Shown: in pieces, positions 1 through 64,000 of the stretch
Layout of the letters: each line of letters opens with the position of its first letter
How positions within the stretch are numbered: position 1 is the first letter of the stretch
Assembly (NCBI GenBank): GCA_016213625.1
Contig: JACQZZ010000109.1
Location: forward strand, 1 to 64,000
Length of the DNA stretch: 64,000 bases
DNA from: Actinomycetota bacterium
Lineage (GTDB): Bacteria; Actinomycetota; Acidimicrobiia; Acidimicrobiales; Ilumatobacteraceae
Direction: 5' to 3'
Made by a program: the position numbers and the translations under genes
Notes under the pieces: model-generated
What the model was told of the DNA's origin: nothing
Seen by the model: the letters and a program-made list of their open reading frames with translations, nothing else
Databases searched by the model: none

Positions 1-1
1 C

Positions 2-115
2 CACCCCGTCCTGCTCCGCCAACGAGACCACGCCCGCGAACACCACCAGCCCGCCAGAGCCGACCTCTTCGACCAACTCCTCCGCCAACACCCCTTGACA
101 GGATCACCCGGATAA
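2..115 (+). CDS. C-terminal fragment of an unrecognised protein (5' end outside window)
   Basis: An open frame enters from the left edge in frame 2 and stops at TAA 113-115, giving about 37 residues rich in His, Arg and Gln with a helical-looking end (R-A-D-L-F-D-Q-L-L). The family cannot be named from this piece. It is followed at once by a compact cluster of direct and inverted repeats (111-172), a layout typical of the right end of a transposon or integrated element. A transposase or tyrosine-recombinase C-terminus is therefore one possibility, by inference from context only. Confidence 0.4.
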   Translation, partial: HPVLLRQRDHAREHHQPARADLFDQLLRQHPLTGSPG

Positions 116-172
116 TGCCCGCTATGTGCGCTCCGCGCAAGTACTTCTGCTCGCGCATTATGTGCGGGCGAC
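111..172. repeat. Repeat cluster, possible mobile-element terminus
   Basis: The octamer TATGTGCG occurs twice in direct orientation at 123-130 and 159-166. ATAATG at 112-117 is the inverse of CATTAT at 156-161. The self-complementary octamer AAGTACTT sits in the middle at 139-146. Such dense short symmetry resembles recombinase or transposase binding sites at an element end. No second copy was noticed elsewhere in the window, so the other end would lie to the left. Confidence 0.4.
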
Positions 173-204
173 GAGGAGGTCGATCCCGCAGCGGCCCCTG
201 ACAG

Positions 205-1137
205 TCACTGACCGCGATGTTGCTCGAGGAACGCATCGACCTCGCCGTGTGCCGTGCGTTTGATCTCCCGGTAGTCCCCTACATCGTGGATACCGACGTC
301 TGAGTCGATGTCGAGCTCGCTCAACTCGAGCGAGAACAGCTTGTCCTCGTAGTCGGTGTGACGGTGACGGATGAACGCCCGCGCGGCCAACGCAGCGCGT
401 TCGTCGAGGGTCAACTGCTTGGTCCGCCCGACCCGGCCACTTCCGACCACCGCCGCACGGTCAACCGCGCCACGGGCGATCTCGTCGGCGATCACCTGAT
501 GCTGAGGGGCGAACGCCAACCATCGCAACACGGCCTCCTCGAACTCAGCGCGATAGGCGGTTTCGGTTCGCTCGCGTTGACGACTGCTCGACTCGCGCTG
601 CGTCTCGCGCCGCGCGGCGGTGACAGCCGCCGCTTCACGTGCTGCCGCAATCGCCTCAACCGGGGCGAGCAGACCCAACTGCCGGCGATGCTGCCCGCGA
701 CCCTTCGGGCGGAACAGAACCCAGTAGTCGCCCGCCGACTTCACCTGACGCGTGAGGAACGCGTCGCCAGAGGGCAACAACTCCCAACCGTCCGGCTGAA
801 CGAGGTCGCCGAGGTCGGGATGCCACAGCCCGGACTTGGTGTCGTACACCTCCAGATGCAGCCGTGTCGGATCCTCATCGACCATCACCAGACGATCGCA
901 CGTTCTCGAACGTGATTCCAGCACTGTCACCAACACCAAGAGCCGCTTGCCCGGCCACGCCATGTCGTGCAAAGTGCGCTCCCCTTCCGCGATGATTGGA
1001 TTCGCGCCCACGGGTGGGGTGTCGCTCAGGGATGAACGGTTTCGCGCCCAACGAACGGCCACACAGACCTGCCGATCTTCGTGGCGACAATGCTTGTTGT
1101 CGTGGGGACACTGGGAGTTGTCAACTGCACGAAACAT
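205..1137 (-). CDS. DUF2293 domain-containing protein
   Basis: Protein of 310 aa if translation begins at ATG 1137, which has an AGGGG Shine-Dalgarno-like run 5 nt upstream; ATG 963 is an alternative that removes a Cys/His-rich leader. The C-terminal part (about residues 235-270) carries the pattern GSGRVGRT followed by A-R-A-F-I-R-H-R-H-T-D-Y, which matches my recollection of DUF2293, a family of unknown function. The middle (about 165-200) is an Ala/Glu/Arg-rich probable coiled coil. Codon use looks more relaxed at third positions than in neighbouring genes, and the gene lies next to a possible mobile-element end, so recent acquisition is plausible. No enzymatic motif is visible. Confidence 0.65.
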   Translation of the reverse strand: MFRAVDNSQCPHDNKHCRHEDRQVCVAVRWARNRSSLSDTPPVGANPIIAEGERTLHDMAWPGKRLLVLVTVLESRSRTCDRLVMVDEDPTRLHLEVYDTKSGLWHPDLGDLVQPDGWELLPSGDAFLTRQVKSAGDYWVLFRPKGRGQHRRQLGLLAPVEAIAAAREAAAVTAARRETQRESSSRQRERTETAYRAEFEEAVLRWLAFAPQHQVIADEIARGAVDRAAVVGSGRVGRTKQLTLDERAALAARAFIRHRHTDYEDKLFSLELSELDIDSDVGIHDVGDYREIKRTAHGEVDAFLEQHRGQ

Positions 1138-1193
1138 GCGTGCCCCTGCACGGTGGTTGACCGGTCGCTTCCCATCGGGCAGTGTGCGCAGCC

Positions 1194-1787
1194 ATGGCTC
1201 AGCCCGATGACCCCGTCCTGATCGTCGCCGACGCGGCAGCGTTTCGCAACTGGCTACGGGCCAACGGCACGACGTCCGACGGTGAATGGCTGGTGCTCGC
1301 CAAGAAGGGAACCACCGACCCGACCAGCCTCACCTACGCCCAGGCACTGGAGGAGGCGCTCTGCGAGGGGTGGATCGACGGACAGAAGCGAAGCCGCGAT
1401 GCGGCCACCTTCGTCCAGCGCTTCACCCCCCGACGCCGGGCGAGCATCTGGTCGAAGCGGAACGTCGGCATCACCGAGCAACTCATCGCCGAGGGCCGGA
1501 TGCGACCGGCCGGACTCGCGGAGATCGATCGCGCCAAGGCCGACGGCCGATGGGACGCGGCCTATTCGGGCCAGGCGTCAGCGACCGTCCCCGACGATCT
1601 CGCCGCAGCCCTTGCGGCCAACGCCGCGGCGGCCGCGATGTTCGAGCGGTTGAACAAGGCAAACCGCTTCGCCGTGCTGTTCCGCGTGGAGACGGCGAAG
1701 CGACCCGACACACGCTCACGCCGCATCGAGCAACTGGTGGACATGTTGGCGAGGGGCGAGACCATCCACCCCCAACGCCAGACCTAG
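1194..1787 (+). CDS. YdeI/OmpD-associated family protein
   Basis: A 197-aa protein from ATG 1194 (a GTG at 1182 would add four residues). It shows the family hallmarks in order: an N-terminal W-L-R-A-N block, the SLTYAQALEEALCEGWIDG-type segment at about residues 49-67, then QRFTPRR and IWSKRN, and a C-terminal helical region ending near LVDMLARGE. The YdeI family is small and cytoplasmic; members have been linked to bacteriocin or peptide resistance, but the biochemical role is not established. The gene is single, with no obvious partner, and its 3' end overlaps the convergent acyl-CoA dehydrogenase gene by 4 bp. Confidence 0.75.
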   Translation: MAQPDDPVLIVADAAAFRNWLRANGTTSDGEWLVLAKKGTTDPTSLTYAQALEEALCEGWIDGQKRSRDAATFVQRFTPRRRASIWSKRNVGITEQLIAEGRMRPAGLAEIDRAKADGRWDAAYSGQASATVPDDLAAALAANAAAAAMFERLNKANRFAVLFRVETAKRPDTRSRRIEQLVDMLARGETIHPQRQT

Positions 1788-2983
1788 TTGCGGGGGACCT
1801 TGCTCCAGGCCACATCGCGGTCGACGCGCACGTCGCCAGGCAGACCCAGGACACGCTCGCCGAGGATGTTCAGCATGACCTCGGTGGTGCCGCCCTCGAT
1901 GCTGTTGGCGCGGCTGCGCAGGAACGCCTTCTGCGGCGTGGCGAACTCCATGGCGTGCTCGGGGCGCACCATCTCGTAACTGCCGTACAGCAGGGCCTCG
2001 GCGCCCATGAGGTTCATGAGGCACTCGTAGATGTCCTTGTTCAGGTTCGCGCCGGCCATCTTCGAGATGGAGCCTTCAGGACCCGGGTCGCCCTTCTTGC
2101 GGTTCTGGTTGGCGCGGATGTTGGTGAGGCGCAGCGTCTCGGCGCGGATCCACAGCTTCATCACCTCGTCCTGAGTGGCCGAGTCCTTCTTCCACTCCGG
2201 CGCATCGACCCACTCCTTCATCAGGTGGGCGATGGTGCCCGAACCCTTCTGCGGGATGGTGCCGCCGATGGACTGGCGCTCGTTCATCAGCGTGGTGAGC
2301 GACACGCGCCACCCGTCGCCCGGGTTGCCCAGCATCTCCTTCGCGGGGATGCGGGTGTCGGTGAAGAACACCTCGTTGAACTCGGCCTCGCCGGTCATCT
2401 GGCGCAACGGCAAGGTCTGCACCGTGGGGTCGTGCATGTCGACCACGAAGGCGGTGAGGCCGGCGTGCTTGACAGCCTCCGGGTCGGTGCGCACCACGAG
2501 CAGGCCCCAGCGCGACAGGTGCGCCAGTGTGGTCCACACCTTCTGGCCGTTGACGATCCACTCGTCGCCGTCCTTCACGCCCTTCGACGACAGGCCGGCG
2601 AAGTCGGAGCCAGAGCCGGGCTCGCTGAACAGCTGGCACCAGATCTCCTCACCGGTGAACAGCGGGCGCAGGTAGCGCTGCTTCTGCTCCTCGCTGCCCC
2701 ACACCGCCACCGTCGGGCCGGTCATGCCGTGGCCGATGGGGTTGCGATACACCGGGTTCGGCGCGCCCTGCGCGTAGATGCGCTCATTGACGATCTTCTG
2801 CAACTTGGGATTCACGTCGAGCCCGCCGTGGCCCTTGGGGAAGTTCACCCACGCGAGGCCCTTGTCGAACTGGGCGCCGAGGAACGTGACCGCGTCGACC
2901 TCCTTCGGCGGGAACTCGCGCAGCAGTTCGTCGACCAGGTCGCTGACCAGTTGCTCGTCGGTGCTCGTCGCGGTGTCGGTCAT
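1784..2983 (-). CDS. Acyl-CoA dehydrogenase
   Basis: A 399-aa flavoenzyme expected to catalyse alpha,beta-dehydrogenation of an acyl-CoA using FAD. The first family signature lies at residues 116-130 (CQLFSEPGSGSDFAG), followed by a V-N-G-Q-K-V-W-T segment, the middle beta-domain (RQMTGEAEFNEVFF), and a C-terminal four-helix domain ending in an EGGTTEV stretch at about 365. Length is normal for the family. The ATG is preceded by AGGGAG with a 7-nt spacer, which supports this start. Upstream on the same strand lie a hydrolase, a flavin reductase and a SirB1-like gene, so it may be the last gene of that set after an 84-nt gap. Substrate chain length cannot be read from the sequence. Confidence 0.93.
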   Translation of the reverse strand: MTDTATSTDEQLVSDLVDELLREFPPKEVDAVTFLGAQFDKGLAWVNFPKGHGGLDVNPKLQKIVNERIYAQGAPNPVYRNPIGHGMTGPTVAVWGSEEQKQRYLRPLFTGEEIWCQLFSEPGSGSDFAGLSSKGVKDGDEWIVNGQKVWTTLAHLSRWGLLVVRTDPEAVKHAGLTAFVVDMHDPTVQTLPLRQMTGEAEFNEVFFTDTRIPAKEMLGNPGDGWRVSLTTLMNERQSIGGTIPQKGSGTIAHLMKEWVDAPEWKKDSATQDEVMKLWIRAETLRLTNIRANQNRKKGDPGPEGSISKMAGANLNKDIYECLMNLMGAEALLYGSYEMVRPEHAMEFATPQKAFLRSRANSIEGGTTEVMLNILGERVLGLPGDVRVDRDVAWSKVPRN

Positions 2984-3067
2984 CGCATGACTCCCTGTCG
3001 TGAGGTGAGGAGGTGAAGTGGACGCGAGCGAACCTACTGGCGCGGCGCCGCCACCGCCGAACCGTAC

Positions 3068-4087
3068 TCAGCGCCGCTGCAAGCGGGCCTCCACGGAGGC
3101 CTCGAACTCCGTGGCCGTGGCCAGGCCGCGCTCAGCGTCCAAGCCCAACGTGACCTGCATGAACGCCCACGCGACCGCCACCTGTCGGGCGATGAGCGAC
3201 CTCCACTCCGGCGCGTTCTCGGCCGCCGTGGCAGTGAGGTAATCGCGCACGATGGGCGGCAGGTTCGGCACCTGCTCGGCCAGCTCGGCGTACAACGCGA
3301 TGTCGCTGATGGCCTGGTGACCAGCGCCGGCCAGGTCCACCCTCCAGCTCGGCCGACCGGGCAGCAGCCCCCACGCCCGATCGGCGTCGACGTGCGCCGG
3401 CGTCACCTGGTCGCGCTCGCTCACCACCAGCAGGCTCGGCACGTGCACGCGAGCCAGCAAGGCATCACTCATGCTGCGCATGTACGGCTGGAACCCGATG
3501 ACCGCAGCCACGTGCTCGTGCGGTTCCACTCCTCGACTGCCCGCCGCCGTGGCGTACGCGGTGAAGGCGCCGTACGAATGGCCCGCCAACACGACACGGT
3601 CTCCGTCCACCAGCGCCGCGATGTCGGCGGGGATCTCTGCGTGGCCGTGCAGCATGGCGCCGAGCACCAGATGGGCATCGCCGACCCGATTGACCTCGTT
3701 GGTGCGGTCGTCGGAGTGTCGCCCACTCAACCAGTCGACCAGCGCGTCGCCAGGATGGTCGGCCGACACCACCACCGCTCCCCTCGCAGTCAGTGCCTCG
3801 CACACCTGCGAGTACGAGATGCGCATCCCGGTGCGACCATGCGAGAACAGCACGAGCGGGAACCGCCCCACCGAGGCGTGTGGTGCGTGCTGCGCCCACG
3901 CGGCACGGAACGCGACGCCGGGCACCACCTCGTACACAGATCGCTCGGCCTCCGACACCGCTGCCGGGTACCAGATGTCGACATCGAGCCGCCGCGCCTC
4001 GCGCGAGTCGTCGATGAGCGTGACGGTGCGCCGGCCCACCGGGCGCGACGGCGGTTCGATGGGGGCACCAGCGGTGAGCGCGGTCAT
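3068..4087 (-). CDS. Alpha/beta hydrolase, PAF-acetylhydrolase/dienelactone-hydrolase-like
   Basis: A 339-aa serine hydrolase. The nucleophile elbow GHSYG is at residues 169-173 (Ser171); an oxyanion-loop motif S-H-G-R-T-G precedes it at 82-87; plausible acid and base are Asp226 (SERDQ) and His257 (GAGHQ). A D-I-W-Y-P entry strand near residue 37 is typical of platelet-activating-factor acetylhydrolase-like enzymes, which cleave short acyl esters. No signal peptide is seen, so it is probably cytoplasmic. The ATG overlaps the stop of the flavin reductase gene (ATGA), indicating translational coupling. A much longer frame to 4750 exists but runs over the two upstream genes and was not used. Confidence 0.85.
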   Translation of the reverse strand: MTALTAGAPIEPPSRPVGRRTVTLIDDSREARRLDVDIWYPAAVSEAERSVYEVVPGVAFRAAWAQHAPHASVGRFPLVLFSHGRTGMRISYSQVCEALTARGAVVVSADHPGDALVDWLSGRHSDDRTNEVNRVGDAHLVLGAMLHGHAEIPADIAALVDGDRVVLAGHSYGAFTAYATAAGSRGVEPHEHVAAVIGFQPYMRSMSDALLARVHVPSLLVVSERDQVTPAHVDADRAWGLLPGRPSWRVDLAGAGHQAISDIALYAELAEQVPNLPPIVRDYLTATAAENAPEWRSLIARQVAVAWAFMQVTLGLDAERGLATATEFEASVEARLQRR

Positions 4088-4635
4088 TCCTCGAACTCCT
4101 CCAGCCGCGCGAGCAGCCCGTCGCGCACCGACTCGCCCGGCTCGCGCGCCTTCTCGCCGGCGATCCGCCAGCCAAGTCGGCTCGAGTAGAGCAGCGGAGG
4201 CTCCTTCAATCGACCCGGCTGCGCGTCGACGACCGTCGCGAAGAACAGGCGGTGATCCGACATGTCCTTGTGGTCGAACACCGAGCACCGCAACCACGCG
4301 ATCGCATCCCGGACCACTGGCAACTCCGTGCCGGGGAACACGTCGAGCATCTCCGTGGCGAAGTGGTGGAACTTGCGACCCGGATACGAGAAGTACTGCC
4401 CCGCCGCCACCTGGTCGCCGGCGAGCACGCTGACGGAGAACTCTCCGCTGGCCATCATCAGCGGATACGTGTCGTGCTTGGGCGAGACACTGGCCATCAC
4501 CACCGACTCCTCGAAACTCACCTGCGACACCCAGTGGCTGCAGTACGCCCGCGACACGCCATCGTGATGCGAGCCCACCACCTGCACGCCGTGCATCATC
4601 TGCCCGAGTGAGCGCTTGAGCGTGGGATCGATCAT
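4084..4635 (-). CDS. Flavin reductase-like domain protein
   Basis: A 183-aa protein of the flavin-reductase-like (split-barrel FMN-binding) family. After an N-terminal helix, residues 15-75 contain the characteristic core in which the substrate strand is followed by W-V-S-Q-V-S-F and V-M-A-S-V-S-P-K-H-D-T, normally contacting FMN. Such proteins either supply reduced flavin to a monooxygenase or act as small oxidoreductases. It sits between a SirB1-like gene (1-nt TGATG overlap at its start) and the alpha/beta hydrolase (ATGA overlap at its end), so the three are one translational unit. No monooxygenase partner is visible nearby, so its redox partner is unknown. Confidence 0.82.
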   Translation of the reverse strand: MIDPTLKRSLGQMMHGVQVVGSHHDGVSRAYCSHWVSQVSFEESVVMASVSPKHDTYPLMMASGEFSVSVLAGDQVAAGQYFSYPGRKFHHFATEMLDVFPGTELPVVRDAIAWLRCSVFDHKDMSDHRLFFATVVDAQPGRLKEPPLLYSSRLGWRIAGEKAREPGESVRDGLLARLEEFEE

Positions 4636-5294
4636 CAGTTCCAGTGTCGCAGCCAACGTGCGTACTCTGCGCGCTCGTGCTCCAACTCGGGGAAGGCGCC
4701 CCTGAGGCTCGCCAACACGCGTAGAGGAATGGGGTCGTCCATCGCCACAAAGGTGTTCTTCAGGTTGTTCAGCATGCGCAGCAGGATGGACCGAGACGAC
4801 ACCGGCCGAACCAACCGTCGGTCCAGCGGTTCGTGCAGCCCGGTGATGCGCTGCCACGCAGGCTCCAACTCTTCGGCCGTGTACGTGCGACCACCGTGGA
4901 ACGGGTCGGCGTACAGCCCGTCGCACTCGACGAGGAAGTGACCGGGTAGCCCGATCCCGTGGACCGCGACGCCCAGTCGACGACCGACCTCGATGGCGCA
5001 CACGCTGAGCGTGATGGGGATGCCCACCTGGCGGTGCAGCACCTCGTGCAGGTACGAGTTGCGCGGGTCGCCGTAGTCGGCGGTGTTGCCCCGGAGCCGC
5101 CCGTCGCCGAAGATCGAGAGCACCGACGGGAACGATGCCTCGCATCCCTCGGCCAGCCGGTCGAGCCCCAGCACCACCGACCCCACATCTGCGCTCGGGT
5201 CGAACGACGCACCGATCAGTGCCGCCATGAGGTCGAGGTGCGACTCCGATGCCGGCCGTGCCACCAGTTCGACGAAGCGGTCCGCCGGATCCAT
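4635..5294 (-). CDS. SirB1-like transglutaminase-fold protein
   Basis: A 219-aa protein. Residues about 80-125 carry the SirB1-family core: N-S-Y-L-H-E-V-L, then G-I-P-I-T-L-S-V, E-V-G-R-R-L-G and G-L-P-G-H-F-L-V-E, followed by Y-A-D-P-F. These proteins share the transglutaminase fold; their biochemical role is not established. The ATG at 5294 is chosen because a TACGTT -10 hexamer (5306-5301) stands exactly 6 nt upstream, the leaderless arrangement seen repeatedly in this window; the longer frame to 5495 would run into the divergent acyl-CoA synthetase gene. It heads an operon with the flavin reductase and hydrolase. Confidence 0.82.
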   Translation of the reverse strand: MDPADRFVELVARPASESHLDLMAALIGASFDPSADVGSVVLGLDRLAEGCEASFPSVLSIFGDGRLRGNTADYGDPRNSYLHEVLHRQVGIPITLSVCAIEVGRRLGVAVHGIGLPGHFLVECDGLYADPFHGGRTYTAEELEPAWQRITGLHEPLDRRLVRPVSSRSILLRMLNNLKNTFVAMDDPIPLRVLASLRGAFPELEHERAEYARWLRHWN

Positions 5295-5300
5295 GCAGTG

Positions 5301-5306
5301 AACGTA
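5301..5306 (-). promoter_or_regulatory. -10 box of a leaderless promoter for the SirB1-like gene
   Basis: TACGTT on the minus strand, followed by 6 nt and then ATG 5294. This is the TANNNT spacing expected when transcription begins at the start codon. No convincing -35 hexamer is visible. Confidence 0.55.
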
Positions 5307-5314
5307 CCGTCGAC

Positions 5315-5320
5315 TACGTT
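5315..5320 (+). promoter_or_regulatory. -10 box of the acyl-CoA synthetase gene
   Basis: TACGTT on the plus strand, 8 nt before ATG 5329. It lies only 8 bp from the oppositely oriented -10 box of the SirB1-like gene, so the two promoters are back to back inside a 34-bp intergenic stretch. Confidence 0.5.
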
Positions 5321-5328
5321 CCGCTCCC

Positions 5329-6885
5329 ATGTATCCCGGCGCGTTCCTCGACACCCATCCCGACAAGCCCGCCCTCATCATGGGCGGCAGCGGCTTCACC
5401 CAGACCTTCGCCGAGCTCGATGCCGCGGCGAACCGCCTGAGCCACCTGCTGCGCTCGGCCGGCGTGCAACCGGGCGACCACGTGGCGCTGTGCATGGAGA
5501 ACCACGACCGCTACATGGAGATCCTGTGGGGCTGCCACTACGCCGGCGCCATCTACACCGCGTGCTCCAGCCGCCTCACCAGTGGTGAACTCGCCTACAT
5601 CCTCAACGACTGCCAGGCGAAGGTGTTCATCACCTCGAAGTACAAGGCCGACCAGGCCGCCGAGATCGTCGCCGACACCCCGAACGTGGGCCTGCGCCTG
5701 ATGCTCGACGGCACCATCCCCGGCCACGACAGCTACGAAGCGGCCATGTCGGCACAGCCCACCACTCCCCTTCCGGAGGAGCGCGTCGCCGGGTTCGACA
5801 TGCTCTACTCGTCGGGCACCACGGGCCAGCCGAAGGGCGTGGCCCGCGCGTACGTGGGCAACCCGCTCGACACCACGGCCAACGGCGTGTCGCCGCTCGT
5901 GTCGCTGCTGTTCGGTGGCACCTCCGACAGCGTGTACCTGTCGCCGGCGCCCTTCTACCACGCGGCCCCGTTGCGGTTCTGCATGGCCATGCAGCAGATC
6001 GGCGCCACGGTCGTCGCCATGGAGCACTTCGATCCCGAGCAGTACCTCCAGCTGGTCGAGCGCCATCGCATCACGCACAGCCAGGTGGTGCCCACGATGT
6101 TCATCCGCATGCTCAAGCTCGACGAGGCAGTGCGCACGAAGTACGACGTCTCCAGCCTCCAGTGCGTCATCCACGCCGCCGCACCGTGCCCGAAGCAGGC
6201 CAAGAAGCAGATGATCGAGTGGTTCGGCCGCATCATCCACGAGTACTACGCCGGCACCGAGGGCAATGGGTTCGTGTACTGCAACAGCGACATGTGGCTC
6301 GCCCACGAGGGCACCGTCGGCACCCCCATCAACTGCGTCGTGCACATCTGCGGCGACGATGGCGAGGAACTCCCCCGTGGCGAGGCGGGCACCATCTACT
6401 TCGAGGGTGGCGCCAGTTTCGAATACCACAACGACCCCGAGAAGACGAAGGGCTCGCGCCATCCCAGCCAGCCGTGGAGCACCCTGGGCGACGTCGGCTA
6501 CATGGACGACGACAACTTCATCTACCTCACCGACCGCAAGGCCTACATGATCATCAGTGGTGGCGTGAACATCTATCCGCAGGAGGCCGAGAACGTGCTC
6601 GTCGGCCACCCGAAGGTGGTCGATGTCGCGGTGTTCGGCGTCCCCAACGACGACTTCGGCGAAGAGGTCAAGGCCGTCGTCCAGCCCGTCACCATGCCCG
6701 CCACCGCCGACGACGCAGCGGCGCTCTCGAAGGAACTCATCGCCTTCTGCCGCGAGCACCTCGCCGACGTGAAGTGTCCCCGGTCGATCGACTTCCGCGA
6801 GGAGCTCCCCCGGCACCCCACGGGCAAGCTGTACAAGCGGTTGCTCAAGGACGAGTACTGGGCGAACGCTGGCCGCACCATTTGA
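5329..6885 (+). CDS. Acyl-CoA synthetase (AMP-binding, FadD-like)
   Basis: A 518-aa adenylate-forming enzyme that should activate a carboxylic acid with ATP and CoA. The P-loop-like motif YSSGTTGQPKG is at residues 160-170, the Y-A-G-T-E-G motif near 306-311, the G-D-V-G-Y-M motif with the D-R-K hinge near 387-405, and the A10 lysine motif P-T-G-K-L near 497. Length and motif order are those of fatty-acyl/aryl-CoA ligases. It is transcribed divergently from the SirB1-like operon and, with the nearby acyl-CoA dehydrogenase, suggests local beta-oxidation-type catabolism. The acid used cannot be deduced; a steroid or long-chain fatty acid is possible. Confidence 0.92.
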   Translation: MYPGAFLDTHPDKPALIMGGSGFTQTFAELDAAANRLSHLLRSAGVQPGDHVALCMENHDRYMEILWGCHYAGAIYTACSSRLTSGELAYILNDCQAKVFITSKYKADQAAEIVADTPNVGLRLMLDGTIPGHDSYEAAMSAQPTTPLPEERVAGFDMLYSSGTTGQPKGVARAYVGNPLDTTANGVSPLVSLLFGGTSDSVYLSPAPFYHAAPLRFCMAMQQIGATVVAMEHFDPEQYLQLVERHRITHSQVVPTMFIRMLKLDEAVRTKYDVSSLQCVIHAAAPCPKQAKKQMIEWFGRIIHEYYAGTEGNGFVYCNSDMWLAHEGTVGTPINCVVHICGDDGEELPRGEAGTIYFEGGASFEYHNDPEKTKGSRHPSQPWSTLGDVGYMDDDNFIYLTDRKAYMIISGGVNIYPQEAENVLVGHPKVVDVAVFGVPNDDFGEEVKAVVQPVTMPATADDAAALSKELIAFCREHLADVKCPRSIDFREELPRHPTGKLYKRLLKDEYWANAGRTI

Positions 6886-6937
6886 TCGGACAACTCCGAC
6901 GGAGCGTAGGTCTTTTGACCCAACTCCTCACGATCCC

Positions 6938-6966
6938 TTGAGAAATCCTTGCATTGGTCCTACGAC
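6938..6966 (+). promoter_or_regulatory. Possible promoter of the multicopper oxidase gene
   Basis: TTGAGA (6938-6943) and TACGAC (6961-6966) are separated by exactly 17 bp, about 65 nt before the ATG. The -10 is a weak match, so this is tentative. A 5-bp inverted repeat TCGGA-CAAC-TCCGA lies just after the previous stop (6886-6899) but is too short to call a terminator. Confidence 0.3.
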
Positions 6967-7030
6967 TTCTGAATGATGACTCACGAGTGGCCCGCAGGGA
7001 GAGCGGGTCCTCGCGACGGGAGACAATCTG

Positions 7031-9667
7031 ATGTTCAGCAGGCGGGAATTCCTGATCCTCGGTTCCGGCGCGGCCGCGCTCGCCATCGTGCCCGGCACGG
7101 TGCGCAGCGGCACGGCGAGCGCCCTACCGCTACCGGGCGGCGCAGCGGGCCTCGACCCGACGTCGATCCCCAAGTACGTCACACCGCTGCCCATTCCATC
7201 GGCCATGCCGAAGACGGCGGTGCTGCCCGACGGCATCGACTACTACGAAGTCGCGATGCGTCAGCTGACGCAGCAGATCCTTCCGGCCGGCATGCCCAGC
7301 ACCACCGTGTGGGGCTACGGGTCGCTGGTCGACAACCAGTTCCGGCACATCGCCAAGACCTTCGAGGCCACCGCCGGCGTCCCCGTTCGCGTCAAGTGGA
7401 TCAACCAGCTCGTCGATGCGCAGGGCCGCTATCTGCCGCACATCCTGCCGGTCGACCCCACCCTGCACTGGGCCAACCCGGCCGGCCCCATCGACTCGCG
7501 GGTCGCGTACACGACCAATCCCGATCTCTATCGCGGCCCGGTCCCCATGGTCACCCACGTGCACGGCGCCCACACCGGGCCCGAGAGCGACGGCTACGCC
7601 GAGGCGTGGTGGCTGCCGCAGGCCAACAACCTGGCCGGCTACACCACCAAGGGCTCGAAGTACGATCAGTACGACCGCTCGAACACCACCCCGGGCAGCG
7701 CCGTCTTCCAGTACCCGAACACTCAGCGTGCCTCGGCCATCTGGTACCACGACCACACCCTGGGCATCACCCGTCTGAACGTCTATGCGGGGCCCGCCGG
7801 CTACTGGATGATCCGCGGCGGCGCCGATGATCTGCCCGCCGGCGTGCTCCCCTCTGGCACGCACGAGGTGCCCGTGGTGATCCAGGACCGTTGCTTCAAC
7901 GCCGACGGTTCGCTCTGGTACCCCGACACCCGCGACTTCTTCGACGGCTACTCCGGTCCGGCCCTGCCGTACCTGGAGAACGGCATCCCTCCGTACTGGA
8001 TTCCCGAGTTCTTCGCCAACACGATGATGATCAACGGTGTCACCTGGCCGAAGCTCGACGTGGAAGCACGCCGGTACCGGCTGCGCTTCCTCAACGGCTG
8101 CGGCTCGCGCTTCTTGAAGGTGAAGATCGTCGCCGACAGTCCCGAGACCCTCACCGATGCTGCCAGCCACACCCAACTCGCAGCGATTCCGATGCACATC
8201 ATCGGTGCCGACGGCGGATTCCTCCCGAACGTGACCAGCCAGGACGAGTTGTTGATGGGGCCCGCCGAGCGCTTCGACGTCATCGTCGACTTCACGGGTC
8301 TCGAGGGCCACACGTTCTACGTGGTGAACGAAGGCCCCGACGAGCCGTTCGGTGGCGGCGAGGGTGGCGTCGACTTCGACATCTCCGACGCACTCAGCAC
8401 CCGTCAGATCATGCAGATCACGGTGGGAGCGCGCCTCAGCACCGACACCAGCGTGCCGGTGGATCAGCTCACCCTTCCCTCGCGCGCTCCCCTGCCGGCC
8501 ACCACCGACACTCGGCGCGTGTCGCTGAACGAGTTGGCCACCACCATCGCCGACGCCGACGGCACCATCGTGTTCGACGGACCCACCGCCGCGATGCTCG
8601 GCACGGTCGATCCGCTCACGAACATGGGAATGCCGATGATGTGGGGCGAGGCCCCCTCGGAGACGCCACTGCTCGGAGCCACCGAGGAGTGGGAGATCTG
8701 CAACTTCACGATGGACGCGCACCCCATCCACCTCCACCTCGTCGACTTCGAGATCGTCGGCCGGGCACCGATGGACACGGTGCAGGACGGCACCGGTGCC
8801 GTCATCTGCAAGCTGCCCGTCGGCGGCCCCCAGTACCGGCCGCCGGAGGCCTGGGAGACCGGGGTGAAGGACACGGTCCTCGCCTATCCGGGCGAGATCA
8901 CCCGCCTCCGCGCTCGGTTCGACCTCTGTGGCCTCTACCAGTGGCACTGCCACATCGGTGAGCACGAGGACAACGAGATGATGCGCCCGATGGCCGTGGT
9001 CACGAACACCGCAGTGCCGCTGGGTCGGCTCGCAGAGTCGGCGATCGTCGCGGCGGGTGGTGGTTCACTGCTGACCATCTCGTCGTCCACGGTGAACGGA
9101 CTCGTGTCGGCGGGACCGAAGGTCATCACGGCCCTCTCGGACGCCACGGTGCTCGACGGGTTGCGCACGCACACCGGCACGGTGGTCCTGCGCTCACGTG
9201 GTGTCGGCGTGCGCCAAGGCGCGACCAAGGCCGACCAGTCGGGCCTCGCCAAGGATCTCGCGTCCGCCGCGGCGGCCGCGAAGGCCCTCGGTGGCACCTC
9301 GCTCCCGGCGGTCACCAACTCGCGCACCATTCTCGGCGCAGGGCTCACTGTCGTGTCGGTGCCCTCCATCACCCTCTCGGGAGCGAGCAAGGCGCTGGTC
9401 CTGCGTGGCGGCCCTCGCGACCAGTTCGTGATCAACGTGGCGGGCAACATCTCGCTGAGCACTGGCGCGGCGATCCGGCTCGACGGGGTGCTTCCCAGCC
9501 AGGTGCTGTTCCGCACGGCCAAGTCGCTCATCATGTCGGCTTCGTCGGCAGCGGGCACGTTCCTGGTGCCGTCGGGTCTGGTGACACTGTCGAGGTCCAC
9601 CATCACCGGTGCCGTCGCGAGCAGCGGCAGCGTGGTGCTCGCGGCGAGCACCGTCAACCGGGCGTGA
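7031..9667 (+). CDS. Tat-exported multicopper oxidase with C-terminal ice-binding/anchor-like domain
   Basis: An 878-aa exported protein. The N-terminus has a twin-arginine motif (S-R-R-E-F-L) and a hydrophobic stretch ending in Ala residues, so it is probably exported folded with copper. Copper-site motifs of a three-cupredoxin oxidase are all present: H-V-H-G-A-H near 176, W-Y-H-D-H near 238, H-P-I-H-L-H near 564 and HCHIGEHEDNEMM near 638-650, which includes the type 1 Cys and axial Met. It should couple substrate oxidation (phenolics, metals or bilirubin-like compounds) to oxygen reduction. Residues about 660-878 are additional: a Ser/Ala/Val/Thr-rich repeat-like region ending near Q-F-V-I-N-V, G-V-L-P-S-Q-V-L-F and T-I-T-G-A-V-A, which resembles DUF3494 ice-binding or choice-of-anchor-A beta-solenoid domains. 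GGGAG 8 nt before the ATG supports the start. Confidence 0.9.
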   Translation: MFSRREFLILGSGAAALAIVPGTVRSGTASALPLPGGAAGLDPTSIPKYVTPLPIPSAMPKTAVLPDGIDYYEVAMRQLTQQILPAGMPSTTVWGYGSLVDNQFRHIAKTFEATAGVPVRVKWINQLVDAQGRYLPHILPVDPTLHWANPAGPIDSRVAYTTNPDLYRGPVPMVTHVHGAHTGPESDGYAEAWWLPQANNLAGYTTKGSKYDQYDRSNTTPGSAVFQYPNTQRASAIWYHDHTLGITRLNVYAGPAGYWMIRGGADDLPAGVLPSGTHEVPVVIQDRCFNADGSLWYPDTRDFFDGYSGPALPYLENGIPPYWIPEFFANTMMINGVTWPKLDVEARRYRLRFLNGCGSRFLKVKIVADSPETLTDAASHTQLAAIPMHIIGADGGFLPNVTSQDELLMGPAERFDVIVDFTGLEGHTFYVVNEGPDEPFGGGEGGVDFDISDALSTRQIMQITVGARLSTDTSVPVDQLTLPSRAPLPATTDTRRVSLNELATTIADADGTIVFDGPTAAMLGTVDPLTNMGMPMMWGEAPSETPLLGATEEWEICNFTMDAHPIHLHLVDFEIVGRAPMDTVQDGTGAVICKLPVGGPQYRPPEAWETGVKDTVLAYPGEITRLRARFDLCGLYQWHCHIGEHEDNEMMRPMAVVTNTAVPLGRLAESAIVAAGGGSLLTISSSTVNGLVSAGPKVITALSDATVLDGLRTHTGTVVLRSRGVGVRQGATKADQSGLAKDLASAAAAAKALGGTSLPAVTNSRTILGAGLTVVSVPSITLSGASKALVLRGGPRDQFVINVAGNISLSTGAAIRLDGVLPSQVLFRTAKSLIMSASSAAGTFLVPSGLVTLSRSTITGAVASSGSVVLAASTVNRA

Positions 9668-11708
9668 ACCATCCCTCGAACGCACCCGACCCCACCAGCA
9701 GGCCCCACCACTCGTCGGCGTGGTCCTTCACCCACAGACCACTCAGGTGGAACTGGTTGAAGAACACCAACTGGCCATTCAGATAGGGCAGACACAGCGG
9801 CAGGAACGGGCACGCGAGCAAGTCGGCGTCCACCACCCACACGTCGTCACGAGCAGACGCCTCGGCGCGATACGTCAATTCGGTGGGGAACGGAGCGCCG
9901 TTCGCTTCGTAGGTGCAGTCGGCCACGGTCTCGGCACCCGACAGACAGATCGTGGGGTCGCGCCGGCCGTACGGCAGCGGTTCCATCAGCACCACGCGCG
10001 CGCCCATCGCCTCGAACTCGTCGAGGGATTGACGGGTCGCCTGGGCCACCACGTCGTCGATGGGCGCGTCGGCGTCGACGCCATCGCCGGGCAGGAAGAA
10101 CGAATCCTGGCGTGAACCTCGATCACGTGGTGCGGTGATGGCCAACACGACATCGGGACGCAGTGTCGGCAGCACCTGGTCGTACCACTGGTCGCGGGTG
10201 TCCACGCATTGCTGCACGAGTGTCTCGGTCTGACCGTCCCACTCGAGTCCCCGCTGCCACGGGCACCCCAACCGCACCGTCGCCGACAGGGTGAAGTCGT
10301 AGCGCTGCGCGAGCTGCGTGAGCGTGGGGACCATCACCAACGCATTGCTGTCGCCGATGAGATGCAGGTGCATCCCGGTGCCCTCGTGCACGATGCAGGT
10401 GTCCACATCCTCGGGGCGACACGCGGCGACGTCGAAACCGTGCACGTCGGCGGCATCGACATCGATGTCGGTGGGCGGCGCCGTCGCGAGCGCCGCCGAC
10501 AGCGTGGACGGATCGACACCAGGGATGGTGGCGTCGACGCTCACCTCCGGGCTGTGCGCGGCCCACACCGGGCGACGGTGGCTGTGCAGCAGCACCGGCA
10601 CGACGGCCACCGCCACCACGAGGCTGAGCGCCAGCCCGCACGCCACCACCACTCGCGGCCGCGCGTCGAGCGCCGACCACCGACGAACGGGCATCTCCAC
10701 CAACGCCGCGCTCACCGCCGCGATGGCGGTGGCCCCGACGGCAGCGATGACCGTCATCGGCACCACGCCCACGTCGAACCCCGCGCCGACCAGCACGATG
10801 ATCGGCCAGTGCCACAGGTACGTGCCGTACGAGATGCGGCCGAGGTAGGTGAAGGGGCGAGTGGACAGCAGCGAACCGACGGCGGCCGAGGGCGCCAGCT
10901 CGAGGCCGATGATGAGGGTCATCGACAGCACTGCGGCGACAGCCCCGCGCATCGAGACCGACAGCGAGACGAGATCGGTGGCGAGCACCACCAGAGCTGC
11001 CAGCGACACAGCCCCAAGGACGCCCATCCCCCGAGCACCGGCCCGACCCCATCGAGTCAGGGTGGCTGCGAGCAGGGCACCCGCCAACAGTTGGTACAGC
11101 CGGGTGTCGGTGCCGTAGTACGCACGCAGCGCGTCGGCGGTGGCGAACTGGAGTATCAGCGAGCTGATCAACAGCGTCGCCAGCGTCACCGGCACCACCG
11201 CCGATCGTCGGAGCCGACGTCCGAGGGTCATCAACCCGAGGAGCAGCAGCGGGAAGACGAAGTAGAACTGTTCCTCGATGGCGAGCGACCAGAAGTGCAG
11301 GAACGGGCTCTGCTGCACGTCGTCGGCGAAGTAGTCGGTGGCCGAGCCGAGGAAGTGCCAGTTGGCCACGTACAGCAGGGACGCCCTCGCGTCGCTCACC
11401 AGCCCCACCCGACTCAGCCGCGGCAGCACCAACAGGGAGAGTGCGCACACCGAGACCACCAGCACGACAGCGGCCGGCAGCAACCGGCGAACCCGGCGCG
11501 CGTAGAAGCGACGAAGTCGAAGGGCGCCGGTGCGTGTGTGCTCGTCGAGCATGATGCCCGTCACCAGGAACCCGGACAGCACGAAGAAGACATCGACCCC
11601 GATGTACCCGTTCGCGAACACGCCGAGGCCGGCGTGGAAGCCCAGGACCTGGTAGATGGCGACCGTCCGCGCACCGTCGAGCGCGGGACGATGACGCCAG
11701 GTGCTCAG
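9654..11708 (-). CDS. OafA/YrhL-type acyltransferase with C-terminal SGNH domain, probable CTG start
   Basis: About 684 aa. The N-terminal acyltransferase-3 domain begins R-P-A-L-D-G-A-R, has the G-V-D-V-F-F-V-L-S-G-F-L motif and about ten membrane helices up to residue ~390 (E-E-Q-F-Y and Y-L-W-H-W-P-I also seen). It is followed by an extracytoplasmic SGNH-type domain with G-D-S-N near residue 480. Such enzymes O-acetylate or O-acylate surface sugars. The domain starts about 9 residues after a CTG at 11708 whose TG is shared with the upstream TGA (CTGA), exactly where neighbouring genes have ATGA or GTGA; no ATG, GTG or TTG lies in frame near it. A 756-aa version from 11924 would add Arg-rich shadow sequence. 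Its end overlaps the multicopper oxidase gene by 14 bp. Confidence 0.87.
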   Translation of the reverse strand: MSTWRHRPALDGARTVAIYQVLGFHAGLGVFANGYIGVDVFFVLSGFLVTGIMLDEHTRTGALRLRRFYARRVRRLLPAAVVLVVSVCALSLLVLPRLSRVGLVSDARASLLYVANWHFLGSATDYFADDVQQSPFLHFWSLAIEEQFYFVFPLLLLGLMTLGRRLRRSAVVPVTLATLLISSLILQFATADALRAYYGTDTRLYQLLAGALLAATLTRWGRAGARGMGVLGAVSLAALVVLATDLVSLSVSMRGAVAAVLSMTLIIGLELAPSAAVGSLLSTRPFTYLGRISYGTYLWHWPIIVLVGAGFDVGVVPMTVIAAVGATAIAAVSAALVEMPVRRWSALDARPRVVVACGLALSLVVAVAVVPVLLHSHRRPVWAAHSPEVSVDATIPGVDPSTLSAALATAPPTDIDVDAADVHGFDVAACRPEDVDTCIVHEGTGMHLHLIGDSNALVMVPTLTQLAQRYDFTLSATVRLGCPWQRGLEWDGQTETLVQQCVDTRDQWYDQVLPTLRPDVVLAITAPRDRGSRQDSFFLPGDGVDADAPIDDVVAQATRQSLDEFEAMGARVVLMEPLPYGRRDPTICLSGAETVADCTYEANGAPFPTELTYRAEASARDDVWVVDADLLACPFLPLCLPYLNGQLVFFNQFHLSGLWVKDHADEWWGLLVGSGAFEGWFTPG

Positions 11709-12634
11709 TGGGCGCTCGCCACGTGCAGTTGTTGCAGCACGTTGGCCAGCCGCACGCTCTCGATACGGCCGAACACTGGCTGCGCGTCGCCCGACACCAC
11801 GTGGGCGAAGTGCTCGACGAGCCCGGTGTAGGCCTGGCCACCTGCGCACTCGATGTGCTCGACGGACCCATCGCGACGTTCGACCACGATGTCGCTCGGC
11901 TCGTCGGGACCCGGTGCGTGCCAACCCGGCAGCTGCACCTGGGCTTCGCTGGTGACGAGCGCCATCGACCGCGCCGACGGCGCATCGAACGACACGTGGA
12001 AGGACGAGCCGAAGCCGCCACCCCAGTCGACGAACCCGGTCATCGTGAGGTCGACGCCCGCCATGTTGCGCACGGCGTTGGCGCTGACCACCGATGCATC
12101 ACGACGAGCCATCAGCATGAACGGGGCGATGCAGTAGATGCCCACGTCGAACAGGGCGCCGGCGCCGCGGTAGTCCAGGCGGTGATCGCCGGACGAGAGG
12201 TCCATCGGCCAGCTGAACTGCGCCCGACCCCACTGCGGCGCGCCGACGTCACCGGAACGCACCAGTTCGAGCAGCCGACGCGCACGCGGGTGGTGCGGCC
12301 ACATGTACGCCTCGAGCACCACTCGCCCGGCGGCCTCTGCGTGAGCAAACACCGACTCGCTGTCGGCCACCGAGAGCGTGAGCGGCTTCTCGCACAGCAC
12401 GTGCTTGCCCGCATCGAGCGCTCGGTGGGTCCACTCGGCGTGCAGATGGTTCGGCAGCGGGTTGTACACCGCGTCGATGTCGGGACGCGCCAACATCTCG
12501 TCATACGCGGCGAGTGAGTCGCCCTGGCGGCTGGGCGCATCGACCACCACGTGCCCGGCCTCGATGAACGCCGGCTCGAGGCTCTTGCGGAAGATGCGAC
12601 TGCTGCCACCGAACACTCCCCAGCGCAGGCTCAC
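11705..12634 (-). CDS. Gfo/Idh/MocA family NAD(P)-dependent oxidoreductase
   Basis: A 309-aa protein with an N-terminal Rossmann fold (W-G-V-F-G-G-S-S) and the family C-E-K-P-L motif near residue 94, in which Lys is normally a catalytic residue. It is followed by a long alpha/beta domain containing D-V-G-I-Y. These enzymes oxidise or reduce sugars and cyclitols. The GTG start overlaps the aldehyde dehydrogenase stop (GTGA), and the gene is followed by an acyltransferase, so the operon may make or modify a sugar-like unit. The first glycine motif is GxFGGSS rather than GxGxxG, a common variant. The substrate is unknown. Confidence 0.88.
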   Translation of the reverse strand: MSLRWGVFGGSSRIFRKSLEPAFIEAGHVVVDAPSRQGDSLAAYDEMLARPDIDAVYNPLPNHLHAEWTHRALDAGKHVLCEKPLTLSVADSESVFAHAEAAGRVVLEAYMWPHHPRARRLLELVRSGDVGAPQWGRAQFSWPMDLSSGDHRLDYRGAGALFDVGIYCIAPFMLMARRDASVVSANAVRNMAGVDLTMTGFVDWGGGFGSSFHVSFDAPSARSMALVTSEAQVQLPGWHAPGPDEPSDIVVERRDGSVEHIECAGGQAYTGLVEHFAHVVSGDAQPVFGRIESVRLANVLQQLHVASAH

Positions 12635-14010
12635 GACAGCACCACCATGCGGATCTCGGTCATCTCCTTCACGCTGAACGCCGGCCCCTCGCGGGTGTTG
12701 CCGCTGTCGCGCACGCCGCCGTACGGCGGCTGGTCGGCGCGCCACGTTGGCACCTCGTTCACCAGCACGCCGCCGAAGTCGAGCGTGCGCACCGCCTTCA
12801 AGGCGACGGTGATGTCCTTGGTGAAGATGGCTGCCTGCAGGCCGTACTTGCTGTCGTTGGCCTGGCGGAGCGCATCGTCGAGGTCGTCGTACGAGGCAAC
12901 GGTGACCACCGGGCCGAACACTTCCTGCGCGCACACCTTCATGTCGTGGCGAGCATTGGTGATGACCGTGGGCAGCAACACACCGTTGTCGTCGAGCGTG
13001 CCCCCAGTGGCGATGGTGGCGCCCTGTGCCTGGGCCTCGGCCACCCACTCGGCCACGCGGTCGCGCTCGCTGGTGGAGATGAGCGCCGAGACATCGGTGG
13101 CCTCGTCGAGCGGGTCGCCCACCACCAGCGTGTTCACGTGGGCGACGAGCGCGTCGGTGAACTGCGAGGCGATGGACGAGTGCACGAACACCCGCTGGGT
13201 GCTGATGCAGCTCTGCCCGGCGTGGCTGAACCCGGCCACCTTGATCTTGGCGGCCGCCGTGGCCCAATCGCCGTCGGCTTCGATGATGCACGGCGCGTTG
13301 TTGCCGAGCTCCAACCCCACCCGCTTGCGCGGCGCTCGGGAGCGGATGGACCAGCCCACCTCGGGCGAGCCGGTGAACGTGATGAGCGCGATGTCGGGGT
13401 GGTCCACGATGGCGTTGCCCACCGTGCCACCGCCGCCGGTGACCACGTGCAGGTACTCGGCCGGCAGGCCGCACTCGTCCACCAGCATCTGCGCCAGGGC
13501 CAGGCTGCTGAACGGGGTCTGGCTGGCAGGCTTCAGCACCACCGGGCAACCGGCAGCGATGGCCGGACCCAGCTTGTGCGCCACCAGGTTGAGCGGGAAG
13601 TTGAACGGGGCGATGGCGCCCACCACACCGATGGGCACTCGCAGCGTGAAGCCCAGCTTGCCCTCGCCGGCCGGGATGGCGTCGAGAGGGATCATCTCGC
13701 CACCCAGCTTGCGGGCCTCGGCAGCGGCGAACTGGAACGTGCCCACTGCACGCTCGGCCTCGACCCGGGCGGTCTTGATGGGCTTGGCCGCCTCCTTGGC
13801 GATGATGAGCGCGAACTCATCGCGGCGCGCCGTCAGACGGGCCGCCGCCTTGTCGAGGATGTCGGCGCGCTTCCACAGCGGCAACGGGTTGTCGTGCAGC
13901 GCCTGCTTGGCGACGGCCACGGCGCGGTCGACGTCGGCGGCGGTCATCGCGGGGATCTCACCGATGACGGAATCGTCGTACGGCGAGCGGACGGTGATGC
14001 TCTCACTCAT
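12631..14010 (-). CDS. Aldehyde dehydrogenase family protein
   Basis: A 459-aa NAD(P)-dependent aldehyde dehydrogenase. It has P-F-N-F-P-L-N in the cofactor region (about 142-148), F-T-G-S-P-E-V-G near 212, the catalytic Glu in L-E-L-G-N-N near 236 and the nucleophilic Cys in G-Q-S-C-I near 270. An E-V-F-G-P-V segment and a C-terminal G-G-V-R-D-S-G-N motif complete the fold. It should oxidise an aldehyde to the acid; the sequence is closest in style to broad-specificity succinate-semialdehyde/lactaldehyde types. It is the first gene of an operon with a Gfo/Idh/MocA oxidoreductase and an acyltransferase. TATCGT stands 7 nt before the ATG, so the transcript is probably leaderless. Confidence 0.93.
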   Translation of the reverse strand: MSESITVRSPYDDSVIGEIPAMTAADVDRAVAVAKQALHDNPLPLWKRADILDKAAARLTARRDEFALIIAKEAAKPIKTARVEAERAVGTFQFAAAEARKLGGEMIPLDAIPAGEGKLGFTLRVPIGVVGAIAPFNFPLNLVAHKLGPAIAAGCPVVLKPASQTPFSSLALAQMLVDECGLPAEYLHVVTGGGGTVGNAIVDHPDIALITFTGSPEVGWSIRSRAPRKRVGLELGNNAPCIIEADGDWATAAAKIKVAGFSHAGQSCISTQRVFVHSSIASQFTDALVAHVNTLVVGDPLDEATDVSALISTSERDRVAEWVAEAQAQGATIATGGTLDDNGVLLPTVITNARHDMKVCAQEVFGPVVTVASYDDLDDALRQANDSKYGLQAAIFTKDITVALKAVRTLDFGGVLVNEVPTWRADQPPYGGVRDSGNTREGPAFSVKEMTEIRMVVLS

Positions 14011-14017
14011 CCTGGCG

Positions 14018-14023
14018 ACGATA
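14018..14023 (-). promoter_or_regulatory. -10 box for the aldehyde dehydrogenase operon
   Basis: TATCGT on the minus strand, 7 nt before ATG 14010. On the other strand GATACT (14020-14025) lies 7 nt before ATG 14033 of the phosphodiesterase, so the two promoters overlap within a 22-bp gap. Confidence 0.45.
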
Positions 14024-14032
14024 CTGGGCGCA

Positions 14033-14782
14033 ATGCAGCCCCGCTCCCATCCCTACCTGGACTGGAACGGTCCCATCCCCTTCGCCCATCGCGGCGGTGC
14101 GAGCGATGTGCCCGAGAACACGATGCCCGCGTTCGAGTACGCCGTGAACCTCGGCTACCGCTACGTGGAGACCGACGTGCACGTCACCTCCGACGGGGTG
14201 CTGGTGGCCTTCCACGACAACGACCTGCGTCGCACCTGTGGCAGATCCGGCCGCATCAGCGACCTGCCCTGGAGCGAGGTGAAGACCGCCAGGGTCGGCG
14301 GCGAAGCACCGATCCCGCTGTTGGAAGACCTGCTGGGCACGTGGCCCGAACTCCGGGTGAACATCGACTGCAAGACCGACGCGGCGGTCGACGCGCTGGT
14401 CGCTTCCCTGCGCCGCACCAAGGCGCTTCCCCGAGTGGCGCTGGGTGCGTTCAGCGACCCCCGCCTACGACGGCTGCGCAAGGAGCTCGGCGACGGGGTG
14501 TGCACCACGTTGGGCCCCGCCGGGGTGGCCACGCTCAAGTTCGGCCGGCCGCGCAACCTCGGTGGCATGGCCGCACAGGTGCCGGTGAAGCAGGGCCCGC
14601 TCACGGTGGTCGATCACGCCTTCGTACGCAAGGCCCATGCCCACGGGTTCGCCGTGCACGTGTGGACCATCGATGACGCACTCGAGATGCACCGGCTGCT
14701 CGACATGGGCGTCGACGGCATCATGACCGACCGTCCCCAGATCCTGAAGCAGGTGTTCGAGGAGCGCGAGCTGTGGCAGTGA
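14033..14782 (+). CDS. Glycerophosphodiester phosphodiesterase family protein
   Basis: A 249-aa TIM-barrel phosphodiesterase. The active-site signature H-R-G is at residues 19-21 with E28-N29 following, then E-T-D-V-H at 46-50 and the second catalytic His in F-H-D near 61; V-W-T-I-D-D and G-V-D-G-I-M-T-D-R-P close the barrel. It should hydrolyse glycerophosphodiesters to glycerol-3-phosphate plus an alcohol. No signal peptide is present, so it is intracellular. Start ATG 14033 lies just 22 bp from the divergent aldehyde dehydrogenase start. It is followed by a GGT-family gene with a GTGA overlap, so the two are translationally coupled. Confidence 0.92.
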   Translation: MQPRSHPYLDWNGPIPFAHRGGASDVPENTMPAFEYAVNLGYRYVETDVHVTSDGVLVAFHDNDLRRTCGRSGRISDLPWSEVKTARVGGEAPIPLLEDLLGTWPELRVNIDCKTDAAVDALVASLRRTKALPRVALGAFSDPRLRRLRKELGDGVCTTLGPAGVATLKFGRPRNLGGMAAQVPVKQGPLTVVDHAFVRKAHAHGFAVHVWTIDDALEMHRLLDMGVDGIMTDRPQILKQVFEERELWQ

Positions 14783-16347
14783 GCGCTCCGTTCAACTCGG
14801 TCCGCGCACCACGGCACATGGTCGCCAGCGCCGATGGTCTGGCCACGCAGGCCGGCCTGGCGATGCTGGCCATGGGCGGCAACGCCGTCGACGCCGCCAT
14901 CGCCACGAACGCCGCCATCGCCGTCACCGGACCGCACCTGTGCGGCATGGGCGGCGACCTCTTCGCGCTCGTCCACCACCAGGGTGAAGTGTTCTGCCTG
15001 AACGCCAGCGGACATGCCGGCAGCGGTGCCGACCCGGCGACCCTTCGCTCCGAGGGCCACCGCGTGATGCCGTTCCGCCACGACGTCCGCACCGTCACCG
15101 TGCCCGGCTGCGTCGACGGTTGGGTGGCCCTGCATGCCCGCTTCGGGTCGCTGCCGCTGGCCACGCTGCTCGCCCCCGCCATCGACCTGGCCGAGCACGG
15201 CTTCCCGGCCAGCCTGCTGCTGGTCGGCTCCGCCGCACGGGTGGACGTGGCGGCCCAGACCACCCTCCACGAGCTCTGCAGCCAGGCGCGACGGCCAGGC
15301 GAGCGAGTGCGTCGGCCCGGCGTCGCTGCGGCACTGCGTGCCGTCGCCGACGGAGGCCGCGACGGGTTCTACCTCGGCGAGTTCGGCGAGGGTCTGCTGC
15401 AACTGGGTGGCGGGTGGTTCACCCCGACCGACCTGCGACGCAGCCAGGCCGACTGGGTCACCCCGCTGCAGGCCGCCGCGTTCGGCGTCGACCTGTGGAC
15501 CGTGCCGCCCAACTCGCAGGGCTACCTCACACTCGGCGGGGCACTCGTCGCCGACACCCTGCCACTGCCCGGCGACCCCGACCTCGAGCACTGGGCCCAC
15601 CTGCTCATCGAGGCCGCCAAGGTGGCCGGGTTCGACCGCCCCGCCGCGCTCCACGAGGCCGCCGACGGTGCACAACTGCTCGACAGCATTCGAGCGAGGG
15701 CTGCATCGGTGGACCAGCAGCGAGCGTCGACCCTCGGGGTGAACGGCCACGACGGCGACACCACGTATCTCTGCACGACCGACTCGAACGGCATGGGCGT
15801 GTCGCTCATCCAGTCCAACGCGTCGGGCTTCGGGTCGTGGTTGGTCGAGCCGCACACGCAGATCAACCTGCACAACCGTGGCCTCGGGTTCAGCCTCGAA
15901 CCCGGCCATCCCGCCGAACTGCGCGCCGGAGCGCGGCCACCACACACGCTCTCACCGGCGCTGGCGTCGCGAGGCGACGAACTGGTGGCCGTGTTCGGCA
16001 CCATGGGCGGCGACGCACAGCCGCAGATCCTGCTGCAGCTCGCGGCCCGGCTCTTCCATCACCGCAAGTCGCCCGCCACCGCGATCCACGCCGGTCGATG
16101 GGCGCTCAGCGGTCCGGTCACCGGCTTCGACACCTGGACCTCGCACGAGGGTCCACACGTCGAGATCGAAGGCCACGCCCCCGCCGAGTGGCGCGATGCG
16201 CTCGCCGCACGCGGGCACCGCACCAAAGTGCTGCCGCCCTACGACAGCAGCTTCGGACACGCCCACGTCATCATGCGCGACGACCACGGGTTCTGGTCGG
16301 GCGCCGCCGACCCGCGCACCAGAGTCGGCACCGCAGCGGGCGGCTGA
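14779..16347 (+). CDS. Gamma-glutamyltransferase family protein (non-canonical)
   Basis: About 522 aa from GTG 14779, which overlaps the preceding stop (GTGA); GTG 14773 would add two residues. It is a self-processing Ntn-hydrolase: the probable nucleophile is the first Thr of D-T-T-Y near residue 328, separating large and small subunits. The N-terminal S-A-D-G-L-A and G-G-N-A-V-D-A-A-I motifs and the G-M-G-G-D loop are typical. In place of the G-S-P-G-G motif of glutathione-cleaving enzymes it has G-T-M-G-G-D-A-Q-P-Q, and G-A-R-P-P-H-T-L-S-P in place of the S-S-M region, so the substrate may be a different amide. No export signal is visible, unlike classical periplasmic GGT. Confidence 0.87.
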   Translation: MSAPFNSVRAPRHMVASADGLATQAGLAMLAMGGNAVDAAIATNAAIAVTGPHLCGMGGDLFALVHHQGEVFCLNASGHAGSGADPATLRSEGHRVMPFRHDVRTVTVPGCVDGWVALHARFGSLPLATLLAPAIDLAEHGFPASLLLVGSAARVDVAAQTTLHELCSQARRPGERVRRPGVAAALRAVADGGRDGFYLGEFGEGLLQLGGGWFTPTDLRRSQADWVTPLQAAAFGVDLWTVPPNSQGYLTLGGALVADTLPLPGDPDLEHWAHLLIEAAKVAGFDRPAALHEAADGAQLLDSIRARAASVDQQRASTLGVNGHDGDTTYLCTTDSNGMGVSLIQSNASGFGSWLVEPHTQINLHNRGLGFSLEPGHPAELRAGARPPHTLSPALASRGDELVAVFGTMGGDAQPQILLQLAARLFHHRKSPATAIHAGRWALSGPVTGFDTWTSHEGPHVEIEGHAPAEWRDALAARGHRTKVLPPYDSSFGHAHVIMRDDHGFWSGAADPRTRVGTAAGG

Positions 16348-16349
16348 TC

Positions 16350-17516
16350 ATGCCGCTGACCATCATCGACGCCCTGCTCCCCGACGGCCGGCGCACCAAT
16401 GTGCGCATCGTCGACGGCCGCGTCCAGTCCGTCGGAGGTGCCGCGGCGCCCGCCGACGAACTGCTCCAGGCCGACGGACGACTGCTCCTGCCGGCGATGG
16501 CCGAGGCACACGCCCACCTCGACAAGGCCTTCCTCGCCGAGACGGTGCCCAACCCCACCGGCGACCTGATGGGCGCCATCGTCGCGATGGAGGAGTATCG
16601 CGACGTCATCACGCTGGAGAACACCATCGAGCGCGCCGAACGCGCCGCGCGCCTCATCGCCGCCAACGGCGCCACCGCCATCCGCACGCACGCCGACATC
16701 ACCGAAGGCATCGGGCTGCAGGCGGTGGAGGCGCTCATCACCGTACGAGAGCGCCTCCGCTCACTCGTGCGCATCGAGATCGTGGCCCTCGGTGGCATGC
16801 CCATCCTCGGCCCCGAGGGCGCCAACAGTCGTGCGCTGCTCCGCGATGCCATCGCCGCCGGCGTCGATCTGGTGGGCGGCTGCCCGCACCTCGAGTCCGA
16901 CCCCGTTGCCGCCACCGACTTCTGGCTGGCCACCGCCGACGACGCGGGACTGCCGGTCGACCTGCACACCGACGAGACGCTCGACCCTTCCCGCTTCGCG
17001 CTCCCCTACCTGGCCGACATCGTGCGCCGCTCCGGCTTCGCCCACCGCGTCACCGCCAGCCACTGCGTCAGCCTCGGGGTACAACCCCACGACGTGCAGC
17101 GAGCCACCGCCGAGGCACTGGCCGAGGCGGACATCAGCGTCATCGCGCTCCCCAGCAGCAACCTCTTCCTCCAGGGCCGCGACCAGCAGGTCTCCATGCC
17201 CAGAGCACTCACCGCCGTGAAGACACTGCGCGAGTGCGGCGTGAACCTGGCCGCCGGGGCGGACAACCTGCAGGATCCGTTCAACCTGGTGGGGCGTGGC
17301 GACTGCCTGGAGACTGCCTCACTGATGGTGATGGCCGGCCACCTCTCCCCCGACGTCGCCTATCACTCGGTGAGTGGCGCGGTGCGATCGCTGATGGGCC
17401 TGCCTCGTGCCGGCACCGAGGTGGGCGACGTCGCCGAACTCGTGCTCGTCGACGCCGGCTCGGTGCGCGAAGCAGTGGCCTTCGGCCCGCCGAATCGCAC
17501 CGTCGTGCGTGCCTGA
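16350..17516 (+). CDS. Cytosine-deaminase-like amidohydrolase
   Basis: A 388-aa metal-dependent hydrolase of the amidohydrolase superfamily. The strand-1 metal motif H-A-H is at residues 53-55 (A-E-A-H-A-H-L-D-K), H-T-D-E-T near 206, a S-H-C motif near 238 and the late metal Asp within G-A-D-N-L-Q-D-P-F near 304. This set is characteristic of the cytosine/isoguanine deaminase branch, although the exact ring substrate cannot be read off. The start is 2 nt after the GGT-family stop, so both enzymes may act on one nitrogen compound. It is followed by an SDR and an ABC importer on the same strand after about 70 nt, which could supply the substrate (inference). Confidence 0.85.
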   Translation: MPLTIIDALLPDGRRTNVRIVDGRVQSVGGAAAPADELLQADGRLLLPAMAEAHAHLDKAFLAETVPNPTGDLMGAIVAMEEYRDVITLENTIERAERAARLIAANGATAIRTHADITEGIGLQAVEALITVRERLRSLVRIEIVALGGMPILGPEGANSRALLRDAIAAGVDLVGGCPHLESDPVAATDFWLATADDAGLPVDLHTDETLDPSRFALPYLADIVRRSGFAHRVTASHCVSLGVQPHDVQRATAEALAEADISVIALPSSNLFLQGRDQQVSMPRALTAVKTLRECGVNLAAGADNLQDPFNLVGRGDCLETASLMVMAGHLSPDVAYHSVSGAVRSLMGLPRAGTEVGDVAELVLVDAGSVREAVAFGPPNRTVVRA

Positions 17517-17552
17517 CCTTCACGAAACAGAGTGTTCACAGGGAGGGTCACT

Positions 17553-17594
17553 TTGCCGTCGAACGGCTGTCGTACGATGGCGACGCAATGGTGA
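17553..17594 (+). other. Possible leader mini-ORF (13 codons) upstream of the SDR gene
   Basis: TTG 17553 is preceded at 5 nt by a strong GGGAGGG ribosome-binding run (17541-17547) and reads 13 codons to TGA 17592-17594, ending just after the ATG of the SDR gene at 17588. Termination there could re-initiate ribosomes on the SDR start. A TACGAT -10 box (17573-17578) also lies inside it, giving a second, near-leaderless route to the same ATG. Tentative; no homology claimed. Confidence 0.25.
17573..17578 (+). promoter_or_regulatory. Possible -10 box for the SDR/ABC operon
   Basis: TACGAT lies 9 nt before ATG 17588, so the transcript would begin about 2 nt before the start codon. Confidence 0.35.
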
Positions 17595-18349
17595 CCGACC
17601 GCACTGCCCCTGCACGAGGTCGCCTCGAAGGTCGACGCGCGCTCATCACGGGCGCCGCGCGTGGCATCGGGGCGGCGATCGCAGCTGCCTTCCACCGAGA
17701 AGGCGCGCGCCTCGTGTTGCTGGACCGCGAAGACGACCTGTGCCAGGCGACGGCCGCAGCGATCGACGCCACCGCGATGTCGGTCGACCTCGCCGACGCC
17801 GAGTCCACCCAACGGGTCACCCAGGCCGCCATCGACCACCTCGGCGGCATCGACATCCTGGTCAACAATGCCGGCATCCTGAAAATGGCGCCGCTCCTCG
17901 ACATCACCGTCGACGACTGGGACCTCACGTTCGACGTGAACGTGCGGGCCATGTTCCTCACCACCCAGGTCGCCGGGCGGGCGATGGTGGCGGCCGGTGG
18001 CGGCGCCATCGTCAACATGGCCAGCATGGGCGGCAAGGTCGGGTCGCCGAACCAGTCGCACTACGCCGCATCGAAGGCGGCGGTCATCGGGCTCACCCGG
18101 GTCACGGCGATGGAGCTGGGGGCGTACGGCGTACGCGCCAACTGCATCTGTCCCGGCTATGTGCTCACGGAAATGGGCGCGGCCACACGCACCCCCGAGA
18201 TGGTGGCCAAGTGGTCGGCGATGTCGCCGCTCGGACGCTGTGCCGAGCCGTGCGAGGTGGCCGACATGGCGGTTTTCCTCGCGTCGGACGAGGCCCGCTA
18301 CTGCACCGGACAGGCGATGAACGTGAGCGGTGGAATGGTGATGCACTGA
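17588..18349 (+). CDS. Short-chain dehydrogenase/reductase (SDR)
   Basis: A 253-aa classical SDR. The cofactor motif TGAARGIG is at residues 21-28, N-N-A-G near 93, the catalytic Ser in N-M-A-S-M near 146, and the Y-A-A-S-K catalytic pair near 159-163; a C-terminal C-P-G-Y-V-L-T-E segment is also present. Asp47 after beta-2 (L-L-D-R) suggests NAD rather than NADP. It should interconvert an alcohol and a ketone. It is the first gene of a set with an ABC ATPase, permease and binding protein, so its substrate may be what the transporter imports. A tiny reading frame links its stop to the next gene. Confidence 0.92.
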   Translation: MVTDRTAPARGRLEGRRALITGAARGIGAAIAAAFHREGARLVLLDREDDLCQATAAAIDATAMSVDLADAESTQRVTQAAIDHLGGIDILVNNAGILKMAPLLDITVDDWDLTFDVNVRAMFLTTQVAGRAMVAAGGGAIVNMASMGGKVGSPNQSHYAASKAAVIGLTRVTAMELGAYGVRANCICPGYVLTEMGAATRTPEMVAKWSAMSPLGRCAEPCEVADMAVFLASDEARYCTGQAMNVSGGMVMH

Positions 18350-18372
18350 TGAAACTATGGTGGCCACGATGA
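18349..18372 (+). other. Seven-codon coupling frame between the SDR and ABC genes
   Basis: The SDR stop forms TGATG; the ATG at 18349 reads M-K-L-W-W-P-R and stops at TGA 18370-18372, which overlaps a second ATG at 18369 of the ABC ATPase (ATGA). This chain could carry ribosomes from the SDR into the ATPase frame. It is unlikely to be a functional peptide. Confidence 0.25.
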
Positions 18373-19118
18373 ACGACTCAGTGCCGGCCCCTGCGCTGAG
18401 TTTCAACGGGGTGTCCATGGTGTACCCCGACGGAACTCACGCGCTACGCGAGACCTCCTTCGACGTTCGGCCCGGTGAGTTCGTCACCGTGGTCGGCCCC
18501 TCCGGCTGCGGGAAGAGCACGTTGTTGAAGATCGCCTCGGGCCTCCATGCGCCCACCACCGGCTCGGTCGATGTCGACCTCAAGCAGGTCGGCTACGTGT
18601 TCCAGGACGCCACGCTCCTGCAATGGCGCACCGTGCAGCGCAATGTCGAACTCCTCGCCGAGCTCGAAGGTGTCGGCAAGGCCGAGCGCAGCAAGCGGGC
18701 CTCGGACGCCATCGAGCTGGTGGGCCTGAAGGGCTTCGAGGGCAAGTATCCCAAGCAGCTCTCCGGTGGCATGAAGATGCGCGCCTCGCTGGCCCGCACG
18801 CTGGTGCTGGACCCCAGCGTGTTCCTGTTCGACGAGCCGTTCGGCGCCGTCGACGAGATCACACGCGAACGCCTGAACGACGAGGTCATCCAGCTGTTCG
18901 AACGCGACCGCTTCGCCGGGCTGTTCATCACCCACTCCATCAGCGAGGCCGTGTTCCTCAGCACCCGCGTGCTCGTCATGAGCGCACGACCGGGCAGCCT
19001 CGTGGCCAGCTACGACATCCCCTTCGACTATCCACGCCAACCCGAGCTGCGGTTCGAGCCCGAATTCGCTCGGATCAGCGGCGAGATCTCCGCCTCGCTC
19101 CGAGGTGCACACGCATGA
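18369..19118 (+). CDS. ABC transporter ATP-binding protein (SsuB/TauB-type)
   Basis: A 249-aa ATPase from ATG 18369 (an in-frame ATG at 18357 would add four residues). Walker A G-P-S-G-C-G-K-S-T is at about 43-51, the Q-loop in V-F-Q-D-A-T-L-L, the signature L-S-G-G-M near 131, Walker B V-F-L-F-D-E-P-F near 150, and the switch His in F-I-T-H-S-I-S-E-A. The signature and H-loop style are those of nitrate/sulfonate/taurine importers. It energises the permease encoded immediately downstream (ATGA overlap) for uptake of a small organic solute. Confidence 0.93.
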   Translation: MNDSVPAPALSFNGVSMVYPDGTHALRETSFDVRPGEFVTVVGPSGCGKSTLLKIASGLHAPTTGSVDVDLKQVGYVFQDATLLQWRTVQRNVELLAELEGVGKAERSKRASDAIELVGLKGFEGKYPKQLSGGMKMRASLARTLVLDPSVFLFDEPFGAVDEITRERLNDEVIQLFERDRFAGLFITHSISEAVFLSTRVLVMSARPGSLVASYDIPFDYPRQPELRFEPEFARISGEISASLRGAHA

Positions 19119-20026
19119 GCCTCACCGAAGACAGCAACGCACAGATCGCTCACGACGCGGCGCTCATCCACGGCATCAATCCGCACATCGACGACTCGCT
19201 CGCCCCGCCGCAGAAGGAGGGCGTGCGCATCAGCGTCAGCACGTACCTCGGCCCGTTCGTGGTCTTCGTGCTGTTCATCGCCTTCTGGGAGTGGATGCAC
19301 CGCGTGGGCATGGAGCTCCTGCTCGACAAGCGTGCGTCGCTGCTGCCGTCGCCCGTCACCGTCATCGACCAGGCGTTCCTCGACTCCATCGTGCGCAAGC
19401 AGCTGCTGGAAGGTCTGTGGTGGACCACGTACGCGGCGTTCATCGGCCTCGCCATCTCTGTGTTGCTGGGCATGTTCCTGGCGGTGTTGATGGCACAGGC
19501 GGTGTGGGCCGAGCGCTCCATCTACCCGTACCTCGTGGCGCTGCAGGCCACGCCGGTGCTGGCCATCGTTCCCATCATCTACTCGGTGTTCGGTGGCGGC
19601 ATGTCGTCACGCATCTACGTCGTCGTGATGATCTCCATCTTCCCCATCGTCACCAACACCCTGTTCGGCCTCACCTCGGTCGACGCCTCGCAGCACGACC
19701 TCTTCACGCTGCGCAAGGCCAGCCGGCTCACCCGACTGTTCAAGCTGCAGTTCCCGTCGGCGATGCCGGCCATCTTCACCGGCTTCCGCATCTCTGCGGG
19801 CCTCGCGGTCATCGGCGCGATCGTCGGCGAGCAGTTCTTCCGTCAGGGCCAGAAGCCGGGCATCGGCATCATGATGGAACAGTTCCGCCAGAAGCTGCGT
19901 TACCCCCAGATGTACGGCGGTCTCATCGTCGCCTCACTGCTCGGCATCGTCGTCTTCTTCATCTTCAGCTGGATCGGCAAGCTCGTCGTCGGTCATTGGC
20001 ACGAGTCCACTCGCCGCAACAGCTGA
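19115..20026 (+). CDS. ABC transporter permease (SsuC/TauC-type)
   Basis: A 303-aa inner-membrane permease. After about 45 polar residues there are roughly six hydrophobic helices; the ABC-coupling EAA-like loop lies around residues 196-220 (D-L-F-T-L-R-K-A-S with a conserved downstream G). It should form a homodimeric channel with the ATPase above. The ATG overlaps the ATPase stop. The cytoplasmic N-terminal extension is somewhat longer than in SsuC. The binding-protein gene follows after 52 nt with its own strong ribosome-binding site. Confidence 0.9.
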   Translation: MSLTEDSNAQIAHDAALIHGINPHIDDSLAPPQKEGVRISVSTYLGPFVVFVLFIAFWEWMHRVGMELLLDKRASLLPSPVTVIDQAFLDSIVRKQLLEGLWWTTYAAFIGLAISVLLGMFLAVLMAQAVWAERSIYPYLVALQATPVLAIVPIIYSVFGGGMSSRIYVVVMISIFPIVTNTLFGLTSVDASQHDLFTLRKASRLTRLFKLQFPSAMPAIFTGFRISAGLAVIGAIVGEQFFRQGQKPGIGIMMEQFRQKLRYPQMYGGLIVASLLGIVVFFIFSWIGKLVVGHWHESTRRNS

Positions 20027-20078
20027 CCCTTCCCCCATCCACCCAACCAGCGTGAACAACCAGAACAAGGAGCAACAC

Positions 20079-21323
20079 ATGCAACACCGTCGCAGCAGCA
20101 AGCTGCTCGCCGTCACGATGGCCTCCGTGCTCGTCCTCGCCGCCTGTGGCGACGACGAGACCACCGAGTCCACCACCGCGCCGACCGAAGCTGCCACTGA
20201 GACCACGGCCGCCGCCACCGAAACGACTGCGGCCGCTACCGAGACCACGGCCGGCGGCGGGGAGGCCACCGGCGCACTCGCGGGCATCTGCCCCGAGACC
20301 ATCGTCCTCCAGACCGACTGGATGCCCGAGGCCGAGCACGGCTACCTCTACAACCTCATCGGTGATGGCTACGAGATGGACGCCGACAAGGCGTACGTCA
20401 CCGGCCCGCTCGTCGCTGGTGGTGTGGACCAGGGCGTGAAGATCCAGATCCGCTCGGGCGGCCTGCCCCAGCAGTTCACCCCGGTCACCCAGCTCCTGTA
20501 CAACGACTCCGACATCCTGGCCGGTTTCGTGTACACCGACGAGGCCATCCAGTTCTCGGGTTCCGAGTTCCCCACGGTCGCCGTCATGTCGGGCTTCGAG
20601 AAGAACCCGCAGATGATCATGTGGGATCCGGCCACGTACCCCGACGTGAAGGGCATCGCCGACCTCGGCACCAACAACGTCACGGTCCGCTACTTCGGTG
20701 GTGCGGCGTACATGGACTTCCTCACGGCCACGGGCGTGCTGAGCCCCGACCAGGTCGACGGTTCCTACACCGGCGACCCGGCGCTGTTCATCGCCGACGA
20801 GGGCAAGGCTGCGCAGCAGGGCTTCGGCTCGGCCGAGCCGTACCTGTACGAGAACGAGCTCACCGACTGGGGCAAGCCGGTCGCGTACGAGTACATCAAC
20901 GACATCGGCTGGAAGAACTACGCCCAGTCCATCGCCACCAAGCCGGAGAACATCGAGAAGTACGCCGACTGCTTCACGGCCCTCGTGCCGATGATCCAGC
21001 AGTCGACCGTCGACTACCTCACTGATCCGACGCACGGCACCAAGGTCATCATCGACGCGACCTCGTCGTTCGGTGAGGCCTTCGGCTGGACCTACACCGA
21101 GGGCGCTGCCCAGTTCGGTGTGGACACCATCATCAAGGACGGCCTGCAGGCCAACGATCCGGCGAGCGGTGTGCTCGGCCAGTTCGACGAGACCCGCGTT
21201 GCGGACCTCATCGAGAAGGCGATCCCGGTGTACGTCGCCCAGGGCGCAACGCCCAAGGACGGCCTCACCCCTGCCGACATCGTCACCAACCAGTTCATCG
21301 ATCCCAGCATCAAGCTGCCCTGA
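20079..21323 (+). CDS. ABC transporter substrate-binding lipoprotein (SsuA/NMT1-like)
   Basis: A 414-aa lipoprotein. ATG 20079 is selected over GTG 20052 because AAGGAG lies 6 nt before it and the signal peptide starts there. A basic start, hydrophobic core and lipobox L-A-A-C place the lipidated Cys at residue 23. A Thr/Glu/Ala-rich linker (about 25-65) then tethers the domain to the membrane. The mature domain opens with V-L-Q-T-D-W-M-P-E-A-E-H, the signature strand of the NMT1/THI5/SsuA-like binding fold. It should capture the solute for the preceding permease and ATPase. The ligand is not identifiable; the upstream deaminase-like gene hints at a nitrogen heterocycle (inference). A strong hairpin follows the stop. 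Confidence 0.9.
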   Translation: MQHRRSSKLLAVTMASVLVLAACGDDETTESTTAPTEAATETTAAATETTAAATETTAGGGEATGALAGICPETIVLQTDWMPEAEHGYLYNLIGDGYEMDADKAYVTGPLVAGGVDQGVKIQIRSGGLPQQFTPVTQLLYNDSDILAGFVYTDEAIQFSGSEFPTVAVMSGFEKNPQMIMWDPATYPDVKGIADLGTNNVTVRYFGGAAYMDFLTATGVLSPDQVDGSYTGDPALFIADEGKAAQQGFGSAEPYLYENELTDWGKPVAYEYINDIGWKNYAQSIATKPENIEKYADCFTALVPMIQQSTVDYLTDPTHGTKVIIDATSSFGEAFGWTYTEGAAQFGVDTIIKDGLQANDPASGVLGQFDETRVADLIEKAIPVYVAQGATPKDGLTPADIVTNQFIDPSIKLP

Positions 21324-21341
21324 TCGACGAGCACTTCGCTG

Positions 21342-21371
21342 AAGGGGCACCGGCTTCGGCCGGTGCCCCTT
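21342..21371. terminator. Hairpin between convergent operons
   Basis: A perfect 13-bp stem (arms 21342-21354 and 21359-21371) with a TTCG tetraloop (21355-21358) begins 18 nt after the binding-protein stop and ends 15 nt before the convergent transporter stop. No long T-run follows on either strand, so it may act as a bidirectional, T-poor terminator or an RNA-stabilising end. Confidence 0.75.
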
Positions 21372-21386
21372 CTCGCGTCCTGCGAC

Positions 21387-22976
21387 TCACACGAGCAACT
21401 GCACCAGGATGAGCTTCACGATCATCGCCAGCGGCAACACCAGCGCGTAGCCGGCATCCACCCGCGGGTCGCCCTTGGTGGCCTCGGCCGCGTAGGCGTG
21501 CACCGCGGGTTGGGTCTCGATGCCGGCGATGTGACCGGCCGCGGTGACGTGGTCGGCACGCAGCAGTCGGGTCAACAGCACCGACGACACGGCGATGACC
21601 ACGGTGAGGATGCCGGCCGCCACTGCGACTCGAGCGCCCACCCCGGTGCCCACGGCATCGGCGAAGGTGGCCCCCGAGCGGATGCCGATGGCACCCAGGA
21701 ACACCAGGATGCCCAACTGGCGCAGCGTGAGGTTGGCGGCGTGCGGCACCTGCCAGGTGATGGGTCCGGTGCGCGACAGGGTTCCGAGCACCAGACCGGC
21801 GATGAGCGGCCCACCGCCCACACCGAGTTCGATCTCTCCGCCGCCGGGCAACGGGATGGCGATGAGTCCGATGAGCAGACCGATGCTCATCCCCAGCGCG
21901 AATCCCATCGCGTCGACCTCGCCGAGGCTGCGGTCGGAGTCGCCCAGCAGCACCGCCACGTCGCTGAGTCGCTTCGCCGGGCCCACCACGCGCAGCCGGT
22001 CGCCCAGACGCAGCACGAAGTCGCCATCGGCGACCAGGTCGTGGTCGCCTCGGCGCACGCGGGTGATGGTGGCACCGAAGCGACCCTCCAGGTCGAGCTC
22101 GCGCAACCGGGTGCCGGCCAGCTTGCGGTTGGACACCGAGATGCGACGGAAGTCGAGCATCGCCCGGTCGAGCGCGAGGTGCCGTGTGCTGCGTTCGCCC
22201 GCCCAGTCGATGAAGCGCGCCACGTCGGCCGGCGAGCCGATGACGGTGCACGAGTCGCCGGGCTGCAGCAGCACATCGGTGGTGGCGATCTGCACCACGC
22301 CGTCGTGCTCGTACCGCCCGAACGCGAGATGGGACTCGCTCCAATGCCGCAGATCTCCGAGCGGCGGCAGGTCGGCACGCCGCACCAGCACGGTGGCGCT
22401 GGTGGCGTTGGCGGTGCCGCTTGCCGCGGCACCGGGCGTCGCGGCGGTGACCTTCGCGCCGCGGCGCAACGACCACGCCGCGGCCAGCAGCATCGTGAGC
22501 ACCCCGAGCGGGTAGGCCAGCGAGTAGCCGATGACCGGGTCGGTGACCGCCGCGTCGCCGAGCGAGCTGATGGCCGCCGACAGCGCCGGCGTGTTGGTGA
22601 GCGTGCCCGCGAACAGGCCGGCGCGTGCGCCGCGGTCCAGGTCGAGCGCGCTGCCCACACCCACCACGGCGAGCGCCACCAACCCCAGTAGGGCCGTGAC
22701 GCCGGACAACACCCTGGCGCCGCCGCGACGCAGTTCCGCGAGGAATGAAGGGCCGCTGGCGAGCCCCACCGTGTAGATGAAGAGGGCCAGGCCGATCTGC
22801 GGCACGATCGCCGGCTGGTTGGCCAACCGATCGTCGAACGCGCTGAATGCGAGGCCCACGAACAACGCGGCTGCCGGGCCCAACGCGATGCCCTTGATGC
22901 GCACCTGCCCGAGTGCCGCACCCACCCCCACCACGAGGAACAGCAGCAGGAGCGGGTTGTCGATGAGCACGCCCAT
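21387..22976 (-). CDS. AspT/YidE/YbjL-type membrane exchanger with two RCK_C (TrkA-C) domains
   Basis: A 529-aa membrane protein in two hydrophobic halves of about five helices each (roughly 1-175 and 355-529). They flank a cytoplasmic part (about 185-350) that reads as two RCK_C (TrkA-C) domains, each with a V-L-x-P-G-D or L-R-L-G-D-R-L turn. The repeated segments N-T-P-A-L and G-x-x-L-A/V in the first half fit the aspartate:alanine exchanger superfamily, which moves small carboxylates by exchange. It is the last gene of an operon with a creatininase-family hydrolase, an M20 hydrolase and a VOC protein, so it may move the carboxylate or amino acid they release or use (inference). Confidence 0.85.
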   Translation of the reverse strand: MGVLIDNPLLLLFLVVGVGAALGQVRIKGIALGPAAALFVGLAFSAFDDRLANQPAIVPQIGLALFIYTVGLASGPSFLAELRRGGARVLSGVTALLGLVALAVVGVGSALDLDRGARAGLFAGTLTNTPALSAAISSLGDAAVTDPVIGYSLAYPLGVLTMLLAAAWSLRRGAKVTAATPGAAASGTANATSATVLVRRADLPPLGDLRHWSESHLAFGRYEHDGVVQIATTDVLLQPGDSCTVIGSPADVARFIDWAGERSTRHLALDRAMLDFRRISVSNRKLAGTRLRELDLEGRFGATITRVRRGDHDLVADGDFVLRLGDRLRVVGPAKRLSDVAVLLGDSDRSLGEVDAMGFALGMSIGLLIGLIAIPLPGGGEIELGVGGGPLIAGLVLGTLSRTGPITWQVPHAANLTLRQLGILVFLGAIGIRSGATFADAVGTGVGARVAVAAGILTVVIAVSSVLLTRLLRADHVTAAGHIAGIETQPAVHAYAAEATKGDPRVDAGYALVLPLAMIVKLILVQLLV

Positions 22977-22996
22977 GCGACAGGTCTACCAGGCCA

Positions 22997-23350
22997 TCAG
23001 TGGTACGAGCAGAGATCCACCGGATTGCCGTCGGGATCCGCGAGATTGGCGATGCGCCCGTACGACATGGTTCGCGCGGGTGCGAGTTCGGTGGCACCGT
23101 TCGCCAGCAGTCGGGCACGTTCGCCGTCGAACTCGTCCATCGCGCACACCAGGTCGAGGTGCACGGTGCCGGGCCGAGCATTCCCCCGTTGCAGGCCGAT
23201 GCGGCGCCGACCGTCGAGGTCGCTGAGCACGATCCAGCGATCTCCGTCCTCACGCTCGGTCTCGTGCAGGTGGAGCGCGGCGCACCAGAACTCGGCAGCG
23301 CGGTCGGGTACCGGCGAATCGAACGTGACGAGATCGAACCTCGCGACCAC
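22997..23350 (-). CDS. VOC/glyoxalase-like domain protein
   Basis: A 117-aa single-domain protein starting at GTG 23350, one base after the stop of the M20 hydrolase. It has the vicinal-oxygen-chelate fold pattern: F-D-S-P-V-P-D-R-A-A-E-F-W near the start, a central H-L-D-L-V strand (about 62-66) and a terminal L-A-D-P-D-G-N-P-V-D-L segment. These domains bind divalent metal or act as small binding proteins; enzymatic function cannot be assigned. Its position inside an amidohydrolase operon suggests a supporting step such as an isomerisation or epimerisation, but this is speculative. The longer frame to 23398 adds only Cys/Trp-rich shadow sequence. Confidence 0.75.
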   Translation of the reverse strand: MVARFDLVTFDSPVPDRAAEFWCAALHLHETEREDGDRWIVLSDLDGRRRIGLQRGNARPGTVHLDLVCAMDEFDGERARLLANGATELAPARTMSYGRIANLADPDGNPVDLCSYH

Positions 23351-23351
23351 G

Positions 23352-24605
23352 TCAGATCCCCGCCGCGGCCAGCACCACCTGCAGCAGCACGTCGGCACCG
23401 GCGGTGATGTGTTCGGGGTGCGTGTACTCGGCGATGTTGTGCGACAGGCCGTTCACACTGGGCACGAAGATCATCGCCGTGGGGCACACCCGAGCGAGCA
23501 TCTGCGCGTCGTGGCCGGCGCCGCTGGGCATGCGCTTGGTGGAATGGCCCAGTCGCTGTGCGGTGGCCTCGATCAGATCGACCTGTTCGGGATGGAACTC
23601 CACCGGCTCGAATCGGGCCAACTGGCGCCGGCTGATGGTGACGCCCTCTTCGCGCGCCAATTGAGCGCACAGCGCCTCGAACACCGCTTCGGCCTGTTGC
23701 AGCAGCCACTCGTCGGTGTTGCGCAGATCGACCGTCATCGTCACCGTCGACGGCACCACGTTCACCAGGTTCGGCACGAACTCGCACCGGCCGACCGTGG
23801 CGACCTGCGTGCCGCCCATCTCGTGGGCGATGGCGCGGACACCGGTGGTGATGGCCGCCGCCACGTAGCCCGGATCCTTGCGCAGACGCATCGGGGTGGT
23901 GCCGGCGTGCGCGGATTGACCGGTGATGGTGAGCTCGGTCCACGAGATGCCCTGCACTCCGGTGACCACGCCGATCGTGACGTCTTCGTCCTCCAGCACA
24001 GGCCCCTGCTCGACGTGCAACTCGAAGTACGCGTGAGGAGCCGTCGCCGTGGGGCACGGCACGCCGCCGGCATACCCGATGCGGGCCAGTTCGTCGCCGA
24101 GTCGGGCGCCGTCGTCGGCGGCCCGCACGTCGAGCGCGTCCTCCAGTGCCATGCCGCCCACGTACACGAGGCTGCCGAGCATGTCGGGCTGGAAACGAGC
24201 GCCTTCCTCGTCGGTGAAGAACGCCACCGCCACCGGATGGCGGGTGACGATGCCGTGCTGCGCGAGGGTCTCCACGACCTCGAGCCCGCCGAGCACCCCG
24301 AGGTTGCCGTCGAACCAGCCGCCCGTGCGCACGGTGTCGATGTGCGAGCCCACCATCACCGGTGCCGCCGCCGGATCAGAGCCGGCGCGCACGGCGACCA
24401 CGTTGCCCACGGCATCGATCGAGACCTCGAGCCCGAGGTCGCGCATCCACGACACCACCAGGTCGCGTCCGTCGCGGTCGGCATCGGTGAGGGCCAGTCG
24501 TGCGCTGCCCCGCTCGCCGTTGGGGCCGTGCACCGCGCCGATCTCGCCCAAGGCGGCCAGCCGGCTCCACAACCGATCGCCGTCGACGCGGAGCTCGGCG
24601 GTCAT
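23352..24605 (-). CDS. M20-family hydrolase, N-carbamoyl-amino-acid/allantoate amidohydrolase type
   Basis: A 417-aa zinc hydrolase. Metal motif G-S-H-I-D-T-V is at residues 86-92 (His88), the bridging Asp in W-F-D-G near 99, the catalytic Glu pair in T-D-E-E-G near 133-134 and H-V-E-Q-G near 197. The dimerisation-domain G-Q-S-A-H-A-G-T-T-P motif near 228-237 and a late metal His in G-L-S-H-N near 385 follow. This pattern is that of N-carbamoyl-L-amino-acid hydrolase, allantoate amidohydrolase and ureidopropionase relatives, which release ammonia and CO2 or urea-like groups. ATGA overlap couples it to the upstream creatininase-family gene. Confidence 0.9.
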   Translation of the reverse strand: MTAELRVDGDRLWSRLAALGEIGAVHGPNGERGSARLALTDADRDGRDLVVSWMRDLGLEVSIDAVGNVVAVRAGSDPAAAPVMVGSHIDTVRTGGWFDGNLGVLGGLEVVETLAQHGIVTRHPVAVAFFTDEEGARFQPDMLGSLVYVGGMALEDALDVRAADDGARLGDELARIGYAGGVPCPTATAPHAYFELHVEQGPVLEDEDVTIGVVTGVQGISWTELTITGQSAHAGTTPMRLRKDPGYVAAAITTGVRAIAHEMGGTQVATVGRCEFVPNLVNVVPSTVTMTVDLRNTDEWLLQQAEAVFEALCAQLAREEGVTISRRQLARFEPVEFHPEQVDLIEATAQRLGHSTKRMPSGAGHDAQMLARVCPTAMIFVPSVNGLSHNIAEYTHPEHITAGADVLLQVVLAAAGI

Positions 24606-25387
24606 ACCGGTCGGCCGTAGTTGAACGTGGCGATCTCGCGCAGCGACTCGCAGAAGCTCTGCACCGAGCCGTCGAACAGGCGTCGACCCAACTCGGCGGT
24701 GGCCGCGGTGGGGTCGCCGATGTAGCCGTCGGGGAAGAAGTCGTTGGAGAGCCACCCGAACGACACGCGTCCACCGAAGCGCACGTAAGTGTTCTCGGCG
24801 ATGGCCTCGGGCACGCGGCGCTCGCCCTTCGACATGTCGACGAGGTGGGGTGCGAGGTGCAGCATGATCGACGTCTCGTCGGTGCCGCCGTGCACGCCCA
24901 TGCCGAGTTCCTCAGCGGGTGACGTGCCGCCCTGGTCCGGCGGCACGCCCGGGTGCGCCAGAAAGGTCATCAACCCGTGGGCGAGCCGGAGTTCGCGGTT
25001 GGCCACGTTCAACAGCGCGCTGTTGCCGCCGTGGCCGTTCAGGAACACCAGACGTTTGGCCGGCGTGGTGGCGATGCATCGCCCGAGGTCGTCGAGGACG
25101 GCCAACAGCGTGGTGGCCGACAGCCACACCGTGCCGGCGCTCCAGGCGTGTTCGTTGCTCTTCGTGTACTCCAGCGTGGGCAGCAACCACACGTCGAGCT
25201 CCTCGCCCACCGCGGCGACCGCGGCCTCGGCCACGGCCGTGGCGACCACACTGTCGGTGCTGAGAGGAAGGTGCGGTCCGTGCTGCTCGATGGCCCCCAA
25301 CGGCTGCACCAGGATGCTGCGCTCGGTGAGCAGTTCGGCCACCTGCGGGCCGCTGAGGTCGGCGAATCTGCGAACGCTGTGTGTCAC
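24602..25387 (-). CDS. Creatininase-family amidohydrolase
   Basis: A 261-aa metal-dependent amidohydrolase. It has P-L-G-A-I-E-Q-H-G-P-H-L at 29-40 (Glu34, His36), Asp45 (S-T-D), N-G-H-G-G-N at 117-122 and G-G-T-D-E-T near 167-172, together the expected binuclear-metal ligands of creatininase-type enzymes that open cyclic amides or cleave amides. The GTG start at 25387 is supported by TAACGT located exactly 6 nt upstream (leaderless). It heads an operon with an M20 carbamoylase-type hydrolase, a VOC protein and an exchanger, so a two-step ring-opening and decarbamoylation pathway is plausible. Creatinine itself is only one of several possible substrates. Confidence 0.88.
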   Translation of the reverse strand: MTHSVRRFADLSGPQVAELLTERSILVQPLGAIEQHGPHLPLSTDSVVATAVAEAAVAAVGEELDVWLLPTLEYTKSNEHAWSAGTVWLSATTLLAVLDDLGRCIATTPAKRLVFLNGHGGNSALLNVANRELRLAHGLMTFLAHPGVPPDQGGTSPAEELGMGVHGGTDETSIMLHLAPHLVDMSKGERRVPEAIAENTYVRFGGRVSFGWLSNDFFPDGYIGDPTAATAELGRRLFDGSVQSFCESLREIATFNYGRPV

Positions 25388-25393
25388 GTTCGC

Positions 25394-25399
25394 ACGTTA
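25394..25399 (-). promoter_or_regulatory. -10 box of the creatininase operon
   Basis: TAACGT on the minus strand with 6 nt before GTG 25387, implying a leaderless transcript and helping to choose this GTG. On the plus strand CAGAAT lies 6 nt before the divergent ATG 25435. Confidence 0.5.
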
Positions 25400-25434
25400 G
25401 CGGCGCGCACCCTCCGGACCGCCAGAATGGAAGC

Positions 25435-26979
25435 ATGGCAGCCCACGACTACGACGCGATCGTCATCGGTGCGGGGCACAACGGCCTCGTGTGCGCCTCG
25501 TACCTCGCCAAGGGAGGCCTGCGGACGCTGCTCGTCGAGGCCCGGCACGACGTGGGCGGCACGGCGGCGAGCGAGTTGTTCGGCGGCGCGATGGTCAACA
25601 TCTGCAACTGCGACCACATCACCTTCCGCACCACGCCCATCTCCGACGAACTCGGCCTCGCCGAACACGGGCTCCGCTACACCGACCTCGATCCGGCGCA
25701 GGTGAACCTCACCTGGGCGGGAGGGCCCGCGTGGGCCAGTCACCATTCAGTGGAGCAGACCATCGAGTCCATCGGCCGCAACTACCCCGGCGAGGTGCAG
25801 GGCTACCTGCGCTACCTGAAGTCGGCCGTCCCCGCCGTGCAGTTGGTGTTCCAGGCTGCGGTCGACCCGCCGTCGGTGAGCGGCCTCACCCGCAAGGTGC
25901 TCGAGCGCAAGGGTGCCGGCGTGAGCACCATGCTGCGCTGGAGCCGTCGCAGTGCGGCCGACGTGATGCGCGAGTTCTTCTCGGTCGATGCCCTGCAGGC
26001 GCCGGGTCTCCTGGTGGGCCCGATGGTGTGGGGCATCTCGCCCGAACTGCCCGACACCGGCCTCGGCGCGCTCACCTATGCGCTGCGCCACGTGGGCAAG
26101 GTGGGTCGGCCCATCGGCGGGTCCGGCATGGTGCCGCGCACCTTGCTCGCCGCGTTCGAACAGTTCGGCGGCACGCTCCGCACGTCCACCAAGGTGGCCG
26201 CCATCACGTGCGAGGGCCCCTCGGTCCGCGGTGTCGCGTTCACCGACGGCACCGAGGTCACGGCCCCCGTCGTGGTGTCCGCGTGCAACCCGCACGACAC
26301 GTTCCTGGAGTGGCTCACCAATCCCCCGCAGCAGGCGCACGGCCTGGTCGAGCGCTGGCGGAAGATCCCCCACGACGACGGCTACGAATCGAAGATCGAC
26401 GCCATCATGACCGAGGTGCCCCATCTGCGGGCGGCGGAGCAGGCTGGTCTCACCGGCGACATCGGCGCGTCATACGCGATCGCCCCGTCCATCGGCGAGA
26501 TGCACCGCGGGTTCGAGGTGATGGGCGCGGGCAGGGTGCTCCCCCACCCCGGCCTCATCGCCAACGTCCCCACCGTCACCGACGACACGCTCGCCCCCAC
26601 CGGCACGCACGTCCTCAGCCTGGAGGCGCTGTTCACCCCCTACGGGCTGCCCGGCGGCTGGCCCGGCAGCCCCGAGCCGCGACGATGGCTCGAGCTGTTC
26701 GCCGGTCTCGCCCAACCCGGCTTCCTCGAGTCCATCGGCGAGTGGCGGGCGATGACCCCCGACCGGTACGAGCGCGAGTTCCACCTGCCCCACGGCCACG
26801 CCACGTCCTTCGCCGGCGGCCCGCTCGCCGCCCTGCGCAATCCCAATCCGGAGCTCACCCGCTACGAGACCGACGTGAAGGGCCTCTACCTCACCGGCGC
26901 GGCCACCTTCCCCGGCGCGGGTGTGTGGGGCGCCAGCGGCCGCAACGCGGCGAACACGGTGCTCCGCCGGGCTGTGTAG
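25435..26979 (+). CDS. FAD-dependent oxidoreductase, phytoene-desaturase (CrtI)-like
   Basis: A 514-aa flavoprotein. It opens with the dinucleotide-binding motif V-I-G-A-G-H-N-G (residues 10-17), then E-A-R-H-D-V-G-G-T, and ends with G-L-Y-L-T-G-A-A-T-F-P-G-A-G-V-W-G, the C-terminal FAD-contact motif of CrtI-type amine-oxidase-like enzymes. Members desaturate or isomerise isoprenoid chains or have unknown roles; no phytoene synthase or other carotenoid gene is present in the window, so a carotenoid role is unproven. ATG 25435 is chosen because the G-x-G-x-x-G motif follows closely and CAGAAT lies 6 nt upstream. It is divergent from the creatininase operon and ends 1 nt before the convergent SnoaL-like gene. 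Confidence 0.85.
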   Translation: MAAHDYDAIVIGAGHNGLVCASYLAKGGLRTLLVEARHDVGGTAASELFGGAMVNICNCDHITFRTTPISDELGLAEHGLRYTDLDPAQVNLTWAGGPAWASHHSVEQTIESIGRNYPGEVQGYLRYLKSAVPAVQLVFQAAVDPPSVSGLTRKVLERKGAGVSTMLRWSRRSAADVMREFFSVDALQAPGLLVGPMVWGISPELPDTGLGALTYALRHVGKVGRPIGGSGMVPRTLLAAFEQFGGTLRTSTKVAAITCEGPSVRGVAFTDGTEVTAPVVVSACNPHDTFLEWLTNPPQQAHGLVERWRKIPHDDGYESKIDAIMTEVPHLRAAEQAGLTGDIGASYAIAPSIGEMHRGFEVMGAGRVLPHPGLIANVPTVTDDTLAPTGTHVLSLEALFTPYGLPGGWPGSPEPRRWLELFAGLAQPGFLESIGEWRAMTPDRYEREFHLPHGHATSFAGGPLAALRNPNPELTRYETDVKGLYLTGAATFPGAGVWGASGRNAANTVLRRAV

Positions 26980-26980
26980 T

Positions 26981-27343
26981 TCAGCGAGTGAGTTCGGCCC
27001 AATAGTCGAGGTGGTCCACGACCAGACCCTCGTCGTCGAAGCGGAGCAGCGTGACGCCGGACAGCAGCACCGAACGGTCGACTTCGTCGTAGGTGGCCGA
27101 CCACTCCACCGATGCGCGGTCGCCGTCGACGACGGGCTCGGAGAACCGGCACTCCACCTTCGACTCCTCGGCGAAGGTGCGGGTGACGAACCCGCGGGCA
27201 CCGCCCACCTCCGGCTCTCGGTGGGGATGCGAGCGGTACACGGCATCCGGCGCGTACAGCGCCACGATGGCCTCGATGTCACCCTCCTGCCAGGCTCGCT
27301 CCCAGGTGGTGGCCCAGCGCTGAGCGGCGATCCTGGTGCTCAC
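26981..27343 (-). CDS. SnoaL/NTF2-like domain protein
   Basis: A 120-aa alpha+beta-barrel protein. It has a first helix with W-A-T-T-W-E-R-A-W, an A-L-Y-A-P-D-A-V-Y-R-S-H segment and an L-R-F-D-D-E-G-L-V-V-D-H-L-D-Y-W end, the usual SnoaL/NTF2-like pattern. Such folds act as small isomerases, cyclases or ligand-binding proteins; no catalytic pair can be assigned with confidence. The GTG start is 3 nt after the phosphoribosyltransferase stop, making it the last gene of the purine operon, although this may be a positional rather than functional link. Confidence 0.78.
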   Translation of the reverse strand: MSTRIAAQRWATTWERAWQEGDIEAIVALYAPDAVYRSHPHREPEVGGARGFVTRTFAEESKVECRFSEPVVDGDRASVEWSATYDEVDRSVLLSGVTLLRFDDEGLVVDHLDYWAELTR

Positions 27344-27346
27344 GCT

Positions 27347-27841
27347 TCAGGCGTCCTTGACCGACCAGTCGCGCTTGGCCACGGGGTCCTTGTCGCTCCA
27401 CGGGAAGTTGATCCACAGATCGGTCTTCTTCCACACGTAGTCGCACTTCACCACCGAGTGGCTCTTCTCGTACAGCACGGCGGTGCGCACCTCGGCCACC
27501 TTGCCGGCGCAGAAGTCCTGCACGCTGCGCAGCGTGTGGCCCGTGTCGGCCACGTCGTCGGCGATGAGGATGCGGGCATGACTGACGTCGACGAAGTCGG
27601 GCGCCGGCGGCAGGATGCGGGGCACCTCGAGACGCTCGTCGACGCCGGTGTAGAACTCGACGTTCATCGTGTAGACGTTCTTCACCGAGAGGGCGTAGCC
27701 CAACGCACCACCGATGAGCAGGCCGCCACGAGCGATGGACAGGATCATGTCGGGCTCGTAGTCGTCGGCCACCATCTGGGCCAAGACCCGCGACGCCTCA
27801 CCGAAGATCTCCCAGGACATGATTTCGCGCTCGTTCGACAT
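27347..27841 (-). CDS. Purine phosphoribosyltransferase-like protein (possible xanthine PRTase)
   Basis: A 164-aa type I phosphoribosyltransferase. The PRPP-binding loop I-L-I-A-D-D-V-A-D-T-G-H-T-L is at residues 91-104 and the early S-I-A-R-G-G loop at 35-40; C-terminal W-I-N-F-P-W is typical of the Gpt/Hpt-like branch. It should convert a purine base plus PRPP to the nucleotide. It begins 11 nt after the molybdenum subunit of a xanthine-dehydrogenase-type enzyme, so the base is probably xanthine, hypoxanthine or guanine (inference from context). A longer frame to 28291 runs over the dehydrogenase and was rejected; ATG 27841 fits the family's N-terminus. Confidence 0.85.
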   Translation of the reverse strand: MSNEREIMSWEIFGEASRVLAQMVADDYEPDMILSIARGGLLIGGALGYALSVKNVYTMNVEFYTGVDERLEVPRILPPAPDFVDVSHARILIADDVADTGHTLRSVQDFCAGKVAEVRTAVLYEKSHSVVKCDYVWKKTDLWINFPWSDKDPVAKRDWSVKDA

Positions 27842-27852
27842 ATGACCCGAGG

Positions 27853-30132
27853 CTAACCGAAGACGATGTCGGTGGGCCGAACCGGTACCCGGTGGAGATC
27901 CTTGCCGATGGCGTCGCGGATGGCGGCCACCACCGCCGGCGTGGACGACACCGTGGGCGGCTCTCCCACACCTTTGGCGCCCAGCGGTGCCTGTGGCTCG
28001 GGTTCCTCCACCAGGCCGATCACGACGTCGGGCATGTCGAGGAACGTGGGCAACAGGTAGTCGGTGAAACTGGCGTTGCGCACGTGACCGTCCACCAGGA
28101 TGATCTCTTCCATGACGGCCAGACCCACGCCCTGGGCGATGCCGCCCTCGATCTGGCCGGTGACGCTCAGTGGGTTCAGCGCCCTGCCCACGTCCTGCAC
28201 GGTGGCCACCTGCACCACCTTCACCAGGCCCAGCTCGGGGTCGACATCGACGACGGCACGGTGGGCGGCAAACGCGAACGCGGTGTGGCAATTGCCCTGG
28301 CCGAACTCGTCGAGGTCTTCAGTGGGTCGATGGTGGTGCTCGAACGTCTCGTCGAACTCCAGCCCGGCGGTGGCCTCGGCGACCGACACCCGCAGCGTGC
28401 CCACCGTGTCGATGACATCACTGCCGTCGATGGCCAACTGGAACGGTTCGAGGTCGTGGACCGCAGCGAGGTGCTCGAACAGCCGCTCACGCACGAGTCG
28501 GCACGCGCCGTCGACGGCGCCACCGCTCATCCACGTCTGGCGCGACGCCGAGGTGGAGCCGGCGGAGCCGATGTGGGTGTCGATGCGGTCGAGCACCACG
28601 TCGCCGACGCCCAACACGGACCGAGCGATCTGCCCGGCCAGGGTGACGAAGCCCTGCCCCACCTCGGCCGTCGCGAACTTCACCGTGGCCACACCATCGG
28701 CGAGGCGGACCCGGGCGGTGGAGTAGTCGTCGAAGGCCTCGCTGTACATCAGGTTCTTGATGCTGATGGCCCAACCGATGCCCCGACGGATGGTCGCCGG
28801 GTCGGCGGTGAGACCTGCACCACCGGGCAACCGCATCGGGTCGTGGTCGTGCCCTCCCACCGGCTCGGTGGGCAGCGGCAGTTCGGCCAGCTCGCGGATG
28901 AGCCGCTCGACCGGCGCCACGCTCTCGACCACCTGACCGGTGATGAGGTGATCGCCGGTGCGCATCGCGTTGCGCAGGCGGATCTCCACGGGGTCCACGC
29001 CGATGGCCGCTGCCAACTTGTCCATCTGGCCCTCGTGGGCGAAGCAGGCCTGCACCACGCCGAAGCCGCGCATCGCGCCGCACGGCAGGTTGTTGGTGCG
29101 CACTGCCCACCCGTCGACGGTGGCGTTGTCGCAGTGGTACGGACCCTGCGCGTGGGTGATGCCGTTGATGAGCACTGCCGACGACGTGGACGCGTAGGCG
29201 CCGCCGTCGAACACGAACCGCGCTTCCACACGCAGCAGGCGCCCGGACTCGTCGGCATGGTGGCGCATCCACACACGGCACGGGTGCCGATGCACGTGAC
29301 CGAGGAAGCTCTCGTGGCGGCTGTAGGCCATGCGCACCGGTCGGCCGGTGCGCAGCGCGAGCAGGCATGAGTGCACCTGCAGGCTGATGTCCTCACGGGC
29401 ACCGAACGCGCCGCCGACGCCACCGAGCACCAGACGCACCTGCTCCTCCGGGAGATCCAGACAGGCGGCCAACTGCTTACGGTCCTCGTGCAGCCACTGG
29501 GTGGCGATGTGCAGTTCCACACCCGCGCCGCCCGGGTCGGGCACCGCGAGCGCGGCTTCCAGACCGAGGAACGCCTGATCCTGCATGCCCAGCTCGTAGG
29601 TGCCTTCGACGACCACCGGGCCCTCGATGGTCTGATCGCCGCGCACGATGCGTTGGTGGCGGATGACGTTGCCATCGGGATGAATGGGAGGGAACGACCC
29701 ATCGACCGCCTGCTCGGGGTCGGTGAGCGATGTCAGCACCTCGTATTCCACGACGATGGCCTCGAGCGCACGGCGACAGGTGTCGGGGTGGTCGGCGGCG
29801 ACGGCGGCCACTGGCTCGCCGACGAAGCGCACGACCTCGTGGGCGAACACCGGCTGGTCGTGACTGATGAGTCCGTAGGTGAGCCGACCCGGCACGTCCT
29901 CGGCGGTGATGACCGCCTGCACGCCGTCGATCTTCCATGCTCCCGACAGGTCGATGCGCACGATGCGCGCGTGCGGGTGAGGCGAGCGCAGCGTGGCGCC
30001 CCACAGGAACCCGTCGGCCGAGAGATCGCCCGAGAACTCGAACGTGCCCTGCGTCTTCGCGACGCCATCGGGCCGCACTGCGCTCTGCCCGAGGCGCCCG
30101 GCGAGACCCACCGGCGCGTCGACCGCGCTCAC
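27853..30132 (-). CDS. Xanthine-dehydrogenase-type molybdenum-binding subunit
   Basis: A 759-aa aldehyde oxidase/xanthine dehydrogenase large subunit. The N-terminal a/b hammerhead domain (about 20-135) is followed by molybdopterin-cytosine-dinucleotide-binding motifs: G-G-V-G-G-A-F-G-A-R-E near 248, a G-A-M-R-G-F-G loop near 350, and the catalytic Glu in G-A-K-G-V-G-E-P-P near 718-726. It should hydroxylate a heterocycle such as xanthine or hypoxanthine with water as oxygen source. GTG start overlaps the [2Fe-2S] subunit stop by 4 nt. Gene order FAD, Fe-S, Mo is standard. No XdhC-type maturation factor is present in the window. Substrate is inferred from the adjacent purine phosphoribosyltransferase. 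Confidence 0.9.
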   Translation of the reverse strand: MSAVDAPVGLAGRLGQSAVRPDGVAKTQGTFEFSGDLSADGFLWGATLRSPHPHARIVRIDLSGAWKIDGVQAVITAEDVPGRLTYGLISHDQPVFAHEVVRFVGEPVAAVAADHPDTCRRALEAIVVEYEVLTSLTDPEQAVDGSFPPIHPDGNVIRHQRIVRGDQTIEGPVVVEGTYELGMQDQAFLGLEAALAVPDPGGAGVELHIATQWLHEDRKQLAACLDLPEEQVRLVLGGVGGAFGAREDISLQVHSCLLALRTGRPVRMAYSRHESFLGHVHRHPCRVWMRHHADESGRLLRVEARFVFDGGAYASTSSAVLINGITHAQGPYHCDNATVDGWAVRTNNLPCGAMRGFGVVQACFAHEGQMDKLAAAIGVDPVEIRLRNAMRTGDHLITGQVVESVAPVERLIRELAELPLPTEPVGGHDHDPMRLPGGAGLTADPATIRRGIGWAISIKNLMYSEAFDDYSTARVRLADGVATVKFATAEVGQGFVTLAGQIARSVLGVGDVVLDRIDTHIGSAGSTSASRQTWMSGGAVDGACRLVRERLFEHLAAVHDLEPFQLAIDGSDVIDTVGTLRVSVAEATAGLEFDETFEHHHRPTEDLDEFGQGNCHTAFAFAAHRAVVDVDPELGLVKVVQVATVQDVGRALNPLSVTGQIEGGIAQGVGLAVMEEIILVDGHVRNASFTDYLLPTFLDMPDVVIGLVEEPEPQAPLGAKGVGEPPTVSSTPAVVAAIRDAIGKDLHRVPVRPTDIVFG

Positions 30133-30602
30133 GCGTCACCTCGACGGACGACCGCGACGCGCTGCACGGCATCGATGATGCGTCCGTAGCCCGTGCACCG
30201 GCAGATGTTGCCCGACAGCTCTTCTCGGATCTCGAGTTCCGTGGGCGAAGGAGATCGTTCGAGCAGCGCGTGGGCGGCCATGATGAGGCCGGGCGTGCAG
30301 AACCCGCACTGCACCGCTCCCGCATCGACGAAGGCCTGCTGCACATCGCTGGGCGAACCCTCGGGCGCGACGCCCTCGATGGTGGTGATCTCCTGGCCCA
30401 CCGCACCGGCTGCCAGCACGAGGCAGCCGCACACGAGGTTGCCGTCGACGAGCACGCTGCACGAGCCGCACTCCCCCTGCTCGCAGGCGCCCTTGCTGCC
30501 CATCAGCCCCAGGCGCTCGCGCAACACGAACAACAGGCTCTCGCCCACTGCGGCGTCGCGCACCTCTCGGGCGTCCCCGTTCACGTGCAGCGTGTAGATC
30601 AC
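30129..30602 (-). CDS. [2Fe-2S] subunit of the xanthine-dehydrogenase-type enzyme
   Basis: A 157-aa electron-transfer subunit. The plant-ferredoxin-type cluster ligands are C40, C45, C48 with C58 or C60 (G-A-C-E-Q-G-E-C-G-S-C), and the second cluster uses C99, C102 (Q-C-G-F-C-T-P-G), C134 and C136 (N-I-C-R-C-T-G-Y). All eight required cysteines are present. It passes electrons from the molybdenum centre to FAD. It overlaps both flanking subunit genes by 4 nt, so the three subunits are translationally coupled and likely made in equal amounts. Confidence 0.93.
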   Translation of the reverse strand: MIYTLHVNGDAREVRDAAVGESLLFVLRERLGLMGSKGACEQGECGSCSVLVDGNLVCGCLVLAAGAVGQEITTIEGVAPEGSPSDVQQAFVDAGAVQCGFCTPGLIMAAHALLERSPSPTELEIREELSGNICRCTGYGRIIDAVQRVAVVRRGDA

Positions 30603-31438
30603 TGGAACGCCCTCCGGAGCAGTCGCGCGGCCAACACCCCGACGGCATGTCGGCGGTAGGCAGCCGTGGAACGGTGGTCATCGATGGGCCGTGCGGCCGC
30701 ACGCACCAACTCGGCGGCCTCGTGCACCACGTCGTCGGACACTCGGCACGCCTCGAAGTCGGCGTGGGCGGACACCAACGCCTCGGCGTCGTGGCAGCGG
30801 ATGATGGTGGGGCCCACCGAACCGAGCGCGATGGCCACCGCACCGGGCCGCACCACCAACGCAACGCTGGCCGTGGCGATGACCATGGCGTTGCGCACAC
30901 CCACCTTCGTGTAGCCCTGATAGCCCGACAGCACGGGAACCGTGACGGCCGTGATGAGCTCGCCGGGCTGACGCACAGTGCGCTTCGGACCCACCATGAA
31001 GTCCCCGAACGGCACGAGCCGCACGCCACGCTCGTGGGTGAGTTCGACCACCGCATCGAGCGCTGCGAGCACCGGCAGGCCATCGCCCGCCGGGGACGCC
31101 GTACCGACGTTGCCGCCGATGGTGGCGGCGTGACGGATCTGCGGAGAACCCACGGTGCGGGCGGCTTGCGAGAGCGCCGGCACCCAACGGGCGATGGGGT
31201 CGCGTTCGATCTCGTCGTACGTGACCCCCGCGCCGATGCGCAACGTGCCGGCGACCGGGTCGTGGTGCCAGGTGCTGAGCTCCGGCACGCGATGCACGGC
31301 GACGATGCTCGACGGTCGTCGACGGCCCTCGTTGAATTCGACCATCAGATCCGTGCCGCCCGCGAGCACGATCGCGTCGGGGTCGTCGGCCACGGCGCGC
31401 AGCGCGTCGGCGAGGGAGGTGGGAACGACGACGGACAT
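30599..31438 (-). CDS. FAD-binding subunit of the xanthine-dehydrogenase-type enzyme
   Basis: A 279-aa subunit of the CO dehydrogenase/xanthine dehydrogenase flavoprotein family. FAD-pyrophosphate motifs A-G-G-T-D-L-M (26-32) and T-I-G-G-N-V-G-T-A-S-P-A-G-D (106-119) are intact; a C-terminal helical domain ends at R-L-L-R-R-A. It accepts electrons from the Fe-S subunit and passes them to NAD or another acceptor. It is the first gene of the operon. TAAAGT (31453-31448) lies 9 nt before the ATG and is a possible -10 box; a 5-bp inverted repeat GATCA-CC-TGATC (31469-31480) sits just upstream and could be an operator. Confidence 0.92.
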   Translation of the reverse strand: MSVVVPTSLADALRAVADDPDAIVLAGGTDLMVEFNEGRRRPSSIVAVHRVPELSTWHHDPVAGTLRIGAGVTYDEIERDPIARWVPALSQAARTVGSPQIRHAATIGGNVGTASPAGDGLPVLAALDAVVELTHERGVRLVPFGDFMVGPKRTVRQPGELITAVTVPVLSGYQGYTKVGVRNAMVIATASVALVVRPGAVAIALGSVGPTIIRCHDAEALVSAHADFEACRVSDDVVHEAAELVRAAARPIDDHRSTAAYRRHAVGVLAARLLRRAFQ

Positions 31439-31447
31439 GACGACCTG

Positions 31448-31480
31448 ACTTTACATTTCGTACATGCCGATCACCTGATC
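31448..31480 (-). promoter_or_regulatory. Possible promoter and operator of the xanthine-dehydrogenase operon
   Basis: TAAAGT (31453-31448, minus strand) lies 9 nt before ATG 31438. Upstream, GATCA-CC-TGATC (31469-31480) is a perfect 5-bp inverted repeat, and TACAT-TTCG-TACAT (about 31452-31465) is a direct repeat. This 40-bp gap is the only space for regulation of the operon. Confidence 0.35.
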
Positions 31481-32291
31481 ACTCCACCACGCAACCCACC
31501 ACCGAAGGGTCGGGATCCGGCAGCTTCGGCTGCATCGCCTCGAGGTGGTGCAGGAGAATGGTCGCCACGGCGAGGTTGCGCACCCAGTTGCGGTCGGCCG
31601 GCACCACGTACCACGGCGCCGCCGCGGTGGACGTGCGCTTGATGGCGTCGTGGTATGCCGCCTGGAACTTGGGCCACAACGCCCGATCGTCGAGGTCGCC
31701 GGCGCGGAACTTCCACCGCTTCTCGGGATCGTCGACGCGCTCCTGGAGCCGCTCGCGCTGCTTCTCGTTCGACACGTTCAGGAACACCTTCACCACGGTC
31801 GTGCCCTCATCGGTGAGCAACCGCTCGAATGCGTTGATGTGGTCGTAGCGCTTGGACCACACCGACTTCGGCACGAACTCCTTCACCCGCACGACCAACA
31901 CGTCCTCGTAGTGGCTGCGGTTGAAGATGCCGATCTCACCCTTGCCCGGCGCGGCCGCGTGCACGCGCCAGAGGTAGTCGTGTTGCGTCTCGGGGCCGCC
32001 CGGCACACCGAAGCCGGTGACGCGCACCCCCGCCGGATTCAGCCCCGACAGCATGTTGCGGATGGTGCCGTCCTTGCCGGCGGCGTCCATGGCCTGCAGC
32101 ACGAGCAACACGCTTCGGCGCTCCTCGGCAAAGAGCCGCTGCTGCAACACGTCGAGCCGGGCCTTCACCTTCTCCAGCTCCGCCTTCGCCCCTTCCTTCT
32201 CCCACCCGAGCGTGTCGGCGGGGTCGTACTTCTTCAGCGAGAACGGCGCCCCTTGGCGCACCAGCAACGAACGAGTGGGATCCTTCGACAT
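31479..32291 (-). CDS. Polyphosphate kinase 2 family protein
   Basis: A 270-aa PPK2-family phosphotransferase. Walker A is Q-A-M-D-A-A-G-K-D-G-T at 66-76; the lid and Walker B region includes F-N-R-S-H-Y-E-D-V-L-V-V-R-V at 123-136, followed by Arg/Lys-rich polyphosphate contacts. These enzymes transfer phosphate between polyphosphate and nucleoside mono- or diphosphates. Length fits the single-domain class; the nucleotide and direction cannot be fixed by eye. The start is supported by TAGCTT (32303-32298) exactly 6 nt before the ATG, a leaderless arrangement whose -10 box overlaps the end of the upstream DUF5522 gene. Confidence 0.92.
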   Translation of the reverse strand: MSKDPTRSLLVRQGAPFSLKKYDPADTLGWEKEGAKAELEKVKARLDVLQQRLFAEERRSVLLVLQAMDAAGKDGTIRNMLSGLNPAGVRVTGFGVPGGPETQHDYLWRVHAAAPGKGEIGIFNRSHYEDVLVVRVKEFVPKSVWSKRYDHINAFERLLTDEGTTVVKVFLNVSNEKQRERLQERVDDPEKRWKFRAGDLDDRALWPKFQAAYHDAIKRTSTAAAPWYVVPADRNWVRNLAVATILLHHLEAMQPKLPDPDPSVVGCVVE

Positions 32292-32297
32292 GCGCGG

Positions 32298-32303
32298 AAG
32301 CTA
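32298..32303 (-). promoter_or_regulatory. -10 box of the PPK2 gene
   Basis: TAGCTT on the minus strand, 6 nt before ATG 32291; the last three bases overlap the stop codon of the DUF5522 gene. Confidence 0.5.
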
Positions 32304-32534
32304 CCGCAGCGGCGCATACGGACAATGACGACATCCGCTGTCGCAGCAGTACGCCCGATCGGCGAGGAACTTCGCCGTGAAGACCGTCAGGCCAGTGACC
32401 GGATCGGCGTACGACGCACGACCGGCGGCCACCGCGTCGGCGTGTCGCGCCATGCCCTCGACGAAACCCCGATGCTTGCTGGAGTACCGCCGCGGGAGCG
32501 GCAGTTCCACATGGTCGGGCCGGAGTGCACGCAC
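32301..32534 (-). CDS. DUF5522 family protein
   Basis: A 77-aa protein ending in the cysteine cluster C-C-D-S-G-C-R-H-C-P-Y (residues 63-73), the hallmark of DUF5522, preceded by the T-G-L-T-V-F-T-A-K-F-L strand. The four Cys and one His look like a metal (Zn or Fe-S) site. Function is unknown. The GTG start is supported by TACCCT (32547-32542) 7 nt upstream. It precedes the PPK2 gene on the same strand by 9 nt, but that gene seems to have its own promoter. Confidence 0.75.
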   Translation of the reverse strand: MRALRPDHVELPLPRRYSSKHRGFVEGMARHADAVAAGRASYADPVTGLTVFTAKFLADRAYCCDSGCRHCPYAPLR

Positions 32535-32541
32535 GCTGGCG

Positions 32542-32547
32542 AGGGTA
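32542..32547 (-). promoter_or_regulatory. -10 box of the DUF5522 gene
   Basis: TACCCT on the minus strand lies 7 nt before GTG 32534, consistent with a leaderless transcript. Confidence 0.4.
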
Positions 32548-32599
32548 GCTCCGTGTTGCCCGCGGTCGCATCGATGTGGCTAAGGTGCGGGCGCCGACG

Positions 32600-32615
32600 T
32601 GTGATGGGGGTCACA
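32600..32615 (+). promoter_or_regulatory. CRP/GlxR-type operator upstream of the peptide transporter
   Basis: TGTGATGGGGGTCACA is a perfect TGTGA-N6-TCACA palindrome, the consensus of CRP-family regulators including actinobacterial GlxR/Crp. It is nested inside a larger inverted repeat: GCGCCGAC (32591-32598) and GTCGGCGC (32626-32633). The site centre is 57 nt before GTG 32665. TTGCAG (32618-32623) and TCACGA (32641-32646), spaced 17 bp, could be the promoter, which would put the site about 45 bp upstream of transcription start, near a class II activating position. Confidence 0.65.
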
Positions 32616-32664
32616 CCTTGCAGTCGTCGGCGCAACTCGATCACGAATTGAAGGGGGAAAGCAC

Positions 32665-34479
32665 GTGCGCAACTCACGTTCGGCCAAGCGAACCGGTCGA
32701 ATCTTCGTCGCCGCGGTGGTCAGTCTCGGATTGTTCGCTGCTGCTTGCAGCAAGAAGGACGACGAGGGCACCACTGACGGTACCGACGCCACTGAAGAGA
32801 CCGTGGCACCCGATGGCACCGACGGTGCCACCGAGACCACCGCAGCCGTCACCGAGACCACGGCGGCCGCCGAGACTCCGGTGCCCGGTGGCGAGCTCGT
32901 GGTCAGCGGCGAGGCCGAAGTGGCCAACCCCTGGACGCCGGCCGCCATGCAGTGCGACAGCTACTGCCAGCAGCGAGCTCGCTCGTTCTACGACCCGGTG
33001 GCCGCCGTCGGCGCCGACCTGAAGGTGCACGGCGTGCTCGCCGAGTCCATCACCCCGAACGACGACGCCACCGAGTGGACCATCAAGATCCGCGAGGGCA
33101 TCAGCTTCACCGACGGCACGCCCGTCGATGGCGCCGCCGTGCTGCGGAACCTGAACGAGAGCGGCAGCGGCCTGCTCATCAGCGGCGCACTCGTCGACCT
33201 GGCTCGCGAGACGCCCGGCGATCCCAGCACGCCGTTCGTCTCGGAGACCATCGATGCGCAGACGTTCAAGCTGTTCACCGGCAAGAACGGCGACATCGCC
33301 AACCCCGTGCCGTGGCCCGGCTTCGACTTCTACCTCTGCGGCCAGTGGGGCCTCATCGCCAGCCCGACGTACCTCGATGCCGTGAAGGCCGATCCCACCG
33401 TGGCGGCTCAGCCCGTCGGCTCGGGTCCCTTCATGGTCGAGAGCTATGCCCCGCGTGACGCCCTCGTCGTGGTGAAGAACCCGAACTACTGGCAGAAGGA
33501 CGCCGATGGCGTGCAGCTGCCGTACCTCGACAAGATCACCTTCAAGGTGATCGAGGACTCGCAGACCGCCGCGCAGGCCCTGCAGGACGGCAACATCGAC
33601 ATCATGTCGACCTCGGCCGCCCAGGTCATCAGCGACTTCCGCGAGCTCGCCGACGAGTTCCCGATGACGGAGCAGACCGAGCTCACCGAGACCAACTACC
33701 TCCTCATCGACCTGGCCAAGCCCGGCCCCACCAGCGACGCCCGCGTTCGTTGCGCCCTTTCGAAGGCCATCGACCGCACCGAGCTGATCGACCTCACCGC
33801 CGGCGGCATCCTGCAGCCCGCGAACGGTCTGTTCTCGCCCGGCCAGGAGGGCTACCTGGAGGACAACGGTTTCAGCACCGACCAGGACCTCGAGGGTGCC
33901 CAGGCGCTCATCGACGAGTACAAGGCCGAGACCGGCGCCACCAGCGTCGAGATCACCTACGGTCACACCGCTGACCGCATCGGCGACCAGGTGGCTGAGC
34001 TCCTGAAGGGCTACTGGGAGCAGATCGGCGTCACCACCAAGGTCGACGTCGTGCCCCAGGACCAGTTCATCACCTTGGCCCTCCTCGGCGATCCGTCCTT
34101 CTTCATCTACGGCTGGCGCAACCACGCCGGTCTGAAGATCGACGGCCAGAACTTCTGGTGGAACAGCGCCTCCGGCACCGCCGACGGCGCCCTGTCGCTG
34201 AACTTCGGTCGAGTGAACGACCCGGTCGTCGACGCCGCACTGGCCGACGCCCGCAGCAACCCCGACGAGGCGGCACGCCAGGCGGCCGCCGAGACGGTGA
34301 ACAAGACGTTCGCCGAGCAGTGCTACCAGATCCCCACCTCGTGGACCCTGTGGGGCACGCCCCACAAGCCCTCGGTGAAGGGTCTGGGCACCTGGGTGCT
34401 CCCCGACGGTGCAGAGTCCCGCGACGGTGCGGGCTTCTCCGGCCAGTTCTGGGTGCACACCCTCTGGATGGGCGAATGA
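32665..34479 (+). CDS. Dpp/Opp-type ABC transporter substrate-binding lipoprotein
   Basis: A 604-aa solute-binding lipoprotein. GTG 32665 is preceded by AAGGGGG with 7-nt spacing. A basic N-terminus, hydrophobic core and lipobox F-A-A-A-C put the lipidated Cys at residue 28, followed by a Thr/Glu/Asp-rich linker (about 30-75). The mature part has the family-5 layout: E-S-I-T-P-N-D-D-A-T-E-W-T-I-K-I-R near 128, G-S-G-P-F-M-V-E near 252 and N-P-N-Y-W near 272. It should bind oligopeptides or similar nickel-peptide family ligands and deliver them to the permeases encoded downstream. A CRP-type operator precedes it and two hairpins separate it from the permease genes. Confidence 0.93.
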   Translation: MRNSRSAKRTGRIFVAAVVSLGLFAAACSKKDDEGTTDGTDATEETVAPDGTDGATETTAAVTETTAAAETPVPGGELVVSGEAEVANPWTPAAMQCDSYCQQRARSFYDPVAAVGADLKVHGVLAESITPNDDATEWTIKIREGISFTDGTPVDGAAVLRNLNESGSGLLISGALVDLARETPGDPSTPFVSETIDAQTFKLFTGKNGDIANPVPWPGFDFYLCGQWGLIASPTYLDAVKADPTVAAQPVGSGPFMVESYAPRDALVVVKNPNYWQKDADGVQLPYLDKITFKVIEDSQTAAQALQDGNIDIMSTSAAQVISDFRELADEFPMTEQTELTETNYLLIDLAKPGPTSDARVRCALSKAIDRTELIDLTAGGILQPANGLFSPGQEGYLEDNGFSTDQDLEGAQALIDEYKAETGATSVEITYGHTADRIGDQVAELLKGYWEQIGVTTKVDVVPQDQFITLALLGDPSFFIYGWRNHAGLKIDGQNFWWNSASGTADGALSLNFGRVNDPVVDAALADARSNPDEAARQAAAETVNKTFAEQCYQIPTSWTLWGTPHKPSVKGLGTWVLPDGAESRDGAGFSGQFWVHTLWMGE

Positions 34480-34482
34480 GTC

Positions 34483-34500
34483 TCACTGCGTCCGCAGTGA
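34483..34500 (+). terminator. Small intra-operon hairpin
   Basis: TCACTGCG (34483-34490) and CGCAGTGA (34493-34500) are perfectly complementary with two bases between them, giving a 6-bp stem with a six-base loop 4 nt after the binding-protein stop. Confidence 0.45.
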
Positions 34501-34514
34501 TCTGAAGTGAACTC

Positions 34515-34546
34515 GTGGGGTGTGCGGCTCCGGCCGCACACCCCAC
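34515..34546 (+). terminator. Strong intra-operon hairpin (attenuating terminator or mRNA stabiliser)
   Basis: A perfect 14-bp GC-rich stem (arms 34515-34528 and 34533-34546) with a TCCG loop, followed by a CT-rich stretch, lies between the binding-protein and permease genes. Such hairpins usually lower downstream expression so that the binding protein is in excess. Confidence 0.7.
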
Positions 34547-34579
34547 CTGTCCCTGTTCCTACGTTTCTCGAGGCTTCTG

Positions 34580-35545
34580 GTGCGCTACCTGGTCCAACGT
34601 CTTCTCCGCTTCGCGGTCGTGTTCTTCATCGTCACCTTCGGGCTGATGATCCTGATGCGACTCGGCATGAACGCCCCCGGCGACCCCGCCCGCACCATGT
34701 TGGGCGGCACAGTCACCGAGGATCAGATCGCCGAGATCACCGCCCGGTATCACCTCAACGATCCACTCATCGTGCAGTACTGGATCTGGCTGAAAGGCAT
34801 GCTCACGCTCGACATGGGTGTGTCGGTGCAGCAGAACCTCGCCGTGTCCACCTACATCGGCAACCGAGTGGTGGTCACCCTGTTCCTCGGCTTCTACTCG
34901 TTGTTGCTCGCCCTCGTGGTGAGCATCCCCGTCGCCGTGTTCCAGGCCTACAAGCGCGACAGCTTCCGCGACAAGTTCCTCAGCGTGATGTCGTTCGCCT
35001 TCGTCGCCATCCCGCCGGTGGTGATGGGCGTGCTGCTCATCCTGCTGTTCGTTCGTACGCTCGGCTGGTTCCCACGAACCGGCGAGAAGATCTATCCGTG
35101 GGACGACCCCGTCGAGCACGTCCGCAACTTCGCGTTGCCGGTGCTCGCGCTGGCCCTCCCCGTGGGTGCCGTGTTCAGCCGCCTCCTCCGTGGCGACATG
35201 GTGCGCACCCTGCAGGCCGACTTCATCACCCTGGCCAGCGCCAAGGGTGTGTCCACCAGCCGCATCCTGTGGCGCCACGGCCTGCGCAACTCCGTGTTCT
35301 CGCTCATCACCTCGGTCGGCCTGCAGTTGGCCGGCATCGTCGGCGGCGCCATCGTCGTCGAGCAGCTGTTCAACATGAAGGGAATGGGCACTCTGTTGAT
35401 CGCCAGCATCCTCAGCAAGGACCTCTTCGTCGTCCAAGCCCTCGCCGCACTCATCGTCGCCACGGTGGTGATGGTGAACCTCGTGGTGGACCTGTCCTAC
35501 GCCGTCGTCGACCCCCGCATCCGCCAGATGCGCGCACTGAGCTGA
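34580..35545 (+). CDS. Peptide ABC transporter permease (DppB-type)
   Basis: A 321-aa permease. GTG 34580 gives the canonical start R-Y-L-V-Q-R-L-L of DppB/OppB proteins; an upstream in-frame ATG at 34520 lies inside the hairpin and was rejected. About six membrane helices follow, with a long extracytoplasmic loop (about 35-100) and the EAA-type coupling loop near 205-235 (D-F-I-T-L-A-S-A-K-G). It pairs with the DppC-type permease encoded 7 nt downstream to form the transmembrane channel. Confidence 0.93.
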   Translation: MRYLVQRLLRFAVVFFIVTFGLMILMRLGMNAPGDPARTMLGGTVTEDQIAEITARYHLNDPLIVQYWIWLKGMLTLDMGVSVQQNLAVSTYIGNRVVVTLFLGFYSLLLALVVSIPVAVFQAYKRDSFRDKFLSVMSFAFVAIPPVVMGVLLILLFVRTLGWFPRTGEKIYPWDDPVEHVRNFALPVLALALPVGAVFSRLLRGDMVRTLQADFITLASAKGVSTSRILWRHGLRNSVFSLITSVGLQLAGIVGGAIVVEQLFNMKGMGTLLIASILSKDLFVVQALAALIVATVVMVNLVVDLSYAVVDPRIRQMRALS

Positions 35546-35552
35546 GGCCGCC

Positions 35553-36515
35553 ATGACCACCACCACCGACCCCAGCATCTTCTCCGCTCCGATGCCCATC
35601 GACCTGGGCAAGACGAAGGTCCCCATTCGCGAGCGACTGCACATCCCCCGCCTCGGCGTCCTCGCGGGCATGGTCTGGCTCATCGGCCTGTCCGTGCTCA
35701 CCATCCTGGCCAACTACTTCCCGGCCGCCGTGCCCTTCATCCGCGACTACGACGCCAAGGTCAAGGTCGACGGCAAGGTGAAGCGCTACGGCTGGGGCCC
35801 CGGCTGGAACGCCTGGTTCGGCACCGGCAAGAGCGCCGAGGACATCTTCGCCCACTGCATCTACGGTGCGAAGGTGACGCTCACCATCGGCATCGGTGCC
35901 ACCCTCGTGGGTCTCATCGTCGGCGGCATCCTGGGTGTGGCGTCGGGCTACTTCCGCGGCTGGACCGACCGCATCGGCTCCATCTTCACCGACTGCCTGC
36001 TCTCCATTCCGCCACTGCTGTTGGCGCTCATCCTCATCCTCCGTCTCGACGACCTGAAGGACATCTACAGCTGGCTCGGGTGGCTCACCCGCACCTGGCA
36101 GATCACCCTCACCCTGGGTCTCATCGCGGTGGCGCCCTTCGCCCGCATCGTGCGAGCGCAGACCCTCACGTTGCGAGAACGAGAGTTCGTCACCGCGGCG
36201 AGAAGCCTGGGGGCCAGTCGATCTCGCATCATCTTCCGCGAGCTGTTGCCGAACCTCGTCCCCGCGATGGTCACGGTGGCATTCACCGGCCTGGGCATCC
36301 TCATCGCCGCCGAAGCCGGCCTGGCCTTCCTGGGTCTGGGCGTCGAGCGGCCACACACGTGGGGCAAGATGATCGACATCGCACGCGACGACATCGAGAA
36401 GGCCTGGTGGGCGACGGTGTTCCCGTGCCTCATGCTCTTCCTCACCGTTCTGTCCTTCAACGTGCTCGGTGACGAGCTCGCCCGTCGCTTCGACATCCGA
36501 GAGGCCGCAGTATGA
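35553..36515 (+). CDS. Peptide ABC transporter permease (DppC-type)
   Basis: A 320-aa permease. It begins with a polar cytoplasmic segment of about 35 residues, then a first helix, a large polar loop (about 60-105), and five more helices. The EAA loop is E-F-V-T-A-A-R-S-L-G-A (about 210-220), and P-H-T-W-G-K-M near the end is typical of DppC/OppC. It forms the channel with the DppB-type subunit. The stop overlaps the next ATPase start (ATGA). Confidence 0.93.
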   Translation: MTTTTDPSIFSAPMPIDLGKTKVPIRERLHIPRLGVLAGMVWLIGLSVLTILANYFPAAVPFIRDYDAKVKVDGKVKRYGWGPGWNAWFGTGKSAEDIFAHCIYGAKVTLTIGIGATLVGLIVGGILGVASGYFRGWTDRIGSIFTDCLLSIPPLLLALILILRLDDLKDIYSWLGWLTRTWQITLTLGLIAVAPFARIVRAQTLTLREREFVTAARSLGASRSRIIFRELLPNLVPAMVTVAFTGLGILIAAEAGLAFLGLGVERPHTWGKMIDIARDDIEKAWWATVFPCLMLFLTVLSFNVLGDELARRFDIREAAV

Positions 36516-37591
36516 GTGACGTCACTCCCAACATCACCCAGGCGGCCACCCGCGACATCCAGGGGCCGCTGCTCGAACTGGTCGACGTGCGCACGCACTT
36601 CGCCACCCCGCGCGGCCTGGTGCGCGCCGTCGACGGCGTGAGCTTCACCCTCGACCGCGGCAAGGCGCTCGGCATCGTGGGTGAGAGCGGCTCCGGCAAG
36701 ACCATCCTGTCGCGCAGCATCATGGGCCTGCTGCCCGTGCAGGGCACCCATCGCCATGGCAGCATCAAGTTCGCCGGTCGCGAGATCGGCAACCTCGGCC
36801 GCAAGCAGATGCGCTCGGTGTGGGGCAAGGAAATGGCGATGATCTTCCAGGATCCCATGACCTCCCTCAACCCGCTGATGAAGGTGGGCGCTCAGATCGT
36901 CGAGCCGCTGCGCATCCACCTCGGCATGCCGAAGGACGCGGCGTACGCCACCGCGCGCCGGCTCCTGCAGGACGTGCGCATCCCCGAGCCCGACCGCCGG
37001 CTCGAGCAGTACCCGCACGAGCTCTCCGGTGGCATGCGCCAACGCGTGATGATCGCCATCGCCATGGCCTGCGGCCCCACGGTGCTCTTCGCCGACGAGC
37101 CCACCACCGCGCTCGACGTGACCGTGCAGGCGCAAATCCTGGATCTGCTCGCCGAGCAGCGACGCGACCGCAACATGTCCATCGTGCTCGTCACCCACGA
37201 CCTCGGCGTCGTGGCCGGCCACACCGATGAGATCGCCGTGATGTACGGCGGCAAGCTGGTCGAGAAGGCCCCCACCCGGCGCCTCTTCGCGGCGATGAAG
37301 ATGCCGTACACCGAGGCACTGCTGGCCAGCATCCCCAAGATGGCCGACGCCAGCCACACTCGCCTCAACGTCATCCCCGGTCGCCCACCCGACCTCGTGA
37401 ACCCGCCGAAGGGTTGCCGGTTCGCGCCGCGCTGTCCGTACGCCCGCGACAAGTGCATCGAGGAAGAGCCGCCGCTGGTGCCCACCGACGACGATCCGTC
37501 GCACACCTTTGCCTGTTGGTACCCCGTCGGCTCGCCCGAGTACCACGAATCCCGCGAGAAGCTCAAGAACGACAAGGTGGAGGCAGCCTGA
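36512..37591 (+). CDS. Peptide ABC transporter ATP-binding protein (DppD-type)
   Basis: A 359-aa ATPase. Walker A G-E-S-G-S-G-K-T lies at 57-64, the Q-loop in [11 protein letters not shown], the signature L-S-G-G-M-R-Q-R near 170-177, Walker B followed by A-D-E-P-T-T-A-L-D, and the H-loop in V-T-H-D-L-G. The C-terminal oligopeptide-transporter extension contains C-R-F-A-P-R-C-P and further Cys residues (C...C, C) that in related proteins can bind an Fe-S cluster. It couples ATP hydrolysis to peptide import together with the DppF-type ATPase, with which it overlaps by one base (TGATG). Confidence 0.95.
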
Positions 37592-38616
37592 TGGCTGGTA
37601 CCGGCAAGGCGCATCTGCGCGACGACAGCAACGTGCTGCTGCGAGTGGAAGACCTCGTGGTGGAGTTTCCCGTGGGCCGCACCGGCCTGAAGGTGAACGC
37701 CGTCAGCGGCATCAGCCTCGACGTGCTCCGTGGCGAGACGCTGGGTCTCGTGGGCGAGAGCGGCTGCGGCAAGAGCACCACGGGCCGCGCCATCATGCAA
37801 CTGCGCAAGCCCGAGGGCGGCTCGGTGGTGTTCGAGAACAAGGAACTCACGTCCATGTCGCACGGCGACATGCGCGAGGCCCGCACCCGCATGCAGATGA
37901 TCTTCCAGGACCCCATCTCCAGCCTGAACCCGCGCCGCAAGGTGCGCGACATCGTCATGGAGCCACTGGCCATCTGGAAGCGCGGCAACAGCGCCGAGCG
38001 CAACGAGAAGGTCGACGCGCTGCTCAGCGAAGTGGGTATCGACCCCGAACGCGCGGCCGAGAGCCAGCCCCACCAGTTCTCCGGTGGCCAGTGCCAGCGC
38101 ATCTCCATCGCCCGATCGTTGGTGCTCGACCCCACGCTCATCATCTGCGACGAGCCGGTGAGCGCGCTCGACGTGAGCGTGCAGGCGCAGGTGCTGAACC
38201 TGCTGGAGGACCTGAAGGCCAAGCACGGCCTCACCCTCATCTTCATCGCCCACGACCTGGCCGTGGTGAAGAACATCAGCGACCGCATCGCGGTGATGTA
38301 CCTGGGCAAGTTGTGCGAAGTGGCGCCCAGCGACGTGCTCTACGAGACGCCGGCACACCACTACACCGCGGTGCTGTTGAACTCCATCCCGGTGCCCGAC
38401 CCCGAGGTGGCCATCACCAAGGTGGCCATCGAGGGCGAGCCGCCCTCCCCCGTGCTGCCGCCCGCCGGCTGTCGGTTCAACCCGCGCTGCCCCGCCGCCG
38501 ACGATCGGTGCCGCAGTGAGGAACCCCAGCTGCGCGAAGTCGGCCCGGCGCACTTCGTGGCGTGCCACCACCCGCTGCTCGGTGGCGACGCCCCGGTCGC
38601 GGTGCGCACCAGCTAA
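37591..38616 (+). CDS. Peptide ABC transporter ATP-binding protein (DppF-type)
   Basis: A 341-aa ATPase starting at ATG 37591, which shares its A with the previous TGA. Walker [10 protein letters not shown] is at 55-63, the Q-loop [11 protein letters not shown], signature F-S-G-G-Q-C-Q-R near 165, then C-D-E-P-V-S-A-L-D and A-H-D-L-A-V-V. The C-terminal C-R-F-N-P-R-C-P extension matches the DppD partner. The signature has Cys where most relatives have Arg (G-G-Q-C-Q-R rather than G-G-Q-R-Q-R). It is the last gene of the transporter operon and its end overlaps the convergent enoyl-CoA hydratase gene by 4 bp. Confidence 0.95.
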
Positions 38617-39416
38617 CTGTTCGTGTAGTTCGGCGCACGACGCTCCAAGAACGCGGCCATCGCCTCACGGTGATCGGCCGTGGCCGACGCCATGATCTGC
38701 TGACGATTCTCCATGTCGATGGCGTTCTGCAGCGCCGGGATCTCCAACGCTCCCCACATGCCCTCCTTGGTGAGCGCCACGCCGAACGGTGCGTTGCGCA
38801 TCACCTCGTGCGCCTTGGTGAGCGCCGCATCGAGCAGCGCGTGGTCGTCGACCAGGTCGACGACCAGACCGATGCGATACGCCTCCTCGGCGTCGAACAC
38901 CCGCCCGGTCAACATCAGCTCCTGTGCCCGTGCCGCCCCCACCAGACGGGGCAACAACCAGCTGGTGCCGATGTCGCACGCCGACAGACCGATGCGGATG
39001 AAGGCGGCGTTGAACTTGGCCGAGCGAGCGGCCAGGCGGATGTCGGAGCCGAGCACCAGCGCGAATCCCCCGCCCGCCGCCGGGCCGTTGACGGCGGCGA
39101 TCACCGGCTGCGGCAACGAACGCAACTTTGGGATGAGTGTGGCGATGTGCTTCTGCACGGCGAAGCCGGCCTGCGTTCGACCGAGGTGTTCGGTGTGCGG
39201 CGCGGTGCCGTAGCCACCGAGATCGAGCCCGGCGCAGAACCCACGCCCCTGACCGGTGAGCACCACCACTCGCGCCTGCGGGTCGACGGCCACGGCATCG
39301 AGGTGCTCGTGCAACGATTGCACCAGCTCACCCGTCATCGCGTTCAGCTTGTCGGGGCGGTTCAGCGTGAGCTGCACGATGCCGGGTGCGGGTTCGGTGC
39401 GTTCGATGACGGCCAT
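38613..39416 (-). CDS. Enoyl-CoA hydratase/isomerase family protein
   Basis: A 267-aa crotonase-fold protein. The oxyanion-hole segments are C-A-G-L-D-L-G-G (61-68) and [10 protein letters not shown] (111-120). Of the two catalytic glutamates of classical hydratase, the first falls on Phe139 (A-A-F-I-R-I-G-L), while the second corresponds to Glu166 (R-A-Q-E-L); Asp148 replaces a glycine in the nearby loop. It may therefore be an isomerase, hydrolase or other crotonase-family enzyme rather than a standard hydratase. ATG 39416 is supported by TACTGT exactly 6 nt upstream. It is divergent from the AlkA-like gene with only 17 bp between start codons. Confidence 0.9.
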
Positions 39417-39421
39417 CTCGT

Positions 39422-39428
39422 TACAGTA
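39422..39428. promoter_or_regulatory. Palindromic -10 box shared by two divergent leaderless promoters
   Basis: The 7-bp sequence TACAGTA gives TACAGT on the plus strand (39422-39427, 6 nt before ATG 39434) and TACTGT on the minus strand (39428-39423, 6 nt before ATG 39416). Both spacings are the ideal leaderless distance, so RNA polymerase could melt one site in either direction but probably not both at once. Confidence 0.6.
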
Positions 39429-39433
39429 CGCCG

Positions 39434-40282
39434 ATGGCACTGTCGTCCTTCCGATTCGGGAGCGGCGACCCCACCACACGTCTCGGCCCTGGCACGTTCT
39501 GGCGAGCCACCTTCACCCCCGACGGTCCCGGCACGCTGTTCCTCGACTGGCGCGGCGGACCCACCCGGGCCCAGGCGTGGGGACCGGGTGCCGACTGGCT
39601 GCTCGCACGGGTTCCGGCGCTCACCGGTGCGCTCGATCCCGGTCATCGATTCGTCGACGCCCATCCGGTGGTGATGCGCGCCCAGCGCAACCATCCCGAC
39701 GTCCGGTTCGGCGCGTCCGGCACCCTGTATCACGAACTACTGCCCAACATCCTCGGCCAGCGCATCACCGCCCGAGAAGCGCTGCAGCAGTGGCGCCTCC
39801 TCGTCATGCGTCTGGGTGAGCCCGCACCCGGCCCCAACCCCACGCTGCGGCTGCCTCCGGCCCCCGAGGCCCTCGTCGAGCGACCGTCGTGGTGGTTCCA
39901 TCCGCTCGGCATCGAGGTCACCCGGGCCGAGACACTGCGCCAGGTCGCCCGACACGCTCCTCGCTTGCACGAATGGGCCACACTCCCCTCGCCCGGCGAG
40001 CACCTCCGCCAGCTGCCCGGCATCGGGCAGTGGACGGTGGGGAGTGTGCTCGCCACCGCGATGGGCGACCCCGACGCCGTCGCGGTCGGCGATTATCACC
40101 TCAAGAACGTCGTCGTGCACGCCTTCTCCGGCCGTCCGCGCGGCACCGACGAGGAGATGATGGACCTGCTCGAGCCGTATGTGGGACAGCGTGGCCGGGT
40201 GGTCAGGCTCCTGCTCCTCGACGGCCATCGGGCACCGAAGTTCGGCCCCCGCCAGCGCGTGCTCCCGCTGAAGCGTTGGTAA
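39434..40282 (+). CDS. AlkA-like DNA-3-methyladenine glycosylase (HhH-GPD)
   Basis: A 282-aa HhH-GPD-superfamily protein. The helix-hairpin-helix L-P-G-I-G-Q-W-T-V-G lies at about 193-202, and the catalytic Asp is in V-G-D-Y-H-L-K-N at about 218-225 (Asp near 220). An L-P-N-I-L-G-Q-R-I-T segment (about 104) matches the AlkA core. It should excise alkylated bases from DNA as the first step of base-excision repair. The N-terminal 90 residues form the AlkA-type mixed beta domain. No iron-sulfur cysteines are present. The start is set by the TACAGT -10 box 6 nt upstream. Confidence 0.88.
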   Translation: MALSSFRFGSGDPTTRLGPGTFWRATFTPDGPGTLFLDWRGGPTRAQAWGPGADWLLARVPALTGALDPGHRFVDAHPVVMRAQRNHPDVRFGASGTLYHELLPNILGQRITAREALQQWRLLVMRLGEPAPGPNPTLRLPPAPEALVERPSWWFHPLGIEVTRAETLRQVARHAPRLHEWATLPSPGEHLRQLPGIGQWTVGSVLATAMGDPDAVAVGDYHLKNVVVHAFSGRPRGTDEEMMDLLEPYVGQRGRVVRLLLLDGHRAPKFGPRQRVLPLKRW

Positions 40283-40333
40283 GACAATTCTGGTGTTAGC
40301 GTCGCTGCGCTTCCCGTGCCCGGAAGCTCCCGC

Positions 40334-41566
40334 ATGACTGCCACCGACGTCCTTCCCGCAACTGCATCCACCACCGCATGGCGCCTCGCACTCCGCAAGG
40401 CCGGCCTCGTCTACCTGTTCTCGCGCATGTGCGTGGCGGTCGGCGCGGCCATCGTCGCCGCCGAACTGCGCGCCGACGAGAACAAGCGCGTCGCCGACTT
40501 CCCCAACGCGTTGTGGGCCGACCCGCACTATGCGAACAAGGCCATCCCTCGGAGTGCCATCCGACCCATCCTCGACGTGCTCACCTCGTGGGACGGCATC
40601 TGGTACCTGCGCATCGTGCGCAACGGCTACCCGCATGTCGTGCGCCCCAACGTCACCTACAGCGTGTCCGATGCTCGCGCCGCGTTCTTCCCCGCGTACC
40701 CGATGCTCGTGCGGGTGGTCGACAAGGTGCTGCCGGGCGGCGACACCATCGCCGCGCTCGTGGTCAACCTCGTCCTCGGTGCGGTCGCCATCTGGCTCAT
40801 CGGGCTGTTGGCTCGCGAGCTGTTCGACATCGATGTCGCCGAACGAACGATGGTGCTCGTGGCCGTGTTCCCCGGCAGCTTCGTGCTGTCGTTCGCCTAC
40901 ACCGAGGCGTTGCTACTCACGCTGGCCGCCGCCTGCATGTGGTTCATCCTCAAACGGAACTGGTGGTTGGCCGGACTCTTCGCCGCGCTCGGCACCGCCA
41001 CGCGTCCCAACGGCGTGGCACTCGTCGCCGCCTGCGCGGTCGCGTCGTTCATCGCCATTCGCGAGCGACGCGAGTGGTGGTCGCTCGTCGCCGTGCTGAT
41101 GGCGCCGCTGGGGTTCCTCGGCTTCCAATGGTGGCTGGGCGCGCACACCGGTGAGCCAGGCGTGTGGTTCCGTGTGCAGACCGAGGCCTGGGGCGAAGGC
41201 ACCAGCTTCGGGCTCACTGCCATCCGCCGCACGTGGGAGGCGGTGAGCCAACCGCTCACCTCCCCCACCAACACCATCACCGCGGTGTCCGTGGCCACGC
41301 TCATCATGCTCATCTGGTTCGTGCGACGACACCGCTTGCCGTGGTTCATGATCGCCTACGTGATCGTGGTGGTGCTGTTGATGCTGCTGCCCGAGACCGT
41401 CACCGCCCGCCCCCGCTTCGTGTTTACGGCGTTCCCGTTCTTCATCTCCGCGGGCGCCTGGTTCTCCAAGGACCATCGCGATTGGTGGCCGTACGTGTTG
41501 TCGGCCTGCGCCGCGGGTCTCGTGGGTCTCACCGGGCTGTACGGGGTGTACGGAGCCATTCCGTGA
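40334..41566 (+). CDS. PIG-V-like (GT-C) mannosyltransferase, membrane
   Basis: A 410-aa polytopic protein. ATG 40334 has G-G-A-A-G 8 nt upstream; GTG 40316 is an alternative start. The first extracytoplasmic loop carries S-W-D-G-I-W-Y (about 89-95) and A-F-F-P-A-Y-P-M, with A-T-R-P-N-G near 220, all diagnostic of the PIG-V/Mannosyl_trans2 family, which uses polyprenyl-phosphate-mannose. About nine to ten helices are visible. It overlaps AftD by 4 nt (GTGA), so the two glycosyltransferases are co-translated and probably work on the same envelope glycan. Confidence 0.87.
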   Translation: MTATDVLPATASTTAWRLALRKAGLVYLFSRMCVAVGAAIVAAELRADENKRVADFPNALWADPHYANKAIPRSAIRPILDVLTSWDGIWYLRIVRNGYPHVVRPNVTYSVSDARAAFFPAYPMLVRVVDKVLPGGDTIAALVVNLVLGAVAIWLIGLLARELFDIDVAERTMVLVAVFPGSFVLSFAYTEALLLTLAAACMWFILKRNWWLAGLFAALGTATRPNGVALVAACAVASFIAIRERREWWSLVAVLMAPLGFLGFQWWLGAHTGEPGVWFRVQTEAWGEGTSFGLTAIRRTWEAVSQPLTSPTNTITAVSVATLIMLIWFVRRHRLPWFMIAYVIVVVLLMLLPETVTARPRFVFTAFPFFISAGAWFSKDHRDWWPYVLSACAAGLVGLTGLYGVYGAIP

Positions 41567-44500
41567 GCCGTGCGCGGCTCACCGCCGGTGTGTCGCGCGG
41601 CAGCCTCGCCGTCCTCGCGTTCATCGCGTACCTGCCGGCACTGCTCACCAAACCCGGGCGCATGCCCACCGACACCAAGCTCTACCTGTACCTCGACCCG
41701 GGCCGCCTCATCACCGATGCGCCGTTCACGTGGGACACGCGCCAGTTCGCCGGCTGGGTGCCCCACCAGACCATCGCCTACCTGTGGCCGCAGGGCCCCT
41801 GGTACTGGGTCTGCGAACAGCTCGGGCTGAGCGACTGGGTGGCGCACCGGCTGTGGATCGGCACGCTGATGTTCCTGGGGGCATGGGGCGTGATGTGGAT
41901 GGCGCGCCTGCTCGGCCTCGGCCGCGGCGGCGCGCTCGCCGCCGCTGCGGTCTACATGCTGTCGCCGTACCTCCTGCCGTACATCTCGCGCACCTCGGCG
42001 ATGCTCATGCCGTGGGCCGCGCTCGGCTGGATCGTCGGCCTCACCATCCGATCCGCCACCAGTGAGCGCCGATGGCGCCACCCGGCCCTCCTCGCGCTGG
42101 TGCTCCTGTCGTGCAGCGCGGTGAACGCCACGGCGGTGCTGATGATCGCTCCCGCGCCGGTGCTCTGGCTCCTCCACGCCGTGTTCCAGCGCAGCGTCAC
42201 CTGGCAACGTGCCCTCGCGAGCGCGGCTCGCATCGGGGTGCTGTCGATCGGTGTCTCGCTGTGGTGGATCCTGATGCTGCGTGCACAGGGTGCCCACGGC
42301 GCCGACGTTCTCGCCTACAGCGAGAGCCTGCAGGCCACATCACTCACCTCGGTCTCCACCGAGACCCTGCGCGGTCTGGGCTACTGGCTGTTCTACGTGC
42401 GCGACCCGTACGCGTTCACCACCACCGCGTCACAGGTGTACATGGAGAGCGGGCGGGTCATCGCCATCAGCTTCCTGGTCGTCGTGCTCTGCGCCGCGGG
42501 GCTGGCGTTCACGCGCTGGTCGCAGCGTCGCTACGCAGCGCTCCTCGTGTTCGTGGGCATCGTGCTGGCCGTGGGCGTGCACCCCATCGACAACGCGTCG
42601 CCGCTCATGTCGCCGCTCGCCGAGAACTCCCGCAGTGCGCTGGCACTGGCCATTCGCAGCAGCACCCGTGCGCTCCCGATGTCCATCCTCGGGTTCGCCC
42701 TCGGGGTCGGCGCACTCGTCACCGCGCTGTCCGCCACCCGCTTCCGGCTGCGGGCCTTGACCCCCGCGTTCGTCGTGCTGCTCGCCGTGGTCAACCTGCC
42801 GGCGCTGTTCGACGGCGGTCTGGTCGACCCCGCCCTCGAACGCGACCAGGACCCTCCTGCGGCCTGGCAGCAGGCGGCGGACGACCTGTCGTCCACGTCG
42901 TCGGAGTACCGAGTCCTGCAGCTCCCCGGCTCCGAGTTCGGTGCCTTCCGATGGGGCTACACGGTGGATCCTCCGCTTCCGGGGATGACCACCAAGCCGC
43001 TCGCCACCCGCGACCTGCTCCCGTTGGGCTCGGCGGGGGCGATGGACCTGCTCTACGCGCTCGACGATCGGGTGCAGTCGCGCACCCTCGACCCCGACGC
43101 CGTCGCCTCGGTCGCCCGGTTCCTGGGCGTCGACACCATCTGGCTGGCGAACGACCTCGCCTTCGACCGGTTCCGGACGCCCCGGCCCACGGCGGTGGCC
43201 GACGAGTTCGAGCGTGTGCCGGGCCTGGGGACGCCCACCGACTACGGCGATCCCGCTGTCAACGTGCCCGACATCCCGATGGTCGACGAGCACGCCCTGT
43301 CGTCCAGCGATCGGGCCCTTCCGACCGTCGCTCTGTACCCGGTGACCGACCCCGTCCCCATTGTGCGCGCCGCCGACCGGGTGGTGGTGCTGGCCGGCAG
43401 CGGCGACGGTGTCATCGACGCGGCCGCCGCCGGCCTCCTGCACGGCGACGAGGCACTCGTCTACGCCGCCGACGACACCGACGAACCAGCGATCGTCATC
43501 GTCACGGACTCCAATCGCGACCGGGCGCATCACTGGCGCAGCTCACAGGACGTCTCCGGCTTCACCGAGGCGGGCGGCGACGGCAGCGACGTGCTGCGCA
43601 TCGACGAGGGCGATCAGCGGCTGCCCGTGTTCGGTCCGGTCGCCGATGCCAACGACCAGACCATCGCCGTGCTCGATCCGCCCCTCACCGTGCAGGCGAG
43701 CGGATACGGCGAGCCCTTCGCGTACCGCCCCGAGCAACGACCGGCGATGGCCGTCGACGGCGACCCGAACACGGCATGGGTGGTGGCCGATCGCGCCGAC
43801 CCGATCGGCCACTTCATCACGGCGTCGTCCACCGAGGGCCGCCTCACGCTGCTGCAGGCCGCCGGCCGTCGCACCATCACCAGCGTCCGCATCACCACCG
43901 GCGATGGGGCAGCGATCGACGTGGCACTCGACGACTCGTCGCGCATCGCGCCCGGCCAGAAGGTGGACCTGCCCGACACGAGCTCGGTCACCATCACCAT
44001 CACCGGCGTGGCCGACGTGCCCACCGACCCCGACACCGGACCCTCCGCGGTCGGTTTCGCCGAACTGGGATTGGGCACGCACACCGAGGTGGTGCGCGTG
44101 CCGCAGTACGACGCAGCCGACCAGCCGCTCGCGGTGGTGCTGTCGCGCCTGCGCGCCGACCCGTTGAACCGCTGGCGCAGCGACCCGGAGCCGTCCATGG
44201 TGCGGCAGTTCGACACGTCCTCGACCCGCTCGATGGAGCTCACCGTCACCCTGCACCGACACGACCGCGCCACCGACGACCTGTTGAACCAGCTCGAGGG
44301 CGTCGAAGGGGCGGTGGCCGACCAGCGGCTGACGGGCGATCCATCGGCACGGGGCATCTACGCGGCCGACGGCGACACGGCCACGGCATGGACGTCGCCC
44401 TTCGGACGCGCCGTGGGCAGCACCGTGCACTTCCCGCTCGACGCGCCCGTCACGCAGCTCACGCTGCAGCAGCCCACCGACGAGGTGCACTCACGCATCA

Positions 44501-45696
44501 CCCGGCTGTGGCTCACGGCCGGAGCCGAGGCGGTCGAGGTCGACGTGTCCGCCCCCGACGCCGATGGCCGCAGCATCGTCACGCTGCCGGAGCCGATGGC
44601 CGGCCCCCAGTTGACCGTCACCGTCACCGCCATCGAGCCGCGCACCACCATCGACCGGCGCTTCGCCGAGGTCACCGTCCTGCCGGTCGCCATCCGCGAG
44701 CTGAGCGGCGACGGCATCGTGACGACCCGCCAGCTGCCGACCGATCAGCCCGCGTGCCGTGACGACCTGTTGTCCATCGACGGGCAGCCGGTGTCGGTGC
44801 AGTTCGATGCCGCAGCGCTCGGACGTGGCGACACCATCAGCGTGCAGCCCTGCGACGGCGCCGTGGTCGAACTGGCTGCCGGCACGCATCGGGTGACGTC
44901 CACCGGCGGGGCGGCCACCGGTGTCGACGTGAACCGCGTGGTGCTCAGCGACCTCGCCACCACATCACCGGCCACCCCGCCGACGGTCGAGGTGACGCGC
45001 ACCCGCACTTCGCGCACGGCCACGGTCGCACCGTGCCCCAGCGGTTGCTGGCTCATCATGGGCGAGGGCTGGAACACCGGATGGACCGCGAGCACCGCTG
45101 GCAACGACCTCGGCGCACCCACCCAGATCGCCGGCGGGTTCAACGGGTGGTGGATCGCCCCCACCGAGTCCCCGACGGTGGTCGACATCGAATGGCAGGC
45201 GCAGACCCCGGTGACGCTCGCCCTGGTGGTGTCGGGCCTCGCCACCATCGTGTGCGTCGTGCTCGCGTTCCGACGCCGCCGCGGCACCGCCGACGACGTC
45301 CGACGGTCGTCGGCGCCACCCCGCTTCACGTTCCTGCCGCGTGCGTCGCTACGCGACAGCATCGTGTCGGCCGTCGCGCTGGTGGCCCTCACCGCACTCG
45401 TCGCCGCTCCGTCCACCGCGCTCATCGCCGCCGTGCCGGCGGCGCTGGTCGTGGTGTTCCGTCGGCCGCGCATCGCGGCGATCGCCGGCGTCGGTCTGCT
45501 CGGTCTGCTGGCGGCCCGCGTCGTGCAGCGGCAACTCACCGGCCGATACCTCGCCAACGCGGCGTGGCCGAGTGCGTGGGAGAAGCTCCATCGACCGGGC
45601 GTGCTGGTGGTGGTGCTCCTGCTCGTGTCGGCGCTAGCCGACCGCGACGCCGACGATCCAGGGACCGAGCCACCGGTCGACGAGCCAGCCGGCTGA
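41563..45696 (+). CDS. aftD: AftD-like alpha-(1->3)-arabinofuranosyltransferase
   Basis: A 1377-aa membrane protein, close to the length of mycobacterial AftD. The N-terminal GT-C domain (about 1-430) has the family start P-T-D-T-K-L-Y-L-Y-L-D-P, G-W-V-P-H-Q-T-I-A-Y-L-W-P and Y-W. A very long extracytoplasmic part (about 430-1230) includes two discoidin/carbohydrate-binding-like stretches (M-A-V-D-G-D-P-N-T-A-W-V near 730 and A-A-D-G-D-T-A-T-A-W near 935). Several C-terminal helices end at about 1360. AftD adds alpha-1,3-arabinofuranose branches to arabinogalactan and lipoarabinomannan in mycobacteria, using decaprenyl-phosphoarabinose. The GTG start overlaps the mannosyltransferase stop; the 3' end overlaps the convergent acyltransferase by 63 bp. 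Confidence 0.87.
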   Translation: MSRARLTAGVSRGSLAVLAFIAYLPALLTKPGRMPTDTKLYLYLDPGRLITDAPFTWDTRQFAGWVPHQTIAYLWPQGPWYWVCEQLGLSDWVAHRLWIGTLMFLGAWGVMWMARLLGLGRGGALAAAAVYMLSPYLLPYISRTSAMLMPWAALGWIVGLTIRSATSERRWRHPALLALVLLSCSAVNATAVLMIAPAPVLWLLHAVFQRSVTWQRALASAARIGVLSIGVSLWWILMLRAQGAHGADVLAYSESLQATSLTSVSTETLRGLGYWLFYVRDPYAFTTTASQVYMESGRVIAISFLVVVLCAAGLAFTRWSQRRYAALLVFVGIVLAVGVHPIDNASPLMSPLAENSRSALALAIRSSTRALPMSILGFALGVGALVTALSATRFRLRALTPAFVVLLAVVNLPALFDGGLVDPALERDQDPPAAWQQAADDLSSTSSEYRVLQLPGSEFGAFRWGYTVDPPLPGMTTKPLATRDLLPLGSAGAMDLLYALDDRVQSRTLDPDAVASVARFLGVDTIWLANDLAFDRFRTPRPTAVADEFERVPGLGTPTDYGDPAVNVPDIPMVDEHALSSSDRALPTVALYPVTDPVPIVRAADRVVVLAGSGDGVIDAAAAGLLHGDEALVYAADDTDEPAIVIVTDSNRDRAHHWRSSQDVSGFTEAGGDGSDVLRIDEGDQRLPVFGPVADANDQTIAVLDPPLTVQASGYGEPFAYRPEQRPAMAVDGDPNTAWVVADRADPIGHFITASSTEGRLTLLQAAGRRTITSVRITTGDGAAIDVALDDSSRIAPGQKVDLPDTSSVTITITGVADVPTDPDTGPSAVGFAELGLGTHTEVVRVPQYDAADQPLAVVLSRLRADPLNRWRSDPEPSMVRQFDTSSTRSMELTVTLHRHDRATDDLLNQLEGVEGAVADQRLTGDPSARGIYAADGDTATAWTSPFGRAVGSTVHFPLDAPVTQLTLQQPTDEVHSRITRLWLTAGAEAVEVDVSAPDADGRSIVTLPEPMAGPQLTVTVTAIEPRTTIDRRFAEVTVLPVAIRELSGDGIVTTRQLPTDQPACRDDLLSIDGQPVSVQFDAAALGRGDTISVQPCDGAVVELAAGTHRVTSTGGAATGVDVNRVVLSDLATTSPATPPTVEVTRTRTSRTATVAPCPSGCWLIMGEGWNTGWTASTAGNDLGAPTQIAGGFNGWWIAPTESPTVVDIEWQAQTPVTLALVVSGLATIVCVVLAFRRRRGTADDVRRSSAPPRFTFLPRASLRDSIVSAVALVALTALVAAPSTALIAAVPAALVVVFRRPRIAAIAGVGLLGLLAARVVQRQLTGRYLANAAWPSAWEKLHRPGVLVVVLLLVSALADRDADDPGTEPPVDEPAG

Positions 45697-47586
45697 CTGC
45701 TCGGTCAAGTGGGTGCCGTCGGGTCGCCACCCGACATCGCCGCTGTGCCCCGCCGTCCGCAGCCAGTCGTCCATCTCGCACAGCACCACCGCCGCGCCCA
45801 CCGGCGGCACGACGTCGGCGGCCACCTGGCGGATCACGTCGTGCTGACGCTCGTAGCGGTCGGCCTCGCGGAGGTCACGGGCCTCGAACTCGGTGGTGGG
45901 CACCGGCGGGATGGTCCACACCACGGTGGGAACCCCCATCGCCAACAGCGAATCCGTGAGCGATCGGTACTGCGAGTACATCCGCATGCGGTAGCGCTCG
46001 TCGCGCGGGGTGAGCACGCCTTCGCCCATGTCCCAACTGCGGTCGGCGACGTCGTTCACCGTGATCATCAGCATCACCACGTCGGGGTGGACCCGTTCGA
46101 TCTGCTCCGGCAGGGTCTCCTGCAGCACCGACCGCGACGTGGCCACGAACGACTCGGCGTCGAAGCTCGTGATGGTGCCGTCGAGGATCGCACCACACCC
46201 CTGGCACCAGGTGAGGTCCACCTGTGCGTGCTGCGGGTGCTGCACGGCCCACCCGGCGAGTCCCTGGCCCACGTAGAAGGCGGTCGAGTCGCCCACCACC
46301 ATCACCCGCACGGGTCGTGCCGGTGTGGGCGGCACGGGCAGCACCACCTCGTGTGGCACCGGCGGCTCGCTGGCCACGGCGACGGTCGTGCTGGTGCTGG
46401 TGCTGGTGCTCGGCGACACGGTGCGCAGCGCGGTCATCGGCTGCGACACATCGATCGCTGCGGCCTGCAGCGTCGAGGTGTCGGCCTCGAGGAAGCCCCG
46501 CGAGACCGGCATCGCGACCACGCCCACCAGCACGGCCCCGACCGCCACCATCGCGAACCTCCCGGTCGCCGCAGCGGACCACGTGGCTCGCCGGATGGGC
46601 CGCTCCAACAACCAGTACGAGGCCACCGTGAGCGCGAGCGTGAGTCCCACGGCCACGAGTGCGCCACGCCATTGGGCAAGGTCCCAGCCGTGCTGTCGCA
46701 GGAGCACGAAGACCGGCCAGTGCACCAGGTACAGGCCGTAGCTCACCGTGCCCAGCCACACCAGCGGGCGCACCGACAGCAGGGTGCGCACGGGACCGGG
46801 GACCTGCAGACCGATGAGGAGCGCCACCGACACCAGCGCGAACGGTGAGAGCCACCCGCTGAATGCCGGGCCAGCGTCCGACGGGAACAGCGCGCTGCAC
46901 GCGACGATCGTCAGCACCGCCGGCGGGGCGAGCCACCGGACGTTCGGGGACAGTGTGGGTCGGCGTTGCAGCCACACCGCGGCGCTGCAACCCACCAGCA
47001 ACTCGGGCAGACGAGACGGGGTGGACCAGTACGCGGCGTCAGCGCCCCAGCGCCAGGCGATGAGCGGAGCAGCGACTGCGAAGCAGATGGTCACCATGTA
47101 CACCGCGTACCGACGGCGCCTGAGCACCGCCAACGCGATCGGCCAGAGCAGATAGAACTGCTCCTCGATCGCCAACGACCAGAAGTGTTCGAGCGGCGAG
47201 GTGAACATCGCCGAACGGCCGAACAGTCCGGCGTAGCTGGATCCGCCGGCGAGCTGCACCCAGTTGGCCACCTGGAACAATGATCCGAACAACTCCGCAC
47301 GTAGGTTCGGAACCAGGGCGAACTCACCGTGCCGGTGCGCGAGGAGCACCGCGGCCAACACCGCGGTGCTGGCGGGCAGCAGTCGTCGCGCCCGACGCGC
47401 GTAGAACTGCCGGAGCGGCACGGGGGCGCGCAGCAACAACGACGTGATGAGGAAGCCCGAGAGCGTGAAGAACACCGACACGCCCAGGTAGCCGGCCCCC
47501 ATCCACGGCAGGCCGAGGTGGAACAACACCACGAGCAGCACGGCGATGGCCCGTACTCCGTCGAGCGCCGGCTGGTGTTCCTTCAT
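45634..47586 (-). CDS. OafA/YrhL-type acyltransferase with C-terminal SGNH domain
   Basis: A 650-aa membrane protein. It starts H-Q-P-A-L-D-G-V-R-A-I-A-V-L, the canonical acyltransferase-3 opening, with G-V-S-V-F-F-T-L-S-G-F-L and E-E-Q-F-Y-L-L-W. About ten helices end near residue 375. A Ser/Thr linker (S-T-S-T-S-T near 415) leads to an extracytoplasmic SGNH domain with V-V-G-D-S-T-A near 455 and a late D-G-T-H-L. It should O-acylate a surface glycan. Its ATG overlaps the stop of the upstream membrane transferase (ATGA). The last 63 bp lie on the opposite strand of the AftD 3' end. Confidence 0.9.
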   Translation of the reverse strand: MKEHQPALDGVRAIAVLLVVLFHLGLPWMGAGYLGVSVFFTLSGFLITSLLLRAPVPLRQFYARRARRLLPASTAVLAAVLLAHRHGEFALVPNLRAELFGSLFQVANWVQLAGGSSYAGLFGRSAMFTSPLEHFWSLAIEEQFYLLWPIALAVLRRRRYAVYMVTICFAVAAPLIAWRWGADAAYWSTPSRLPELLVGCSAAVWLQRRPTLSPNVRWLAPPAVLTIVACSALFPSDAGPAFSGWLSPFALVSVALLIGLQVPGPVRTLLSVRPLVWLGTVSYGLYLVHWPVFVLLRQHGWDLAQWRGALVAVGLTLALTVASYWLLERPIRRATWSAAATGRFAMVAVGAVLVGVVAMPVSRGFLEADTSTLQAAAIDVSQPMTALRTVSPSTSTSTSTTVAVASEPPVPHEVVLPVPPTPARPVRVMVVGDSTAFYVGQGLAGWAVQHPQHAQVDLTWCQGCGAILDGTITSFDAESFVATSRSVLQETLPEQIERVHPDVVMLMITVNDVADRSWDMGEGVLTPRDERYRMRMYSQYRSLTDSLLAMGVPTVVWTIPPVPTTEFEARDLREADRYERQHDVIRQVAADVVPPVGAAVVLCEMDDWLRTAGHSGDVGWRPDGTHLTEQSAGWLVDRWLGPWIVGVAVG

Positions 47587-48791
47587 TCGGCCGACCGCCG
47601 CGCTGGAACCAGCGCCGCCACCGCCACCCCGCTCAGCGCCACCAGCGACGGCTCGGCGGTCGAGCGGATGCGGTGCCCGCCATAGAACAACACCGTCGTG
47701 CACAGCACGACCACGAAGGGCAGCACCAGGAGCGACCATGCTCGCCGGGGCAGCAGACGCACACCGGCCACCGACAGCGCCGCCAGCAGCCAGAACATGA
47801 CGATGCCGACCCACGACGCCCACCGCGGCCGCTCTTCGCCCACGTCCTGCTGCACCAGGTCGTTTCGGCCGTACAGGTCCATCGTGCGCAGCACCCTGGC
47901 CACCACCACCTTCGGCACCTGGCCGGCGTGGTCGGTGATGTAGTCGACGGCGAGCGACCGCTGCCGCGCGGAGCGCACGCTGGGCTCCTCATCCGTCAGG
48001 TAGTCGGGGTCGCGGACGACGCACGCGATGCTCCAGCCGCCTGCGCCCGCACCGTGGTACATGTCGTCGCAGTTCGCGCCGAGCCAGGTGGTGCCGTCGT
48101 TGGTGGTCAGGAACACGGGCCGTTCGAAGCGCGTCAGGTTGAACACCACCCAGGGAGCCACCACCAGGCCGGCCGTGCCGATCACCATCAGCGCCGGCCG
48201 CCAGTCGCGTCGACGGGCGAGTATCACCCAGCCGGCCACCAGCGGCACGAACAGCACGAGTTCGCTGCGAGCCAACACGCCCAGCCCCAACGCGACACCA
48301 AGGAGCAGCGCCTGTCGGCGTTCGCCGTCGCGAGCGAGCCGCCAGGCCGCCCACATCGAGAGCCCGACGAAGAGCGTGCTCACACTCTCCGACATCACCA
48401 GGCCGTCGTTCATCCAGAGGTTCGGATACACCGCGGCGATGAACGCCGCGGCCACCCCGGCGCGCCGCCCAGCCAGTTCCTCCACGAACCGGCCGAGCAC
48501 CCACACCAGGAGCACCCCGGTGATCACCGTGACGAGACGCTGCCACCGGAAGAACGTGTCGCCGATGCTCACCGGCGCCATGAGGATGGACGTGAGGGGG
48601 CCGTGCTCCGCGCCGGGCTGATGGGGGAAGAAGACCTCGCGGAACCACACGCCCTCGAACAGTTGACGGGCCTGCCCGCTGTAGTACACCGAGTCGTTGA
48701 GCAGGAGCATCTGGTCCCACTTGGAGACGAAGTACGTGAGCCGGATGACGGCGGCCAACGCCACGGCACCGATCAGTCCCCTTCGCCTCAT
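47583..48791 (-). CDS. ArnT/PMT-like GT-C membrane glycosyltransferase
   Basis: A 402-aa polytopic protein of the GT39/ArnT-like type. An early extracytoplasmic loop has N-D-S-V-Y-Y-S-G-Q-A-R (about 32-42, containing the acidic residue expected in GT-C enzymes), and H-G-P-L-T-S-I-L follows near 63. About nine to ten helices are visible. It should transfer a sugar from a polyprenyl-phosphate donor on the outer face of the membrane. ATG 48791 is preferred over 48836 because TACGGT lies 8 nt upstream and the extra N-terminus would be uncharacteristic. It is followed by an O-acyltransferase gene with ATGA overlap. Confidence 0.82.
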   Translation of the reverse strand: MRRRGLIGAVALAAVIRLTYFVSKWDQMLLLNDSVYYSGQARQLFEGVWFREVFFPHQPGAEHGPLTSILMAPVSIGDTFFRWQRLVTVITGVLLVWVLGRFVEELAGRRAGVAAAFIAAVYPNLWMNDGLVMSESVSTLFVGLSMWAAWRLARDGERRQALLLGVALGLGVLARSELVLFVPLVAGWVILARRRDWRPALMVIGTAGLVVAPWVVFNLTRFERPVFLTTNDGTTWLGANCDDMYHGAGAGGWSIACVVRDPDYLTDEEPSVRSARQRSLAVDYITDHAGQVPKVVVARVLRTMDLYGRNDLVQQDVGEERPRWASWVGIVMFWLLAALSVAGVRLLPRRAWSLLVLPFVVVLCTTVLFYGGHRIRSTAEPSLVALSGVAVAALVPARRSAE

Positions 48792-48799
48792 CGCCGGAC

Positions 48800-48805
48800 A
48801 CCGTA
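48800..48805 (-). promoter_or_regulatory. -10 box of the ArnT-like gene
   Basis: TACGGT on the minus strand, 8 nt before ATG 48791, in the 53-bp gap that also holds the promoter of the divergent GT2 gene. Confidence 0.4.
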
Positions 48806-48830
48806 CTCCGCCAGTCCAGTCGGCCTCCGG

Positions 48831-48836
48831 TAGCAT
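48831..48836 (+). promoter_or_regulatory. -10 box of the GT2 gene at 48845
   Basis: TAGCAT lies 8 nt before GTG 48845. The 17-nt stretch from this box to the GTG is 15/17 identical to that before the other polyprenol-type GT2 gene (minus strand, 56764-56748). Confidence 0.5.
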
Positions 48837-48844
48837 CGCCTGCC

Positions 48845-49567
48845 GTGACCAACCTCGCCCGCCGCTGCCTGTCCGTGGTGGTGCCCTGCTACAACGAAGA
48901 AGCCACCATCGAGGAGCTCCTCCGGCGGGTCACCGACTCACCCTGGGTGCACGAGGTCATCGTCGTCGACGACGGCAGCACCGACAAGAGTCGTGCCATC
49001 CTCGAGCAGTACGACCACCCGTTGGTGCGCGTGCACTTCCAGCCGCGCAACATGGGCAAGGGCGCAGCACTGCGCACCGGCTTCTCCCTCGCCACCGGCG
49101 ACTATGCCGTGGTGCAGGACGCCGACCTGGAGTACAACCCCGACGACTACGCGTTGCTCGTGCCCCCGCTCGAGAGCGGCCTCGCCGATGTCGTCTACGG
49201 CTCGCGCTTCCAGAGCGGCGCCCCTCACCGAGTCCTCTACTTCTGGCACACCGTGGGCAACCGGTTCCTCACGCTGTTCTCGAACATGATGACCGACCTC
49301 AATCTCACCGACATGGAGACCTGCTACAAGGTCTTCCGCCGCGAGATCATCCAGAGCGTCACCATCGAGGAAGACCGCTTCGGATTCGAGCCCGAGGTCA
49401 CCGCCAAGGTGGCGGCGATGCGGGTGCGCGTCTACGAGGTGGGCATCTCCTACGACGGACGCACCTACGCCGAGGGGAAGAAAATCGGCTGGCGCGACGG
49501 CATGCGCGCCGTGGTCTGCATCGTTCGCTACAGCCCGTTGTGGAGTCGTACCCGAGCGTCACGATGA
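48845..49567 (+). CDS. GT2 glycosyltransferase, polyprenyl-phosphate sugar synthase-like
   Basis: A 240-aa GT-A enzyme. V-V-V-P-C-Y-N-E-E opens the nucleotide-sugar fold at 11-19, V-V-D-D-G-S-T-D is at 40-47, N-M-G-K-G-A-A-L at 69-76 and the metal-binding D-A-D at 92-94; E-T-C-Y-K-V-F-R-R follows near 159. This pattern is that of dolichyl/polyprenyl-phosphate hexose synthases, which charge the lipid carrier used by GT-C transferases. No C-terminal membrane helices are present. It is the first gene of a five-gene plus-strand operon, and its end overlaps the next acyltransferase gene (ATGA). Confidence 0.9.
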   Translation: MTNLARRCLSVVVPCYNEEATIEELLRRVTDSPWVHEVIVVDDGSTDKSRAILEQYDHPLVRVHFQPRNMGKGAALRTGFSLATGDYAVVQDADLEYNPDDYALLVPPLESGLADVVYGSRFQSGAPHRVLYFWHTVGNRFLTLFSNMMTDLNLTDMETCYKVFRREIIQSVTIEEDRFGFEPEVTAKVAAMRVRVYEVGISYDGRTYAEGKKIGWRDGMRAVVCIVRYSPLWSRTRASR

Positions 49568-50673
49568 CCTACGAGCCGTCGCTCGACGGGATGCGCGGGT
49601 TGTGCATCGCCGCCGTGGTGCTGTTCCACGTGTGCGCCGTGTCGGGCCTCGACGGCTGGTTCCGGGGTGGCTTCATCGGGGTGTCGGTGTTCTTCACCCT
49701 CAGCGGGTTCCTCATCACGTCGTTGCTGCTGCGCGAGCACGGCGACACCGGCACCATCCGTCTGCGCACCTTCTGGGCTCGCCGCATCCGACGACTGTGG
49801 CCGGCCTCGCTGCTCGTGGTGCTGGCGGTGGTCGTGCTCAGCGCTGCCGGCACCCTGTCGGCGCGCACCAGCGATGCCGTCGCAGCCACCTGGAACGTCA
49901 CCAAGTGGCACGTCATCGCCGGGGGCGAGGAACACCTGCTGCAGACCATCGTCGGACCGCTCGGTCCGACCTGGTCGTTGGCGGTCGAGGAGCAGTTCTA
50001 CATCGTCCTCGCCCTCCTGCTGGTCCTCGCCATCCGGTCCCGCAACACTCATGCCGTCCTCGCGGTCGTGTCGGTCGTCGGCATCGTCGTCCCGCTGATC
50101 CTGTCGAACAGCATCTCCGACTGGCAGCCCACACTCGAGTTCCACACGGTGCTGCGCATGCCCGAGCTGTTCGCCGGTGTGCTGCTCGCAGTCTGGATGC
50201 GCAGCGGTCGGGCACCTCGACCCGGCGTCGGGGTCGCCGACGCGATGGCCGCCAGTGGCGCGGCCGTGCTCGTCGGGTTGTTCCTGTTCGCCGACTACAC
50301 CCCGCCGTGGTTGCTGCGAGGGGGCTACTCGCTGGTGGCCGTCACCACCGTCGCCATCATCGTCGGGCTCCTGCAGCATGGCCACGTCGCCCGACTGTTC
50401 GGCGCCGTGCCGCTGCGACCACTCGGTCTCATCAGCTACTCGCTGTACCTGGTGCACTGGCCCATCGTCTCGGTGCTCAGCGCCCATCGAGGCGGTCTCG
50501 ACGGTGTCTCGCTGATGCTCGTCATGCTGACCGTGTCGCTGCTCGTCGCCGTGGTGTTGCACCTCGCCGTCGAGCGTCCGATCCGCCGGATGGCCACGCC
50601 CGACCTTCCCACCATCGCCGCCGGGTTCGGCGCGGTGGGTGCAGTCACGCTCACCAGTCTGATCCTGCTCTGA
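49564..50673 (+). CDS. Acyltransferase family 3 membrane protein (without SGNH domain)
   Basis: A 369-aa integral membrane acyltransferase. It opens P-S-L-D-G-M-R-G-L, has G-V-S-V-F-F-T-L-S-G-F-L-I at about 40-52, W-S-L-A-V-E-E-Q-F-Y near 138-147 and Y-S-L-Y-L-V-H-W-P-I near 296-305, with about ten helices filling the protein. Unlike the other two acyltransferases in this window it ends right after the membrane domain. It should acylate a sugar hydroxyl during envelope glycan synthesis. ATGA overlap with the GT2 gene upstream. Confidence 0.9.
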   Translation: MTYEPSLDGMRGLCIAAVVLFHVCAVSGLDGWFRGGFIGVSVFFTLSGFLITSLLLREHGDTGTIRLRTFWARRIRRLWPASLLVVLAVVVLSAAGTLSARTSDAVAATWNVTKWHVIAGGEEHLLQTIVGPLGPTWSLAVEEQFYIVLALLLVLAIRSRNTHAVLAVVSVVGIVVPLILSNSISDWQPTLEFHTVLRMPELFAGVLLAVWMRSGRAPRPGVGVADAMAASGAAVLVGLFLFADYTPPWLLRGGYSLVAVTTVAIIVGLLQHGHVARLFGAVPLRPLGLISYSLYLVHWPIVSVLSAHRGGLDGVSLMLVMLTVSLLVAVVLHLAVERPIRRMATPDLPTIAAGFGAVGAVTLTSLILL

Positions 50674-50695
50674 CCAGCTACGATCGCGTCCCGAC

Positions 50696-51415
50696 ATGGT
50701 CACCCCTCTCGAACAGCAGCAGATGCTCGTCGCCGGCGAGACGGGCGACACCTTCTGGCATCGCGTCCGGTTCCGTCTCGTCCACCAGGCGGCGGCGCGG
50801 AGCGGGGCCGACACCGTGCTCGACATCGGCGCCGGGTCGGGTCAACTCGGCGATTGGTTGGCGAGGTCGCCCCACCCGCTGACGTACCAGTTCGAGGAGG
50901 CCTCGCCCGTGCTCGACGCGGCCCTCGCGGCGCACTTCGGCGCCGACCATCGCGGTGACCCAGTCGCACACATCCCGGCCTCCACCATCGTCACGATGCT
51001 CGACGTGCTCGAGCACATCGACGACGACCTCGGGGTGCTCCGCGGCATCCAGCAACGCATGGCACCCGGCGCGCAACTGCTGCTCACCGTGCCCGCGTTC
51101 CAATGGGCGTTCACGTCGTGGGACACCTCGCTGGGCCATCACCGCCGGTACTCGCGCCCGCAGGTGCGCACGCTCGCCCGCAGCGCCGGGTTCCGAGTGG
51201 ATCACTGCACCTACCTCTTCCCCGAACTGCTCCCATTGGTGCTCGTCCGCAAGCTGCAACGAGGCGAGCGTGAGCACGCCGACTTCCCGGAGCTGCCGCG
51301 CATCGTCGACCAGTCGGCGGAACTCTTCAGCCGCGGCACCACTGCCCTGCGGCGCATCTGGCCCGGCGGCACCTCGGTCACCGCACTGCTCACCAAGGCG
51401 GGTTCGCCGCGGTGA
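50696..51415 (+). CDS. Class I SAM-dependent methyltransferase
   Basis: A 239-aa methyltransferase. Motif I is V-L-D-I-G-A-G-S-G-Q at 41-50; D-V-L-E-H-I-D-D near 101-108 and L-L-L-T-V-P-A near 124 are the later Rossmann-fold motifs, with G-H-H-R-R-Y-S typical of the UbiE/methyltransf-11 group acting on lipids or glycans. Its place between acyltransferase and GT2 genes suggests it methylates an envelope sugar or lipid intermediate. TACGAT lies 11 nt before the ATG, so it may have an internal promoter. GTGA overlap joins it to the next gene. Confidence 0.85.
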   Translation: MVTPLEQQQMLVAGETGDTFWHRVRFRLVHQAAARSGADTVLDIGAGSGQLGDWLARSPHPLTYQFEEASPVLDAALAAHFGADHRGDPVAHIPASTIVTMLDVLEHIDDDLGVLRGIQQRMAPGAQLLLTVPAFQWAFTSWDTSLGHHRRYSRPQVRTLARSAGFRVDHCTYLFPELLPLVLVRKLQRGEREHADFPELPRIVDQSAELFSRGTTALRRIWPGGTSVTALLTKAGSPR

Positions 51416-52305
51416 TCTGGGTGGTCAGTCCGATGATGTTCGACACCGAGTCGTACACGCGCCTTCGGCGCGAAGTGCATGATGCGGTGACGGCGTCCGG
51501 CGACACCCGCGAGTTGCGCTTCCTGGTGGTCGACGACTCGGCGGGCACCGACCCCGACGTCGCTCCACTGCAGGCGCTCGACGACGTCGAGGTGCTCACT
51601 CCCCCGTTCAACCTCGGTCACCAACGGGCCATCGTCTACGGCCTCCGTCACCTCGCGCCCACGCTGGCCAACGACGACGTCGTGGTCACGATGGACTCCG
51701 ACGGCGAGGACCAGCCGGCTGACGTGCCCCGGCTGCTCGCGGCCCTGCAGTCGTCGGGAGCCGCCCTGGTGCTGGCAGAGCGCACCAAGCGCTCCGAGCC
51801 GCTCCTGTTTCGGGTGCTGTACTCGATGTTCCGCGTGTTCTTCCGGTTCATGGCCGGCATCACCGTGCTGTCGGGCAACTTCGCCGGCCAGCGCGGCGAC
51901 TCGCTGAAGGCCACCGTGCACCATCCGAGCTTCGACCTCTGCTACTCGTCCACGCTGCTCGCGTTGCGACGGGCCACCACCACCGTGCCCTGCGCACGCG
52001 GTCGGCGCTTCGCAGGTCGGTCGCGCATGAACACCTCGTCGCTCATCGCCCACGGCATCCGCATGCTCATGCCGTTCTCCGAGCGAGTGGCCGCACGCAT
52101 GCTCGTCGTGGCCGCCGCGTCGTTCGTCGCCTTCGCGACGTTGCTCGTGCTCGCGGCGACGTCGGTCATCGCCGGGGCCTCGGCAGTCGCCCTGTCCGCC
52201 GCGGCCGGGGTGTTGTTCACCACCACGTTCATCAGCTTCCTGGTGCTCTTCTCCGGGTTCTCGCAGTCGTCGTCGGTGGCCATGAAGGGGCTCGGCACGC
52301 CGTGA
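51412..52305 (+). CDS. GT2 glycosyltransferase with two C-terminal membrane helices
   Basis: A 297-aa protein. The GT-A part has L-V-V-D-D-S-A-G near 38-45, F-N-L-G-H-Q-R-A near 66-73 and the metal motif M-D-S-D-G-E-D-Q-P near 94-102, a variant common in GT2 enzymes that make polyprenyl-phosphate sugars (ArnC/GtrB style). Residues about 215-285 are two hydrophobic helices. It probably loads a sugar on a lipid carrier at the cytoplasmic face. The GTG start overlaps the methyltransferase stop and its end overlaps the next membrane protein start (GTGA both times). Confidence 0.82.
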   Translation: MIWVVSPMMFDTESYTRLRREVHDAVTASGDTRELRFLVVDDSAGTDPDVAPLQALDDVEVLTPPFNLGHQRAIVYGLRHLAPTLANDDVVVTMDSDGEDQPADVPRLLAALQSSGAALVLAERTKRSEPLLFRVLYSMFRVFFRFMAGITVLSGNFAGQRGDSLKATVHHPSFDLCYSSTLLALRRATTTVPCARGRRFAGRSRMNTSSLIAHGIRMLMPFSERVAARMLVVAAASFVAFATLLVLAATSVIAGASAVALSAAAGVLFTTTFISFLVLFSGFSQSSSVAMKGLGTP

Positions 52306-54239
52306 CCGCGCGGCAGGCCACCTGGGCCCGCGCAGCGATGCTCGCCGCGGCCATCGTTCCCATCGTCGTCGCCATCGTGCGGGCGATCGTGCGGCACTGG
52401 TTCCCCATCGGCGACAACGCACTGCTCTACATCCGTGTGGTCGACGTGGGCACCGAGCATCACCCGTTGCTCGGGTCGTGGACCTCTGCGTCGTTGAGTG
52501 TCGGCGAGAACATGAACAACCCCGGGCCGATCTATCAGGATCTGGCGGCCCCGTTCGCGAAGCTGTTCGGACCCGGTCCCGGCGCCGCCCTTGGGGTCGG
52601 CACCATCAACATCCTCGCGGTGGTCGGCATCAGCCTCGCCGCCCGTCGCATCGGGGGCTGGCTCGCCGAGCAATGGGCGCTGCTGGCCGCCGTCGCACTG
52701 GCGTGGACCATGGGGAGCGAGCTGCTCATCGACATCTGGCAAGCCCACGCCCTGCTGCTGCCGTTCCTGCTGCTCCTCGTGCTGCTCGCGGGGCTGGCCG
52801 ACGGTCAGACCTGGTGCCTGGGCTGGTCGCTCGCCGTCGCCTCCCTGCTCGTGCAGACCCACATCAGCTACGCCTACGTGCTCGCCATCCTGTGGCCCGC
52901 CGCATTCGTCAGCTACCTGCTCGTGCGGCGTGGTCGACCTCATCTGCCCTGGCAACAGGCGCTTCGGTCGCGGCGGGCGCTGTACATCGCCGGCGCGATG
53001 CTCCTGCTGTGGTCGCAGACGCTCATCGAACAGTTCTTCGGCCCGGGCAAGGGCAACCTCAGTCGCCTCGCGGGCAACGCCGGCGGCGGAGATCTGCAGG
53101 TGGGCCTCCGCCAAGCACTCGGTATGAGCGCTCGCGTGTACACGCTCCCCCCGTGGTGGCTGCGCAGTGGGTTCTCGTCGTCGGTGCCCAGCACCCCGCT
53201 GTCGGGCACGCCCGAGCAACCCCGCATCGAGATCGCCAACCTCCCGAACACGCTGCTGGCAGTCGTGTCGCTGCTCGCGCTCCTTGCGCTCTTGGGCTTC
53301 GGAGTGGTCCGTCATCGCCGCGGCGAGCGCCACGTGCTCGCGAGTGCGTCGTTGGTGGCGTTGGTGGGCGTCGTCGGCAGCATCCTGGCCGTGTCGAAGC
53401 TCACCGTCGGGCCGGTCGGCCTCGCGGCACACCACGTCCGCCTGTTGTGGCCGCTCGCCGTCTTCGTGCACACCACCGCACTCGCCGTCGTCGTCGCCGA
53501 GGTGCGATCGCGCCTTCCCGAGCAGCTCCCCCGCTCCGTGCACTTCGTGCTGCCGGCCATCGCCGTCGTCGCCGGGGTCCTCGCCGTCCCGTTCCTCGCC
53601 CAGCCACAGGGTCCCGTGGCCGAGTACGCCACGATGCCGACGATGCGTCGCATCATGCCCCACATCGCGCAGCTGAAGGCGGTGGAGCCCGTGCTGTTCG
53701 ACATCAGCACACTGCGCCCGTTCGAGCCCTACAGCAGCACGATGTTGATGACCATGCAGGACATGGACATCGAGTTCCGGGTCGACGACGAAGGCATGGT
53801 GCGCCAACTCGGTGAGTCGCGTCGCGCCGACGGATCCGAGCCGGCCAGGGTGTTCCAGCTGCAGGGCCCGCAGGCCATCCTGTACGACGGCGACGCCTGC
53901 CTCGTGGCGCTGGCCAGCCAGCTCTCCCCCGCCGACGAGGCCACCGCACTCGAGTACGGCGAGCAACTCATCGACCGGCTCGTGCAGGGCTCGTTCGGCG
54001 TGGCCGACTCGGCGTTCGTCGACGGCGCGGAACAACAGCTCGCCGATCTGAACGCTGCCGTCGCCGGCGACCGCGAGGCCGCCCGCAAACTCGTGTACGA
54101 AGGCACCCTCAGCTGGTGGTACTACCACGGCCAGCTCGACGCCGCCGACGACCCGGCGCCGTTGTTCCCGCTGGTCGACACCTACCTCAACACGGCGTAC
54201 GCGCTCTTCAGCGACCAGTCGGCTCCCTGCCCCGGCTGA
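52302..54239 (+). CDS. Polytopic GT-C-like membrane protein (paralogue of 54244-56016)
   Basis: A 645-aa protein with about ten to eleven helices up to residue ~435 and a C-terminal extracytoplasmic domain of about 210 residues. The first loop carries H-W-F-P-I-G-D-N-A and R-V-V-D-V, then H-P-L-L-G and N-N-P-G-P-I; Q-T-H-I-S-Y follows a later helix. The same ordered motifs occur in the convergent neighbour, so they are paralogues. The acidic first loop suggests a lipid-linked sugar transferase, but this is inference and no standard family can be named. It closes the five-gene operon beginning at 48845. Confidence 0.75.
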   Translation: MTARQATWARAAMLAAAIVPIVVAIVRAIVRHWFPIGDNALLYIRVVDVGTEHHPLLGSWTSASLSVGENMNNPGPIYQDLAAPFAKLFGPGPGAALGVGTINILAVVGISLAARRIGGWLAEQWALLAAVALAWTMGSELLIDIWQAHALLLPFLLLLVLLAGLADGQTWCLGWSLAVASLLVQTHISYAYVLAILWPAAFVSYLLVRRGRPHLPWQQALRSRRALYIAGAMLLLWSQTLIEQFFGPGKGNLSRLAGNAGGGDLQVGLRQALGMSARVYTLPPWWLRSGFSSSVPSTPLSGTPEQPRIEIANLPNTLLAVVSLLALLALLGFGVVRHRRGERHVLASASLVALVGVVGSILAVSKLTVGPVGLAAHHVRLLWPLAVFVHTTALAVVVAEVRSRLPEQLPRSVHFVLPAIAVVAGVLAVPFLAQPQGPVAEYATMPTMRRIMPHIAQLKAVEPVLFDISTLRPFEPYSSTMLMTMQDMDIEFRVDDEGMVRQLGESRRADGSEPARVFQLQGPQAILYDGDACLVALASQLSPADEATALEYGEQLIDRLVQGSFGVADSAFVDGAEQQLADLNAAVAGDREAARKLVYEGTLSWWYYHGQLDAADDPAPLFPLVDTYLNTAYALFSDQSAPCPG

Positions 54240-54243
54240 CGGG

Positions 54244-56016
54244 TCAGAACGTGCCGGCGGGAGCGATGAACACCGCTGTCTCCTGGCCGAGCACCAGCAT
54301 GCGCGCCATCTTCTGCTCGGTGGCCGCCGGCACCCGCGGGTCGAGGGATGCGCCGAACAGGTTCGAGTCCACCATCTCGGCCACGTCGTCGAGGCCGGCC
54401 ACCGCGAGCTCGTCCATCACCTCGTCGTGCAGGCGGTCGAACTCGGCCAGCTCGTCGGCCGAGCGCGGCTCGAAGAACGCCACCTCCACGGCCCCCTCAC
54501 GATCACGCCACGCAGCCACGTTGATCCCGGTGGCGAACACGACTTCGGCGGTCGCCGACGACGGGTCGGTGATGCGGTGCGGAGTGACCGGCACCCGGTA
54601 CGTCTCGTACGCGCGGGCGTCGAAGCCGCGGCGCTCGAGCTCGCTGATGAGGCCGTACCCCTGCGAGCCGACGTAGTAGGCGTCGTTCCACACGACGGCA
54701 TACACGCCGTCCTTGCCGTCGGCCGCCCCCACACCGCCGGTCAGTGCGGCGGCGGTGTCGTCGAGCACGGCGTCGAGCGACCGTGAGAGCCGCGGCTCGG
54801 GTGGATCCACCATCGCCGCGTCCTTCACGAAGAAGACACCGGCCACCACCAGCACGGCGACGGCCACACGAGCCAGCGGCAGCGGGCGGCCGTCGCGCCG
54901 TTCCCACCACACGATCGCGGTCCACACCGATGCCGCCACCGCGAGCAGCGCGATGGACCACGACCACAGCGTGAGGTAATACCAGACCTTGCCGAAGATG
55001 CGGCCGGTGGACAGCACCGCCACCGCCACGCCGACCGCCACCACCGTGTGCAGGCGGACGAGGCGCCGGTCGCGCAACCGCCAGGCCACCACGAACGCTC
55101 CGATCCACACCAGGAGCACCACGGCGCCGATGGCCCACCGACCGCCCGCCAGGTCGTCGAGTGTGGCGAGGTGGTCGTCGTTGCGGGTCACCGTGCCCGT
55201 GAGCACGCGGGTGATGTCGAAATGGGCCAGTACGGTCTTGACGCCCACGCCGAACCCCACGGGGTCCTCCGGTGGGGAGAGGAAGTGACGACGCAACATG
55301 GTGATGTTGCCCGGATCGTGGCGGATCTCGTCGATGAACACCGGCAGCCACAGCACCGCGCCGAGACCCACGGCGAACGCCAGGCTGCGAAGGCCGTCTC
55401 GACGCCACACGACCACGCCGATCGCCACCGCACAGAGCACCACGCACAGGGCGAGGTACGGCACGTGCGTCTGCGCGCACAGGGTGGAGAAGCCCACCAG
55501 CGGCACCAACATCAGGTGGTCGCCGTCGAGCACGCTCCAGGCGGCGAGCAGCACGACCACGAAGCTCACCAGCGGGAGGTACGGGTTCCAGGGCTGGGTG
55601 AGCACACTCGCTCCCAGCCACGCCACCACGACCATCAGTACCGCACCCACGCCCAGCATCAGGCGACGACCGCCACGACGACCGGCGATCCACACCGCGG
55701 TCCAGGCGGCACCGACGTTGATGACGGCCGCGCCCACCAACAAGCCGTAGGCCGACCCACCGAACAGGCGGTACACCGGCCACAGCAGGTAGAAGCTCAA
55801 CGGCCCGGGGTGGCTGCCCTGATCGGGGAAGTTCCCGATGCGCCCTGGCAGCCCGATGAGCGGTGTGTGCGCCCCGAACACGTCGCGCACCCGCAGTTCG
55901 GTCATCGCCAGGTCGAGCACCGGCACCCAATGTGTCCGCGCCAGTGCCACCAGCGCCACGAGGAACGGCAACGCCAGGGCGGCGCGCACGGCCCAGGCCG
56001 CCCGGCGGTCGTTCAT
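54244..56016 (-). CDS. Polytopic GT-C-like membrane protein (paralogue of 52302-54239)
   Basis: A 590-aa protein from ATG 56014-56016. It has about eleven helices to residue ~400 and then a soluble C-terminal domain with G-S-Q-G-Y-G-L near 465. The first loop has H-W-V-P-V-L-D-L-A, R-V-R-D-V, T-P-L-I-G and S-H-P-G-P-L-S; Q-T-H-V-P-Y occurs later, matching its neighbour motif for motif. A GT-C-type transferase acting outside the membrane is likely. ATGA overlap links it to the upstream GT2 gene, which may provide its lipid-linked donor. Ends 4 nt from the convergent paralogue. Confidence 0.75.
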   Translation of the reverse strand: MNDRRAAWAVRAALALPFLVALVALARTHWVPVLDLAMTELRVRDVFGAHTPLIGLPGRIGNFPDQGSHPGPLSFYLLWPVYRLFGGSAYGLLVGAAVINVGAAWTAVWIAGRRGGRRLMLGVGAVLMVVVAWLGASVLTQPWNPYLPLVSFVVVLLAAWSVLDGDHLMLVPLVGFSTLCAQTHVPYLALCVVLCAVAIGVVVWRRDGLRSLAFAVGLGAVLWLPVFIDEIRHDPGNITMLRRHFLSPPEDPVGFGVGVKTVLAHFDITRVLTGTVTRNDDHLATLDDLAGGRWAIGAVVLLVWIGAFVVAWRLRDRRLVRLHTVVAVGVAVAVLSTGRIFGKVWYYLTLWSWSIALLAVAASVWTAIVWWERRDGRPLPLARVAVAVLVVAGVFFVKDAAMVDPPEPRLSRSLDAVLDDTAAALTGGVGAADGKDGVYAVVWNDAYYVGSQGYGLISELERRGFDARAYETYRVPVTPHRITDPSSATAEVVFATGINVAAWRDREGAVEVAFFEPRSADELAEFDRLHDEVMDELAVAGLDDVAEMVDSNLFGASLDPRVPAATEQKMARMLVLGQETAVFIAPAGTF

Positions 56017-56750
56017 CCCTTGGTGAACCGCTGCCGCAGGTCTCGCCAGCGGTCGAGGATGCCCCAACCGGTGACCAGCAGCATCGACTCGACGATGATT
56101 CGCGCCGACATCTTGCTGGTGCCCTTCTCGCGGTCCTTGAAGAGGATGGGTGTCTCGACGATGTTCGCTCCCGATCGGGCCAGCCGCCGGGTGAGCTCGG
56201 TGAGGAACGCGTAGCCCTCCGCCGCCGTGCTGGCCGGATCGATGCGCTGCAGCACATCGGCTCTGTACGCGCGGAAACCGGCCGTGCAGTCGCGCACCTT
56301 CGCTCCGAGCAACCACCCCGTGTACCGGTTGCCCCAGCGCGACAGCAGTCGGCGGCGCATCGGCCAGTCCTGCGTGCCACCCCCTGCGACGTACCGGCTG
56401 CCGATCACCACGTCGGCACCACCCTCGATGAGGCCGAGCATCGTGGGAATGACCGCAGGATCGTGCGAGAAGTCGCTGTCCATCGACACCACGACGTCGA
56501 AACCCTCGGCGAACGCCAACGCGAATCCGTGTCGGTACGCGGCACCCAGGCCGGGTCTGCCCTCGCGGTGGACCACCGTGACCTCGCCCAGCTCGGCCGC
56601 CGCCGCGTCGGCGAGCTCGCCCGTGCCGTCGGGGCTGAGGTCGTCGACCACCATCAGATGGGCCTCCGGCACCCTCGCTCTGAGCACCCTGAGCAGGTCG
56701 ACGATGTTCTCCCGCTCGTTGAACGTGGGGATGACGACGACCGGACGCAC
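56013..56750 (-). CDS. GT2 glycosyltransferase, polyprenol monophosphomannose synthase-like
   Basis: A 245-aa soluble GT2 enzyme. I-P-T-F-N-E-R-E-N at 7-15, V-V-D-D-L-S-P-D-G-T-G at 34-44, the metal-binding D-S-D at 91-93 (M-D-S-D-F-S-H-D-P), then G-S-R-Y and F-R-A-Y-R match dolichol/polyprenol-phosphate-mannose synthases (DPM1/Ppm1 catalytic domain). It should make polyprenyl-P-mannose for GT-C enzymes such as the PIG-V-like transferase. The GTG start at 56750 is supported by TAGCAT 8 nt upstream; the longer frame to 57092 runs over the divergent gene. No membrane helices are fused. Confidence 0.9.
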   Translation of the reverse strand: MRPVVVIPTFNERENIVDLLRVLRARVPEAHLMVVDDLSPDGTGELADAAAAELGEVTVVHREGRPGLGAAYRHGFALAFAEGFDVVVSMDSDFSHDPAVIPTMLGLIEGGADVVIGSRYVAGGGTQDWPMRRRLLSRWGNRYTGWLLGAKVRDCTAGFRAYRADVLQRIDPASTAAEGYAFLTELTRRLARSGANIVETPILFKDREKGTSKMSARIIVESMLLVTGWGILDRWRDLRQRFTKG

Positions 56751-56758
56751 GGCCAGCG

Positions 56759-56764
56759 ATGCTA
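56759..56764 (-). promoter_or_regulatory. -10 box of the polyprenol-mannose-synthase-like gene
   Basis: TAGCAT on the minus strand, 8 nt before GTG 56750. The divergent small gene has TACGAT at 56774-56779, 10 nt before its ATG. Confidence 0.5.
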
Positions 56765-56789
56765 CAAGGCCGATACGATTCCGGTGCTC

Positions 56790-57128
56790 ATGCGCCAGGT
56801 TCCCGCTCTCCCCATCGTCGGCTCGTTCGCCGAGCGGCTCCTGGTGGACGACCTTCCCGACCTGCAGCCCGCGCAGCGTCGCGAAGTGGTGGCCTTCATC
56901 GCCCATCGGGTCGATTCGCTGCCCAGCTTCACCCGCTTCGGGGTGCTGGCCATCGGCACCGTCTTTCGCATGCTCGTGGCCGTTCCCGGCGGCTGGCTCG
57001 GTGCCAAGCTGCTGATGAAGCTGCCGCTGCCCTTCGTGGGCGAGTACCCGCGCCTCATGCGGTCGTTGGGCTTCGCGTACGTGTGGGAGCACTGGCCCAC
57101 CACCACCCCCACCGGAGCCCTCGCGTGA
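56790..57128 (+). CDS. Small protein preceding a GMC oxidoreductase, possible partner subunit
   Basis: A 112-aa protein. It begins with a helical region containing P-A-Q-R-R-E-V-V-A-F-I, then a moderately hydrophobic stretch (about 48-75) and ends L-P-F-V-G-E-Y-P-R-L-M-R-S-L-G-F-A-Y. No family is recognised with certainty; the position and rough pattern recall small partner proteins that precede GMC dehydrogenases. The GTG of the GMC gene overlaps its TGA, so synthesis is coupled. ATG 56790 is the likely start, with GTG 56784 as alternative; upstream frame sequence to 55863 is shadow. Confidence 0.6.
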   Translation: MRQVPALPIVGSFAERLLVDDLPDLQPAQRREVVAFIAHRVDSLPSFTRFGVLAIGTVFRMLVAVPGGWLGAKLLMKLPLPFVGEYPRLMRSLGFAYVWEHWPTTTPTGALA

Positions 57129-58558
57129 GCCTCGACGCCGACATCCTCATCATCGGCAGCGGAGCCGGTGGCGCCACCACTGCCACCGTGCTCGCCGAGG
57201 CCGGCCTCGACGTGCTCATCGTGGAAGAGGGCGCGTGGGTGGAACAGGGCTCGGTCGTCCCGTTCTCGCTCGACCAGATGGACCAGCAGTACCGCTCCGG
57301 CGGCGTCACCGTCGCACTCGGCATGCCGTCCATCGCCTACACCGAAGGTCGATGCGCCGGCGGCGGCACCGAAGTGAACAGCGGGCTGTACTGGCGTCCG
57401 CCGGGTGAGCTGCTCGAACGGTGGCGCCACGACTTCCGCATCGCCGACTTCGACCCCGACGACCTGCTGTCCATCGCCGACGAGGTCGAGACCGCCATCA
57501 ACGTGCGCACCGTGCCGGGCCCACACAGCGCTCCCAGTGAGGTGCTCCGCAGCGGCGCCGCAGCGCTCGGGTGGCAGCACAGCGAGGTGCCGCGTTGGAT
57601 GACCTACCCTCACGGCGACGACGCCACGAAGGGCGAGCGGCAGTCGATGACCCGCACCTACTTGCCGCGGGCGATGAAGGCCGGCGCGCGGCTGGTCACC
57701 GGCCGTCGAATCGACCGACTCGTCATCGACGGCGGTCGCGCCACCGAGGCCATCGCTTCCCTGCCCGACGGCTCCACGGAGCGCATCACGTTCCGGCACG
57801 TGTTCGTGTGCGGCGGGGCCATCCAGTCACCGGCCCTCCTGCAACGGTCCGGCGTGAAGGGCCACATCGGTCGCACACTCGCCGTGCATCCCACCGTGAA
57901 GCTCGCAGCCCGCTTCGCCGATGAGCTCAACGTGCCCGACGACGTGCCCGTGCACCAGGTGAAGGAGTTCGCCCCCCACTTGTCGTTCGGCGGGTCGGCC
58001 AGCAACCCCGGCCTCGTGGCACTGAGCCTGCTCGACCAATGGCCCACCTTCCGTCGAGCCGTCACCGACTGGCCGCGCATGAGCGTGTACTACGCCGCGA
58101 TCACCAGCCAGGGCCGGGGACGCGTCATGTCGGTGCCGCGGATGAAGGATCCCATCGTCACGTATCGCCTCACCCACGCCGATCGTGAGCTCCTGCGCAG
58201 CGGCCTCGCCCGACTGGCCCTGCTCATGCTCGAGGCGGGCGCCGAGGAAGTGTTCCCGTCGTTCCGTGGTGCCCCGTCGGTGAAGAACCGGCGCGACGTC
58301 GCCACCATGCAACACGCGTTCAGCGCCACCAAGGCCACCGTGATGACCGTGCACCTGTGCAGCACCGTGCCCATGGGAGAAGTGGCCGAGCGTTGCGGCG
58401 CCGACTCGTTCGGTCGAGTGCACGGCTACCGCAACATCCACGTCAACGATGCCTCGCTGCTGCCCACGGCGCCGGGTGTCAACCCACAGGCGTCGGTGAT
58501 GGCATTCGCCATCCGCAACGCCCGCCACTTCGTCGCCACCGGAGGATCCCGTGCCTGA
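57125..58558 (+). CDS. GMC family FAD-dependent oxidoreductase
   Basis: A 477-aa flavoprotein. The dinucleotide motif G-S-G-A-G-G lies at 11-16, a G-R-C-A-G-G-G-T-E-V-N-S-G segment near 76-88 matches the second GMC signature, and the C-terminal H-V-N-D-A-S-L-L-P-T and N-P-Q-A-S-V-M-A motifs carry the active-site region. It should oxidise an alcohol group of a sterol-, alcohol- or sugar-like substrate. It overlaps a small upstream gene and, by 8 nt, a downstream epimerase/SDR gene, so the four genes form one unit. No signal peptide is seen. Confidence 0.9.
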   Translation: MSLDADILIIGSGAGGATTATVLAEAGLDVLIVEEGAWVEQGSVVPFSLDQMDQQYRSGGVTVALGMPSIAYTEGRCAGGGTEVNSGLYWRPPGELLERWRHDFRIADFDPDDLLSIADEVETAINVRTVPGPHSAPSEVLRSGAAALGWQHSEVPRWMTYPHGDDATKGERQSMTRTYLPRAMKAGARLVTGRRIDRLVIDGGRATEAIASLPDGSTERITFRHVFVCGGAIQSPALLQRSGVKGHIGRTLAVHPTVKLAARFADELNVPDDVPVHQVKEFAPHLSFGGSASNPGLVALSLLDQWPTFRRAVTDWPRMSVYYAAITSQGRGRVMSVPRMKDPIVTYRLTHADRELLRSGLARLALLMLEAGAEEVFPSFRGAPSVKNRRDVATMQHAFSATKATVMTVHLCSTVPMGEVAERCGADSFGRVHGYRNIHVNDASLLPTAPGVNPQASVMAFAIRNARHFVATGGSRA

Positions 58559-59597
58559 AACCTGGTCCGTACCGAACACCACCGTCGTCACCGGCGCCAA
58601 CGGCTGGCTCGGGCGTGCGCTCGTGCACCGCCTGCTCGCCGAACCCGGTCGCCGACAACTGCGGCTCCTCGCGCACAGCACCGCCGACGCGCACTCGTTG
58701 CGCGAGTTCGTCGGCCCCCGCAACGGCGTCGACATCCTCATCGGCGACGTGTCGCGAGCAGACACGGCCCAACGACTGTTGTACGGCGTGTCGAAGGACA
58801 CCGACGTGTTGCACACGGCCGGCGTCATCCACCCGACCAAGGTGCGCCAGTTCGCCGAGGTCAACACGAACGGCACCCGCCACATCACCGAGGCCGCGCT
58901 CGATGCCGGCGTGCGCCGGTTGGTGCACGTGTCGTCCAACAGCCCGTTCGGCACCAATCCCCACGCATCCGACACGTTCCGCGCCGACGAACCGTTCAAC
59001 CCGTACCTCGGGTACGGGAAGAGCAAGATGTTCGCCGAGGTGGCGGTCAACGAGGCCGTCGCCGCCGGCCTCGACGCCACCATCGTGCGCCCGCCGTGGT
59101 TCTACGGGCCCTTCCAGCCGCCACGCCAGACCACGTTCTTCCGGATGGTGCGCGCCGGCAAGTTCCCGGTCATCGGCAAGGGCGACCAGCGCCGCTCGAT
59201 GGTCTACGTCGACAACTTGGTCGACGGCATCCTCGCCGCGGAGCTCACTCCCGCTGCTCGCGGCAACGGCTACTGGATCGCCGACGCTCGCGCCTACACG
59301 GTGAACGAGATCGTCGAGACCGTCGGCCGGGCGTTGGTCGACGAAGGGCTGAGCGTGAAGCCGCCCACCACGCACCTACCCACGCTCGCGGCTCGTGTGG
59401 CCGAGACCGGCGACCGAGTGCTGCAGGCCGTTGGCGTGTATCAGCAGCAACTGCACGTGCTCGGCGAGATGGGCCACACCATCGCCTGCGACATCAGTCG
59501 TTCCACCGCCGAGATCGGCTATGAGCCGAAGGTGGAACTGTACGAAGGCATGCGCCGCAGCATCCGCTGGTGCCTCGATCAGGGCCTCGAGCTGTGA
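58551..59597 (+). CDS. NAD-dependent epimerase/3-beta-HSD-like extended SDR
   Basis: A 348-aa extended SDR. T-G-A-N-G-W-L-G at 14-21 binds the cofactor, a D-V-L-H-T-A-G segment follows near 84-90, V-S-S-N-S carries the catalytic Ser, and Y-G-K-S-K (about 149-153) the Tyr-Lys pair. R-P-P-W-F-Y-G-P is the usual substrate-loop motif. It could epimerise or dehydrogenate a nucleotide sugar or oxidise a 3-hydroxy lipid. The GTG start lies inside the GMC gene's last codons, and the stop overlaps the next SDR start (GTGA). Confidence 0.88.
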   Translation: MPETWSVPNTTVVTGANGWLGRALVHRLLAEPGRRQLRLLAHSTADAHSLREFVGPRNGVDILIGDVSRADTAQRLLYGVSKDTDVLHTAGVIHPTKVRQFAEVNTNGTRHITEAALDAGVRRLVHVSSNSPFGTNPHASDTFRADEPFNPYLGYGKSKMFAEVAVNEAVAAGLDATIVRPPWFYGPFQPPRQTTFFRMVRAGKFPVIGKGDQRRSMVYVDNLVDGILAAELTPAARGNGYWIADARAYTVNEIVETVGRALVDEGLSVKPPTTHLPTLAARVAETGDRVLQAVGVYQQQLHVLGEMGHTIACDISRSTAEIGYEPKVELYEGMRRSIRWCLDQGLEL

Positions 59598-60634
59598 TCA
59601 GCCTCGTCACCGGTGGCAGCGGCTACTTCGGTGCGCTGCTCGTCCATCGCCTGGTGGCCGCGGGCCACACCGTGCGCGTCCTCGACCTCAACGACGCCGA
59701 CGACCGTCCTGCCGGCGTCGAGCTGGTGCAGGGCGACATCCGCGAACCACAGGTCGTCGCCCGTGCCGTGCAGGGAGTCGACGTGGTGTTCAACAACGTC
59801 GCCCAGGTACCGCTCGCGAAGGACCACGAGCTGCTCCGCACGGTCAACGTCGATGGCACCTCCCTCCTGCTGGCCGAGTGCCGACGAGCCGGCGTGCGCA
59901 AGGTGGTGCACACCTCGTCCAGTGCCGTGTTCGGCATCCCGCGCAGCAACCCGGTGCTGCCGTCCACCGTCCCCTCACCCGTCGAGGAATACGGTCACGC
60001 CAAGCTCGCCGCTGAATGGGCCTGTCTCGACGCCGTACGCGAGGGCCTCGACGTGTCCATCGTTCGACCGCGCACCATTCTCGGCCACGGCCGACTCGGC
60101 ATCTTCGGCATTCTGTTCGAGTGGGTGGCCGACGGCGCCGACATCTTCGTGCTCGGCGACGGCAGCAACCGCTACCAGTTCGTCCACGCCGACGATCTGG
60201 CCGATGCCTGCATCCTCGCCGGTGCGGCGGCCGGACCCGCCGTGTTCAACGTGGGCACCGACCGCTTCGGCACGATGCGCGAGTCCCTCGAGGCGCTGTG
60301 CGCACACGCCGGCACCGGTTCGAAGGTGCGCTCGCTCCCAGCCCGGCCCGCGTCGATGGGCATGAAGGCCGCCGCCGGCCTGCACCTCGCCCCGTTCGCT
60401 CCATATCACTGGCTGATGTACAGCAAGTCGTTGTGGTTCGACATCCAGCACGTGCAGGACACCCTGCAGTGGCAGCCGAAGTTCTCCAACGCCGAGATGC
60501 TCGCCGACAGCTACGACTGGTTCCTCGCCAACCGTGCCCACACCGCCGACGCCGGCCAGAGCCACCACCGCACCATCGCCAAGCAGGGCGCGCTGAAGGT
60601 GCTGAAGACCGCCACCCGCCTGTTGCCCGGCTGA
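59594..60634 (+). CDS. NAD-dependent epimerase/dehydratase (second extended SDR)
   Basis: A 346-aa extended SDR from GTG 59594. T-G-G-S-G-Y-F-G at 6-13, N-N-V-A-Q near 75, H-T-S-S-S-A-V-F-G near 106-114, and Y-G-H-A-K at about 132-136 give the full catalytic set; R-P-R-T-I-L-G-H and Y-Q-F-V-H-A-D-D-L follow as in sugar-nucleotide epimerases. It is related to its upstream neighbour but diverged. Four coupled genes (small protein, GMC, SDR, SDR) suggest oxidation of a hydroxyl followed by reduction or epimerisation of the same molecule. The stop is 3 nt from the convergent lipoprotein gene. Confidence 0.88.
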   Translation: MISLVTGGSGYFGALLVHRLVAAGHTVRVLDLNDADDRPAGVELVQGDIREPQVVARAVQGVDVVFNNVAQVPLAKDHELLRTVNVDGTSLLLAECRRAGVRKVVHTSSSAVFGIPRSNPVLPSTVPSPVEEYGHAKLAAEWACLDAVREGLDVSIVRPRTILGHGRLGIFGILFEWVADGADIFVLGDGSNRYQFVHADDLADACILAGAAAGPAVFNVGTDRFGTMRESLEALCAHAGTGSKVRSLPARPASMGMKAAAGLHLAPFAPYHWLMYSKSLWFDIQHVQDTLQWQPKFSNAEMLADSYDWFLANRAHTADAGQSHHRTIAKQGALKVLKTATRLLPG

Positions 60635-60637
60635 CCG

Positions 60638-61592
60638 TCAGGTCGGCAGGCACCCCGCGCAGCCGAGCGCGACGTCGATCGGGGCGATCACCGTGCCGTC
60701 GCTGAGCTGGAGCTCGGTGGTGGTGAACCGATCGCCATCGCCGGCGAACTGCACGGAGTCGAGCGTGAGCGTGCCTGAGCCGCTGACGACGTCGAGCAGC
60801 ACTCCGGTCGGACGATCATCAGCTCCTCCGTTGCACGCCGTGCCACGTACAGACGCTCCCCGAAACGCTTCCATCTGGCTGCTGTGGAACTCGAACGTTC
60901 CCGGCCCCTTCGCCGCGAGCACGACCGACCGCGAGTGTCTGCTCGGCGTCCATCATCCACACGTGCGTGTCCAAGCACGACAACTGAACCGACAGATCGA
61001 CCGCTCCCGCACCGGAACAGTCCAGCTCGCCCAGCGGGAACTGCTCGACCACGTGGGGATACACCGGTGCTTCGTACGAACCATTGCCACCGGACTGCTC
61101 GGTCACCCTGCAGGTGTCGTCGCCGTAGGCTCGCGACACCCACCGCCACGGCGCCCATGTGCGATCGGCGCCCGCGTCGACGGACGCGCGGACCTCTGCG
61201 AGGTAGGTCGCAAAAGGCTCGACGGTCTGATCGTTGAGTTTCCAGCGGTGCTCGCCGACCACCAGAACCAATGGCACGCCGTCACTCGGTGCCTCACCGA
61301 CCGGAGTCGCGGCGGGCAACGAGTCGGCCCCACGCAGCAGATCCTGCAGGACGGACTCGTCGATCGACCCCTTCACCGTGCCGCGTCCGTTCTCCGCATA
61401 CGACGAACGGTCGCCATACACCACCAACTCCGGCCCGTACACGAACATGTCGGGCACCACACCGAGCTCGTAGCTCCCGACCTGCACCACCACATCGCTG
61501 GCACCAGTGGCGTGCGGAATCGGAGCGCCGGAAGCGTCGCTGCACGCCACCACCACAAGCGCCGCTGCGAAACAGGCCAGCCGCCTGATCAC
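60638..61592 (-). pseudogene. Lipoprotein gene split by a one-base frameshift
   Basis: GTG 61592 opens a lipoprotein: M-I-R-R-L-A-C-F, hydrophobic core and lipobox V-V-V-A-C with Cys at residue 17. The frame runs through a Cys-containing extracytoplasmic domain to about 60930 and then goes out of phase. Skipping one base within the GGTCGGTC tetranucleotide repeat (about 60923-60931) joins it to a second frame that reads S-V-V-L-A-A-K-G-P-G-T-F-E-F and ends at 60638 with C-A-G-C-L-P. The span is 955 nt (3n+1), as expected for one extra base. The predicted intact protein is about 317 aa. It is either a recent pseudogene or a sequencing/assembly error. Family not recognised. GTGA overlap with the upstream small gene. 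Confidence 0.7.
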
Positions 61593-61783
61593 ATCGCGGC
61601 CCGGCCGAGGCCCTGGGCGAGCTGGTTCAGGTCGCCGATCTGCATGTGCTGCCACACCGGGGTCCCTTGGAACGCCGGCTCGGCACACGGCGCGTGGAAG
61701 TACTCGTCGGCCAGCCAGGCCGCGTGATCGGTCGGACGGATCACCAGACCGCACAACCGGCAGATCGGATCGCTCGACCGCAT
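61589..61783 (-). CDS. Small CxxC...HxxC protein, probable zinc-binding
   Basis: A 64-aa protein. Cys8-x2-Cys11 and His30-x2-Cys33 form a likely zinc site, with a short C-terminal helix (D-L-N-Q-L-A-Q-G-L). The family is not recognised. It lies 9 nt after the DUF222/HNH gene on the same strand and its stop overlaps the lipoprotein GTG start (GTGA), so it sits inside a transcription unit. The conserved spacing of the ligands argues that it is a real gene despite its length. Confidence 0.6.
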   Translation of the reverse strand: MRSSDPICRLCGLVIRPTDHAAWLADEYFHAPCAEPAFQGTPVWQHMQIGDLNQLAQGLGRAAM

Positions 61784-61792
61784 GCGACAACC

Positions 61793-63016
61793 CTATTCGT
61801 CGTCCCAGGTGCCCGGCGGCCAGTCGCCGTGCAGCACGGTCCACCGGGCGCGGCACCTCGCCGCCTCGAGGAAGTCGACGCGTTGTTCGGGGAGTGGGTC
61901 GCTGTGGTCGCGCAGGTCTTCGCGACGGTTGTGTGGGGTGCACAGGGATCGTCCGTTGAATTGGCTGGTGGCCCCGCCCCGGGCTGCGGGTGTTCGATGA
62001 TCCACATCACCGTGCACCGCCGGAGTGGGGCACACCGACTGGTGCTGACAGCGACGGTCACGCACCTGCACCGCCCGCCGCAACGCACCGGTGAAGGTGC
62101 GTTGGCGGGTCTTGGCGATCACCGTGGTCGGCCCGTCGAACAGGAACGACTCGACCACCGCGGCGTCGAGATGTCCGATCAGTTGCTCAGGGGCGAGCAC
62201 ATGCCCGGACGCCAACTCACACAACCGACGCGCGGTCTGATCGCCGATGATCACCTGGAACAACGGACGAGCCGTGACACCGGTGGCGTTCACCGACCGC
62301 GTCGCCATGCGCACCAACGCCGCTGCCCGCAACTCGCCCAACGTGCGCGCCACACCGTTGGTCTTGTCCTGGTGGCGGAGCTCACCGATCAGACGACGCA
62401 GCTCACCTTCGACGATCTCGGCATCGACCACATCGAGATCGCCATCGATCAACAGCCGGCCACTGATCTGCGACCGCGACGCGTACACCCTCGACCTCTC
62501 CGTGCCCGACGGTGCGCGACCCAACAGATCGTCGGCCAACACCGCCCAGTACTGGATGACCCGCCGGGCATCGTCGAACAACTCGCACCCGGCGCACTGC
62601 TCGACCAGCATCTGCTCGTGCTCGAGGAACAACTCGAACCGGGCGCCGGCCGCGTACTGCACGAACAGATCCACATGATCCATCGACAACCGGCCCGCGA
62701 CCACCGCCGCACGCGTGCGCACCATCCGCTCCAGCAACCGTGCCCGGCGCAGCTCACGCTTCGCCGCACGGTGACACGAACGAGTGTCGCGACCCAACGC
62801 CAACGACGCGTTCAACGACCCATCAGCACGCCACCCGCCACACGACTCCCAACGGTGCAACACATCGGCCGCGGCCACCGCGAGACGTGACCGTTCGGCC
62901 TGCAGCGACACCACCAATGCCTGCAACTCATCCGAGCCGAGCGCATCGACATCGGTCGACAACAGTGCATCTGCAACATCATGCAGTTGACGCACGAGAT
63001 CCGCCGGCGAGGTCAT
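61793..63016 (-). CDS. DUF222 domain HNH endonuclease-type protein
   Basis: A 407-aa protein from ATG 63016 (an in-frame ATG at 63031 would add five residues). The N-terminal DUF222 (13E12-repeat) helical domain (about 10-300) includes L-G-R-D-T-R-S, R-A-A-V-V-A-G-R-L-S and A-R-T-L-G-E-L-R-A-A-A-L. The C-terminal HNH nuclease motif runs from R-D-R-R-C through D-V-D-H, a central Asn (F-N-G-R) and C-T-P-H-N. These are very common, multi-copy actinobacterial genes of unknown biological role, often viewed as mobile or domesticated. Nuclease activity is predicted from the intact H-N-H residues. Confidence 0.9.
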   Translation of the reverse strand: MTSPADLVRQLHDVADALLSTDVDALGSDELQALVVSLQAERSRLAVAAADVLHRWESCGGWRADGSLNASLALGRDTRSCHRAAKRELRRARLLERMVRTRAAVVAGRLSMDHVDLFVQYAAGARFELFLEHEQMLVEQCAGCELFDDARRVIQYWAVLADDLLGRAPSGTERSRVYASRSQISGRLLIDGDLDVVDAEIVEGELRRLIGELRHQDKTNGVARTLGELRAAALVRMATRSVNATGVTARPLFQVIIGDQTARRLCELASGHVLAPEQLIGHLDAAVVESFLFDGPTTVIAKTRQRTFTGALRRAVQVRDRRCQHQSVCPTPAVHGDVDHRTPAARGGATSQFNGRSLCTPHNRREDLRDHSDPLPEQRVDFLEAARCRARWTVLHGDWPPGTWDDE

Positions 63017-63049
63017 GCCCCCATCATGCACAAGGGGTGTGACAGGGTT

Positions 63050-64000
63050 TCAGCGACGGTGCTTGGCCATCACTCGGTCGTGCAGCGCCTGCAACACCCC
63101 ACGCGCCGACGACTCCCACGTGAGGGTCTGTGCCCGTTCGAGCGCTGCCGCACCCAGAGCCTCGCGCCGCGTCGAGTCGAGCAACACGTCGGCCAATGCG
63201 GTGCCCAGTTGCTCGAGCGGCACCAGCACGCCCGTCGTGCCGTCGATCACACTGCTGCGATGACCGTTCACGTCGGTGGCCACCGCCGGCGTGCCACACG
63301 CGGCGGCCTCCGTCAGCGTGAGGCCCCACCCCTCGGCCAGCGAGGCGCTGGTGACCAGCCACGCCGATTGGTACAGCGCCACCAGGTGGTCGTGATCCAG
63401 TCGGCCGGCCAGGGTGATCCAGTCGTGCGCGTGGTGACGGGCGATGTTCGCCTCGAGCACCGGACGCAGCGGCCCCTCCCCCACGATCACCAACTGCAGG
63501 TCCGGCACGCGCTGCTTGGCCTCGACCGCCGCGTCGATGAGCTGGTCCTGCCGCTTCACCGGCGCCAATCGCCCCACACACACCACCGTCGGCACCTCGG
63601 CCCGCGACCCACCGGGCTGGAACATGTCGTCGACCCCGTTGTTGACCGCCACCACCCGATCTGGCTTGAAGCCCAGGTGCAGCAGCTCGTCGCGAGTGGC
63701 GTCGCTGGGCGTGAGTGTGAGCGTGCGTCGGTAGAACGGCGGCGCCAGACGCGACTCCACCGCTCGGCCCATGAACGCCATGGGCGCCGGCAACAACTGG
63801 TCCCACATCGGCCCGTGCACGTGGTGGAGGACCGTGATGCGCGGCTTGTGGCACCACAGCGGGCTCATCCACGGCACGCCGTTCCACACCTCCACCAGCG
63901 CGTCGAAGCTCCCGCGATGCACCACCTCGGAGGCGATGCCCCGCGGGAACACCGAATAGCGGCTGCCCTTGCGCACCACGGAATAGCCGTTGCGCTGCGC
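63050..64000 (-). CDS. GT4 family glycosyltransferase (5' part outside window)
   Basis: At least 316 aa are visible; the frame stays open to the right edge (N-G-Y-S-V-V-R-K-G before the first in-frame GTG), so the true start lies beyond 64000. The visible part has H-H-V-H-G-P-M-W-D, N-N-G-V-D and C-V-G-R-L-A-P-V-K-R of the GT-B fold. The C-terminal nucleotide-binding E-x7-E-like segment is S-L-A-E-G-W-G-L-T-L-T-E-A-A-A-C-G-T-P. It should transfer a hexose from a nucleotide sugar, probably mannose-type, to a lipid or glycan on the cytoplasmic face. It extends the envelope-glycan region beyond the window. Confidence 0.9.
   Translation of the reverse strand, partial: AQRNGYSVVRKGSRYSVFPRGIASEVVHRGSFDALVEVWNGVPWMSPLWCHKPRITVLHHVHGPMWDQLLPAPMAFMGRAVESRLAPPFYRRTLTLTPSDATRDELLHLGFKPDRVVAVNNGVDDMFQPGGSRAEVPTVVCVGRLAPVKRQDQLIDAAVEAKQRVPDLQLVIVGEGPLRPVLEANIARHHAHDWITLAGRLDHDHLVALYQSAWLVTSASLAEGWGLTLTEAAACGTPAVATDVNGHRSSVIDGTTGVLVPLEQLGTALADVLLDSTRREALGAAALERAQTLTWESSARGVLQALHDRVMAKHRR

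Follow-up and report, generated by a model that had tools for sequence, protein, structure and literature searches.

Mycobacteria remodel a lipid-carried pentose with DprE1 and DprE2, the decaprenylphosphoryl-ribose 2'-epimerase pair, whose members are both validated tuberculosis drug targets and are unrelated to the enzymes considered here. In Citrobacter youngae, the main text of one study describes three-component systems of synthase (HAD plus UbiA, making polyprenyl-phosphoribose), flippase and membrane glycosyltransferase, joined by an auxiliary epimerase, in which ribofuranose is diversified to xylofuranose by the SDR epimerase ORF13 and to arabinofuranose by DprE1/E2 (PMC11127046). Excerpts of a further report present noeC, noeH and noeO, within noeCNHOP, as orthologues of decaprenylphosphoryl-arabinose biosynthesis genes involved in Nod-factor arabinosylation (PMC5080398). 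Across the portions of the literature surveyed, DprE1/DprE2 and one SDR epimerase are the described diversifiers of lipid-linked ribofuranose. Our literature search found no description of the four-gene unit reported below, and the y4n gene names of pNGR234a brought up unrelated papers only.

Here we characterize a redox unit in a 64,000-nucleotide stretch of DNA (the window) from a member of the Ilumatobacteraceae, and argue that it is fairly likely to be a redox module, probably an epimerase, acting on lipid-linked pentofuranoses. The unit consists of four intact open reading frames, all on the + strand: a small partner protein (56790..57128; 112 aa, five predicted helices; ATG start), a GMC-family flavin oxidoreductase (57125..58558; 477 aa; GTG start) and two extended SDRs, SDR1 (58551..59597; 348 aa; GTG start) and SDR2 (59594..60634; 346 aa; GTG start). 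Overlaps of 4, 8 and 4 nt, as given in the initial annotation, are borne out by the bases at all three junctions. Beside the unit, on the - strand, lies a divergent polyprenyl-phosphate-hexose-synthase-like (DPMS-like) glycosyltransferase gene (56013..56756), whose best NCBIfam match, dolichyl-phosphate hexose transferase, scores 67.8 bits and does not reach the cut-off of 375. A family-4-type glycosyltransferase gene (63050..63979, - strand; PF00534, 114.6 bits) extends past the window's ORF call.

All four genes are found in the same order and on one strand in 16 of the 19 related genomes with a GMC orthologue; two of the other three have a divergent small ORF only, and one locus is broken by a contig end. 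Because both the proteins and their order are kept in relatives, the arrangement is more than chance; the four genes form one conserved unit within the family. The expected conservation of gene order stands for these relatives, but not for a second Acidimicrobiia clade and some distant genomes, where the order is broken. Dispersal of the genes in relatives, named beforehand as a refuting outcome, was not seen: among 61 relatives, SDR2 never occurs without a GMC orthologue. With start codons picked by a script rule, the SDR1/SDR2 overlap of 4 nt recurs in 13 of the 17 relative loci carrying both genes, the GMC/SDR1 overlap (4 or 8 nt) in 14/17 and the small/GMC overlap of 4 nt in just 7/16. Since SDR1 is missing from one genome (G450) and SDR2 from another (G444) at E<=1e-40, the unit may not require the two SDRs together. 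Half of the scanned relative loci (11 of 22) have a family-4-type glycosyltransferase gene near the unit.

The flavoenzyme belongs to the GMC oxidoreductases, with PF00732 (127 bits) and PF05199 (64 bits) both above their Pfam cut-offs and the glycines of the FAD-binding GxGxxG motif, His410 (codon 58352..58354, + strand) and Asn453 (codon 58481..58483, + strand) retained in 38/38 GMC rows; from family knowledge, we take the last two to be the catalytic His/Asn pair. GMCs of the unit type form a single clade with 100/100 support, accounting for 38 of the 77 rows of the tree, the unit-type label being extended to L095 and L142, in which the SDR pair sits elsewhere in the genome. The clade extends to Proteobacteria, Myxococcota and Verrucomicrobiota. 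The GMC's list of 13 Pfam families includes no FAD_binding_4-type flavoprotein family, and the DprE1 model NF053785 is absent from its best 25 NCBIfam matches. PF01370 exceeds its cut-off in SDR1 (107 bits) and SDR2 (135 bits); both carry TGxxGxxG, and the Tyr and Lys of their motifs Y155xxxK159 and Y133xxxK137 are invariant in 35/35 and 33/33 rows, respectively. Their best NCBIfam matches are of the HpnA, dTDP-glucose dehydratase and OleD types, all below cut-off, and NF053786, the model for DprE2 (a classical SDR), is not among the best 25 of either. The analogy to DprE1/DprE2 drawn in the initial annotation fits in its logic, and the families do differ, as stated there.

Against Pfam, the small protein stays below every cut-off, that of PF13618 (gluconate 2-dehydrogenase subunit 3) included. 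A homologous domain in one distant locus (L104) passes PF13618 by 0.5 bit (23.9 vs 23.4). The small-protein alignment comprises 17 sequences; in hhalign comparisons the window's set matched the partner set from other phyla at 95.8%, and the latter matched the partners of distant GMCs at 98.5%, whereas the window's set reached just 2.4% against those distant partners. For the AlphaFold2 model of the small protein (pLDDT 88) the PDB gave no match (at best Foldseek E 2.4 and VIA Z 4.1), a result that demonstrates neither a new fold nor an absence of relatives. Two Polyangiaceae carry the small domain as a fusion with an LPG_synthase_TM protein. With the 95.8% match and the L104 domain, what had been offered as a possible GMC partner can be upgraded: the protein is probably a split, divergent partner subunit of the Gluconate_2-dh3-like kind.

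The neighbours of the unit in other phyla point to its substrate. On rhizobial plasmids, pNGR234a included, the genes found together with GMC, SDR1 and SDR2 encode a polyprenyl-phosphoribose synthase of the HAD-UbiA type and an SMR transporter. An alphaproteobacterial MAG (L153) carries HAD-UbiA, SDR2, SMR, small and GMC genes together, and a Burkholderiales MAG (L109) has a UbiA C-terminus at the start, followed by small, GMC, SDR1 and SDR2. All nine plasmid records with a unit-type GMC also carry HAD-UbiA, eight at 3-10 kb and one at 24 kb, although these records, like the synteny within the family, are not independent events. Among the 60 plasmid synthase (UbiA) records listed, of 82 matched, GMC is present in nine, DprE1 in 31 and both in none (Fisher p 0.0007). 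In the eight loci read among the 20 with neither gene, the synthase runs on into EamA or GtrA transporters or glycosyltransferases with no GMC annotated, as expected of plain ribofuranose systems. Because no listed plasmid synthase record holds both GMC and DprE1, and because unit genes lie beside HAD-UbiA, the substrate is likely a lipid-linked pentofuranose.

At the level of loci, UbiA (E<=1e-5) occurs in two of seven non-actinobacterial unit loci vs 0/54 distant-GMC loci (p 0.011), and in 2/26 when all unit loci are counted (p 0.10). Four of the seven non-actinobacterial genomes do not have it beside the unit on the contigs covered, and the conserved lipid-sugar gene closest to the unit in Acidimicrobiia is the DPMS-like one, not UbiA. 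All seven non-actinobacterial unit genomes contain UbiA, but so do 11 of 19 control genomes with distant GMCs (p 0.06), and for this reason we dropped per-genome co-occurrence as the main proof. Among relatives, UbiA, here of the DPPR-synthase type, accompanies 18/19 GMC orthologues vs 26/42 other genomes (p 0.012); the exception, G012, is 78% complete. Where GMC and UbiA share a contig (13 relatives), they are at most 33 kb apart in 12; in G038 the distance from the unit is 1.25 Mb. Of the components of a three-component pentofuranose system, the UbiA synthase is linked to the unit both on the window's own contig and by adjacent HAD-UbiA in L153, L109 and rhizobia. Flippase-like genes are the SMR in rhizobia and L153 (the rhizobial SMR best matches the ArnE flippase, at 39.8 bits vs a cut-off of 92) and LPG_synthase_TM in L102; none was recognised within the window's own unit. 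As for a GT-C enzyme, there are multi-TM proteins, but these score above cut-off for no Pfam or NCBIfam glycosyltransferase family.

The window's contig also bears on what the unit makes. True DprE1 (NF053785, 616 bits vs a cut-off of 500), DprE2 and UbiA (NF008978, 348 bits vs 207; 10.4 kb from the GMC) lie 6-11 kb downstream of the unit, outside the reach of the initial annotation, and HAD is on the downstream contig as well; we therefore rejected the idea that the unit replaces DprE1/DprE2 in this genome. It follows that the unit here probably makes a second pentose, other than arabinose. DprE1 is likewise present in 18 of the 19 relatives with the unit, missing only from G048, an estimated 100% complete genome with its UbiA 10 kb from the unit.

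As a special case of the pentofuranose module, the unit could supply lipid-linked D-arabinofuranose by another, non-homologous route, with the GMC acting for DprE1 at C2' and an SDR for DprE2. The lack of DprE1 (E<=1e-10) in six of seven non-actinobacterial unit genomes and in G048 would fit, as would the separation of GMC and DprE1 among the listed plasmid records, yet most relatives with the unit already have DprE1 and would not need another C2' route, and no feature of the sequences points to a particular carbon; we consider this conceivable but doubtful. Oxidation of the pentose without inversion, for instance of its primary C5' hydroxyl, would yield a modified sugar (keto, deoxy or other), with dehydrogenase or dehydratase-like roles for the SDRs. 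GMC enzymes also oxidise primary alcohols, and two SDRs exceed the need of a single inversion. Furthermore, the fold matches of the GMC model (residues 53-85 below pLDDT 50) span primary- and secondary-alcohol enzymes alike and single out no substrate class, with the best Foldseek E-value for fructose dehydrogenase (2e-25) and fold Z scores of 34.2 for choline oxidase, 32.7 for fructose dehydrogenase and 31.6 for cholesterol oxidase. At the same time, the unit's co-option alongside the synthase, in a position held elsewhere by DprE1/DprE2, suggests inversion, and we judge this alternative unlikely.

About equally unlikely is modification of a polyprenyl-phosphate hexose supplied by the DPMS-like glycosyltransferase. 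Its gene adjoins the unit in the window and is close to it in many of the family's loci, but no DPMS (E<=1e-3) is found in seven unit loci of other phyla (L098, L100, L101, L102, L104, L109 and L153), which instead have UbiA or flippase-like genes; a Verrucomicrobia genome (L182) has a DPMS-like gene beside UbiA. Sterol, hopanoid or long-chain-alcohol metabolism, with a cholesterol-oxidase-like or fatty-alcohol-oxidising GMC and 3-beta-HSD-like SDRs, is highly improbable, although PF01073 (3Beta_HSD) is above cut-off in both SDRs (90 and 94 bits) and cholesterol oxidases head the GMC's PDB sequence matches. Those matches are limited to residues 416-470 (55 residues), the cholesterol oxidase model NF058674 gives 43.2 bits against a cut-off of 850, and SDR1 and SDR2 fall far below the cut-offs for HpnA (TIGR03466; 79 and 112 vs 368 bits), OleD (NF042422; 77 and 97 vs 580) and SdmB (NF052578; 72 and 86 vs 600), while the neighbourhoods consist of glycan genes. 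The grouping with cholesterol oxidases that had been named as a refuting outcome was accordingly not seen.

What was observed is the order of the genes, their motifs, the GMC clade and the company of synthase and flippase-like genes; on this we would build the following scheme for a lipid-linked-pentofuranose module, in which substrate, carbon changed, division of labour, electron acceptor and net inversion are all proposed. A UbiA-type synthase would transfer ribose-5-phosphate from PRPP to polyprenyl phosphate, and the HAD phosphatase would strip the phosphate from the 5' position. With the small partner holding it, the GMC flavoenzyme could then use His410/Asn453 chemistry to turn one secondary hydroxyl of this lipid-linked sugar into a ketone, after which one SDR would reduce the ketone from the opposite face with NAD(P)H as donor, the other acting at a second carbon or epimerising alone. 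After flipping, a membrane glycosyltransferase would use the lipid-linked product. Of the earlier suggestion that oxidation and reduction invert a lipid or sugar hydroxyl for adjacent glycan machinery, the polyprenyl-phosphate-sugar link and the redox logic fit the neighbourhoods in other phyla, and the inversion itself we infer; the adjacent glycan machinery can be specified as the phosphoribose/pentofuranose pathway.

Speculatively, the GMC route might be a third, flavin(GMC)-dependent diversification of lipid-linked pentofuranoses, acting at C3' (or C2' and C3') to give xylo- or even lyxofuranose in DprE1/DprE2 bearers and, in rhizobia such as NGR234, an unrecognised pentose on a symbiotic glycan or Nod factor. 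The Nod-factor link comes solely from nodSU, near the unit in NGR234 and S. shofinae only; no nod genes are listed in the stretches of five other plasmid loci (L203 to L207), and a nod-box search upstream of the pNGR234a locus gave 0 matches at <=3 mismatches, with a pattern that also missed nodS and so is uninformative here. If correct, the module reading would place a separate flavoenzyme module in the same genomic position in at least four phyla and on classic symbiosis plasmids, explaining a set of unassigned genes, predicting new pentoses in surface glycans and offering a tractable system in which the formation of a lipid-linked furanose ketone, and its reduction, can be studied.

Compared with known systems, the unit shares with GMC sugar dehydrogenases (fructose dehydrogenase, the FAD glucose dehydrogenase gamma-alpha complex and gluconate 2-dehydrogenase) the pairing of a large GMC subunit with a small helical one, but no cytochrome gene was found in the unit and fold Z scores do not single these enzymes out. 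The main text on C. youngae names no GMC or small partner (0 matches to 'gmc', 'flavin' or 'oxidoreductase'; PMC11127046). Like noeCNHOP, as far as the excerpts describe it, the unit would provide a polyprenyl-phosphate pentofuranose for a rhizobial signal or glycan, whereas the pNGR234a locus uses a GMC and extended SDRs. With DprE1/DprE2 it has in common flavin oxidation plus SDR reduction, a place beside a UbiA phosphoribose synthase and the same plasmid slot; it differs in its GMC fold, extended SDRs, small partner and second SDR, and in the window's genome the two coexist.

The four open reading frames that the initial annotation had grouped as a coupled redox unit are intact on the + strand and encode a small protein (56790-57128), a GMC oxidoreductase (57125-58558) and two extended SDRs, SDR1 (58551-59597) and SDR2 (59594-60634), with the claimed overlaps of 4, 8 and 4 nt. 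A Pfam search identified the second to fourth frames and assigned no family to the first. Two large, mutually related multi-TM proteins (52302-54239 and 54244-56016; ~30% over 180-196 aa), without a Pfam family above cut-off, are candidate GT-C enzymes of the same locus. GC content is even throughout the window (66-71%), and the sole tRNA call, tRNA-Ala(cgc) at 3783-3876 on the - strand, is long for alanine at 94 nt.

Conservation was assessed in 61 genomes (the window's own and 60 relatives), 22 of which matched the GMC at E<=1e-30. Nineteen genomes have an orthologue, either a match >400 bits or, in G012, a match split into pieces; G043, G046 and G055 hold solely distant GMCs (~190-220 bits) and were excluded from counts. 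The four-gene order holds on one strand in 16 of the 19 orthologue genomes. A contig end truncates the unit of G012, and G048 and G038 carry GMC-SDR1-SDR2 plus a divergent small ORF, detected solely by profile or distant query (13.7 bits, E 0.003 in one search; E 2e-4 in another). SDR2 occurs in 18 of the 61 genomes, every one within the 19 with a GMC orthologue. A wider phylum sample of 396 genomes gave 42 GMC matches at E<=1e-60, only five of them >700 bits; among the 30 loci fetched, SDR1 and SDR2 adjoin all five of these and none of 25 distant GMCs. The fixed order did not extend to a second Acidimicrobiia clade, where the SDR pair lies on the opposite strand or farther away (loci L092, L094 and L096) or elsewhere in the genome (L095 and L142). 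At E<=1e-40, SDR1 is missing in G450 and SDR2 in G444.

In a tree of hand-selected GMCs, with near copies omitted, a branch supported at 100/100 separates the unit-type enzymes (38 of 77 rows) from the rest; they span Acidimicrobiia, Verrucomicrobiota, Myxococcota, Burkholderiales and Alphaproteobacteria. GMC His410 and Asn453 are invariant (38/38 rows), as is YxxxK in SDR1 (35/35) and SDR2 (33/33). Across the 31 loci that have all three proteins, their pairwise distances rank alike (Spearman 0.85-0.89); co-inherited genes should show this, though shared phylogeny alone gives the same pattern. Among the fold matches of the GMC model are C-glycoside oxidases as well as sugar GMCs that have a small subunit, and the scores do not separate substrate classes.

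The small protein is conserved (mean column identity 38%, 17 rows) and is predicted to form five helices. With hhalign, the window-type profile matched small proteins of other phyla (95.8%), and these matched partner ORFs of distant GMCs (98.5%); compared directly, window-type profile and partner ORFs failed to match (2.4%). By eye, distant GMCs have a partner region upstream, as a separate ORF or N-terminal fusion. In two Polyangiaceae (L102:6535-7983 and L104:6454-7980) an LPG_synthase_TM protein encoded just upstream of the GMC carries the partner domain as a C-terminal fusion, and one such C-terminal domain, a member of the small-protein family, exceeds the PF13618 Gluconate_2-dh3 cut-off by half a bit. 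We take the small protein to be a probable GMC partner, which could serve to attach the enzyme to the membrane.

In several genomes outside the Actinomycetota, genes of the unit lie beside putative lipid-linked pentose genes. An alphaproteobacterial MAG (L153) has the order HAD-UbiA (polyprenyl-phosphoribose synthase with HAD phosphatase), SDR2, SMR/EamA (flippase-like), small, GMC; in a Burkholderiales MAG a HAD-UbiA C-terminus opens contig L109, followed by small, GMC, SDR1 and SDR2, and another contig of this genome ends in HAD-UbiA. Classic symbiosis plasmids share an unassigned seven-gene locus of HAD-UbiA, SDR1, membrane protein, SDR2, SMR, small and GMC (L202, L203/L208, L204, L205, L206, L207), with gene orders read for six of nine plasmid records with a unit-type GMC, plus S. 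shofinae, and the other three being search matches. On S. fredii pNGR234a (L202) the locus consists of two facing gene sets: one comprises SDR2, SMR, small and GMC, the other a protein of 658 aa (10 predicted membrane segments), SDR1 and HAD-UbiA (617 bits; UbiA-family cut-off 351); nodU and nodS lie ~6.6 kb plus one IS21 element away. All seven genes form a single stretch in Rhizobium sp. CCGE531 and S. garamanticum, straddle the record's start on M. japonicum pMLa (L203/L208), and occupy two contigs in S. shofinae, broken within the membrane-protein gene. Mesorhizobium AR07 retains six; UbiA is a remnant there, and a complete UbiA gene lies 24 kb away. The R. gallicum M101 stretch holds no membrane protein, and its GMC and UbiA are each split over two frames (L207:9765-11206 and 5299-6716); this locus may be decaying, or the record may hold errors. 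Phosphoenolpyruvate-hydrolase-family genes recur beside the rhizobial locus (L203/L208, L204, L207), accompanied in two cases by Tm-1-like, cupin and Gfo/Idh/MocA genes.

UbiA occurs in 7/7 non-actinobacterial unit genomes but also in 11/19 genomes with distant GMCs, and at E<=1e-5 in 2/26 unit loci versus 0/54 others, both positive loci belonging to those seven; DprE1 reaches E<=1e-10 in one of the seven (Bradyrhizobium). Among 60 listed of 82 plasmid HAD-UbiA records, nine carry the GMC, 31 DprE1, none both and 20 neither, although the records are related and the p value of 0.0007 thus overstates independence. DprE1 lies <=5 kb from HAD-UbiA in 30 of the 31 DprE1-bearing records among the matches listed (best 60 of 63 for DprE1).

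Among the relatives, UbiA is present in 18/19 unit genomes versus 26/42 others and DprE1 in 18/19 versus 27/42, with GMC and UbiA 7-33 kb apart in 12 of 13 genomes where they share a contig and 1.25 Mb apart in G038. The window's own contig encodes, past the window end, DprE2, DprE1, UbiA (decaprenyl-phosphate phosphoribosyltransferase) and a HAD phosphatase (L050:2059-6422 = G000:C87:66059-70422), scoring 318, 616 and 348 bits for the first three against cut-offs of 250, 500 and 207. A membrane protein gene is also directly downstream, and a predicted SAM-methyltransferase-like ORF overlaps the UbiA end. The canonical arabinose route is therefore present 6-11 kb from the unit, which either adds to or duplicates it; in contrast, G048 has the unit, a divergent UbiA 10 kb off and no DprE1.

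The most likely reaction scheme for the GMC and SDRs is that synthase and phosphatase would supply polyprenyl-phosphoryl-ribofuranose, which the GMC enzyme would convert to a ketone for one SDR to reduce from the opposite face; the second SDR would serve a second carbon or epimerise alone, and flippase and membrane glycosyltransferase would complete the pathway. An SDR of Citrobacter youngae, ORF13, is reported to epimerise alone (PMC11127046), and 'gmc', 'flavin' and 'oxidoreductase' are absent from the main text of that closely related article. The literature covered, which leaves out preprints and most subscription journals, yielded no publication linking a GMC enzyme to lipid-linked pentoses.
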